Positions 1-64,000 of a stretch of DNA of 64,000 bases are shown piece by piece. The DNA lies in the NCBI GenBank assembly GCA_905221615.1, contig CAJNDT010005917.1:139292-203291 (forward strand), written 5' to 3'. The translations under genes were made by a program, and so were the position numbers. The notes under the pieces are model-generated. The model did no database searches and was not told the DNA's origin. It was given only the letters and a program-made list of their open reading frames with translations. The stretch comes from Symbiodinium sp. CCMP2592 (Eukaryota > Sar > Dinophyceae > Suessiales > Symbiodiniaceae). Position 1 is the first letter of the stretch, and each line of letters starts with the position of its first letter.

Positions 1-425
1 CGCGGAGCCACGAGAGGCTGCGACGCGTGATGCGAGGATTGATGGGGCGGAGTCACGTGAGACGTCAACGCCTGTGCTGCTGGGTTAGGGGTGAGTACGA
101 CTGGTATGCGTGCTCCCTGTGACGACTCAGCTGTTGCCGTGTCGTTGACGCGGACTGGCACGGGAGGGGGGGGTGGAAAAGGCGGTTTGGCTCGTGGCGG
201 AGCCGACAGAGGCTCGGACGCCGGGGCCTTGCGCTGCACTCTTGCTGTATCCTTCTGGGACGTTGGCCGTTGTGCCATGGTTGGGACCTGGTTGCTGCAA
301 CGACTCGGCACCTGCGAACCTAACCTGTTACCAGGGATTAAGGGTCCGGGCGCCAAAGGCGGAGCACACGGGGCAAGGCTTAGGGTCTTAGGGGGGGAAA
401 AGGCTGGACTACCGTCTTTGCTCAT
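1..425 (-). CDS. Partial proline-rich ORF of the recombinase element
   Basis: An open frame starts at an ATG whose first base is 425 and stays open for 141 codons to the left edge. It begins 42 bases after the stop of the CCCH protein. The visible part is rich in proline, serine and alanine and includes a run of six prolines. I recognise no domain. It has the look of the unstructured start of a longer protein, possibly the polymerase or another structural protein of the element. That role is only inferred from position. Confidence 0.5.
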   Translation of the reverse strand, partial: MSKDGSPAFSPPKTLSLAPCAPPLAPGPLIPGNRLGSQVPSRCSNQVPTMAQRPTSQKDTARVQRKAPASEPLSAPPRAKPPFPPPPPVPVRVNDTATAESSQGARIPVVLTPNPAAQALTSHVTPPHQSSHHASQPLVAP

Positions 426-467
426 TGCGGGTGTCGCCCCCGACGGCTGAGGCGGTCCGAGCTGTCC

Positions 468-1412
468 CTAGGCGGACGGGGGAGGGGGGACGGCCCCTTG
501 ATGCTGGGTAGGGTTGCCGTGCGCAAATTTGCAGCTTGCACCGAACCTGCAGTAACCTGCTGCGAACAACCTACACTGGGGAGCTGCCTGCGCGAATGTA
601 TGACCCGACCGAAGAGCCATTGCCATCTCCCAGCTTGCATTGTCGCGGGTGAGGTCTTCCCAAAACGCGAAGTAGTCGCAGACCTCAGCGTTCGGTCCCC
701 AGCGAGCAAACATAAAGGCGAACTTGCAGGCCTCGAACGCATCCAGCATCGTAACCATGCGTTGAGGCTCGGGTATAACCCGAGAAACCTTGGAGAGGGT
801 GCCGTCCTCTGCCGCGAACAACTTGGTTGAGGTCTCCGGCTTAGTCGTCGAAGAGAACGGGTTCACCTGACGGGAGGAAGTGAAGTGTCGCGAAAACAGA
901 ACTTCTCCTAGCGGTAGTGCTGTGTAAAGGCCCGACTTCTTCTCGGCGACCATGCGACCCAAGGTCTTCTCCGCGCCCAAGAGCAAGTGGGCCGGGAACC
1001 GACGGTTCCTGCCGTCGACCACTGTGGCCTCGTAGTCTGTCACGAAGTCGTTCCAGTAACCTGCTGGGAGCTCCTGAGACTTGTCAGTCGAACTTGCTGA
1101 AGTCGAGGTAAGGGTTGCAGCCGGGGTTGGTGTCGGGGAAGCGGCGGCCTTGCTCTGTGCGATGATATCGAGAAGCTCCAAAACGGTAGCATGGTCAATC
1201 AGGAGCTCGTCGACCGACCTGCGCCTCGTCGAACCGTCGATCTCGATGCCTCCTCGAAGAGGGTCCAGAAAGGTCGTCACCTTGTCTCTGTCGGCGAACA
1301 GGTGGTGGAGGACGCCTGGCACATCGACCCCTTTGGCCTTGAAGAGCAGCCTCACTGTGGGGTGCACTGCGGCCCGGTCACACATCGTGTCGAACGGGAC
1401 AGGCGCGGCCAT
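468..1412 (-). CDS. CCCH zinc-finger, gag-like protein of the recombinase element
   Basis: The 314-residue frame starts at the ATG at 1412, 13 bases after the recombinase stop. An upstream extension of the same frame overlaps the recombinase in another frame and reads as a shadow. Residues about 1-120 are mixed helix with an Ala/Ser/Thr/Pro-rich linker. Near the C-terminus (about residues 279-298) is a CCCH finger with spacing C-x7-C-x5-C-x3-H (CRLFAAGYCRFGASCKFAHG), a nucleic-acid-binding fold. A single C-terminal finger after a helical body is what a nucleocapsid-like protein of a retroelement would show. The gag role is inferred. Confidence 0.6.
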   Translation of the reverse strand: MAAPVPFDTMCDRAAVHPTVRLLFKAKGVDVPGVLHHLFADRDKVTTFLDPLRGGIEIDGSTRRRSVDELLIDHATVLELLDIIAQSKAAASPTPTPAATLTSTSASSTDKSQELPAGYWNDFVTDYEATVVDGRNRRFPAHLLLGAEKTLGRMVAEKKSGLYTALPLGEVLFSRHFTSSRQVNPFSSTTKPETSTKLFAAEDGTLSKVSRVIPEPQRMVTMLDAFEACKFAFMFARWGPNAEVCDYFAFWEDLTRDNASWEMAMALRSGHTFAQAAPQCRLFAAGYCRFGASCKFAHGNPTQHQGAVPPPPSA

Positions 1413-1425
1413 GGCCCAGGCTATC

Positions 1426-3147
1426 CTACGAGGACGACGACGACGAGTTGGACGCTTCCTGCTGTGCGTCCCTGGACTCGAGCACTTCAGCAACCGAACT
1501 CTCTTCAGGAAAACACACTGGGCAGTAACGAAATCCTGGCAAAAGTGTGGGGTTCCTCTGGCAGCTGGCCTTTCCGTACTTCCACAAACCGCAGGACGAT
1601 CTCCACTCGCCCGAAGGCGTCGAACACTCCGTGCTACACGGTTTGTGCGCCAGCTTAGAGCGAACATTATGTACAAGGACACCTTGTCCTCGGAAGCAAT
1701 CTGCGACCACGGCTCGAACTTGGTCGAGGGCGGCCGGAAGCAATGCAAGCTGTTGTGACCTGGGAACCTGAAAGCTCGATGGCGCGACCGATGTGCGATT
1801 CGCCACGGCCTGTGCTGCTCTGGTGGGGTTGGCCAACGCTGCCTCTTGGACGTAGCGGCAGATCGATGCACTCCCCCAGCGACCGATGAGCATGATAACA
1901 TGTAAATCCAGGTCTGCACGTGCGAACAGTTGGGCGCCAGCGACCCGGAATGCATGTTGGGCCCACCTCTGCACCACTTGTCGGGGCCAGTCTTTGAGGT
2001 CTCCTTCACACAAGACCCATGCGAACACCCTTGCCAGCCAAACGACCTGTACCTTAGTCGGGGGGCCTGCTCCGTCTCCGAAGAAAGGTGACTTCGGGGC
2101 CCAGCGGCCAGACTTTCGGAGGCGAACCGCGCATCGCAGCGCCGCATGGTACGGACACAGACACAGTGGGTGCCGACCGAGAGAGCATGCGCATTGCTGC
2201 AAAGGTGTGAAGAGCAATGCCTCGTCACCTGACCTATTGCATCCTGGGTCGTGGCTCCTGGAGCAAATGCACGCATGTGTGCGCGAACAGCCGCGGGCAG
2301 AAGAATCGTTCTTGGATACTGGCAGCTCAAGCTTAACCATACCCTCTCGCGAAAAGGTAACGTCCTCGCAGACAACCGAAGATATCTCGAGTCCTCGGAG
2401 AAGGAACCATGCGGCCACGACACCTGTATCCGCTGGAGCTTCCAACCTGTGGCTGTCGGGGACCTGGAGAGAGGAGTACGCTTTCTCAACGTCCTGTTCG
2501 AAGCTGCGCGAACACGCTTCAAGAGGGAAATCCAACTTTGCTGCAGATGGCCCCATTCCTCTTGTGATGGAGCGCACTGCCTGTGCGACCGCGTGGTCCA
2601 AAGACGGAGGCCATTCGTGACCCTGCGAACGGTGTTCTGACTTGGCCACACTGTAGTACTGGGCCGCCGACCGATAGCGAGCCTGTTTGAAAAGAGCTCC
2701 GACCTTGTCGATGAGTTCGACTGTGACTGGAAGCGGTGGGAGGTTTCTCTGTTCTGCGAGAGAACACCATAGCTTCCACCGAGATTCCCGAGGGCCTCTG
2801 GAGCTCCGTGCGAACTTGTCTTCTTGAAAAGCCTCATCGGCCTTGGACATGGCGTCCTCGCCTTGTATGGCTGCAACGGCCTGTCGCGAACCCCTCTGGT
2901 AAGGATGCACGATCGGTGCATCCGATCGGGACCGATTGCGAACCACGGACCGGTTGAACAGTCTGTCAACGGCCGGGTCTCCGATCCACGCCCGTAGTTG
3001 GGATTTTGTTGTGTTTTCCAGCTGCTCTGCGGACCGGACCCCGTGGGATCGGAGAGGCTCGAGAGCACTGTGAAGATCGAGGCTGCCCAGAATATGTACG
3101 AGGCTGGCGAACGAGCCACGATCATGACTGCACGGAATGTGGTGCAT
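1426..3147 (-). CDS. Tyrosine recombinase (DIRS/Crypton-type integrase)
   Basis: The 573-residue protein starts at the ATG at 3147; the open frame extends a little upstream but without another ATG. Visible catalytic landmarks, in order: R in LLRGLEISS (about residue 249), a K-rich hairpin VSKND (about 280), H-A-F-R (about 399), G-R-W (about 420) and the nucleophile Y in ICRYVQEA (about 430). This is the R..K..HxxR..W..Y set of tyrosine recombinases, which cut and rejoin DNA through a 3'-phosphotyrosine link. Between K and HxxR sits a Cys/His-rich insert (CLCPYHAA). A basic, serine-rich tail ends the protein. It probably integrates a circular copy of the element. Confidence 0.8.
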   Translation of the reverse strand: MHHIPCSHDRGSFASLVHILGSLDLHSALEPLRSHGVRSAEQLENTTKSQLRAWIGDPAVDRLFNRSVVRNRSRSDAPIVHPYQRGSRQAVAAIQGEDAMSKADEAFQEDKFARSSRGPRESRWKLWCSLAEQRNLPPLPVTVELIDKVGALFKQARYRSAAQYYSVAKSEHRSQGHEWPPSLDHAVAQAVRSITRGMGPSAAKLDFPLEACSRSFEQDVEKAYSSLQVPDSHRLEAPADTGVVAAWFLLRGLEISSVVCEDVTFSREGMVKLELPVSKNDSSARGCSRTHACICSRSHDPGCNRSGDEALLFTPLQQCACSLGRHPLCLCPYHAALRCAVRLRKSGRWAPKSPFFGDGAGPPTKVQVVWLARVFAWVLCEGDLKDWPRQVVQRWAQHAFRVAGAQLFARADLDLHVIMLIGRWGSASICRYVQEAALANPTRAAQAVANRTSVAPSSFQVPRSQQLALLPAALDQVRAVVADCFRGQGVLVHNVRSKLAHKPCSTECSTPSGEWRSSCGLWKYGKASCQRNPTLLPGFRYCPVCFPEESSVAEVLESRDAQQEASNSSSSSS

Positions 3148-3812
3148 GGCTAACGAATGTGGGAGCTCGAGGCTGTTACGGCGAAATCGGACCGACAACT
3201 TTCAAGGTAACAACCGGCCTGAGTCACAGAATCTGACGACCCCGACTTGCAGACAGTTCCTTCGAGGACCGACGGGGGAGAAGGGGAAGAGGGGCCCCCC
3301 TTCGAGCAAACGACCTGTGCGACCGAACGGGGTCGACCGGCATGACCTCGAGACCGGAATGCGACACGACTGCAGCAGCGAACATGACTGTAGTACAAGC
3401 GCATCGCACTGCCTGGACCTTGCACGACCTTCCAGAGAAGAAGAAACCTTAACCTTGCACGACCTTCCGGAACAAGACAGCGAACACAAGTAGCTTGCCG
3501 TCATGACTGTGCCTCACACCTGGGACCTACCGCACACGGAAGTTGCAAGTACACTGCAGGGGAGCACTAGCGAACTTGTGTGACAAACTGTTTGTAAAGG
3601 GCGACCTCATACCTGATACCTGGAACCTACCGTGACCTTGGCTTCACGCAGACTACCGCACTTTTGGCTGCGAACAGCAACAGATCTTCCCCGCAGGGTC
3701 GAGAGCCCGAGGGCGAACTGTGAAAGCGTGCTGCAGAAAAGCCCCGCCGAAGGAAACTACGAAAACACTGTTCTGCTCGAGTCACTCTGGGGCGGCGGCA
3801 GCACGCGAACAC
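3148..3812. other. Spacer inside the recombinase element
   Basis: No convincing coding frame was seen between the recombinase start and the next ORF stop. It holds a 17-bp direct repeat (ACCTTGCACGACCTTCC at 3417-3433 and 3452-3468) and several copies of the GCGAAC hexamer that is enriched through the whole element. It may be a leader or control region. Confidence 0.4.
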
Positions 3813-4430
3813 TCACGTTCGGTTCGGGTTGGCTCTTTTCGCCTCTGTGTGGCAAAACTGGCAGAAGTGGTGTTCGTGAACCCTTCTGTAGCCCGGGCGG
3901 TTCACTCGGGGGCAAGCGCGCATCCAACAGGACGGGCAGCGAACGTTGCACACACTAGACACATCTGTGAAAGGAGGAGGCTCATCGCGAAAAGTGATGC
4001 CTGACTCCACGTCTCTTTGCGGCCATGGCGCGGGCAAGCCGACCGGTGCATACTGAGGCGCCCTCAGCGGACCCGGCGGGCCCCCAGCCAACGCGGTCTG
4101 TAAGTCGGGGTAGTCCACGGCGGGGCGACCTCGTTGCGACCGGCGTGTTGCATCACCTGAAGGGAACGAACTCTTAGGAGGGGCTGCGTCCCTGCTCGGT
4201 CCTGGGTCTGGCCCTGTCGTCGATCTCGCCGAAGCCGTTCCCCCTGTAGTTGTTGTCGGCGTATCCGCGGCCGGGGCGACCTGGGTGGGGACGGTGGCCT
4301 TGGGCGCCTCCGTAGTAGCTGCCGCCTTCCCCGGCTGCGGCTGTTGAGGCATCGGTTTACTCGGCGGCGACCTGGCCGGTGGAGCTGCCGGCGGTGGCAA
4401 CGGAGGGCTGTCGTCGAGGTCATCGTCCAT
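3813..4430 (-). CDS. Pro-rich protein with C-terminal Cys/His cluster
   Basis: The 205-residue frame starts at the ATG at 4430, inside the end of the upstream ORF (11-base overlap). The first 130 residues are low-complexity Pro/Ala/Thr/Ser. The last 50 residues carry a cluster of cysteines and histidines (CNVRCPSC, then HEHHFCQFCHT) that looks like a zinc-ribbon or treble-clef pair. Such a layout fits a nucleic-acid-binding structural protein of the element. The overlap with the preceding ORF suggests reinitiation or a frameshift, which is inference. Confidence 0.5.
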   Translation of the reverse strand: MDDDLDDSPPLPPPAAPPARSPPSKPMPQQPQPGKAAATTEAPKATVPTQVAPAADTPTTTTGGTASARSTTGPDPGPSRDAAPPKSSFPSGDATRRSQRGRPAVDYPDLQTALAGGPPGPLRAPQYAPVGLPAPWPQRDVESGITFRDEPPPFTDVSSVCNVRCPSCWMRACPRVNRPGYRRVHEHHFCQFCHTEAKRANPNRT

Positions 4431-5133
4431 GGTGTCCAGGTCTATCACTGCGAGCTTGGAGCATGCCGATCGCGTCCTCTCCTGTCTGAGGTGCCAAGGT
4501 GCCGGCGAACATGGCAGTGACCTGCAGCGGCGTAGCCTTGACTTGCACCCCCGCTTTCTTGGCCGGCGGAGGCGAAGGAGTCGGTGTAGTTCCGCGACCT
4601 TTACCCTTCTTGCTCAGCGGTGTAGGGCTCGTACCTGTCCTCAAAGGGGGCGGATCGGCTTTCACAAAAGCCTTGGCTTCAGCGGACAGCGTCTTGGGAA
4701 CTGGCAACGACGGCGGGGGGCCTGTAGTCGGATCTTTGGCCGCCGGTGCGCCAGAGCGAACTGTAGTCGCTTGTGGCGCTGGCATTGCGACCGAAGGCCC
4801 TTGAGTCGGCTCCTTCGCGACCACACTTCCCGCATTTCCCGAAGAGCTCGCCGCCGTCGAACTATGGGTACCACTGTCTGGCCGCATAGTCTCCGGAGCC
4901 ACCGCACCTGGGGTAGCGACCGGTGCTGTCGTAGAGTCTGCGTCCAGAACTTGCTGTTCTATCTGGGACTCCACGCAGCGATCGAACGTCTTGCGGAAGC
5001 GGATCAAATCCGCCACTTCGACCCGCTGCGTCAGCGGCTCCAGGTCCTCATACGAACTGTAGAGAACAGTGTGCAGCGAGGCCCAAAGGTCTGGCGAACC
5101 AGCAGTGTCTGGCACACCCCACGAACCAGACAT
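4420..5133 (-). CDS. Pro/Ala-rich ORF, first in the element
   Basis: The 237-residue frame starts at an ATG (5133-5131). The first 60 residues look globular (helical, with VLYSSYEDLEPL). The rest is low-complexity Pro, Ala and Thr with Lys-rich patches (LSKKGKGRG). Its stop overlaps the next ORF start. I recognise no domain. It is probably the 5' gag-like protein of the recombinase element, judged by position only. Confidence 0.45.
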   Translation of the reverse strand: MSGSWGVPDTAGSPDLWASLHTVLYSSYEDLEPLTQRVEVADLIRFRKTFDRCVESQIEQQVLDADSTTAPVATPGAVAPETMRPDSGTHSSTAASSSGNAGSVVAKEPTQGPSVAMPAPQATTVRSGAPAAKDPTTGPPPSLPVPKTLSAEAKAFVKADPPPLRTGTSPTPLSKKGKGRGTTPTPSPPPAKKAGVQVKATPLQVTAMFAGTLAPQTGEDAIGMLQARSDRPGHHGR

Positions 5134-5261
5134 GGCTCTGCTTTCGAAAAAGCGAAAAAGCGCTAGCTCGTACTGTAGGCTCGGGCCTCGTTCTGCGACC
5201 GCGGCACGAACTGTTCTCTACAGTACTCGCTACGCTTGTCACTACGAACACACGTGTTCTG

Positions 5262-5480
5262 CACTACAAACATACACACACATACACACATACACACATA
5301 CATACATAGAGACATACATACGTACATATATACATACGTACATGCATTCATGAGGACATACATACACGCATACCTACGCACATACATGCTTCCGTACTTG
5401 CAATGCCATCAGGCAGGCAAGTCGGCCGGCAGAATGTCAGAGAGAGAGAGAGAGAGCGAGACAGCGAGAAGAGGAAGAAA
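5262..5480. repeat. CATACA microsatellite and GA-rich tract
   Basis: An imperfect (CATACA)n/(TACATA)n tract runs from 5262 to about 5395, followed by a short (GA)n tract near 5440-5465. Long ORFs seen through it on both strands are products of the repeat. Confidence 0.85.
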
Positions 5481-6925
5481 GAAAGAAACAGAGGAGCACG
5501 TCTACCTCGTCTCCGACGAAAGTTAGCTTCGTCCTAAGCCAGCTGCATGCCCACACAGGCGCACATACATGTGCATGCATCTGTATACTAGAAATAAGCA
5601 AACAAATAAATCAACAACTGAACATGTACATAAATATATGTAAACGACATAAAAGATAAAATATGATGACGTGGTAGGATATGATATGGTGAGGTATGGT
5701 ATGACGTGGTATGATGTGGCATGATGTGATATGATGTGATACGATGTGACATGTTCTGGTATGAAGCGCTATGAGGTTGTTGCACTATTCCTGACCACGT
5801 GATAATATCTCAAATCACATCCTGTTACATCATATCATGCTATATCATAGCATGAAACACCGTGGCATATCCTGTCAGAGCATGCCATATAGCATCGCAT
5901 CATATCATAGCATAACATATCAGGACGTAACGTAGCAGCTTCTGCCACATGTCCATTTGATGGTAACCTGTGATGTAATATAGTACCATATGACATAAGA
6001 TAGAACATCTTTGTAGAACATCGCAACATATAGTATGCTATACGATACGATAGAATATAGCAGAATAGAACGAAACAGAACAGAAAACAATACAACCCAG
6101 TGCAGAACAACATAACAAAATGTGTATCATAATTGATGTCTACATACACAGATATACACATATATATTTTTCTGTGCATATTGACATTGATGCGACGTTG
6201 TAGCACAGTAAAAAAATGTATAGCATGCCGGACTATCTGTACTGTACTGTGCTTTACTGTACACTGTGCTACTCCATACTACATTACACCAGGGTGTGAT
6301 CTGGCATGGTATGATCTCAAAGTATACTGTTACATCTCAAGAAACTGCTTTTCATATTAATGCAATACATTACGTCATTGTGCAGTATAGCGTCTGGCAG
6401 CATATATACGTTGGTACGATGTGCTATAGTATAGTATTGTACTTTACCATCCTAAACTCACGTACACAGTATGATGTCAAGTCCTATTCTGTCTATCAAA
6501 TCAAACTGTACTGCCGAATATTGAAACAAATTGACATTACTCTCCGCATGCATGCATAATAGTCTCGTACAAGTTTCATGTAATATACAAAAACTGTCGA
6601 GGCACATTGCTTAAATGCATGAGCCCGCACGCAGGCATGCAGGCATGCCTTCCTTGGTGGTACATGCTTGCGAAATCCAGGTGTGTCTGCTCAATCGGGA
6701 AAGTCGTGCAATGCAACTCCGCGTGCCTCGGCTGCCAGCATCCACCTCTACCTGGCAGGCGCAGTACTACTGGAACAAACTGTCGCTGGAACAGCACTGA
6801 TGCAACTGTGCGGCTAACAGATACGTTGCCGAACCGTGCACGGTTCACAAAACGAAATCCCCATGCAAGCACCCGATGCAGCAGCATCCAGAGGCTCTGT
6901 TGCTCAGCAAGGGTTCGTGTAGCCG
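5481..6925. other. AT-rich low-complexity stretch
   Basis: The stretch is dominated by degenerate runs such as TATGATATGG, ATCATATCAT and CATAGCAT. I see no exon with supporting splice sites. The region around 6600-6920 is more mixed in composition and may hold the 3' end of the SH3 gene, but no frame there is convincing. Confidence 0.5.
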
Positions 6926-7039
6926 TACTTGGAGGTTCAGGGGTAGTTATAAGTAGGGTTATAAGTCCCCTAATATGGGTAATAAGCATAGTTATCCTAC
7001 TTATAACTGTACTTATAACTAACCATGAACCTCCAAGTA
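6926..7039. mobile_element. Hairpin TIR element, family H1
   Basis: The ends read TACTTGGAGGTTCA and TGAACCTCCAAGTA, so the 114-bp element is a near-palindrome with TA at both tips. The inner arms (GGGTTATAAGTCCCC and its partner) also pair. It lies just downstream of the last SH3-repeat exon. Sister copies: 7960-8074, 53329-53441, 60444-60636, and partial ones at 29304 and 57923. Confidence 0.8.
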
Positions 7040-7075
7040 CCAATCCATGCGTGCTGCAGCCCTGCAACTCTTCGC

Positions 7076-30360
<23,285 letters not shown>

Positions 30361-30386
30361 CACCTTTGGCCTCAGCAGCTCACACA

Positions 30387-30644
30387 CACACTTGACACAT
30401 CGTGTCGCAGGTCTCGAATCACACTCTCAAAGTCAGAAGAGTCAGCTTCTTGAAGTTATTAGAATTGTAAAAACATTGCACGGCTTAAAGGATCGAGGAC
30501 GTCACAAGCTGCAGGTACGTCGACTTGGCGTCCCAAGTCGATTTCACAGGAAAGCAGAAAGGTCTTCGTTGGTGCCAGCCTTCTGCAATCCCCTGGCACC
30601 CCCTGCCTACTTCTCTCCCTTCGAAACAGGGTTGGACACACACA
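30387..30644. repeat. 258-bp direct repeat, left copy
   Basis: By eye it is identical, base for base, to 40947-41204 at a constant offset of 10560. It starts CACACTTGACACATCGTG and ends GGTTGGACACACACA. On the transcribed minus strand this is the 3' copy. Perfect identity suggests recent insertion. Confidence 0.9.
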
Positions 30645-30670
30645 AGCCCGACCGGGCTCATTGCAGGAGC

Positions 30671-30750
30671 TTGCACATCACTTGCACGTCACTTGCACAT
30701 CCCTTGCACATCCCTCGCACGTCACTTGCACGTCCCTTGCACATCCTTTG
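30671..30750. repeat. 11-bp array 1 (3' of last ORF)
   Basis: About seven units of TTGCAC(A/G)TC(A/C)C. It lies between the last ORF and the 3' direct repeat, so it precedes no gene of the element. Confidence 0.85.
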
Positions 30751-30796
30751 CTGCTTTTTCACTGAATTTCATGGGAGAGTCTTATGCTCAAAAAAC

Positions 30797-31273
30797 CTAG
30801 GAGAGTGGGCTGCGAAACCTCAGGAAGCGCAGTCTATGCACTAAGTGCAATTCAACTTCTGCTTCTTCCGCATCAGCATCGAAGTACATGCAACACTGAG
30901 TTGCAGTTTGGTACGCAACGCTGGCCAGTGACACAATACTCACTCGCAAACGCTCCTGTACTAGGTCTACGACAGCTCTCATCCACCTTTTTGACGGGCT
31001 GCTCAACATGGTGCATGCCGCGGCATTGATTTGTGCAAAACGGATGGTGGTATGCAAAGACTGAAAGCCCATGGTCCACTCAACCGAAGAGGACAGTCGA
31101 AACTCCTGTATCCCACGTCGCAGAAAGGTGTACGCCACCATGGTGTCGGTTATGGGTTGTGCCTCTTCTGGGTCATCATTTGGATCGAGACGGGTAATGA
31201 ATGTGATTCTGGTTCTGATCGGCAACACGTACATCAAGATGTTGTCGAGCACGTCAGAAGCAGCCCAATCCAT
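30797..31273 (-). CDS. 158-aa retroelement protein, unknown
   Basis: It starts at an ATG at 31273, 48 bases after array 2. It looks globular: a hydrophobic helical N-terminus (MDWAASDVLDNILMYVLP), an acidic turn (LDPNDDPEEAQP), then mixed helix and strand, ending in a basic tail (LRFLRFRSPLS). I recognise no family. Confidence 0.55.
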   Translation of the reverse strand: MDWAASDVLDNILMYVLPIRTRITFITRLDPNDDPEEAQPITDTMVAYTFLRRGIQEFRLSSSVEWTMGFQSLHTTIRFAQINAAACTMLSSPSKRWMRAVVDLVQERLRVSIVSLASVAYQTATQCCMYFDADAEEAEVELHLVHRLRFLRFRSPLS

Positions 31274-31320
31274 GATGTTCGGGGTCTACACAATTTTCCG
31301 AGTGCTTGAAGCAAAACTCA

Positions 31321-31397
31321 TGCACACCCTTGCATATCACTTGCAATCCGCTTGCACATCACTTGCAATCCGTTTGCACATCCCTTGCTCGTCACTG
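31321..31397. repeat. 11-bp array 2
   Basis: Units alternate TTGCAATCCGC with TTGCACATCAC and end TTGCTCGTCACTG. Array 5 has the same composition and ending. The ORF start lies 48 bases downstream on the minus strand, the same spacing as at array 4. Confidence 0.85.
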
Positions 31398-31427
31398 CTC
31401 TTGAATTGACACAGAGGTGGGCTCTTT

Positions 31428-31736
31428 TTATACCGTAACGACGAAATCGACTGGTTCGAGGGTTTGAGCAGTCGTAACAGGTTCTGTAAACCGAAGATGA
31501 CGAAAGTTTTGTACAAGCTGGAAGGTGTGCAACCTAGGCCACCAGCCGAACTTCTCCCAGAGCTGCATCGCGACAAGGTATTTGGCAACGTTGATGGAAT
31601 CGTTGATTGATAACTGGATGTGGAGAATAATAGTCTCGTGTCCGGTTGCCCGACTGCATACACGAACCCACATCCGAAAATTGTAGTCGCGGCTCGTACT
31701 CCAAGGCAAATTGGCTTCGCGAGCCTTGCGCTTCAT
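31428..31736 (-). CDS. 102-aa retroelement protein, unknown
   Basis: The ATG at 31736 begins MKRKAREANLPWSTSRDYNF; the frame is open upstream but without another ATG. The body is rich in aromatic residues (MWVRV, FGWWPRLHTF). It is the only ORF between arrays 2 and 3. No recognisable domain. Confidence 0.5.
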   Translation of the reverse strand: MKRKAREANLPWSTSRDYNFRMWVRVCSRATGHETIILHIQLSINDSINVAKYLVAMQLWEKFGWWPRLHTFQLVQNFRHLRFTEPVTTAQTLEPVDFVVTV

Positions 31737-31861
31737 GTTGGACAACCTACACAATTTCACTGGATGTCAAATGCTGCAACTCAAGACGGCTCATGCAGAA
31801 ACCTGAAGATGCACAGCACCGCACACGCGCACTCTTTAGTTTCTTTTACCTTAAGCAGGAG

Positions 31862-31962
31862 CTTGCACATCACTTGCACGTCACTTGCACATCCCTTGCA
31901 CATCCCTTGCACGTCACTTGCACGTCCCTTGCACATCCCTTGCAACACCCTTGCAATGACAC
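31862..31962. repeat. 11-bp array 3
   Basis: Eight or nine TTGCAC(A/G)TC(A/C)C units in the same order as array 4, ending TTGCAACACCC TTGCAATGACACTGG. The match with array 4 continues to the stop codon of the preceding ORF. Confidence 0.9.
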
Positions 31963-31997
31963 TGGCACACAAACGCTTGTTTGCAACTGCTCACGTT

Positions 31998-32375
31998 TCA
32001 CTCTGAGACTTCAATTTCTGCTGGAAGTGTTGGGGGCAACTCTGTTGTTTCTTGTAGTTGAAGAGAATTAACGCAATGAGTAGTCACAGATTGAAGAGAA
32101 TGCAAATCCGTCAGCAAGTTCTCCACCACTTCGTTGGTCTTCTGAAGTTTCTGAAACAGTTCTGTGGTGGCGGACATGACTTCCGCCACCTGAGCCTCAG
32201 TGTCCCTGATTTGTGTGGTGAGCACGTCGAGTTGGGCTTGTTGGATCTTCTGGACAGACAATGCTTCTTCGCGAAAATGACGGAATTCACCTCTGATTGT
32301 GATCAGCTCCTGTTGTGTGTAGGAAATCCAGCGTTGAAGAGGTGCCAACGGATCGCACGCGGAGTTGCTCGACAT
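31998..32375 (-). CDS. Coiled-coil retroelement protein
   Basis: From the ATG at 32375 it encodes 125 residues. The same frame is open upstream to 32702 and overlaps the preceding ORF, so the true start is uncertain. Residues about 20-100 show heptad-like spacing (LQRWISYTQQELITIRGEF, then VMSATTELFQKLQKTNEVV), consistent with a long coiled coil and so oligomerisation. It ends ...VSE at a GAG-TGA stop whose surroundings match the stop of the ORF at 33367. Confidence 0.55.
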   Translation of the reverse strand: MSSNSACDPLAPLQRWISYTQQELITIRGEFRHFREEALSVQKIQQAQLDVLTTQIRDTEAQVAEVMSATTELFQKLQKTNEVVENLLTDLHSLQSVTTHCVNSLQLQETTELPPTLPAEIEVSE

Positions 32376-32544
32376 TAGCGCAATGGAACGAGACTTGAGC
32401 AGGGTGCTGCAACACTGTTCTGGTGTGTACCACAACACGAATGAACGAGTACTCTCAGCACTGGCGTCCACTGCACAATCTTTCCTCACTTCAGCACTCG
32501 CATGCGTTACAGATACAAGTGAAATCCTGTCACATCGGGCATAC

Positions 32545-33192
32545 TCAGCTAAGATCAGACGATTGACTGCGTCGCGATCGGCGTGATACACGTCTTCTGG
32601 TAGGCATAGGTTTGGATCTAATCGGAGTACCTGACGCAGCTGAAGATGAAGGTGCGGCCGACGACGAAGCAGCACTGGACACCAAAGGAGGTTCAGACAC
32701 ACGATGCTCCAAGCTTGCTATTGGTACCGGGGGTGGAAAGACAGGAGCACTGGCACTGGGCGGGGGGAAAAAGGGAGGGGGAAGAGGGGGAGGGAGGGGA
32801 GGAGGGGGAAGAGGGGGAGGGCCAGGGGGAGGTAGGGGGCGAGGTGCAGAACTGGAAGAAGGGTTGTCGCTCCCTGCACTCGGTGTACTCCTCGTTGTTG
32901 GCAGAGAGGATGGAGGTGCATAGGGGTGGGATCTGGACGAACGTGATCCTGAAGCTCCGCTACTGCTAGGACGTTCTTCACGCAGGTTTGCTCTATCCCT
33001 CTCATCCAAGCGACGCAACTCTTGCTGCAGCATTCTTTCTGTCCCGTCACGCACAAAAGCTGTCAACTGAAGTACAAGAGCTTGACGAAGTTGAGGTCGT
33101 GATACAAAGTTGAGCAATCTCACACGCGCTGAATGAGTGAGCGCTCTCAGGAACTCATCGATGTTAGGGTCCGAAGGTGGCACCGTCGGCAT
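32545..33192 (-). CDS. Proline-rich retroelement protein (215 aa)
   Basis: The ATG at 33192 lies 48 bases after array 4. Residues 1-70 are helical and charged (LRALTHSARVRLLNF, ERMLQQELRRLDERDRANL). Residues about 100-155 are a polyproline tract. The tail is basic and Arg/Ser-rich (TRRRVSRRSRRSQSS), as in nuclear or RNA-binding proteins. The 3' end overlaps the next frame by up to 158 bases. Confidence 0.55.
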   Translation of the reverse strand: MPTVPPSDPNIDEFLRALTHSARVRLLNFVSRPQLRQALVLQLTAFVRDGTERMLQQELRRLDERDRANLREERPSSSGASGSRSSRSHPYAPPSSLPTTRSTPSAGSDNPSSSSAPRPLPPPGPPPLPPPPLPPPLPPPFFPPPSASAPVFPPPVPIASLEHRVSEPPLVSSAASSSAAPSSSAASGTPIRSKPMPTRRRVSRRSRRSQSSDLS

Positions 33193-33239
33193 GCTTGCTT
33201 ACACAGATGATCTCGTCTCTTGGCCGAAAACACTGCGAT

Positions 33240-33340
33240 GTGCACATCACTTGCACGTCACTTGCACATCCCTTGCACATCCCTTGCACGTCACTTGCAC
33301 GTCCCTTGCACATCCCTTGCAACACCCTTGCAGTGACACT
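33240..33340. repeat. 11-bp array 4
   Basis: Near-identical in sequence and unit order to array 3. The shared module begins at the stop codon of the upstream ORF (GAG TGA AACGTGAGCAGTTGC on the minus strand). Confidence 0.9.
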
Positions 33341-33366
33341 GGCACACAGACGCAACTGCTCACGTT

Positions 33367-33898
33367 TCACTCTGCTTGAACGAAGAACGCGTACTCCAGG
33401 ACACGGGGGCACAACTCTTGCACTGGTAGTTTTTCAGCAAGTGACATGTAATCCTGTACACTTCCGGTGTCCAAATCAAAATAAGACTCAAACGTTTCGG
33501 TTGGGACACTGTGCACCATACCAAAAATGGCAAGCACAGCGGAGGTTAGCTCGGACCAGCATTTTTGCACAAGCCTTTGACCGTGCTGCAGGATTTCGGT
33601 GAAACTGCATCGGATCCCCAAGCGTGATATCACTTGCTTCAGAGGGAACAGGTGAACGCTCACGTTTGTCCTTCTTAGACTTCATGGACTTCGGAGACTT
33701 ATTTGGTGACCGGTCCTTTTTCAGCCTTTTTGACTTCTTGGACTTCTTGATCTTCTTGCACTTGTTGGAGGACTTCTTAACCCAAGACGCTACCTCTGTG
33801 GGTGCCGAGTCTTTGGGAGGATCGAAAGCCGAAGACCAGGAGCTGGCATCATCAGGAAGATCATCATATGGTACCCCTTTGTCTTGACGGGAAGCCAT
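33367..33898 (-). pseudogene. Lys-rich retroelement protein with a frame change
   Basis: From the ATG at 33898 the frame encodes an acidic start (YDDLPDDASSWSSAFDPP), then a strongly basic block (KKIKKSKKSKRLKKDRSP) that looks like a nuclear or nucleic-acid-binding signal, and continues to 33488. Near 33610-33625 protein-like sequence moves to another frame, ending at 33367 (FESYFDLDTGSVQDYMS, then VLEYAFFVQAE). A GGGG run sits at the crossover. It could be a programmed frameshift, a mutation or an assembly error. The last 38 bp also occur inside the RT gene in another frame. Confidence 0.5.
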
Positions 33899-34188
33899 GC
33901 CGGTGTGTCGAGAAATCAAGACGGAAACGGCTGGCGGCACCACATGAGTAAAAAAGAGAAACGCCTTCGGCTTCACGAGAGACAGAGAGAGAGAGGGGAG
34001 AGAGAAAGGGCGAAAGAGACATAAAACCGAGCGTAACGCTCCTACGCGCTGTTTTGCAATGCGCAAAGACGGTTCCACTTCAGTGGTGCAGGCGCTCTAA
34101 TCCAGTAATGATGATTGTCCCAAAAATGTCAATTGGGAAAACGAATTAAGCAGACAAGTCGTCTGCTGTTCCAGCATGACAAAAGCTC

Positions 34189-34446
34189 TCACGGTGATGC
34201 ATCTCGCTTGCGTTTTCGGGGTGACAAAGAATTAGCGCTCTCAGTAGGGAGGTTCAAGTCCACCGAAGAAGTGGTCTGAGAAGCTTGGTGCCACTGATTG
34301 TCAGCAGCCAGACGATCCGAAATCCAGCGAGAGGTGGCGGGAAACCAAGATTTCCACCACGTTTCATTGCCATTGGGTCCTTGATTTTTCACCCAATAAA
34401 ATCGCCACGAAACAGTCGGAGAACGCGATCGGGATCGATCCGACAT
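34189..34446 (-). CDS. 85-aa basic retroelement protein
   Basis: The ATG at 34446 lies 110 bases after array 5. It starts MSDRSRSRSPTVSW and ends with a nuclear-localisation-like SPRKRKRDASP. The middle is rich in Trp (WRFYW, WWKSWFP). The function is unknown; small size and basic ends suggest a nucleic-acid-binding accessory protein. Confidence 0.5.
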   Translation of the reverse strand: MSDRSRSRSPTVSWRFYWVKNQGPNGNETWWKSWFPATSRWISDRLAADNQWHQASQTTSSVDLNLPTESANSLSPRKRKRDASP

Positions 34447-34555
34447 GGCGTGTACCGCTGAAAGCCGAATGCTGGAACTGAACAACGCAATTTAAAGATC
34501 CTAAGCGGACACATTGTATGCAAGACACTGCCAAGAGTCACATTTCTTGCGCTGC

Positions 34556-34667
34556 ACTTGCACAAACCTCGCACACCCTTGCATATCACTTGCAATCCGC
34601 TTGTACATCACTTGCAATCCGCTTGCACATCCCTTGCAATCCGCTTGCACATCCCTTGCTCGTCACT
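34556..34667. repeat. 11-bp array 5
   Basis: Units include TTGCAATCCGC and TTGCACATCCC, ending TTGCTCGTCACTG as in array 2. The next ORF starts 110 bases downstream on the minus strand, as at array 6. Confidence 0.85.
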
Positions 34668-34724
34668 GTAATCTCTCACTTTCGGTCGACCCAATTGAAG
34701 CTGTCAACTGATTGCAGACCGCTT

Positions 34725-37382
34725 TTACCGTTTCATCAAAGCTTCACACAGGCGAAATGGATATCCAAGGTTCGCTAACCACCGTACAAAAGTATGAACG
34801 GCGACTTCTGCTTGGGACGTTGGCCAAGTGTACTTACGGATAAGAGAGATTCTCGACTTCGCACCTGACACCAGCAATCGTTCGCTGCCTGCACTCATGG
34901 GATGTCGAACTTGCCAAAGGAACTTGGGCTGGAGATAATAAATGGTTCGGTTTCGGACATCAATATCAAATCCCAAAAAGTGACCATCACCGACAGCTTC
35001 AAGAACAATCGGAGAACCATAAAAGGTTTCTTGGCTGAAGACTTGAAAAGGCACTGTTTTATGCACCTCGGTGGGTGCAATCACCAAACGATTGTCCACG
35101 TATCTTGCAAGGAACGTAGAAGGGAAGCTCGAGATCTGCGGAAACATTGCTGCCCAACCAAGCTCAGTCATCACCACTGGAAGGGAAGAGAGGACAGGGC
35201 TGATTTGGTTACCTATGGACGTACCATCAACTTGCTTCCACACTCGATTCAACGCCACAAACAAGCCGCATTCGAAGCTGAGACGAACAATGGTAACCAA
35301 GTCGAATGGATCGATGGTCTTCCAATCGAAGTGTCGACGAATATTAGAGATCTTCCCATGAATTGAACGAAAGTGTTTGCTCTTCTCGTTGATGCACACT
35401 GACAATTTGACATCAGGGTGCCTTGCGGTGAACATACGAACCAACATCTCCACTGCTTCCAGAATACGGCTTTGTGGCACTGAGTTAAAGAACCCGACCA
35501 GATCGTCATTGAGCAGTTCAAGTTCAACTTCCAACGGACACTGCCTGAAGACCTGGTGAATATGATGCCAAATCTGTGGGACACTGCGTGACGAAGAACC
35601 AGGCCATACTGTGTTGACCATTTGGTCAATGCAAATCGCTGCTGCCCTAAGAATAGGGCCCAAGGCTGTGTTCTTGTAGCTGATGATGGTTCGTCCTGAT
35701 TTGAAGGCCTTTTTGCGTTTGAGAAAAATCTGTCCCACAGGCAGATTGGCATCCAACTTGAATCCCCAAGGGTACTTGCGAACCAGTGGAGACGGGACGT
35801 GCGCACAAAGAAAAAGCTTCGCTGACGAAACAGACATCGGCATAGGGCTGAACACCTTGACATCTGACCATACTCGATGGCAGGATTGGAAATAGAATCT
35901 GGGGCAAAAAACCATGAGATGAGTGGATTCGTGATCAGCAAGGTGAATTACCCAGTCTGTACAAACGATGTCTTTGAGCTGCAACGCATGACACTCCTGG
36001 AATTTCGGGCATAAGCACATATGGCGAAGGTGAAGCTGCCACTCAGAATGAATGAACTGCAACCACATGGAAAGAGTATGCAAGGGAATAAAATGTGTCT
36101 TGCACCAACTCTTGTACGAAGAGGTCGCCTCCTTGATGTACTTGGCTTTTGATGGAAAGATAAGGGATTTAGAGTTGGCCTGAGCAAGTTCTCTAAGAAC
36201 AGGTTGGCGAAATGACAACGTCTCAAGTCCAGTAGCCACATGTCCATCCACCAAGTCCACATTGGGGTGCTGCTGCTGAAAGTGTTGGCATCTGCATGGA
36301 AGGTGATCAACTGCTGTATCAGCAAGCTTCTTCTCCCACTCAAAGTGATTGTGAAGAATGGAACCCAACGATTGGGGAGCAGACTCTCTCGGCGTCTTAG
36401 AGGGGAGGTGAAACGGGATGCAAATGCCTTTGAACTGCTGAATGGTATGAGACAGAAAAGAAGAGACATGGGCAGCAAAAGAGGGGTGAGACAGAAATGG
36501 TAAAGTGACTGACTTGTTGTGTCGGGGTACAGAGCAGTTACGAAACTTCAACGCAGACTTGAGCAGCTGTACCACTCTAGATCTGAAAGGTTGCTCCATG
36601 ATCTTGGCCATGCGGAACATCGCGTACAACTCTAACGTCGAGACTTTGGCAGATCTGACAATTTTCGCAGCAGAGAAAGATGCTGAGGTCAACGATGCCA
36701 AATCGTACAAGAGCGACCACGCTTGGCTTTTGTCCATCAAACATCGAATCGGAGTACTTGTTGAAGCAGCACGTCTTCGAAATTTGACCCAAAGTCTGGA
36801 AAACAATGAAACATTCTTAAGAGATGGGCGTGGCCTGAGTCTCTTGAATCCCAATGCAGACTTAATGAAGAAACGGTCAATGAACGGTGAATTCAATCTG
36901 GGCTGCCATCGATCAATAAGGACATGCTCTTGCACCCACGCTTGTTTGTAGTCATCATGAACAGACAGACAAAGCGTAGAAAAGTCGAAATACCTGCCCA
37001 GCGAAGCCCAAATACGAATGGCCGGTTCAACTTGAACATATTGCTCACGGAGAACTTGCTTGAGTTTGGATTGTCGGTTGAATTCACGCTTCGAAATAGT
37101 AATTGAAGTACTTCCCACATACATCCATCGGTCTCTTTGCTTGAACGAAGAACGCGTACTCCAGGACACGGGGGCTTTCAAATAAACTGCACAAGGACTC
37201 TGGAACCGTGTGAACGTGTAATCAGACGGCGTGACTCCAGCTTTGCGCAATTTTTCAAGCAGCCGTTGTTCTGGCGAAGTACCCCTGGAGTAATGGAACA
37301 GTAGAATCAGATGACAAAAACCTTGCAACCAAATGGCCATCACTTTGTCCACATGCGGAATGAATTGAAGCACAAACGACAT
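34725..37382 (-). CDS. GIY-YIG endonuclease / reverse transcriptase
   Basis: The 885-residue protein starts at the ATG at 37382. An N-terminal GIY-YIG-like nuclease core spans about residues 85-165 (WMYVGST, then a conserved basic helix, then EHVLIDRWQPRLN). A long linker contains His/Cys-rich stretches (CLCPKFQECHALQ). Reverse transcriptase motifs are C-terminal: A at about 627 (NDDLVGFFNSVP), B at about 719 (GTSIGNQISPVLSS), C at about 759 (ARYVDNRLVI) and a following FLGFDIDV. Motif C reads YVDN, not YxDD, so the second catalytic Asp is replaced by Asn. Nuclease placed before the polymerase matches the permuted Penelope-like arrangement; motif B is unusual for that group. Confidence 0.75.
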   Translation of the reverse strand: MSFVLQFIPHVDKVMAIWLQGFCHLILLFHYSRGTSPEQRLLEKLRKAGVTPSDYTFTRFQSPCAVYLKAPVSWSTRSSFKQRDRWMYVGSTSITISKREFNRQSKLKQVLREQYVQVEPAIRIWASLGRYFDFSTLCLSVHDDYKQAWVQEHVLIDRWQPRLNSPFIDRFFIKSALGFKRLRPRPSLKNVSLFSRLWVKFRRRAASTSTPIRCLMDKSQAWSLLYDLASLTSASFSAAKIVRSAKVSTLELYAMFRMAKIMEQPFRSRVVQLLKSALKFRNCSVPRHNKSVTLPFLSHPSFAAHVSSFLSHTIQQFKGICIPFHLPSKTPRESAPQSLGSILHNHFEWEKKLADTAVDHLPCRCQHFQQQHPNVDLVDGHVATGLETLSFRQPVLRELAQANSKSLIFPSKAKYIKEATSSYKSWCKTHFIPLHTLSMWLQFIHSEWQLHLRHMCLCPKFQECHALQLKDIVCTDWVIHLADHESTHLMVFCPRFYFQSCHRVWSDVKVFSPMPMSVSSAKLFLCAHVPSPLVRKYPWGFKLDANLPVGQIFLKRKKAFKSGRTIISYKNTALGPILRAAAICIDQMVNTVWPGSSSRSVPQIWHHIHQVFRQCPLEVELELLNDDLVGFFNSVPQSRILEAVEMLVRMFTARHPDVKLSVCINEKSKHFRSIHGKISNIRRHFDWKTIDPFDLVTIVRLSFECGLFVALNRVWKQVDGTSIGNQISPVLSSLPVVMTELGWAAMFPQISSFPSTFLARYVDNRLVIAPTEVHKTVPFQVFSQETFYGSPIVLEAVGDGHFLGFDIDVRNRTIYYLQPKFLWQVRHPMSAGSERLLVSGAKSRISLIRKYTWPTSQAEVAVHTFVRWLANLGYPFRLCEALMKR

Positions 37383-37466
37383 GAACTTGCCAACCTCTGT
37401 AATAAGAACATGTGCTGACCGAATCTCCTTTACGGAGAGTTGATTGGAAGCAAGGCTATGTGCAAT

Positions 37467-38633
37467 TCAGACAACCTGAAAGGCTGCCGCTGCAATGCAC
37501 GTAGAGAGACTCTTGATGCCCATCCTAGATGCAAAAGTCGCCGAGATCCCGAATTTGACCGCAAGTTCTTGCAGTTTTGCTTTCTCCTTGCCTCCATAGT
37601 TGATCTGCACAAGCTTGGAGACAGACACAATGTGTTCTTGAAAATCGACAAAGCACTTTCCTAGAGGTCGTTTGAAGCTCTGGATCCACTTGTCGACGTC
37701 CCCCTCTCCTGATCCCTTTAGACGGGCTTTGTGATCTTTCAGGGCTTCGGCAGGAACACTGTCGATCTTACGCTTGAGGTCACTCTCCCAAGTCTGCGGT
37801 GGTGTCCCGGATTGTGGACACGGGGCACTAGATTGCGAGGCAACCGGGAGCTGTGTTTTCAAAGCGGGTTTCGTGGGGGTAACGGGAAGTCCTGCGGCTT
37901 GTAACTGTTCACGGCGGCGATTGAGTTCTTCCGTAACTTGAAGAAACTTCTGAGATTGATCGACGCCTGCAGACACCGGCATGTTGTCAAACATGAGCTG
38001 AACGATCTTGTCAACCATCGGCTGAAACAGAGCTGCACAATCCGTGTTCTTGTTGGGAATGATTGTAGATGAATTAGCGGCCTGAAAGAGATGCGTAGCA
38101 ACTGCATCGATGTCAACTTTGCGATCTCGAAGGTTCTTCGTCACTTGCGACATGAACACTGCTTCGGCAACCGTAGCAACTGGCACAACACTGAAAAACT
38201 TGCCATGACTCAATGCTCGAAGACGCCAATCTGAAACTCCATGAAACAGGAATTCCTGAACAGGAATGCTGAGTGGGTCTTTTCCTGCGATCCCTTTCTT
38301 CCGCGACCACGGGGTGGCTTCGATGGACTTACGAAAGGACAACCCATGAAGCACCGTTGAATCATAATGATCACGATCTGACGCCCATCCATTCGGTAGT
38401 GCAGGAACAAGACCAGGACCTTGATGACATGGCATGGGAGTAGACGGCGAAGATGAAGGTGCCGAAGAAAGTGGAGGCGGAGGTAGTGGAGGTGGCTGAC
38501 TAGCAGGTGCAGACTTGGAGAGGTTGGGATCAGTCCAACTTCCCGAGCTATACGGCTGATAGCGGCGCTGACCCCACGATTGTTGGGACCTCCCGTACCC
38601 TGTGCTGGTGTCCCACTGCCCATTCCATGCCAT
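37467..38633 (-). CDS. 388-aa retroelement protein, gag-like
   Basis: The ATG at 38633 lies 110 bases after array 6; the stop is 84 bases before the RT start. Residues 1-75 are Gln/Ser/Pro-rich with a proline run. The rest is globular and helical (HLFQAANSSTIIP, LFQPMVDKIVQLMF, ELNRRREQLQAAG) with a basic segment near the C-terminus. It is placed directly before the polymerase, as gag is in retroelements. No zinc knuckle is seen, so the gag role is inferred from position. Confidence 0.5.
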   Translation of the reverse strand: MAWNGQWDTSTGYGRSQQSWGQRRYQPYSSGSWTDPNLSKSAPASQPPPLPPPPLSSAPSSSPSTPMPCHQGPGLVPALPNGWASDRDHYDSTVLHGLSFRKSIEATPWSRKKGIAGKDPLSIPVQEFLFHGVSDWRLRALSHGKFFSVVPVATVAEAVFMSQVTKNLRDRKVDIDAVATHLFQAANSSTIIPNKNTDCAALFQPMVDKIVQLMFDNMPVSAGVDQSQKFLQVTEELNRRREQLQAAGLPVTPTKPALKTQLPVASQSSAPCPQSGTPPQTWESDLKRKIDSVPAEALKDHKARLKGSGEGDVDKWIQSFKRPLGKCFVDFQEHIVSVSKLVQINYGGKEKAKLQELAVKFGISATFASRMGIKSLSTCIAAAAFQVV

Positions 38634-38742
38634 GGTTTCAGATCTATCGACAAATCTGAGTGCGCGGAATCGCTAACGACACTTCGAATCAAAAGGCTCC
38701 GTAGGCAAACAAACCTGCTCAAGTTGCTGCCAAACTGCTACA

Positions 38743-38838
38743 CTTGCACATCGCTTGCACAACTCTTGCATCACACTTGCTCCTCTCACTTGCAGTACAC
38801 TTGCACGTCCCTTGCAACACACTTGCACGTCCCTTGCT
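38743..38838. repeat. 11-bp array 6 (diverged)
   Basis: The units are less regular (TTGCACATCGC, TTGCACAACTC, TTGCAGTACAC, TTGCACGTCCC), with about nine TTGC starts. It separates the 533-aa ORF from the 388-aa ORF. Confidence 0.8.
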
Positions 38839-38947
38839 GGCACAGCTCGCAATCTTAACTGGCATGTTTTCGACACATGTATACGTGCAAAGCAGGTGAC
38901 AACGGAAGAGACTTGAGAACGTGGCCGGTCAAAGCAGCATGTTGCAC

Positions 38948-40549
38948 TCAGACCCTCCAAAAAACAAGAAGCGCTTCCGGGATGAAACATGAAGAGCGAA
39001 AGACCCATCTGCCATCTTTGGCACGGGCAACATCACGAATGTAGCTGCAGGAATGGTCACCTTCGACCCCTCCCATGGGGATTCTTGAGTGGGGAGGCGT
39101 GAGGGATCCTTGACGATTAAATGCATGTCCGAAAATGCACACCGGACGCTCACTCAGAATGCCACCGTACTTGGCCGCTGCCTCTTGTGCTTGTTCTGCA
39201 TCTGAAGTGTGAGCCCTAGCATAGAAGGAAATTGGTGGGGACCACTTGCTGTCACTAGCATCCCACCAAGATGGTCGGATCGCTCCCTCAAGGAGGATTG
39301 ATGCAGCCGCTGCCACTGTTGTGTTGTGTGCAACAGGAGAACGAGCAATCCCTGCTGCAGAAGTATGCGACCTGATCATGGTCCTCTCAAAGTGGGTGAA
39401 GTGGATGCTCAAGCACTTGCACGAACTCGACAAAGAACGAAGCTCCACAGAATGAATGTTTGCGGCTTGGTCAGCTGCTGCAATTGCCTGAGAGACATAC
39501 TTCAATGCTGTCGAATTGACAGAGTGGGGAGGAAGACCTAACAGGCTGATCAGATAGTCCGCCGTGGTTTGCATCAAAGAGCTGGGAACCTGCAACTCAA
39601 GATTGGCCGGTATCTTTGTCGAAATCTCACATGCCGATTTCATACGGCCAGGGCTGGAACTGATCAAGTGACGTAGAGCAGTAAACATGGGGTATAATGC
39701 GACCCAATTGAAGCTAGATGAGTACACGCGTATCAGCTTCGCTTCTTCATCGCGCACTTCCAACCCACGAAGTTCAGGAATCACGAAGAAGTTTGAATCT
39801 TGCTCCCACTCAACTTCCACATGCCCTTTGAGAAGAGATCGATTCTCAAAATGCTCATACGAGTCTTGCAAGGGTCTAACTCGAAAGACGTAAGTCTGGT
39901 CCGCACTGAGCTGCCACCCTACGCGATCTGCATGAGTACCAGGAATCTGATCACAAATTGCACGAAGTCGAATGCTGTTAGGGTCTGCAACGAGAGAAAC
40001 TTCGCTTCCAGGAACTTGCCGAAGTCGCTTTGTTGGCTGGGACGAATCATCCGTTTGGTACGTGATGGCTGACTGCTGGCTCTGACCAGATGCTATTGAC
40101 TGATTCTGTTGAGAAACAACAGACTGCTGAATGTCAAGCAAATTGTTAAGGCCAGCATACACATCTCTGTGGCCTCGGACATGTGTCAAGTTTGCCGACA
40201 TGATCGCTGAGTATTCAGCGAAATCAGCCACCGAACGAAACGACAACCGGAAACCTGTGCCGTCTGCATGAAGAGTGATTGCAGGAGGAACCTCTTGCTG
40301 TAGAACCTGCCGATCATTTACAGCACGTGCAGCAATCAAGGTAGGAGTTACATCTGTAGTTCCCGCTCCAACATTGGATGCAGAAGGGACCGGCAAAGAA
40401 GAAGATGAAGCAGGCGCCGGGCAAACTGCAAGAGTGGGGGGTGGAGGGGGGAAGGCGGGAGGGGGAAGGGGAGGGGGGGGTGGAATCCACTTCGCTGTGG
40501 TACCACGGGCGGGGGCAGGGGCAGAAGCGGGGAGGGGAGGGGGAGGCAC
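38948..40549 (-). CDS. 533-aa proline-rich retroelement protein, possible ART-like C-terminus
   Basis: The frame has no ATG at its 5' end; the position given is a GTG. A neighbouring frame has ATG at 40644 (MDASGKRRSTRTSTPP) and would join this one if a base were added in a run of nine C, so a frame slip or length variant in the polyproline tract is likely. After 70 proline-rich residues the protein is globular. Near residues 405-480 HNTTVAAAASILLEGAIRPS and FYARAHTSDAEQA recall the first motifs of ADP-ribosyltransferase-like folds (H..T....A..IL..G). That resemblance is weak. It is the 5'-most ORF of the element. Confidence 0.45.
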   Translation of the reverse strand: MPPPPLPASAPAPARGTTAKWIPPPPPLPPPAFPPPPPTLAVCPAPASSSSLPVPSASNVGAGTTDVTPTLIAARAVNDRQVLQQEVPPAITLHADGTGFRLSFRSVADFAEYSAIMSANLTHVRGHRDVYAGLNNLLDIQQSVVSQQNQSIASGQSQQSAITYQTDDSSQPTKRLRQVPGSEVSLVADPNSIRLRAICDQIPGTHADRVGWQLSADQTYVFRVRPLQDSYEHFENRSLLKGHVEVEWEQDSNFFVIPELRGLEVRDEEAKLIRVYSSSFNWVALYPMFTALRHLISSSPGRMKSACEISTKIPANLELQVPSSLMQTTADYLISLLGLPPHSVNSTALKYVSQAIAAADQAANIHSVELRSLSSSCKCLSIHFTHFERTMIRSHTSAAGIARSPVAHNTTVAAAASILLEGAIRPSWWDASDSKWSPPISFYARAHTSDAEQAQEAAAKYGGILSERPVCIFGHAFNRQGSLTPPHSRIPMGGVEGDHSCSYIRDVARAKDGRWVFRSSCFIPEALLVFWRV

Positions 40550-40704
40550 AGGGAGAAGGGGGAAGGAGGAGGGTGGAGGGGGAGGTGGGGGAGGAGGGGG
40601 GGGGTTGATGTGCGGGTACTGCGTCTCTTTCCTGAAGCATCCATGGCAAACTGATCAGCAACTACCCAGAAGTACAGCTCAGGTACTCAATCTGTAGCCA
40701 AAGA

Positions 40705-40905
40705 CCTGCGACAAGTCAGCGAAAAAGTCAGATTCGGGAAAGTCGATTTGATCATAGACAGTCAATGGAAAGTCAGCATTCAGGTTTCGGTAGAAGCATT
40801 CGGTGAAGACTCACTGAGAAAGTCAGCTTGCAAGCACGGATATAGAATCAGGGAAAGTCATCCAATGCTTATACAGTCAATCGGGAAAGTCAACGCCAGA
40901 GCTAC
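40705..40905. promoter_or_regulatory. AGTCA iteron-like region upstream of first ORF
   Basis: Around ten copies of (A)AAGTCAG or CAGTCAA in 200 bp, between the 5' direct repeat and the first ORF. Two more lie inside the direct repeat (TCAAAGTCAGAAGAGTCAGC). Irregular spacing and position suggest a binding-site cluster; the role is inferred. Confidence 0.4.
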
Positions 40906-40946
40906 CTCTGGGAGACACGGCGCCCATAGGGAATGCCGTTGTGAAG

Positions 40947-41193
40947 CACACTTGACACATCGTGTCGCAGGTCTCGAATCACACTCTCAAAGTCAGAAGA
41001 GTCAGCTTCTTGAAGTTATTAGAATTGTAAAAACATTGCACGGCTTAAAGGATCGAGGACGTCACAAGCTGCAGGTACGTCGACTTGGCGTCCCAAGTCG
41101 ATTTCACAGGAAAGCAGAAAGGTCTTCGTTGGTGCCAGCCTTCTGCAATCCCCTGGCACCCCCTGCCTACTTCTCTCCCTTCGAAACAGGGTT

Positions 41194-41204
<11 letters not shown>
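40947..41204. repeat. 258-bp direct repeat, right copy
   Basis: Identical to 30387-30644. On the minus strand this is the 5' copy. It merges at its outer end into an (AC)n run (41191-41240). Confidence 0.9.
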
Positions 41205-41244
<40 letters not shown>

Positions 41245-42180
41245 ACTTCCTCGAGCTCCGAGCTATGGAGCGAAATGCCAGGCTCCAGGCCATGATGAAA
41301 ATCCGTGCTTTGCCATTGTCCTGCGGTTGGGAGAGGCAACCACAAACACACACAGAAGAAGCCCTGCTGCACTGCGTTGCACACGGCTTTGCCGGAAGTG
41401 CTTCCACTTTTGCCAGCACAAAGCCCGTCGACAAGTCAACGTCTCGAAGTAGGTGGAAGCCGGCCCCTAGCTGGGCGCCTGTCCTCGTCGTGGGTGCAAA
41501 GACATCTTCGTGTATTCCACATTCCAAACTTGTGCTTAGGCCGCGGCATCCTGGGCAAACCGCTGCTGCCTGGCACTGCGCTTGCATGGGAGCTAGCTAA
41601 CCCCACATGATTCCTGATGTTTCGTGGCGATGTCCTAAACATCGGACTGGCAACCTCACAAGGCAGAAATCGGCCCGAAAAAGTCATTCAAACTGACTTG
41701 CCGGGAGCACGGGCGGTGTTTCTGAACTCGAAAACCTGTCTCAATGCCACGAGGAGCAAGCAGCACAACAGATTCCGTACTCATCAAGTAGTGCTCATCG
41801 TCTCACGGCGGCATGTTCCTTTAGACTCAGGCTTTCTGGAGCCCTGGTGAAAGACAGTGACGAAATCCAGCGCAGCATCATGTTTCGTCAGCCACAAATG
41901 CGAAGCCTGCCTTCCAGCGGAGCCTTTCGCACAGCCTCAGGCGATACAGGCTGACAACGGAGGGCAAAAGCTGTGTCGACCTGGCTGGGGCAGTGGTTCT
42001 CCGTAGCCTGCTCTTCGCTGTGAACTCTCTGGCTGTGGAGGCGTGAAGGCCGGTGTCAAAGTCCCCTCATTCTTGAAACTTCTCCAACAGCTGAGTGTTT
42101 CTCGTTGGCGGCATCCTGCTCTTTCCTTCCTCCTCCTCCCTCATCCTTCCCACGTGCTGCAGCTATTGTTCAGAAGCAGG
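41205..42180. other. (CA)n tail and unassigned sequence
   Basis: The CA microsatellite reaches 41240. Beyond it, a minus frame with SSELEEVVR next to the repeat may be an exon remnant. I see no supported gene up to 42180. Confidence 0.4.
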
Positions 42181-42184
42181 GTCA

Positions 42185-42358
42185 TGAGCTGCTATTCTCG
42201 CTTCGAACGATCCAGTCATCCGGAATCCCGAGGCCCCTTGCAAAACATAGACGCAGTTTGGAATTCAACTCTTTGCGTGGGCCCCCGGCAGAGAAGGGCT
42301 GCCCTGCCGCCACAGAGATTTTGTTGGACAGGAAGACCAGCCGCTCCTGAAGAACTAA
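42185..42358 (-). CDS. Candidate exon, unknown gene
   Basis: The minus frame encodes ERLVFLSNKISVAAGQPF, then ELNSKLRLCFARGLG and DDWIVRSENSSS, with no stop. The acceptor and donor are not fixed. Unlike neighbouring frames it has the residue mix of a folded protein. I do not recognise it. Confidence 0.3.
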
Positions 42359-42784
42359 TGCAGAGGTTAAGGCAGATCCCCTTAACCACAGGGAAGTGAA
42401 TACTCGTGCGTGGCAACTTCTCATCCTTAATGCTGGCGATCCTGGTGGTTCATGGGAAGCCACTGGAAGTGCGGCAAGCTGACCACGCCTCATCACCGAG
42501 GCTGCTTTGGAAGCGAAGACAGCTTCTGACGGAAGGCAGAGTTTCGAGCGCAGCCACTGAGGCAGCAGCCCCAGCCCAAAGCTTCCAGCACACGCCGTTT
42601 CAGCTTCGATTTCGCCTGACCGTGCAAAGCACTGCGCCAAACTCTCCCTCCCGACTTGATCGTGCTGGGAGCCCGGCTGTCATGCGCTGGGAGAAAGCGT
42701 AGAAGTGAGTGTAGCCATCCACCTCTACGGCAACCTGCCGTGACAAAGAAGCTTCTGGGAAGCATCTCTTGCTCAAAGATAGCT

Positions 42785-42935
42785 CCGCATATTAAACCAT
42801 ATTACACCATACTGTAATTGATTCTACTATACTATACTAAACTATACTATAGTATATTATAGTGTATTATACTCTAGTATACTATACTTTCTTATATGCC
42901 GTATATTATACTACTATATATGCTGTATGTTATTA
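42785..42935. repeat. TATACTATA-rich tract
   Basis: AT-rich degenerate TACTATACTA units, without coding potential. Confidence 0.75.
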
Positions 42936-43821
42936 GTTGAGCTGGCACAACCCGACCTTCATCGGCAGGACAAAGTCGGGCACATAGGGCCCGACAGCCT
43001 GTCAAGGCCATAGCCGAATCTGAAAATCCGAGAGAAGGACTCCATGCAACCCATATTCATACCTTCGTACATACTTACATACGTAGATAAAGAACTTACT
43101 TACGTACATACGTACATAATCATACGTACATACATAATGCAAGCTATGGCAGGAGGCGCCAGAAGTGGATCCAGACCAGTTTTGAAGCCGGCATGGGGAT
43201 CTCGTGGTGACAATTTCCTTTCGCGATGTTCACCGATTTGAAGTCGCTGGCTGTGGCATGGTCACTCCGACCAGTCTTGCATCTAGCTTGCAGTGTTCTT
43301 GCACCGCTCCCCGACAGCCTCAGCAAAATTACATATGCTTTGTGTTGCTCCCTCGAGTCCCCATCTCAAGAAATTCCTGAAACGCCCTCGAAGTTCGTAC
43401 GTGCACTTCAGCGCGCCTGCTCCGGGAGATGCGGCACCTGCAATTCTTCGAAGTAGCGTTCCAGAGCGGCTTGGAGACGAGAGCTCATGGGCGGAGACCT
43501 GAGGACTCCATCTTGCACTACGAGTATCTGGGGTGTGACAGGGATTCTCGGCGCTGGGCCCAATGGCCACATCTTTGGTGACAGTGAGAACCTGACACAG
43601 TGTCGCCATGAAGGTCACTTGAACCGTCTCCCTGTCACACTTCCCTCATGACTTGTCCTGGCATGCGACAATTCGACGATGACCGCGAGCCTCTCGCAGT
43701 GCTCCGACGCAACGGCGTCGGACTTCGTCGTCCTGGCCACATTGCTTCCAAGCTTGCATTTGGTCACGGGCCACTGGTTTTTCGGATGCTTCTTGTAGTT
43801 TGGATCAAGCTGCAGTCAGGG

Positions 43822-43965
43822 TGAGTGTTGCAACACAATAGCCCCACACTCATGTCTGCATCCCAACAGTTCGGAAATGTTCGGAAGCTCCTCCATAGAA
43901 GCACGCATTTTAGGACGCAGCGCCTGCGGAAGCTGCACCTTGTGCGAACAGCTCTGTACAAATTC
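43822..43965 (-). CDS. Candidate exon, unknown gene
   Basis: The minus frame reads VQLPQALRPKMRASMEELP then ISELLGCRHECGAIVLQHS, helical in character. Splice edges are uncertain. Confidence 0.3.
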
Positions 43966-44283
43966 AATGAACCCGTAGGACGTCCAAGAGCAACACGAAA
44001 CATGCAACGAGAATGGTCAACTATGCACTGGCACGCCGGAGGCCTGAATAACAATATGTTTTTCTGACATCTCAGTCCAAGGAGACAAGAGCCATGTGGT
44101 ATGTAAAACTATGGTTGCGTTGCCATGGGTTAATGAAGATTCGGCGACCAGCTGAAACCATCTCCGGGGTTGACTGTCAGAGTCTAAACGCATCTAGGAC
44201 CTGAGATTCCCACACAGTGGGCGATAATGCGCAAGGCGTGTATGCTGATGGGCTCCAAGCCGCGCGCCTTTCGTTCAATACAC

Positions 44284-44403
44284 GTTGTCCAGGAAGCTTT
44301 TGGCAGCTGTCAACAAAGAGCACTGGAAACTCTTGGTGCAGGCCTGCTTTACGAGGCGCTGCAGTGCAAATGACAGCAGTTCGCCCTGGGGCAGGTCCAG
44401 CGC
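44284..44403 (-). CDS. Candidate 40-codon exon, helical
   Basis: AG acceptor before GCGCTGGACCTG, GT donor after GACAAC, phase 0 at both ends. It encodes ALDLPQGELLSFALQRLVKQ and then TAAKSFLDN, an amphipathic helical stretch. Family not identified; helix-repeat proteins of the RAP/FASTK type are one possibility. Confidence 0.45.
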
Positions 44404-45448
44404 CTCTGCTTAAGTCTGCCCAACACTGTTGTACCTTTAAAGGGATGTATATGGGCAACTTTAAGTGATTTATGAGGTTTTTAAGTTTAGGGTTTAGGTT
44501 GATGGTATAAATGCACAGAGCACAACCAACGTGTCTTGCTGGAGTCTGCCGTTCCAAAGCTTTGAGTTCCACGAAGGCATGGCCCTGTTGCCTGAGAAAG
44601 ACAAATTCATTGCAGATGACAAACACTGAGGGCGCCAACCACAAGCGCAAAGGCAATGTTCACCAGTTCCTCTCCAGTCACATGCCGAACAGCAGTCCAC
44701 TTGCAGGAGGCGCAGATGCGAAGCGCAGATGCGAAAGGCTGATTGCTGCGGCATGAGCAGCTTGATGGGCCGGTCTTCTGGGTACCAAGTCATGTGACAA
44801 AAGCGGGCACGAAAAAAAATCGGCTGAAAATGTCGATGGCGCCTGCTGGCAGGCCTCGCCGAGCAAGCGGGGCAGCACCGTGGAAGACAAAGCCGCACCT
44901 GCGACATTGAAGACCAGTGGGGGCTAGCCCGGAAACAAGGGCTAAGACCGAAGATCCAGTCTGCAACGGGGCGAGGACGACACTGGCATTATCAGTGCAG
45001 AGCATAGGAAGCTGGAGCAAGGGTCCATCCGGCTCGCTTCGTACCTGTTCCATCGGATCCGAAGTCCAGCAATGCCAGGGCATACAGAGATCCGGCAGCC
45101 TCGACTATGATAATTACTACAGATGCTGACGCCAACAACTCATCCAGAGAGCAACATCGACACATAACTCTGGGCATTGTTGTAACAGGGTTTGAAGAAC
45201 ACGCCTCCTCAACTTCGTATGCGAATCATGACATCGTGAAGCTGGCAAGGGCTCCGGCGGTGGATGACTCCATGTTGACGAGCTTCTGCCTCACCGAGAC
45301 GCAGCTGCAAGACTGTCCAGAAGTAGTCTGAGCTGCTCATCCAAACCTCAAGGCCCCACCGATGCTCGAAAGTCGCTCCTGCGTGAAAAGTCAATTGGTT
45401 GCTGCATCGACATACGGCACTGCTCCACTTCGAGTGACAACTCTAGAC

Positions 45449-45516
45449 CTGTCCTCATCGCGCAACGCGGAACGGGCGAAGGCGATCAGCAGCAACGACA
45501 GGTCGAAGTTGTTGAA
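45449..45516 (-). CDS. Candidate exon, RAP/FASTK-like helical motif
   Basis: AG acceptor and GT donor enclose 68 nt encoding FNNFDLSLLLIAFARSALRD plus ED. The pattern (a phi-D-L-x-x-L-L-x-A-F-A-R helix) resembles repeats in organellar RAP/FAST-kinase-like proteins common in alveolates. The neighbouring candidate exons at 46890-46950 (DLCRIVRAVCRVDF) and 47757-47865 (AELLLLTKHIVAKVA) share the style. No RAP domain itself is seen. Confidence 0.35.
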
Positions 45517-46189
45517 CTGTTCAAGTTGATTGAACCGAGTTGTCTGGAGACTTCTAGCAGAGATTAGCGAGGGCGGGCCTCTTTGATTTTGGCGTCGAAC
45601 TGCCAGAACTTTAGGAGCCTCTCGAGCAACCTCGTGTCAGATGAATGCTGTTTCGAGCATTGCTCAAGGATGGACAGAATTATCTAAGCCCAGGACGGCG
45701 CATCGAAGTGCCGCAGCTTGCGAAGGTCACTCCTGTCACCACATTCCGAACTGAAAGCGCTGCTGATCATTCAAAGTGAAACAAGGCTCAAGAGGAGCAT
45801 CCCTAACCCCTACACTCTCAGCCATGAACCCCACGACTTTGCACAAATCCGCGTCGGTCTGAACCCTGAAAACTTTGAACCCTATAGCACCACGGGACGC
45901 TTGTAGAATAACCGTTACAGTAACCCTTATAGATCCCTTAAAGGATCCCTAAACAACCCAACAAACAGTGCCAGCAGCGCAAGAGTTGCGCCAGAAATCG
46001 CGGCGGCAACTCAGCGAGCTCTTCTGAGCCTGCAGAGACTGTATAAAGCCCGTATTATGGGTTTAAAGGGCCCCTACCCCCATACCCCCTACCCCCCTAA
46101 GGGTTCTTATGAGGAGAAAAGAGCACATGGAGACCAAACACAGCGTAATAGGCTAGGTACGCGATGTAAATCATACCGTCTTATATCAC

Positions 46190-46820
46190 AGCATAGCATA
46201 GTACATCATATCATGTCACATCATATTCTACTACAATATACTGCAGTATATCAGGGTAGGTTGTACCGTATTATATTAGATGAGACTGTATTACACTATA
46301 CTGTATCTTAGACTATGCTAGAATATTTTAGTACAGTATAGAGTACGCTTAATCTAGTATCGCAGATCAGGGCATAGTACAGTATTGTAAAGTATAGTAT
46401 GGTATAGAACAGGATGGCACAGTGTATCAGTAAAGTACAGAATAGTATATACTAGCGTGGTATAGTATATCAGTCAAGCGTAGTAGAGTATACTACATCA
46501 TCAACGCATGATATAGGACACTACTGCACACTACAGTACTTAATAGTATAACTATCATAGTATACTACCGTAATAGTACAGTTCTTGCTGTCTTGCTGCA
46601 TGTCCACTAGGCGCATCCATGGCGCAAGAGTCAGAGGTCCGAGGTCGGAGCAAAACCTGCGGCAGACGCTGTTGAGAAACGACCTGCCAAGGTCGGAAGG
46701 TCATCGTCTAATGTAGTATACTACGAGATACGATGATGGCTATACTATAATCTACCACAGTATGCTACAATAGTTATGCTATAAACAGAGTGAAACGTAC
46801 CATATAAAACAGTTAGACTA
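46190..46820. repeat. TATAGTACAG-type AT-rich tract
   Basis: Long degenerate run of TAGTATA, ACAGTAT and related units, broken at 46585-46705 by ordinary sequence. No gene seen. Confidence 0.7.
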
Positions 46821-46889
46821 TAATGCACTGTGATGTGCATTGATCTTCTATAACAAGGTCAGAAGGCTCTCTTCGGCTGCACCGAGAAT

Positions 46890-46950
46890 TGCAACCTCGC
46901 CTCTTTCGGAAGTCGACTCGGCACACCGCCCGGACAATGCGACAGAGATC
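46890..46950 (-). CDS. Candidate exon, helical
   Basis: After an AG acceptor (GCCAG) the minus frame encodes DLCRIVRAVCRVDFRKRRG. Its pattern is like the exon at 45449-45516. The 3' edge is not fixed. Confidence 0.3.
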
Positions 46951-47756
46951 CTGGCGGGCTGCAGATGCAAAGAGCGTGGACTTTGAAGGACCGCTGATTG
47001 CTGAATGCCACGGCAAGTCTAGGTGCTGCCGCCCCTCGCAGACATAGTCTTGATTCGGAAGCTTCAATCCTGGACGTCATAGCTGTTGACCTCCTGCTGC
47101 ACTTTGGCTGCATATACCTTGCAGACAACAGCTCTCCCAGGCTTTATTTCTACTTCTCTCCATTTTCGGCAACCGTCTGGCAGTCTCGATGTCTATGAAG
47201 GCCGGAAGCCATCGTTTCACACGACTTGCTTCGTGGGTTTCTTAAGATTAGATATGCCGATCATCACAAACTCAGCTGTTCTTCGTGTTACATGCGGCCC
47301 CACCAGTTACAGTCACCATGTCATTCGTTGCACAGGTACTGGGCCCGTCACCCTCCAAGCTCCGCTTCCCTTCTCGCCGGAAGTGGAAAGCTTGTCAAGA
47401 AGGAACACCCTGGCAAGATGTCAAAGTCTCTGCAAGGAGGTTTCAACAGAGAAGCATGTCGGCAGCACAGCTCCTCCTTGCCAAGCTGTGGCACTGGTGT
47501 CTCAGAGACCGCGAGTCCCCGTAGGAAGGGCTGAAACCTTCGCCACCGCGCTCTCGGGAGGATGGCCAGCATTCCATCATGACGAAATGCGGCCCAGTGC
47601 TCGCACACATGTGATAGAGGGAGTCAAACCGTCGAAAGTACGGCCAATGTGTTCGGTTGTGTGTGTTGCTTGCATGTCAACGTGTAGTTTATGCTCTTGA
47701 CTCCGCCGTGGGCGACGTCTCTCTCGGAAACCAGGAAGACAAGCAGCGGCTACATT

Positions 47757-47865
47757 ATCTGGCAAGGGTCCGTCCCTTGCTCAAACCTGCATCAGGAACC
47801 GCAGACTCCCTGGCGACTTTTGCAACGATGTGCTTTGTCAAGAGCAGCAGCTCAGCTCATTGTTC
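47757..47865 (-). CDS. Candidate exon, helical
   Basis: The minus frame encodes AELLLLTKHIVAKVARES and then AVPDA before a GT donor. The acceptor is uncertain. Possibly part of the same gene as the exons at 45.4 and 46.9 kb. Confidence 0.3.
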
Positions 47866-48269
47866 GCCTGCAGGCTTCAAGCTGGTAAAAAACAACATTC
47901 TGCTGACGAGCTGTTCGTAATGAAGTTGGCATCAAGACATGTGCATGACGGGTTTGGCACCGATCTCCTCCTGTCATCCGGCCTGCGTCAGCTGTTTGCA
48001 TGAAGGTTGTCCGCAATGTAGGACGCCACTACCTGCAACAGCACGGACTTGACCGCCCTAAAAAAGGCCTTGTTTCTTCAACACTCTGAAACAGAGAGAC
48101 ACGAGCCGGCCCAAAACCGACGCACGTGACGGATTTCAAGTAATTCTCAACATCTCGCATTGCTTCGTGCCGTAACTGCATGCATCGCACCCAGAATGAC
48201 GAATCAAATTTACGAAATTGTGCTCCCTTCCTGTCTACCGCAATTTAGCCACATTCAAGCGGATTGAGA

Positions 48270-48420
48270 AGATGCAGGTTGCCTCGTGGTCGCGGGACAA
48301 GGGCTCTTGACCCTCTGGAAAGAACAAGGCCCTGTGCTTCACCGCCACTTCCTCAGATCTCACGAGTGTGACCAGGACCCTTTGAACCAGCGCACCCCCT
48401 GCCGTCAAGCTGCCTGGAAA
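48270..48420 (-). CDS. Candidate exon, unknown
   Basis: The minus frame encodes GGALVQRVLVTLVRSEEVAV and HRALFFPEGQEPLSRD, protein-like and without stops. Edges unknown. Confidence 0.3.
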
Positions 48421-48849
48421 CACCCTAGGAGAGCAATTTCAGCAGAAACGTCCTGCGTCGGTCAAGCATGGGCCGCCTTATCTCTACCAGGCTCACTGTC
48501 TGCCGCCAAACAATGCCAAAGGCTCATAGACATCCGGTTGGACCAGTCTCTGCCTCATACCGCCACAACCAAAGCGACAAAGACAGCTTAACTAGTGTGT
48601 CAGATCGGGCGCTGCAGATACTTGTGCGCATCATCCTGCGACGGCTCCTCTTTGGGCATGGCCTGAGTCCCAATGCCACCACTCTATGCATGGTTGTGTA
48701 TGTATATATATATATATATACAGACATACGTAAATACATTCAAGTAAGAAACGAGAAACTAAACCCCCGCAATGTCTGCACTTTTGCCCGGAGCATGTCG
48801 GAGTGGCGCGAGGCATATCTAGAATCTAGACCTGTGCCGAGTGATGCTT

Positions 48850-48962
48850 CCCGCCCTAGACCCTCAGCCCCAAACCCCTGAAGCCTAAACCCTAAACCCC
48901 CACCCCCGAACCCTAAACCCTAAATCCTAAGCCCCCAAACCCTAAACCCTGAACCCTTGAAT
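48850..48962. repeat. Telomere-like CCCTAAA patch
   Basis: About 110 bp of degenerate CCCTAAACCC, with CCCCAAACCC variants. Confidence 0.8.
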
Positions 48963-49063
48963 TCCTCGCCGAAACCTGAGTTCCTGGCTTCCTGGACAGC
49001 TTGGAGCTCCTGCAGAGGCAAGCCCTACGCCGAAGCCCCAAAAACTCCACCAGAACACTGCTT

Positions 49064-49140
49064 AAAAGATCATGGGACTGCTTATAACCACAACTAGGGT
49101 ACTTAGAAACATACTTACTAAGTCCCATGATCCTCCAAGT
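49064..49140. mobile_element. Hairpin TIR element, H1-related subfamily
   Basis: AAAGATCATGGGACTGCTTA pairs with ACTAAGTCCCATGATCC; short internal loop. Confidence 0.65.
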
Positions 49141-50683
49141 GCTCCCAAAGCTCTTAAAACATCAAAACCACTGGATTCAAAAAATTCTGAACCCTTCCAG
49201 ACTTCGGTATTTTGCATGTCGTGGGGGCTCCTGAGCTTGGGGGTCCCTGTTTTTTTTTGGGGAGGGGGGGTCATTATAATGGGGATCCTCTTACTCAAGA
49301 TCTGTGTTCGGGATATGTCTCCTGCAGGAGGCTCTGCAGCTGCTGCTGGAGGTTTTCCTCTTCTGCCTGGCAGCGGCTTCTTGCAACTGACAAACTTCAG
49401 AATGCTTGTTTTGGACTGATTCGGCGACTCATGTGCCGTGTTTGGAATCTCGCCCACAGGTTGGTAGCTTGGTGCTCGGGCGAGCAACTGGGTCTCAGAT
49501 GGTATGCCGCCAGCATGAATACCGAATCTCCCACGATGGGACAATGCACGCTCCCTGGACAACAGACGAGCTCCGTTTACAAAATCAACCGAGTGCAACC
49601 ACTGTCCATGCCACCCGCATACCGACCTACAGTTCGTCGAGTCTACCTGTGTTTTCATGCCACAGGTGGTCGGATGATATGGCAAAGCTGTGAGACACAA
49701 TCCAACCCACGGTATCATATGCTCTCCATGGTGCCAAGGTCCTCCACTGCTCAGGGGCACTAAATAGGCCTTAAGCTTCACCGATACTATTGACCAGCTG
49801 CCTAAAGGACAAAAAGCTTGCAAGAATAGTTGTGATTGAACCAAATGTGCTGCTAGGGAGCCGTGTACAGAAGCCATCAAACCTGTGCGACTCAAATATA
49901 CCAGGATCAAGCACTGATCAAACGAGCCAGGAACACTCGCAGCATTTTCACTTCAGCCTTGCTTCCAGACTTCGTGAACCCACAAGACGCAGATCGAATT
50001 CAGCAGGCAGCACGCTCCGATGCAGCACCGAGCCTCCTGAGGCAAGATGTCATCGCCAGCACCTAACGGAACGCGGCACTGCAAAACCACCGGCATAATA
50101 GGACAAGACTGGGCTTCAGTGAGCCTGGAGTCTTTTGTTTAATGCCGTCGCCGCGCAGTCCGACAACATTCTGCTGGACGTTGGCTGAGGACAGGCATCT
50201 ATATGCAGCGGTTTGCTGCCAACTGGCAGGCCGGGCTTCACGTTTCAAAGCCTAGCGGTCACGGCTTCCCGAAGTTTAACAGTTGTCACTCTGCCGACCA
50301 GGCTGTAGCGCATCCTCTTCACAGCCGCCCACCTCTCTATCCATACACCAACTGAAGGTTCAGCAAGGCTCGAATCCCACAGAGGAGCATCGCCAGCAAG
50401 AAGTCCCACGCAAGGAGTCTCTTGACTGCAAACTTCGGGAACCTGTATGTACACTGCAGAACAGCAGGTTCGTGAGAGACCGCGGTGCCGGACTGTCATA
50501 AAATATTATATAACATCATACCATAGAGTGTAAAGTCATGTCCTAAAACATCATATAGTATCATGCAATGTCACATAATATCATGAAACATCACATAAGA
50601 CCATATAGTATTATGTAGTATCATACAATATCATATCTTGATCTGGAACGTGCTGCCTGCGACGTCCGAGCTCAGCTCTCCTC

Positions 50684-50990
50684 ACTTGAGGCATCGCTCG
50701 GGTCATCATTGTGGCGAGCCTGGCGCAAGAGCAGGAGGGCCGCATGTGTCGGAGTTTGGGTGTAGGTATTTTTGGTTGGATTCAAGGTTTAGGGTTTAGG
50801 GTTTAGGATTTCGGGTTTAGGGTTTGGGGTTTGGGGAGACTCTGGAGCCTTCTCCTTCTTGTCGGCCTTCTCCTCACAGCCACTGCTGGAAACTGCCCGC
50901 AAAGTGGAAATGAAGCTTCTCTGGTGTTGTTCCGCCCCCATCTCTCCTTCTCCTGCAGCTTCTGCTGCTTTGAGGAGTAGAGGCCCCCGG
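50684..50990 (-). CDS. Two candidate acidic exons
   Basis: Minus frames encode AALLLLRQARHNDDPSDASS (about 50755-50684) and LLKAAEAAGEGEMGAEQHQR with CEEKADKKEKAPES (about 50990-50838). A TTTAGGG patch lies between them. The style is like the acidic exons of the SH3 gene, but a link cannot be shown. Confidence 0.3.
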
Positions 50991-51334
50991 TGGCACCTGA
51001 CTTCAGAGGACGCGAAGGGGTAGAATCGTGGGGCTTATAGGAGTTAGGATTATGGAAACCCTTGGGATATAGACCTGCTCAATAAGGTCTCTTTCAAGAG
51101 AGCCAGCAGTAGGGTAAAAGTGCCCCCTTTATAGATAGGAACCCTTAAAGATCCCTTAAAGGAAGCCTTATAAAGATCCCTCAAAAGAGCCCTTATGAAT
51201 AGGAGCCCCTTAAAGATCCCTTCTCCCTCTGACCGCCCTCAGCTGTGTCCAGGAGCTGCACAGTAGCAGGACCACGGGGTTGCAGCGGCAGACCCAGCCT
51301 CCAGTCGCCGGGACTCGACTTCTGCACATACGTG

Positions 51335-51370
51335 TATATAATATAATATAATATAATATAATATAATATA

Positions 51371-51423
<53 letters not shown>

Positions 51424-51434
51424 GTATATGTATA

Positions 51435-51469
<35 letters not shown>

Positions 51470-51470
51470 G

Positions 51471-51522
<52 letters not shown>

Positions 51523-51528
51523 TATACC

Positions 51529-51601
<73 letters not shown>

Positions 51602-51602
51602 G
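51335..51602. repeat. (TA)n / (TATAA)n microsatellite
   Basis: It starts with about eight ATATA units, then long TA runs with GTA breaks. All Tyr/Ile ORFs here are artefacts. Confidence 0.95.
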
Positions 51603-51824
51603 CTATAGTGGTAACACATATGATATAGCACAATAGCACAATATGATAAGTAGAATGGAACACAAAAACACACACCGCGTCAAGCTCCTCGAACCAAAAG
51701 AAATTTGAAACAAACTACCGGAGAATACCGGAGAATGCCGGGGAGCCCGGCCTCCGGCGGCCACGCCAACTCTGGGACCTGCTGTTGCATCACACGCTTG
51801 AGCGGGCTTGCACAACCGGGGTGT

Positions 51825-51900
51825 GGGGCTTTAGGTTTCGGGTTTGAGGTTTAGGGTTTCGGGTTTAGGGTTTCGGGTTTAGGGTTGAGGGTTTGGGTCA
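51825..51900. repeat. Telomere-like TTTAGGG patch
   Basis: GGTTTCGGGTTTAGGGTTTC units for about 70 bp. Confidence 0.8.
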
Positions 51901-52939
51901 CGTAAAAGCCTTGTCACCACCATCCCTCTGCCACTGAAGTTTATGCTAGTGCATAGTGCATGGATTACTGTCGAGCGTTCTTGCTGTTTTCGGGGTCTTG
52001 GCGTTTTTTATGTGTTCGGGGTCTTGGGGTCTTTGGGGGGGCTGATAATGTCCATTTTGCCACCATCACCATGATCATCGTCATCATTGTCATCATCATC
52101 GTCATCCTCGTCATCATCACGGCATGGTCCTCGTTTACGTTCCGGTACTCACATCAGCCCCACATGAGGTTAGAGCCTGAGGGTCTCTTTTGAATCTAAT
52201 TCGTGTGTAGCAGCGGCCAGGCTCGGCTTTTGTGGCTGAAGAAGCATCACGTGTACTGACACATGTTCGGAGTGCTAGAAGCTAGCAGCTTTTAAATTTA
52301 CATCCAGAGCTCCAGTGCAGCTATGCCTTTCGGTGCTGGGGTATGCACTCCCACCAGCTGAGCACGTGTGCAAAGAAATCTGCAGACTCCTTCAGGCATC
52401 TTCCGAATAAGACCCTCAACAAAACAATAACTGCACAGTGCCCCCGCCCAACAAAAAAGACCCAAGACATAAAATTCGCCCCCCGGCGAAAACAGCTCAG
52501 TTCTAAGCCTACAAACCGCCAAAGCCTGTAAATACCGAGGAATTCCTGACCTGTAACGTCCGATGTGGCCTGCATTAATTTTTCGGTTGCCCCAAATCGT
52601 GCTGAAACCACACGTTTCCTAGCCTTGAAGAATAACGTAGCACTTTCGTAATACCCCAAACAAGCTTGAAATGTGCTTAAAATTGTGGTGGGGATGCTAC
52701 TTCACCACAAAATCCCCGACAAAAATCCATGCGGCGGGAAGTTTATGCCCACACATACTTCATGCACGAACCCGAGACCGAGTCGATGACCCACGCTGCT
52801 CCCTACACGCACACATAAGGGCAGACGGTCTTGCGGCCTCGAGGAACCCAGACGAGCCCGAAGATAAAGCATCTACATTCAGCAGGCAAGAAGGAAGAAG
52901 AAAGGGGCTTGCAGAGTATGCAGAGTGCAAGACGTGCAC

Positions 52940-53008
52940 CTTGTGCACCACCTCATAGAAGTCCAAGTCGTACTTGAGCATAACTCTGAAAAACTCCTCA
53001 CCAAGAAA
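52940..53008 (-). CDS. Candidate 23-codon exon
   Basis: CAG acceptor and AAG-GT donor, phase 0 at both ends. It encodes FLGEEFFRVMLKYDLDFYEV and then VHK. Well-formed splice sites and the strong amphipathic pattern make this one of the better exons of the 42-55 kb block. Family unknown. Confidence 0.45.
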
Positions 53009-53245
53009 CTGCCAGAGCACACGCCCACACCTCGAAGCATGAAGAGCATGCGGAATGTCCAGCCGCGGCGGCCGCCGCGGCACTTGCACTTCGAGCAGGA
53101 TATTAATAGTATTGCTACTATTGTCATTGTTATTACTGTTGTTATTACTGTCATCACTTTTATTGTTGTTATTATTATCACTACTGATCTGATCCTTCTT
53201 ATTGACCGCGATCCTCAAGAACCAAAGGATTTAGCAGGACTCCGC

Positions 53246-53304
53246 CTTGCGCGCAGCACGGTAGAGGATCTTGCCCGGTCCCACGCCCTTCCGCCGCGTG
53301 TCGC
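53246..53304 (-). CDS. Candidate basic exon
   Basis: AG-G acceptor and AAG-GC donor. It encodes DTRRKGVGPGKILYRAARK. An H1 hairpin (53329-53441) starts 25 bases upstream of its acceptor and fills the adjoining intron space. Confidence 0.4.
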
Positions 53305-53328
53305 CTGGGAATGTGGCAGATTTGCTGC

Positions 53329-53441
53329 TACCTGGAGGTTCAGGGGTAGTAAAACGTAGGGTTGTTTTTTCTTGATATGGGTTATAAGTATAAATACCCT
53401 ACTTATAGCCCTACTTATAACTTGCCATGAACCTCCAGGTA
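53329..53441. mobile_element. Hairpin TIR element, family H1
   Basis: TACCTGGAGGTTCAGGGG pairs with ACCTCCAGGTA; TA lies at both tips, 113 bp. Confidence 0.8.
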
Positions 53442-53611
53442 GGGCGTTAGCAGGGTGGTCATGCTGCGAACAAGCTCTTGGCGCGTTGCACCGGTTAACA
53501 AACATCTGTGACAGGAAGGATTCGAAGTAAAACAGTGACATGTTGTTGCAAGTTTACCCCCCCCCCCCACTCTGTTCCCGAGCTAGCGATATCCAGCTCA
53601 AGTTGCCGGTG

Positions 53612-54180
53612 TCTTGAGCCGGCGAGACGGAAGGACGAGCGAGCCAACTGTACTCTGAGCCCGAGGGGCACAAGTACACCAGCTCCCCATAGTCCAGCAC
53701 GCGCGGTCGAGTGACCCAGCGCCTTTCACGGAACCAAGACTTTGCACCACCTTTTGATTACAGCATGTCGTCTCAAGTGCACGCCGAAACCTCCACTCGG
53801 ATCCGGATCTTGCAAACACTCTGCTGGTCGGGTTGTGCTGCAGTCAACGACCATGTAATATAGGACCTAAATAATTCGGAATTCTATTTTGGAGGTTCTG
53901 TGCTTTAATTTTTGTGGAATGGGCCCCAAAACCCTATTCTAATTATTTAAGGCCCCAATATTAGTCGACAAGAAGCTCTCGTGAAACGGCACGAGCCTCG
54001 CGTGCTCGATCATCGCCTGACCTCTGCGCTGGAGCCAGGAGCCCTGCCACATGACGCGAATCGAGATCCCAGAGGCGTGACATAAGGGTTCTTTTCTTGC
54101 AGAAGTATCGTGCCGAGTATCTGAGATGCAGGTCTGCTAGTTGTACCGGCGCCTCCGCACTTTTGCTTCTTTGTAACTGG
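53612..54180 (-). CDS. Two candidate exons, unknown gene
   Basis: The minus frame near 53715-53612 encodes VLDYGELVYLCPSGSEYSWL. The frame from about 54180 down to 53961 encodes SAEAPVQLADLHLRYSARYF and KKRTLMSRLWDLDSRHVAG. An H4 hairpin (53860-53955) separates them. Edges not resolved. Confidence 0.3.
53860..53955. mobile_element. Hairpin TIR element, family H4
   Basis: AGGACCTAAATAATTCGGAA pairs with CTAATTATTTAAGGCCCC; the core contains GGGCCCCAAAACCC. Confidence 0.65.
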
Positions 54181-54214
54181 ATACGTACCGACAGCACAGA
54201 TGGATAATGTAGGG

Positions 54215-54320
54215 GCCTTAATTTTCACAATAGGGTTTTGAGATCCATTGTACTATAATGACAATAAGGAACCCCAAAATAGTACTGGTAATTATATGTA
54301 ATTATTTAGGCGCTTATAGT
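54215..54320. mobile_element. Hairpin TIR element, family H4
   Basis: GGGGCCTTAATTTTCACAAT and GTAATTATTTAGGCGC ends around CAATAAGGAACCCCAAAATA. Confidence 0.7.
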
Positions 54321-54732
54321 AGGCACTTGTGCCGGAGCGCCTTCTTCGGCTTGCTCCTCAGTTCAGCTGGGTGATCCAACAAATCGACACGGATGAGTCT
54401 ACGCTGTCTGCTGCAGCAGTGCTTTGCCGATGTGCAGAGACACATCACTGAGCGCATGGCCCGTGCTGACCCCTGCGCGAGTCCTGGCATCTATTCAATA
54501 TCTCCGGATGTACGAGGCAAGTGAATGCACTTTGACTTTGTTCGAACAGAAGCTATGAGCATGTCCTTGAAGCTCACATTTGCCGACATGGACTTGAGAG
54601 TGGACGTGTTCAGCCTCGGCATGATCTGCGTCAACATCGGAAGACTCCCGAAAAAAGATTGTCACGTCATCGTCCTTTAAGTGCACACAGATTCAGATGT
54701 CAATGTGGCGACACAACTCCCACTATCTCCCA

Positions 54733-54844
54733 CTACATGGAGGATCATGGGCGAATCATGGGCCTTCCTTGGGGATACAAATAGCTATAAGTAGAATTAC
54801 TCTAATAATGAGCTTACTGACTAAGTCCCGTGATCCTTTCAGTA
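54733..54844. mobile_element. Hairpin TIR element, H1-related subfamily
   Basis: TACATGGAGGATCATGGGC pairs with the AAGTCCCGTGATCC end; TA lies at both tips. Confidence 0.65.
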
Positions 54845-55017
54845 CTTTCTGGTGGCAAGACATCGGAACTGTAGGCACGTGGCTCTTGGCTGGCTTGGCT
54901 GGGCATGTGCGCCATTTCTGCCTTCGCAAAACTTCAGCATAGCAGTCACTCGTGGCACACGGCTGACAGCAGACCGCGCGTGTCAATAACAGAAGGTCTT
55001 TTTGACACGGTAACCTG

Positions 55018-55420
55018 TCAGAGACTGAAGAAAGCCTGCCTCGGCCTCCTCTTCCTCTCCTGTCATGTGCAACAATGGCAGCTGGGTGTGCCTATGGCCA
55101 GATTGGTGAAAGCTCTCTGTTTCGGAAAAATCTTCCGAACAATCGTCATTGACATGATAGTCAGGTAGGATCAGAATAAACGGATCATACGCCATAACCA
55201 TCGAAGTACAGCATGACTTCCTGGCAAGGGAGGGCAGCACCTTTGGATGTTTTTGGGAGCACATGTGCCCTGCGGCCATCGAGTTTGGTCAGTTCTGGCC
55301 ATGCATTCCCTGAAAAACGGAAGCGTCGACGCGCCTTCGACGCGCAGCTCGGCATCCGGGTCCTGGCGATCGGCGAAATGCAATCGGAAGAAGCTCCAAG
55401 AACCCTCAATAGTTAGAACT
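55018..55420 (-). CDS. Two candidate exons, acidic
   Basis: The frame about 55190-55018 encodes NDDCSEDFSETESFHQSG and EEEEAEAGFLQSLT. The frame about 55420-55340 encodes FRLHFADRQDPDAELRVEG. They lie downstream of the kinase/EF-hand exons and could be the 3' part of that gene. Confidence 0.3.
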
Positions 55421-55500
55421 ACTATTACTACCATACTACTACCATATTACGACCATATTACTATTTTGAAGTCATTCGCTAGACCGGCCGCTGCTTGCGC

Positions 55501-55547
55501 TGATGTTGTATGCGTCCTCATCGTCCGCCTCCTCGATGCGCTCGCGC
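55501..55547 (-). CDS. Candidate exon resembling half an EF-hand
   Basis: AG-G acceptor and GC donor enclose 47 nt encoding RERIEEADDEDAYNI. IEEADDED...I resembles the entering helix and first half of a calmodulin-type loop with poor calcium ligands. If real it would be the fourth EF-hand of the CDPK-like gene. Confidence 0.35.
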
Positions 55548-56169
55548 CTGCAGAGTGCCCAAGCAAACCTGCATTGTGGGCTGACAGCTGTTGTGCCTCA
55601 TAGGCACGCGGAGACGTTGGAGCTCGGCTTGTAAGACCTTCAATGGGCCGTGAGGGCAACACAGGGAACTACATTACGAGAGCTGTGACGAGAGTGCTAG
55701 AGTCTGCTAGAGGTTGAGGCTGATCCGGCTGCAATTTTGACCTCCTGAGCACAACTCTCCCGTTGAAAGGCTGGAGTTCCCATTGCCACAAGCACGTCTG
55801 CTTCCCGTGTTCGGGCTTCGTCATGCAACTCAAGATGAACCTAACATGGCTTCCATCTAGAATTAAAAGCGGACACTGACCGCAAGCCAAGCTTGAAGTG
55901 TATCAGATATGCTGGCAAGCGGCAGAAAGGAGCTCCGCGATTTGCTCGCTGGCCTGGAGCTTCCCCTGAGGTGAGGCTGTAAATCTCAGGAAAGATATCT
56001 TTGCAGACGCTGCCACTGCACACACAATCCCACGGAGCCCATGCCCCGCATTTCAGGAATGCCACTTAGTTGGGAACCCTTTCCGCATTGAAGCTGCATT
56101 ACTTCGTAATTCCAGGATATGGGGCTCTGTGGGATCATCTCAGCCGCGGACTTCCAAGAGCCTGGCCGC

Positions 56170-56241
56170 CTGTAGCACCTTCTCCACGGTGACCTCCTTG
56201 TCGTCGTCTCCATCAAAGGCGCGGAATGCGTACCAGATTAC
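56170..56241 (-). CDS. CDPK-like exon: EF-hand 3
   Basis: 24 codons, CAG acceptor, CAG-GC donor, phase 0. It encodes VIWYAFRAFDGDDDKEVTVE and KVLQ. Loop positions 1, 3 and 5 are Asp; position 6 is Lys instead of Gly and position 12 Lys instead of Glu, so the site is probably weak or dead. Confidence 0.7.
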
Positions 56242-57314
56242 CTGAGTCTCCCCAAAGCACAACAAAATTCTAGAAACCCTAAACTTTCGAAATGCTACAA
56301 CCTTAAACCCTAAACCCCTAAACCCTAAACCCTAAACTCTAGGAACCCTAAACTTTCGAAATGCTAAAACCCTAAACCCTAAACCCCTAAACCCTAAACT
56401 CTAGGAACCCTAAACTTTCGAAATGCTAAAACCTTAAACCCTAAACCCCTAAACCCTAAACCCTAGGAACCCTAAACTTTCGAAATGCTAAAACCCTAAA
56501 CCCTAAACCCCTAAACCCTAAACCCTAAACTCTAGGAACCCTAAACTTTCGAAATGCTAAAACCCTAAACCCTAAACCCCTAAACCCTAAACCCTAAACT
56601 CTAGGAACCCTAAACTTTCGAAATGCTAAAACCCTAAACCCTAAACCCCCAAACCCAAAACCCTAAACTCTAGGAACCCTAAACTTTCGAAATGCTAAAA
56701 CCCTAAACCCTAAACCCCTAAACCCTAAACTCTAGGAACCCTAAACTTTCGAAATGCTAAAACCCTTAACCCTAAACCCTAAACCCTAAACCCTAAATTC
56801 TAGGAACCCTAAACTTTCGAAATGCTAAAACCCTAAACCCAAAACCCCTAAACCCTAAACTCTAGGAACCCTAAACTTTCGAAATGCTAAAACCCTAAAC
56901 CCTAAACCCCCAAAGCCAAAACCCTAAACTCTAGGAACCCTAAACTTTCGAACTGCTAAAACCCTAAACCCTAAACCCAGATCCGGGGCACCTCTTGCTC
57001 GCGCGACTTCGCCGGAGGCATGGTACAAGCCTGGGGGCTCGGAGCTCGCTGCAACTTTGAGAACCCAGAACTGGTCCATGGTTGGGACAGTATGAAACAT
57101 GATAATTTCCACTCCTTCTTGGGCTGAAGTACCCATGAACATGAAAAATGTTACCCAACTATGTCAAAGAGAAGGATGGAATGACTAGAATCGCCAGTGT
57201 CCGTCGACAGTTCTCAGGCAGCTGCCGCAAACTCTTTGGAGTCCAAAAACCTCGGGACTGATGATGCCAGGTCATGATCCCAGCAAAAACCCCAGCACAC
57301 CATCACAACAAGAC

Positions 57315-57358
<44 letters not shown>

Positions 57359-57369
57359 GAGAGAGAGAG

Positions 57370-57409
<40 letters not shown>

Positions 57410-60400
57410 AGGAGAGAGACCGAGCCTGCTAGCTTCTACACTACTCTCCTCCCTCTACTCTTCCCACTCGTTTCTTTTTACCAGGTCTCTCTTGCAAAAA
57501 CCCAAGCTTTTTCAGAAAAACCGACTCTTTCCCAGTCGTTTCCGCTTGGGGAGGCGGCCCCGAGCCATCGCGGTCCGCGGCCTCAAAGAGCTTCTCGGGA
57601 TCCTTCAAAGAGAGCTCGGCCGACCGAGGCTTCCCAGAGACTCCAAAACCCCTTAAGGAATATACCTTAAATCATATAATAGGATCCCTTATATGATTTA
57701 AGGTACATTCCTTAATTAAGGGGTTTTGGAGGCTCTGGGTTCAGAGGAAGCTTCGGAGTCTACTCGGGATCCTCCAAGGGCCTCAATAATTAGAACAGGG
57801 CTTTGGGACAATACGGCTGATGACAAAAATCCTGCATGACCCATAATAAGGAATATACCATACTTCCCATAGTTTAGGGTCCTTAAGGTAATGCAGGATT
57901 TATATCATCAACAGTCTTCTACTACTTGGAGCTTCAGAGGTAGTTATAAGTAGGGTTAGAAGTCCCCTCATATGGGTTGTAAGTATGGTTACATTACTTA
58001 AAAGTACCCACGAGTCTAAGAGCCCTAAAGAGAGCAGATAGTCGTAGGGACCCTTAGGGGGGGCAGGGGGGGAGGGGGGTAGGGGGCCTTAACACCCATA
58101 AAAAAGGACTTAACAAGGCCTAAAGAATCCCTCTGCCCTAAACCCTAAACCCTACACGGTGATCCAAGCAAAGCATGGGTTTAGTTGCTCTGGTACATCT
58201 GAAGCATTCTTCGGCCCCAGGCTTGTCAACATGACACACCTACACTTATAATATACTGTAATGTTCCATAATGTACTATGATGTACTATAATGTACTATG
58301 ATGTACTATAATGTACTATAATGTACTATAATATACTAGAATAAACTACAATAAACTTATTGCCTGGCCTCACCCAGGCGTTCCATCAAGTCTGGGAAAA
58401 GGCGCAGTCCCTGTCACGGCACGATTCCCAGCCCACGGCAACATCAGGCAAAGGAGACGGCTCGCGTGCTGCTGAATCATCATATCATACCAGATCCTTA
58501 AATGCACGGAGGACAGATTTCGGTCGCTGTGGAAGTATCCAGATCGGGGCGGCCTCGAGAAACTCTGCCGGGCTCAGCAAGCAGTCTCGGTCCCTGTCCA
58601 GAGCTCGAAAGACGCTCTGAGCCTGCACAGAACAGAGCTCCAGCTCCAGCTCTAATACGTTTTTGTATATGTGTATCTATATAGTATGGCCTATTGTAGT
58701 AAATTAGAATCAAGTCCATTATAGTATACTGTATGGTGCGGTGTCTTCCTGTCCCCGGCGCTACTTCTGCTCTCGAGGCGTTCTTCGATGACCGGGATGC
58801 GAGCCTTCTAAGGGTCGCCATGCTACTAAAGAATAGTCAAACGATGATAAACTGAAGCAAAAAGGGTTTAAGGTATAGGGCGACCAGAGCCGTACCAGAG
58901 AGCGGACACAACAGAAGTCACTGAAGCAAAGCCGCTGATCCCTGCCCACCACCGCCCAACCGCTCAACATCAGCACCTGCTGCATGTGGGGGCCGGTTTC
59001 TGGCATCTGCTCGGCAATGACGCGGATGACCAACTTCTTGAACTGGGTCTCCTGGATTAAGGGCTGTTGCAAGCCCTTTCAAAGCTGCCTCGGAACGCCT
59101 TGCCGCCCTGTGGGACCATCACTGACTTTGACAACCGACATGTCCTTGAGGTAGTTCAACCCGTTCGCAAAAAGCCGGTGAACCTATAGCAAATTACCAA
59201 GGGCCATGAGACGACTTGTGCAAAGCTGGACACAAGGGACTCCTGAACCCACCAAGGCCGCCACCCGAACGTATGGCACCGGCTCCCGGCCGAGCTTCAA
59301 CCAAGGGTGACGCAGAAGATCCTTCGGAAGGAACGGGCGGTGTAGGGTTTCATTTTGTATACACTCTTTTCCTTTTGCATTTAGGGTTTAGGGTTTGGGC
59401 TTAGGGGCTTGTGAAACAGAAGTCTGGGGAAGCTTCGTGGGCTCGATCCGGGCGGTGGGCAGTTGAAAAAAAGCGAGAACCAAGCTACTTGGCACGGTTG
59501 ATGATATAGAGCCTGCATTACCCATAATAAGGAACATGCCATAACTCCCATCGTCTAGGTAATTAAGGTAATGCAGGATTTATGTCATCAGCCGTAGTGC
59601 ATAGCCACAGTAATGTCTAGGCATCAAACATGCCATGCTGCAACAAACTCTCTCTTTCTGAAGCAAGCCCTACAACCTAGCAGAGCTTCCTGAGTCTTCA
59701 TAGTCCAGGTCATTCACGGGGCCCCGAACTAAGTCCCCGGCAGCAGCACTGGGACGCAGCGAGGGTGTCACGCGCAACATGCAGCGGACAGCCTCTGTCC
59801 AAGGGTTCTCATGCTACAGCAACCTATGCAGTCGGTATCTGCAAGTTGTTTTGCCGGGCTTTTACTACACATGCGTTTAGCTCAGATCTGAGGCCGTAGC
59901 ATCCAGGCACTTTGAGGAGCGGTTCGCCCAGTCCTGGCGCAAATCTCTGCGAAGATGCCAGGATCTTGCAAAATGAGGCTAAGGGCCAGGCCGACTTGAG
60001 AAACTTGATGGGCTCCTCCTGCATAAAGTTGAGGAGATCCTGTCCAGGGAAGGCCCTACTTCGACCGAAACCCGCAAACTAGAAGCGACAAAGTTGGAAC
60101 GTCATCATCCTGGTGCCCTTAAGGTAAAGAAGAGGGGATTCTAGCACTGATCATCCCAAAACCATGTTCCAACTTTCCGAGGTTCGCTGTACTTGAACCC
60201 CAAAGCTGGTCCCAGGAGCCTAGACCCGAAATACCATAAGGGGCCTTAATAACTAGAATAGGGTTTTGGAGCCCCTTTTATACTATAATTATAACGAACC
60301 CCCAAAATATTATAGGTAAGTATAAAGGCCCCTATAGTACCACACTGAACTTCCCCCCTCCTCTTTCTTCTCTCTGCGCTTGGTACTCAGGTTCGGCAGG

Positions 60401-63400
60401 AACGGAGCGACCTGGGAGGCCGCAAAACGCGAGCTGAGGACCCTACTTGGAGGTTCAGGGGTAGTTATAAGGGCTCCTTTAAGGGTCCCTTTAAAGGGAT
60501 CTATAGGGATTCTACAAGGGTATAGGGTTTGGGGTTCAGGGGTAGTTATGAGTAGGGTTATAAGTCGGGTAACTATACTTAGAACCCATATTAGGGGACT
60601 TACAACCCTACTTATAACTACCCCTGAACCTCCAAGCAGGATTTAGATGACGCCACGCCCGGCTGGGTTCAAGCGTTTAGGTTCTGATAGAGCTTCATTG
60701 CCTTTAGGGCTTGCATGGGCTTCCACAAGTTTGGGCTTTGGGGTTTAAGGCTTAGGGCTTAGGGTTTAGATTGTCACCTTCCATGCCTTCGCAAATTCCC
60801 TCTCAGGACTGTGCTCCGGTCAGCAGGCGGTAGGCCAGTGCCCCGACTGCCCAGACGTCGGCCTACTGTTGATGGACAAAATCCTGCATGACCCTAAGGA
60901 CTCTAAACTATGGGAACTATGGTATATTCCTTATGATGGGTAATGCAGGATGTTGTCCATCAACAGTATCACATAAGGCCAAAGGTTCTCAGAGGTATAG
61001 CGAACTGCCTTCGCGTCGGGACTCTCATGCACCCGAAGTGCCTAATATAGGAGCCTTACTACTTTAAATATGTGTTTTTAGGGCCCATTATAGTATAGTT
61101 TTCATAAGGAACCCCCAAAATAGCACAGGTAATTACCAAGGCCCTAAACTATCTACGAGCAAGGCTTGCGTGGACCGGCCATAGGCGTGGTGGTGACGAG
61201 CACATGGGCCTTATCAGCACCTGGAGGATATCGTCCCAGCAGCTGCCCATCGATCCTGGGTTTAGGGTTCAAGGATTACTTGATTGTGCTCACTTGGAGG
61301 ATCATGGGACTTAGTAAGTACGGTTATAAGTACCCTAATTGGGGTTAAAAGCAGTTATAAGCATAGTAACCCTAATAACAGCCTTAGCTAGTTACTAAGT
61401 CCCATGGTCCTTTAAGCAAGGAGCCAGCCCCAGAGAACTGCTCAGACGTGATTCATTCTGAACCCATTGGAGCATCCAAATTCGCCTTATGCAAAAGCTT
61501 GGCCTTTGCCGTGATGTGATGTTGCACTGATTCTGCGAGCAGACTAAAGGGGCTCAGACAGCTTCTCAGGGCTTCCATGAGTCAATGAACGGCTGAACAA
61601 CTCGTGACAAGTCGCAGGTGCAGATCTGCGGAGCGGGGCGCAGAACTGCTGGAAGTTCGTGCCCTGGATGCGGCAACCAGCAGGAGCTCTGATCGTTGTC
61701 TTGCTATACTGAACTGCTCGCATTGGGACGCAGACCCGAACTCGTCCAGCACCGAGATGCGCGGGGAAGCCTCCATCCAGCGAAGTGCAAAGGACCACAG
61801 CTCACTCGCTTCGCATTTCCAGTCGGAGTACTGAGAAATGCTCGCGATTGGCCCATGCGATTGCAAGATGGCTCAAGCCTGTGCCGCAGAATCTTCAATC
61901 TCGTGGGCAGGTCCTCTGATCAGACACTGGCTTTCAGCTTGCGAAAAGGCTTGCCAATTGCTTATTCACTGGATCCTCAAGCTTGAACAGATGTCACAGG
62001 CCAGACGGACTCTATCAACTGATATTTTGCAGGAAGGTCCTGCGTCATGGAGGCTGCGGATGTTGTTCAGGTAGACTTCTTTGGACTTGGAGGGAATGCA
62101 CAGAAGCCACTGCGAAGGAGTCCACTGTTCAAGCAAGAGCTACGAAGCCTCAGGCTCCAACCAGCATGGATTCCATGGCAGTGTATGGGAGGCCTCATCG
62201 ACGCAGCAGCTCAAAGATGGGCTCAGGGGGCCGCTGGGCCACTGCCTGTCATCGCAGCGACGTCGCGATCCTCACTTCTGAGTCAAAACAGCGCTTCGAA
62301 TTAGCTTGGAGACTCCAAGGTGTGACCAGAAGTCCTTCTTCACTAGATCTTTCTGCAAGAAGATGCCCAGTGGAGGCAGCAAGGCCTTGCTAGCGGCTAC
62401 AGTTTCCCAGGGAAGGTTGAAAGGACATGGCAGGGTTTCCCCGGGCAGCAGGCATATGCGAGGCCGAAGCCAATCACCTTCAGCTGGGGAATCCTGAGCA
62501 AGAGGTGTTGGTTTCCCTGGGAGCCAGGCCAAGCCCTAATTGAGCTTTTTCGACAAGCATTTGAGGACCGCACTTCGACGAATGGCTTTTCGACGACCTC
62601 GCTCTAACGGGGCGGAGGTCCAGGCACACAATACCCGAAAGAATGTCAACGTTGACAGAATCCTTTCCTCCCCATACACCATCAAAGAAATGAATGCTCT
62701 CTTCCACTAGCGCTGGAGTTGTGACGGCTGACATACATTTGAAGCAAGATTATTTCACCTACCCCGCAAGCAGGATACAAGTCATCCGTACCACTGAATC
62801 TTGGACCGAAAAAACTCCTGAAGCTCTCGGTGCATAGTCTCACTAGGCTTGCTGCGGCTGCATCACCCTGACCTTGTCCGGCGTAATCATCGCGTGCACG
62901 CATCCTCTCAAAAAGGCTACTCACACAGCACCTGCGGCACGACGGCCTGGAAACCAGCGCAAAAATGCAAAAGGTGTCATGCAGTCCTCTGGCATGCCCA
63001 TGTGCAAGGGCAGACAGAATCTGTCGCATCATCTCCGCAACCTGGGCAAGGTAGAGGAAACCAACCTGGCAATCTCCTCACCTGGTTCTTTCTGCAAGCT
63101 TGCCTGCATGCATATGTCTGCCTGATTCTGTCTGTCAAAGGGTCCTCGGTTCTGAGCTTCGCACAATGCGCTCACTTTTCCTTGAGTCTGCACCAGTCCT
63201 CAGGATGTTGCTGCCGACAGCCCTGTGGACTTGGTCGCCATCTCGTGTCTTGGCAGAACAGCTCGGCCACCCACGTCTCATCAAGACTCCAGGGTCTCAG
63301 CGATCCAAAGCTTGAAGCTCCGTCAGAACAGAACGAACAGAACAGAATCTTGCGTAATTCTGCGCCTACACTGACTTGGTCCAATTGCCATGCAATTCCG

Positions 63401-63917
63401 TGAGTCGGCACGAAAGACGACATTCAGTCAAGTACCCATGTGCTCCTTTCAGTCTGACTTGTGAGCTGGCAGCGTTGTGCAAATGCGAATTGGGATCCGA
63501 CTCGCCAGTCTCGCCAGTGAAGAGCCTCTCCTTCGAAGGCTTCTCACCTTGGCGGGCTTCTTGCGAAGCATTCGCACCATAGACGCGCGGACAGACACGA
63601 CGGACGTAGCCAAACTCGCAGGTAGCCGGGCCTTCCCGTCCTTATCCCGGCCACCGTTTCTTGAATCTGGGACCATCAGTGGCCGTAGTAGGAGACCCGG
63701 GTCTCAAGCAGATCACCAGTCGCTCGTCGTCCTCCTCGAAGCATTCGATGACCTGCAGAACTTAGGGGGCTCCTTTCACCCAGTTTAGGGTCTAGGGTTT
63801 AGGGTTTAAACCCTGAACCCTAAACCCGGCCCAGAATCTCGCACACCCTCTTGCCTTGCAGAGGTGAGGATGAGAGATCCGACAAAGGACCCTCATGTGC
63901 GCCTCCAGAGCCGATCC
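56170..63917 (-). CDS. Calcium-dependent protein kinase-like gene, 5' end outside window
   Basis: Exons in transcription order give the CDPK layout: alpha-C/beta-4 (63917), beta-4/5 (63752), helix E (63041), activation segment (61041), DVWAVG helix F (60862), helix G (60055), kinase end (59183), autoinhibitory linker (59051), EF-hand 1 (58622), EF-hand 2 (57602) and EF-hand 3 (56241). Several joins are exactly in phase. CDPKs phosphorylate Ser/Thr when calcium binds the EF-hands. The glycine loop, catalytic Lys, catalytic HRD loop and DFG exon were not found; the first two should lie right of the window. EF loops are partly degenerate, so calcium affinity may be low. Whether the kinase is active cannot be judged. 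Confidence 0.75.
56265..56980. repeat. Higher-order telomere-like minisatellite, 11 units
   Basis: Eleven units of about 62-71 bp, each a CCCTAAACCCTAAACCCCTA run plus TCTAGGAACCCTAAACTTTCGAAATGCT-type sequence (the last unit has TCGAACTGC). It starts 24 bp upstream of the EF-hand 3 acceptor on the minus strand. Confidence 0.9.
57310..57412. repeat. (GA)n microsatellite
   Basis: (AG)n with GATGAGAG and GTCAGAG breaks, in an intron of the kinase gene. Confidence 0.95.
57559..57602 (-). CDS. CDPK-like exon: first half of EF-hand 2
   Basis: 44 nt, AAG acceptor, GC donor, phase 0 to 2. It encodes DPEKLFEAADRDGSG, a canonical entering helix and D-x-D-x-S-G loop start. The rest of the loop must be on a separate exon that I did not find. 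Confidence 0.6.
57629..57755. mobile_element. Hairpin TIR element, family H8
   Basis: CTCCAAAACCCCTTAAGGAA pairs with TTCCTTAATTAAGGGGTTTT and the pairing extends outward for about 15 bp. The core is an almost perfect palindrome around ATAGGATCCCTTAT. It ends about 27 bases upstream of the EF-hand 2 acceptor. Confidence 0.75.
57814..57914. mobile_element. Hairpin TIR element, family H5
   Basis: CGGCTGATGACAAAAATCC pairs with the AATGCAGGATTTATATCATC end; closest relative of the intron-forming copy at 60866. Confidence 0.75.
57923..58135. mobile_element. H1 half-copy and G-rich spacer
   Basis: TACTTGGAGCTTCAGAGGTA starts an H1 copy whose right end is lost near 58000. A G-rich run (GGGGGGGCAGGGGGG) follows. 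Confidence 0.5.
58240..58352. repeat. TACTATAATG tandem repeat
   Basis: About ten imperfect copies of the 10-11 bp unit ATGTACTATA. Confidence 0.85.
58554..58622 (-). CDS. CDPK-like exon: EF-hand 1
   Basis: 23 codons, CAG acceptor, GAG-GC donor, phase 0. It encodes AQSVFRALDRDRDCLLSPAE and FLE. Loop D-R-D-R-D-C-L-L-S-P-A-E has all acidic ligands; Gly6 is Cys. It joins in phase to the linker exon to read HMQQ-AQSVFRALD. Confidence 0.75.
58977..59051 (-). CDS. CDPK-like exon: autoinhibitory linker
   Basis: 25 codons, CAG acceptor, CAG-GT donor, phase 0. It encodes ETQFKKLVIRVIAEQMPETG and PHMQQ. The FKKLVIRVIAEQ segment matches the junction helix between kinase and EF-hand lobes in CDPKs. Confidence 0.75.
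59127..59183 (-). CDS. CDPK-like exon: kinase C-terminus
   Basis: 19 codons, TAG acceptor, AAA-GT donor, phase 0. It encodes VHRLFANGLNYLKDMSVVK and joins directly to the linker exon. It fits the stretch between the kinase core and the autoinhibitory helix. Confidence 0.6.
59495..59594. mobile_element. Hairpin TIR element, family H5
   Basis: CGGTTGATGATATAGAGCC pairs with AGGATTTATGTCATCAGCCG; in the kinase intron between helix G and the kinase end. Confidence 0.7.
59985..60055 (-). CDS. CDPK-like exon: kinase helix G
   Basis: The acceptor TAG-G at 60055 gives AFPGQDLLNFMQEEPIKFL and KSAW. Joined to the upstream exon it reads LLTGAQ-AFPGQDLL, the usual TG..PF.G stretch after helix F. The 3' edge is uncertain; the frame stays open to about 59830. 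Confidence 0.6.
60238..60345. mobile_element. Hairpin TIR element, family H4
   Basis: TAAGGGGCCTTAATAACTAG pairs with TATAAAGGCCCCTATA; core GGTTTTGGAGCCCC with AACCCCCAAAATA. Confidence 0.75.
60444..60636. mobile_element. Hairpin TIR element, family H1, long form
   Basis: TACTTGGAGGTTCAGGGGTA starts and TACCCCTGAACCTCCAAG ends it. A second GGTTCAGGGGTAGTTATGAG inside suggests one copy inserted into or duplicated within another. Confidence 0.75.
60810..60862 (-). CDS. CDPK-like exon: kinase helix F
   Basis: 53 nt, TAG acceptor, GT donor, phase 0 to 2. It encodes ADVWAVGALAYRLLTGA plus two bases. D-V-W-x-x-G is kinase subdomain IX. Confidence 0.75.
60866..60966. mobile_element. Hairpin TIR element H5 forming a kinase intron
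   Basis: CTGTTGATGGACAA at one end and TTGTCCATCAACAG at the other are exact complements; TA follows and precedes. The surrounding intron is 60972-60863 (GT donor, TAG acceptor, 110 nt), so 101 of 110 bases are the element. Confidence 0.8.
60973..61041 (-). CDS. CDPK-like exon: activation segment
   Basis: 23 codons, TAG acceptor, TAT-GT donor, phase 0. It encodes ALRVHESPDAKAVRYTSENL and WPY. AVRYTSEN occupies the place of the usual Y-x-A-P-E, so the APE motif is altered. Confidence 0.6.
61046..61150. mobile_element. Hairpin TIR element, family H4
   Basis: TATAGGAGCCTTACTACTTT and AATTACCAAGGCCCTAAAC ends. Its edge forms the polypyrimidine-poor end of the intron just before the activation-segment exon. 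Confidence 0.65.
61291..61417. mobile_element. Hairpin TIR element, H1-related subfamily
   Basis: CACTTGGAGGATCATGGGAC pairs with GTCCCATGGTCCTTTAAG; long AT-rich arms. Confidence 0.7.
61418..62978. other. Kinase intron space, exons not resolved
   Basis: The HRD/DFG exons should lie here. A minus frame with GIVCLDLRPVRARSSKS (near 62640-62590) recalls a catalytic loop with H and R replaced, but it lacks a clean acceptor, so I do not call it. The frame with ELWSFALRWMEASPRISVL near 61800 is also protein-like. Confidence 0.25.
62979..63041 (-). CDS. CDPK-like exon: kinase helix E
   Basis: 21 codons, CAG acceptor, CAT-GA donor, phase 0. It encodes VAEMMRQILSALAHGHARGL and H. The pattern (MMRQILSAL..H.RGLH) is the helix just before the catalytic loop. 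Confidence 0.7.
63705..63752 (-). CDS. CDPK-like exon: kinase beta-4/beta-5
   Basis: CAG acceptor at 63752, frame VIECFEEDDERLVICLRP. It joins in phase to the upstream exon (HPHLCK-VIECFEEDDERL), matching the usual HP.I...E.FED...LV. The donor is ambiguous: GT after ERL or GA after VIC. Confidence 0.65.
63783..63830. repeat. Telomere-like inverted pair
   Basis: (TTTAGGG)n runs straight into AAACCCTGAACCCTAAACCC, a head-to-head join in the intron between the two N-terminal kinase exons. Confidence 0.85.
63855..63917 (-). CDS. CDPK-like exon: kinase alpha-C/beta-4
   Basis: 21 codons, CAG acceptor, AAG-GC donor, phase 0. It encodes GSALEAHMRVLCRISHPHLC and K, with the helix-C Glu (E in LEAHMRVL) and the HPHL motif. 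The remaining N-lobe lies beyond the right edge. Confidence 0.7.
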
Positions 63918-64000
63918 CTGGCAGCACAGGCAGCTCGAACGAAAGCGTGAGGAGTGTCGTCACTTCATCCGGCTTCTTCCAGACAGCACGTCATTCATCA

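Follow-up and report, generated by a model that had tools for sequence, protein, structure and literature searches.

The window, by which we mean the whole 64,000-nucleotide stretch of DNA analysed, contains an element of about 10.8 kb (30387..41204) bounded by two direct repeats that lie 10,560 apart. A first-pass annotation had described a retroelement with about nine ORFs on one strand, and nine ORFs were left once their starts had been corrected, all of them on the minus strand. They fall into six gene cassettes, each closed by an array of 11-bp repeats. From the 5' to the 3' end of the element, the features are:

41205..41244, minus strand: (GT)n tract adjoining the 5' end (TRF)
40947..41204, minus strand: 5' terminal repeat (pseudo-LTR), 258 nt, 100% identical to 30387-30644
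38948..40644, minus strand: ORF 1, proline-rich protein, 565 aa in 8/12 copies; homologues found; pN/pS 0.27
38740..38837, minus strand: 11-bp array after ORF 1 (TRF; units counted in copies)
37467..38633, minus strand: ORF 2, 388 aa, N-terminus proline-rich, core conserved; five homologues; pN/pS 0.18
34725..37382, minus strand: ORF 3, 885 aa, GIY-YIG-like N-terminus, CxC pair and putative reverse transcriptase (RT), from motifs and homologues; pN/pS 0.09
34578..34659, minus strand: 11-bp array after the RT gene (TRF; units counted in copies)
34189..34446, minus strand: ORF 4, basic Ser-rich protein, 85 aa; pN/pS 0.20 without copy C5305, 0.50 with it
33488..33898, minus strand: ORF 5, Lys-rich protein, 136 aa, Lys+Arg 24%; pN/pS 0.22
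33367..33410, minus strand: 44-nt piece downstream of ORF 5, 95% identical to RT-gene positions 37132-37175 (family D6)
33241..33332, minus strand: 11-bp array after ORF 5 (TRF; missing from the C2324 copy)
32545..33192, minus strand: ORF 6, basic protein, 215 aa in 7/12 copies, Pro 21%; pN/pS 0.36
31998..32375, minus strand: ORF 7, acidic protein, 125 aa; pN/pS 0.12
31862..31955, minus strand: 11-bp array after ORF 7 (TRF; units counted in copies)
31428..31736, minus strand: ORF 8, basic protein, 102 aa; pN/pS 0.07
31321..31388, minus strand: 11-bp array after ORF 8 (TRF; units counted in copies)
30797..31273, minus strand: ORF 9, 158 aa; pN/pS 0.20
30670..30751, minus strand: 11-bp array after ORF 9, ahead of the 3' terminal repeat (TRF; units counted in copies)
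30387..30644, minus strand: 3' terminal repeat (pseudo-LTR) and 3' end of the element; other copies share this end and then run into other flanks

A dinoflagellate host is plausible; a search of the window for the DinoSL core found none, which is neutral with regard to the host.

Full-length copies of the RT gene number at least 51 in the host genome and are 96-100% identical; the RT frame is free of stops in 48 of the 51 full-length matches. The annotation had called for other copies with the same gene order, and such copies exist: stretches fetched for 11 of the 50 further full-length matches (C4926 only in part) were collinear with the window wherever they covered it, with the genes in the same order. 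Among them, C5305 carries an inverted segment, C71 has Ns on its 5' side, and C979 is the one locus with a head-to-tail tandem pair. Many insertions lie far inside contigs. The flanks of nine copies (excluding C979 and C4926; low-complexity filter on, first 60 bases omitted) were unrelated except around contig C514, whose 5' flank is that of C2324 (440/440 bases) and whose 3' flank is that of C71 (240/240), so that it is probably chimeric; its mismatched terminal repeats, considered as pseudo-LTRs of separate origin, were rejected on the same ground. This contig reveals repeat errors in the assembly and to that extent favours the view that a host gene cluster or an assembly duplication merely resembles an element, but such duplication, also raised as a source of the end repeats, accounts for at most that one contig. 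The 51 RT matches are spread over many contigs, the remaining compared flanks are unrelated, the boundaries fall at (GT)n runs, and the RT genes of ten copies (C514 left out) differ by 0.2-2.4%, all of which already contradicts this highly improbable explanation. Given the 50 further matches, the shared order and the unrelated flanks, the locus reflects neither chance nor a single assembly duplication.

The terminal repeats are identical in the window, as had been noted, but their length of 258 bp proved peculiar to this copy: elsewhere they reach 438 bp and have different cores. Within single copies the repeats are 99.4-100% identical (six copies including the window, 258-438 bp), while between copies they fall into four core types; the start of the 5' repeat (TGTGTGTCC) and its end (CAAGTGTG) are common to other copies. 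An alternating G/T run of 9-59 bases adjoins the 5' end in all eight readable copies (C514 left out), against a background in which 8 such bases precede 0.57% of window positions; this is the microsatellite insertion bias expected of Penelope-like elements (PLEs) with an N-terminal endonuclease (EN), and the pseudo-LTRs and tandem copies expected of them are likewise both present. One of the eight copies with a readable 5' end, in a sample selected for complete RT, is 5'-truncated: C5305 retains its 3' end but has no 5' repeat, starting instead at a (TG)n tract within the 5' leader. The 3' flanks of C54 (at 81.7 kb) and C236 are not TG-rich past the element's own TGTG, and target-site duplications are unreadable because the target is itself a TG repeat.

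Could these instead be true LTRs, belonging to an LTR retrotransposon that has captured extra ORFs? The near-identity of the repeats within copies and their shared ends would suit such an element, but the two repeats are unequal in C236 (the 5' repeat falls 60 bp short of the 3' repeat) and in C979 (the last of three is 272 bp vs 347), the C5305 copy begins at a TG tract in the absence of a 5' repeat, Pfam matches for ten ORFs and for alignments of ORFs 1-3 included no integrase, protease or RNase H, and the RT protein has a CxC pair and, at its N-terminus, nuclease-like motifs. We therefore regard an LTR element as unlikely. Target-primed insertion with pseudo-LTRs, as in PLEs, fits better, given the GT-run 5' junctions, the 5'-truncated copy and the head-to-tail tandem.

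The protein encoded by ORF 3 was said to join a GIY-YIG core to RT motifs, and every motif could be located. Its N-terminus follows the pattern AVYLK...MYVGST...R...EHVLI...LN, a CxC motif lies at residue 362 (PCRC; PCxC in the homologues P0001, P0002 and P0003), and the RT motifs are NDDLVGFFNSVP (625), GTSIGNQISP (720) and RYVDN (760). The GIY-YIG-like, CxC and RT motifs are conserved in relatives, the GIY-YIG-like residues wherever that part of the protein exists. The unusual YVDN of motif C is real: two relatives at 37% identity share it, as do 11/11 copies with a complete RT, and this conservation marks it as a feature of the lineage and not an error. Pfam gave no GIY-YIG match among the four proteins scanned, nor with the N-terminal 200 aa alone, for which the PHROGs matches were all to families without a known function (best 0.001). 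The putative GIY-YIG domain is proposed from its motif. RVT_1 missed the window RT and gave two matches in relatives (0.064 and 0.0022), both below cutoff, as was an NCBIfam RT match (30.9 bits vs a cutoff of 300); the relative P0003 matched an RT profile at E 1.5e-7, yet below the cutoff of that family. The RT assignment is thus a putative one, resting on the motifs and on the weak match of a relative to an RT profile. An AlphaFold model of the RT protein from a four-row alignment was unusable (pLDDT 38.6).

All nine ORFs look to be maintained by selection. Each has one modal length, shared by 8, 9, 11, 12, 10, 7, 9, 11 and 11 of 12 copies for ORFs 1 to 9, respectively (one of the 12 fetched only in part). 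When pN/pS was calculated from modal-length ORFs (7-11 copies per ORF, C5305 being left out for ORF 4 and C514 still counted despite its probable chimerism), values were 0.07-0.36 in frame, compared with 0.77-4.0 in the other two frames. In the window copy of ORF 1, the frame from the ATG at 40644 stops after 98 aa and 533 aa stay open. At least nine homologues of ORF 1 were found among 8000 candidates scored, only proteins with shared exact words being scored in the homologue searches; two of them, P0016 and P0017, have sequence resembling the RT N-terminus at their end. Linkage elsewhere is partial: the ORF 1 homologue P0010 and the ORF 2 homologue P0007 both report two contigs, the longest 29,218 bp. 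Together with the collinear multicopy loci, the terminal repeats and the selection on nine ORFs, this linkage bears out the original description of a nine-ORF retroelement. The proline-rich, Lys-rich and small basic proteins of that description are also present, but the coiled-coil type appears only as weak sub-cutoff matches of ORF 7. A fusion of ORFs 6 and 7 by frameshift was rejected, as the upstream frame has stops in 5/11 copies, and an ADP-ribosyl/phosphotransferase fold for the ORF 1 C-terminus was dropped for want of profile or structure support. The ORF 2 profile drew three weak matches from the PDB, the best (0.028) a dehydrogenase.

ORF 2 lies in the same frame as the RT across one TGA, invariant in 12/12 copies, and only four linker columns vary (one synonymous and three non-synonymous singletons); a readthrough fusion of the two is conceivable. 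This arrangement, nine selected genes, and proline-rich stretches in three proteins plus a Lys-rich one are what could be cited for an integrated virus-like element, that is, a lineage of retroelements equipped with particle genes and using an RT of the Penelope type. Such an origin seems improbable: in Pfam no family of capsid, envelope, helicase or polymerase proteins scored above cutoff, viral contigs searched by tblastn (RT and the ORF 2 alignment as queries) held no relative, phage records had no RT match, and the structure prediction for ORF 1 failed (ten-row alignment, pLDDT 31.2). More speculatively, and with somewhat better though still doubtful prospects, the family could be a separate Penelope-type lineage with a virus-like nine-gene genome, in which a Gag-like ORF 2 would be in frame with the RT over the single TGA, basic proteins would bind nucleic acid, array-closed cassettes would organise expression, and a packaged RNP or particle would target TG microsatellites.

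Our preferred reading, to which we assign a probability of about 0.7, is an autonomous, recently active family of Penelope-type retroelements with the nuclease domain first and eight genes besides the RT. The data fit a nine-gene, nuclease-plus PLE-type retroelement, a class assigned here provisionally from architecture, insertion pattern and motifs. The earlier Penelope-like reading agrees with these three lines of evidence, but its GIY-YIG domain goes unrecognised by Pfam. In the cycle we envisage, the transcript of a single copy or a tandem would yield mRNAs for the six cassettes, each with its terminal 11-bp array, probably through trans-splicing and polyadenylation. The GIY-YIG-like domain of the RT protein may nick a (CA)n/(TG)n tract, whereupon the TG-rich 3' end of the element RNA could pair with the nicked strand and prime reverse transcription; completion would leave copies with a 5' pseudo-LTR, tandems or 5' truncations. 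The eight accessory proteins would probably serve in RNP packaging, transport or nucleic-acid binding.

Nuclease-bearing PLEs have been described as compact one-ORF elements. With nine separate genes kept by purifying selection, the family would demonstrate that nuclease-plus PLEs can acquire a complex life cycle involving many genes, independently of the rotifer Terminons, and PLEs would extend to alveolates if the host is a dinoflagellate. The many near-identical open copies make each accessory gene and the 11-bp arrays directly testable.

Among known systems, Chlamys and Naiad are reportedly the N-terminal endonuclease-plus PLEs described by Craig et al. in 2021. Elements of this kind have a CxC motif between EN and RT, insert preferentially at microsatellites, and typically have one ORF in about 4-6 kb, although this is not strictly defining. 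The present element resembles Chlamys and Naiad in its putative nuclease-like domain ahead of the RT, CxC pair, pseudo-LTRs, tandems and microsatellite insertion, and in that no hammerhead or other RNA family was found at Rfam gathering scores (two matches, E 1 and 3.5, were at chance level). It departs from their compact, one-ORF plan in having nine ORFs under selection, grouped in six cassettes that each end in an array, a size of about 10.8 kb, YVDN in motif C and perhaps an alveolate host.

PLEs typically carry one or two ORFs (PMC6431247), and Terminons are Athena-type PLEs of bdelloid rotifers, EN-deficient and telomere-attached, with hammerhead motifs and lengths up to 40 kb (PMC6431247, PMC5408684). 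Like Terminons, our element is large and has numerous accessory ORFs alongside a putative PLE-type RT; in place of their EN deficiency, telomere attachment and 3' hammerhead, it has nuclease-like motifs and insertions at TG runs, with no hammerhead found in Rfam. Two further papers give pseudo-LTRs, partial tandems, 5' truncation and microhomology at the 5' junction as hallmarks of PLEs (PMC3846280, PMC11167929). On that description the element shares all four with canonical Penelope, whose EN is C-terminal, and differs from it in domain order, gene number and size.

The host genome (G000; 1.098 Gb in 5,383 contigs, the window being part of contig C5055) was searched with the 885-aa RT of the nine-ORF retroelement as query, the feature under study being:

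30387–41204, minus strand: element of 10,818 bp, bounded by two direct repeats and carrying nine genes.

Scores were obtained for 51 out of 1,224 candidates, all 51 covering residues 1–885 at 96–100% identity and 48 of them free of stops; these copy counts are lower bounds. We retrieved 20 stretches, which between them contain 11 of the other 50 copies. The first-pass annotation had called for further full copies with the same gene order, and seven indeed align collinearly with the window along nearly their entire body: those on C54 (81.7 kb), C236, C2324, C514, C54 (30.7 kb) and C2447, and the first on C979. The second C979 copy is collinear and interrupted, that on C5305 starts within the 5′ leader and carries a 375-bp inverted segment, that on C71 has Ns on its upstream side, and that on C4926 was retrieved in part only. 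Long aligned blocks were 90–99% (mostly 95–99%) identical to the window, and among ten copies (all but C514 and C4926) the RT genes diverged by 0.2–2.4% (median 0.9%).

Given these copies, we compared the ORFs in 12 of them, the window copy, whose ORF 1 is broken close to its start, included.

Modal length, copies having it (of 12) and in-frame pN/pS (7–11 copies per ORF, modal length only, which favours intact copies; C514 included)
ORF 1: 565 aa; 8; 0.27
ORF 2: 388 aa; 9; 0.18
RT (ORF 3): 885 aa; 11; 0.09
ORF 4: 85 aa; 12; 0.20
ORF 5 (Lys-rich): 136 aa; 10; 0.22
ORF 6 (Pro-rich): 215 aa; 7; 0.36
ORF 7 (acidic): 125 aa; 9; 0.12
ORF 8: 102 aa; 11; 0.07
ORF 9: 158 aa; 11; 0.20

Bootstrap upper limits across the nine ORFs were at most 0.69 (codons resampled, tree of copies ignored), and the ORF 4 value rises to 0.50 if the inverted-segment copy is kept. 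Read in the two alternative frames, these stretches give ratios of 0.77–4.0, so that all nine ORFs look like coding genes maintained by selection.

In copies whose spacers were covered, arrays with an 11-bp repeat unit (TGCAAGNGATG-like in sense orientation) lie behind ORF 1, RT, ORF 5, ORF 7, ORF 8 and ORF 9, the exception being C2324, which has none behind ORF 5. In the ORF 2/RT, ORF 4/5 and ORF 6/7 spacers the unit count was zero wherever both neighbours were present. This placement splits the genes into six cassettes, three of them with two ORFs. The element accounts for 30 of the 34 units on the minus strand of the window. At 37382–37467, ORF 2 and RT share one frame, separated by a single TGA, invariant in 12/12 copies, and then an open 28-codon linker; readthrough is possible. 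Downstream of ORF 5, a 44-nt stretch (33367–33410) is a 95% identical copy, in the same orientation, of the RT-gene piece 37132–37175.

The 258-bp direct repeats reported in the first-pass annotation were borne out, both being of that length and identical. Comparison of the 5′ with the 3′ terminal repeat inside a copy gave 99.4–100% identity in six copies, with four differences in 2,036 aligned bases (window, 258; C54 (81.7 kb), 348; C236, 273; C2324, 371; C54 (30.7 kb), 438; C2447, 348). The 5′ repeat of C236 is 60 bp shorter than the 3′ one. Between copies, the repeats have ends and short blocks in common and fall into four core types. The cores (30387–30644 and 40947–41204 in the window) differ strongly among copies with mostly 95–99% identical bodies, which suggests that terminal repeats have been exchanged.

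Directly outside the 5′ end, 9–59 alternating G/T bases were present in 8/8 readable independent copies; as background, 0.57% of window positions (both strands) come after eight such bases. The 3′ end is CAAGTGTG, and the flank beyond is TG-rich in most copies, the exceptions being C54 (81.7 kb) and C236. The C5305 copy lacks a 5′ terminal repeat but has its 3′ end; it begins within the leader, directly abutting a (TG)n run. C979 holds two head-to-tail copies with one common repeat (first two repeats 347 bp, last 272). PLEs are described, in the accessible text of PMC3846280 and PMC11167929, as having a target-primed insertion pattern with pseudo-LTRs. The ends and junctions seen here correspond to the same pattern, which argues against integrase-type LTR insertion.

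Comparison of the sequences flanking nine copies, with low-complexity filtering and without the first 60 bases, gave a single match, between the 5′ flanks of C2324 and C514. The 3′ flanks of C514 and C71 are the same over 240/240 bases, and the two terminal repeats of C514 differ. Because its 5′ flank is common to C2324 and its 3′ flank to C71, C514 probably represents an assembly chimera.

C2324, C514 and C71: loci L013, L014, L019, L020, L017 and L018, with shared flanks.

Among 5.8 billion database proteins (6,507 candidates scored), we found three RT homologues. P0002 and P0003 are 37% identical to the window RT over 99 and 89%, and P0001, without the RT core, is 75% identical over 54%. 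The CxC pair is kept in 3/3, and RYVDN in both homologues having the core (P0002, P0003). P0003, which starts inside the nuclease part and is without MYVGST, gave weak matches to a profile for group II RTs (30.9 bits against a cutoff of 300; E = 1.5e-7) and to RVT_1 (0.0022, below cutoff). Judging from motif order and these weak profile matches of relatives, ORF 3 appears to encode a reverse transcriptase. Its N-terminal pattern (Y, YVG, R, E, N) agrees with the GIY-YIG definition in the available text of PMC1564403; from this motif pattern the N-terminus is a putative GIY-YIG domain, and no Pfam match supporting GIY-YIG was found in the protein.

P0010 and P0007, homologues of ORF 1 and ORF 2, are each recorded on two contigs, with a maximum length of 29,218 bp; from this matching length we infer that they lie on one contig. 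In a four-sequence comparison, the C-terminal ends of two further ORF 1 homologues, P0016 and P0017, match the RT N-terminus, with E values against P0002 of 2e-6 and 2e-8 and against the window RT of 1e-4 and 2e-5. Together, these observations point to linkage of ORF 1, ORF 2 and RT at other loci, probably of other species.

Elsewhere in the window, two long minus-strand frames overlap at 468–3201. Measured from stop to stop, one spans 591 aa and has no Pfam match, and the other spans 893 aa and carries a CCCH zinc finger at its end (Pfam, 1.8e-5). Related blocks in two pairs lie at 12625–15690 (one pair 84% identical over 624 aligned bp, the other 89% over 419), a 789-bp GT tract at 22961–23749, and 10.8 copies of a 69-bp unit rich in telomere-like CCCTAAA words at 56265–56978.

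According to the accessible part of a 2025 Ectocarpus paper, PLEs were unreported in TSAR before it. Neither a multi-ORF nuclease-plus PLE nor a dinoflagellate PLE was found among the matches listed in the open-licence literature, as far as these sources could be consulted, which leaves novelty unproven. The element is most likely a Penelope-type, nuclease-plus retroelement turned nine-gene. Its nearest known systems we take to be the PLEs with an N-terminal endonuclease (EN+), Chlamys and Naiad. In gene number it comes nearest to the Terminons, rotifer PLEs described in the available portions of PMC6431247 and PMC5408684 as telomere-attaching and without a nuclease.
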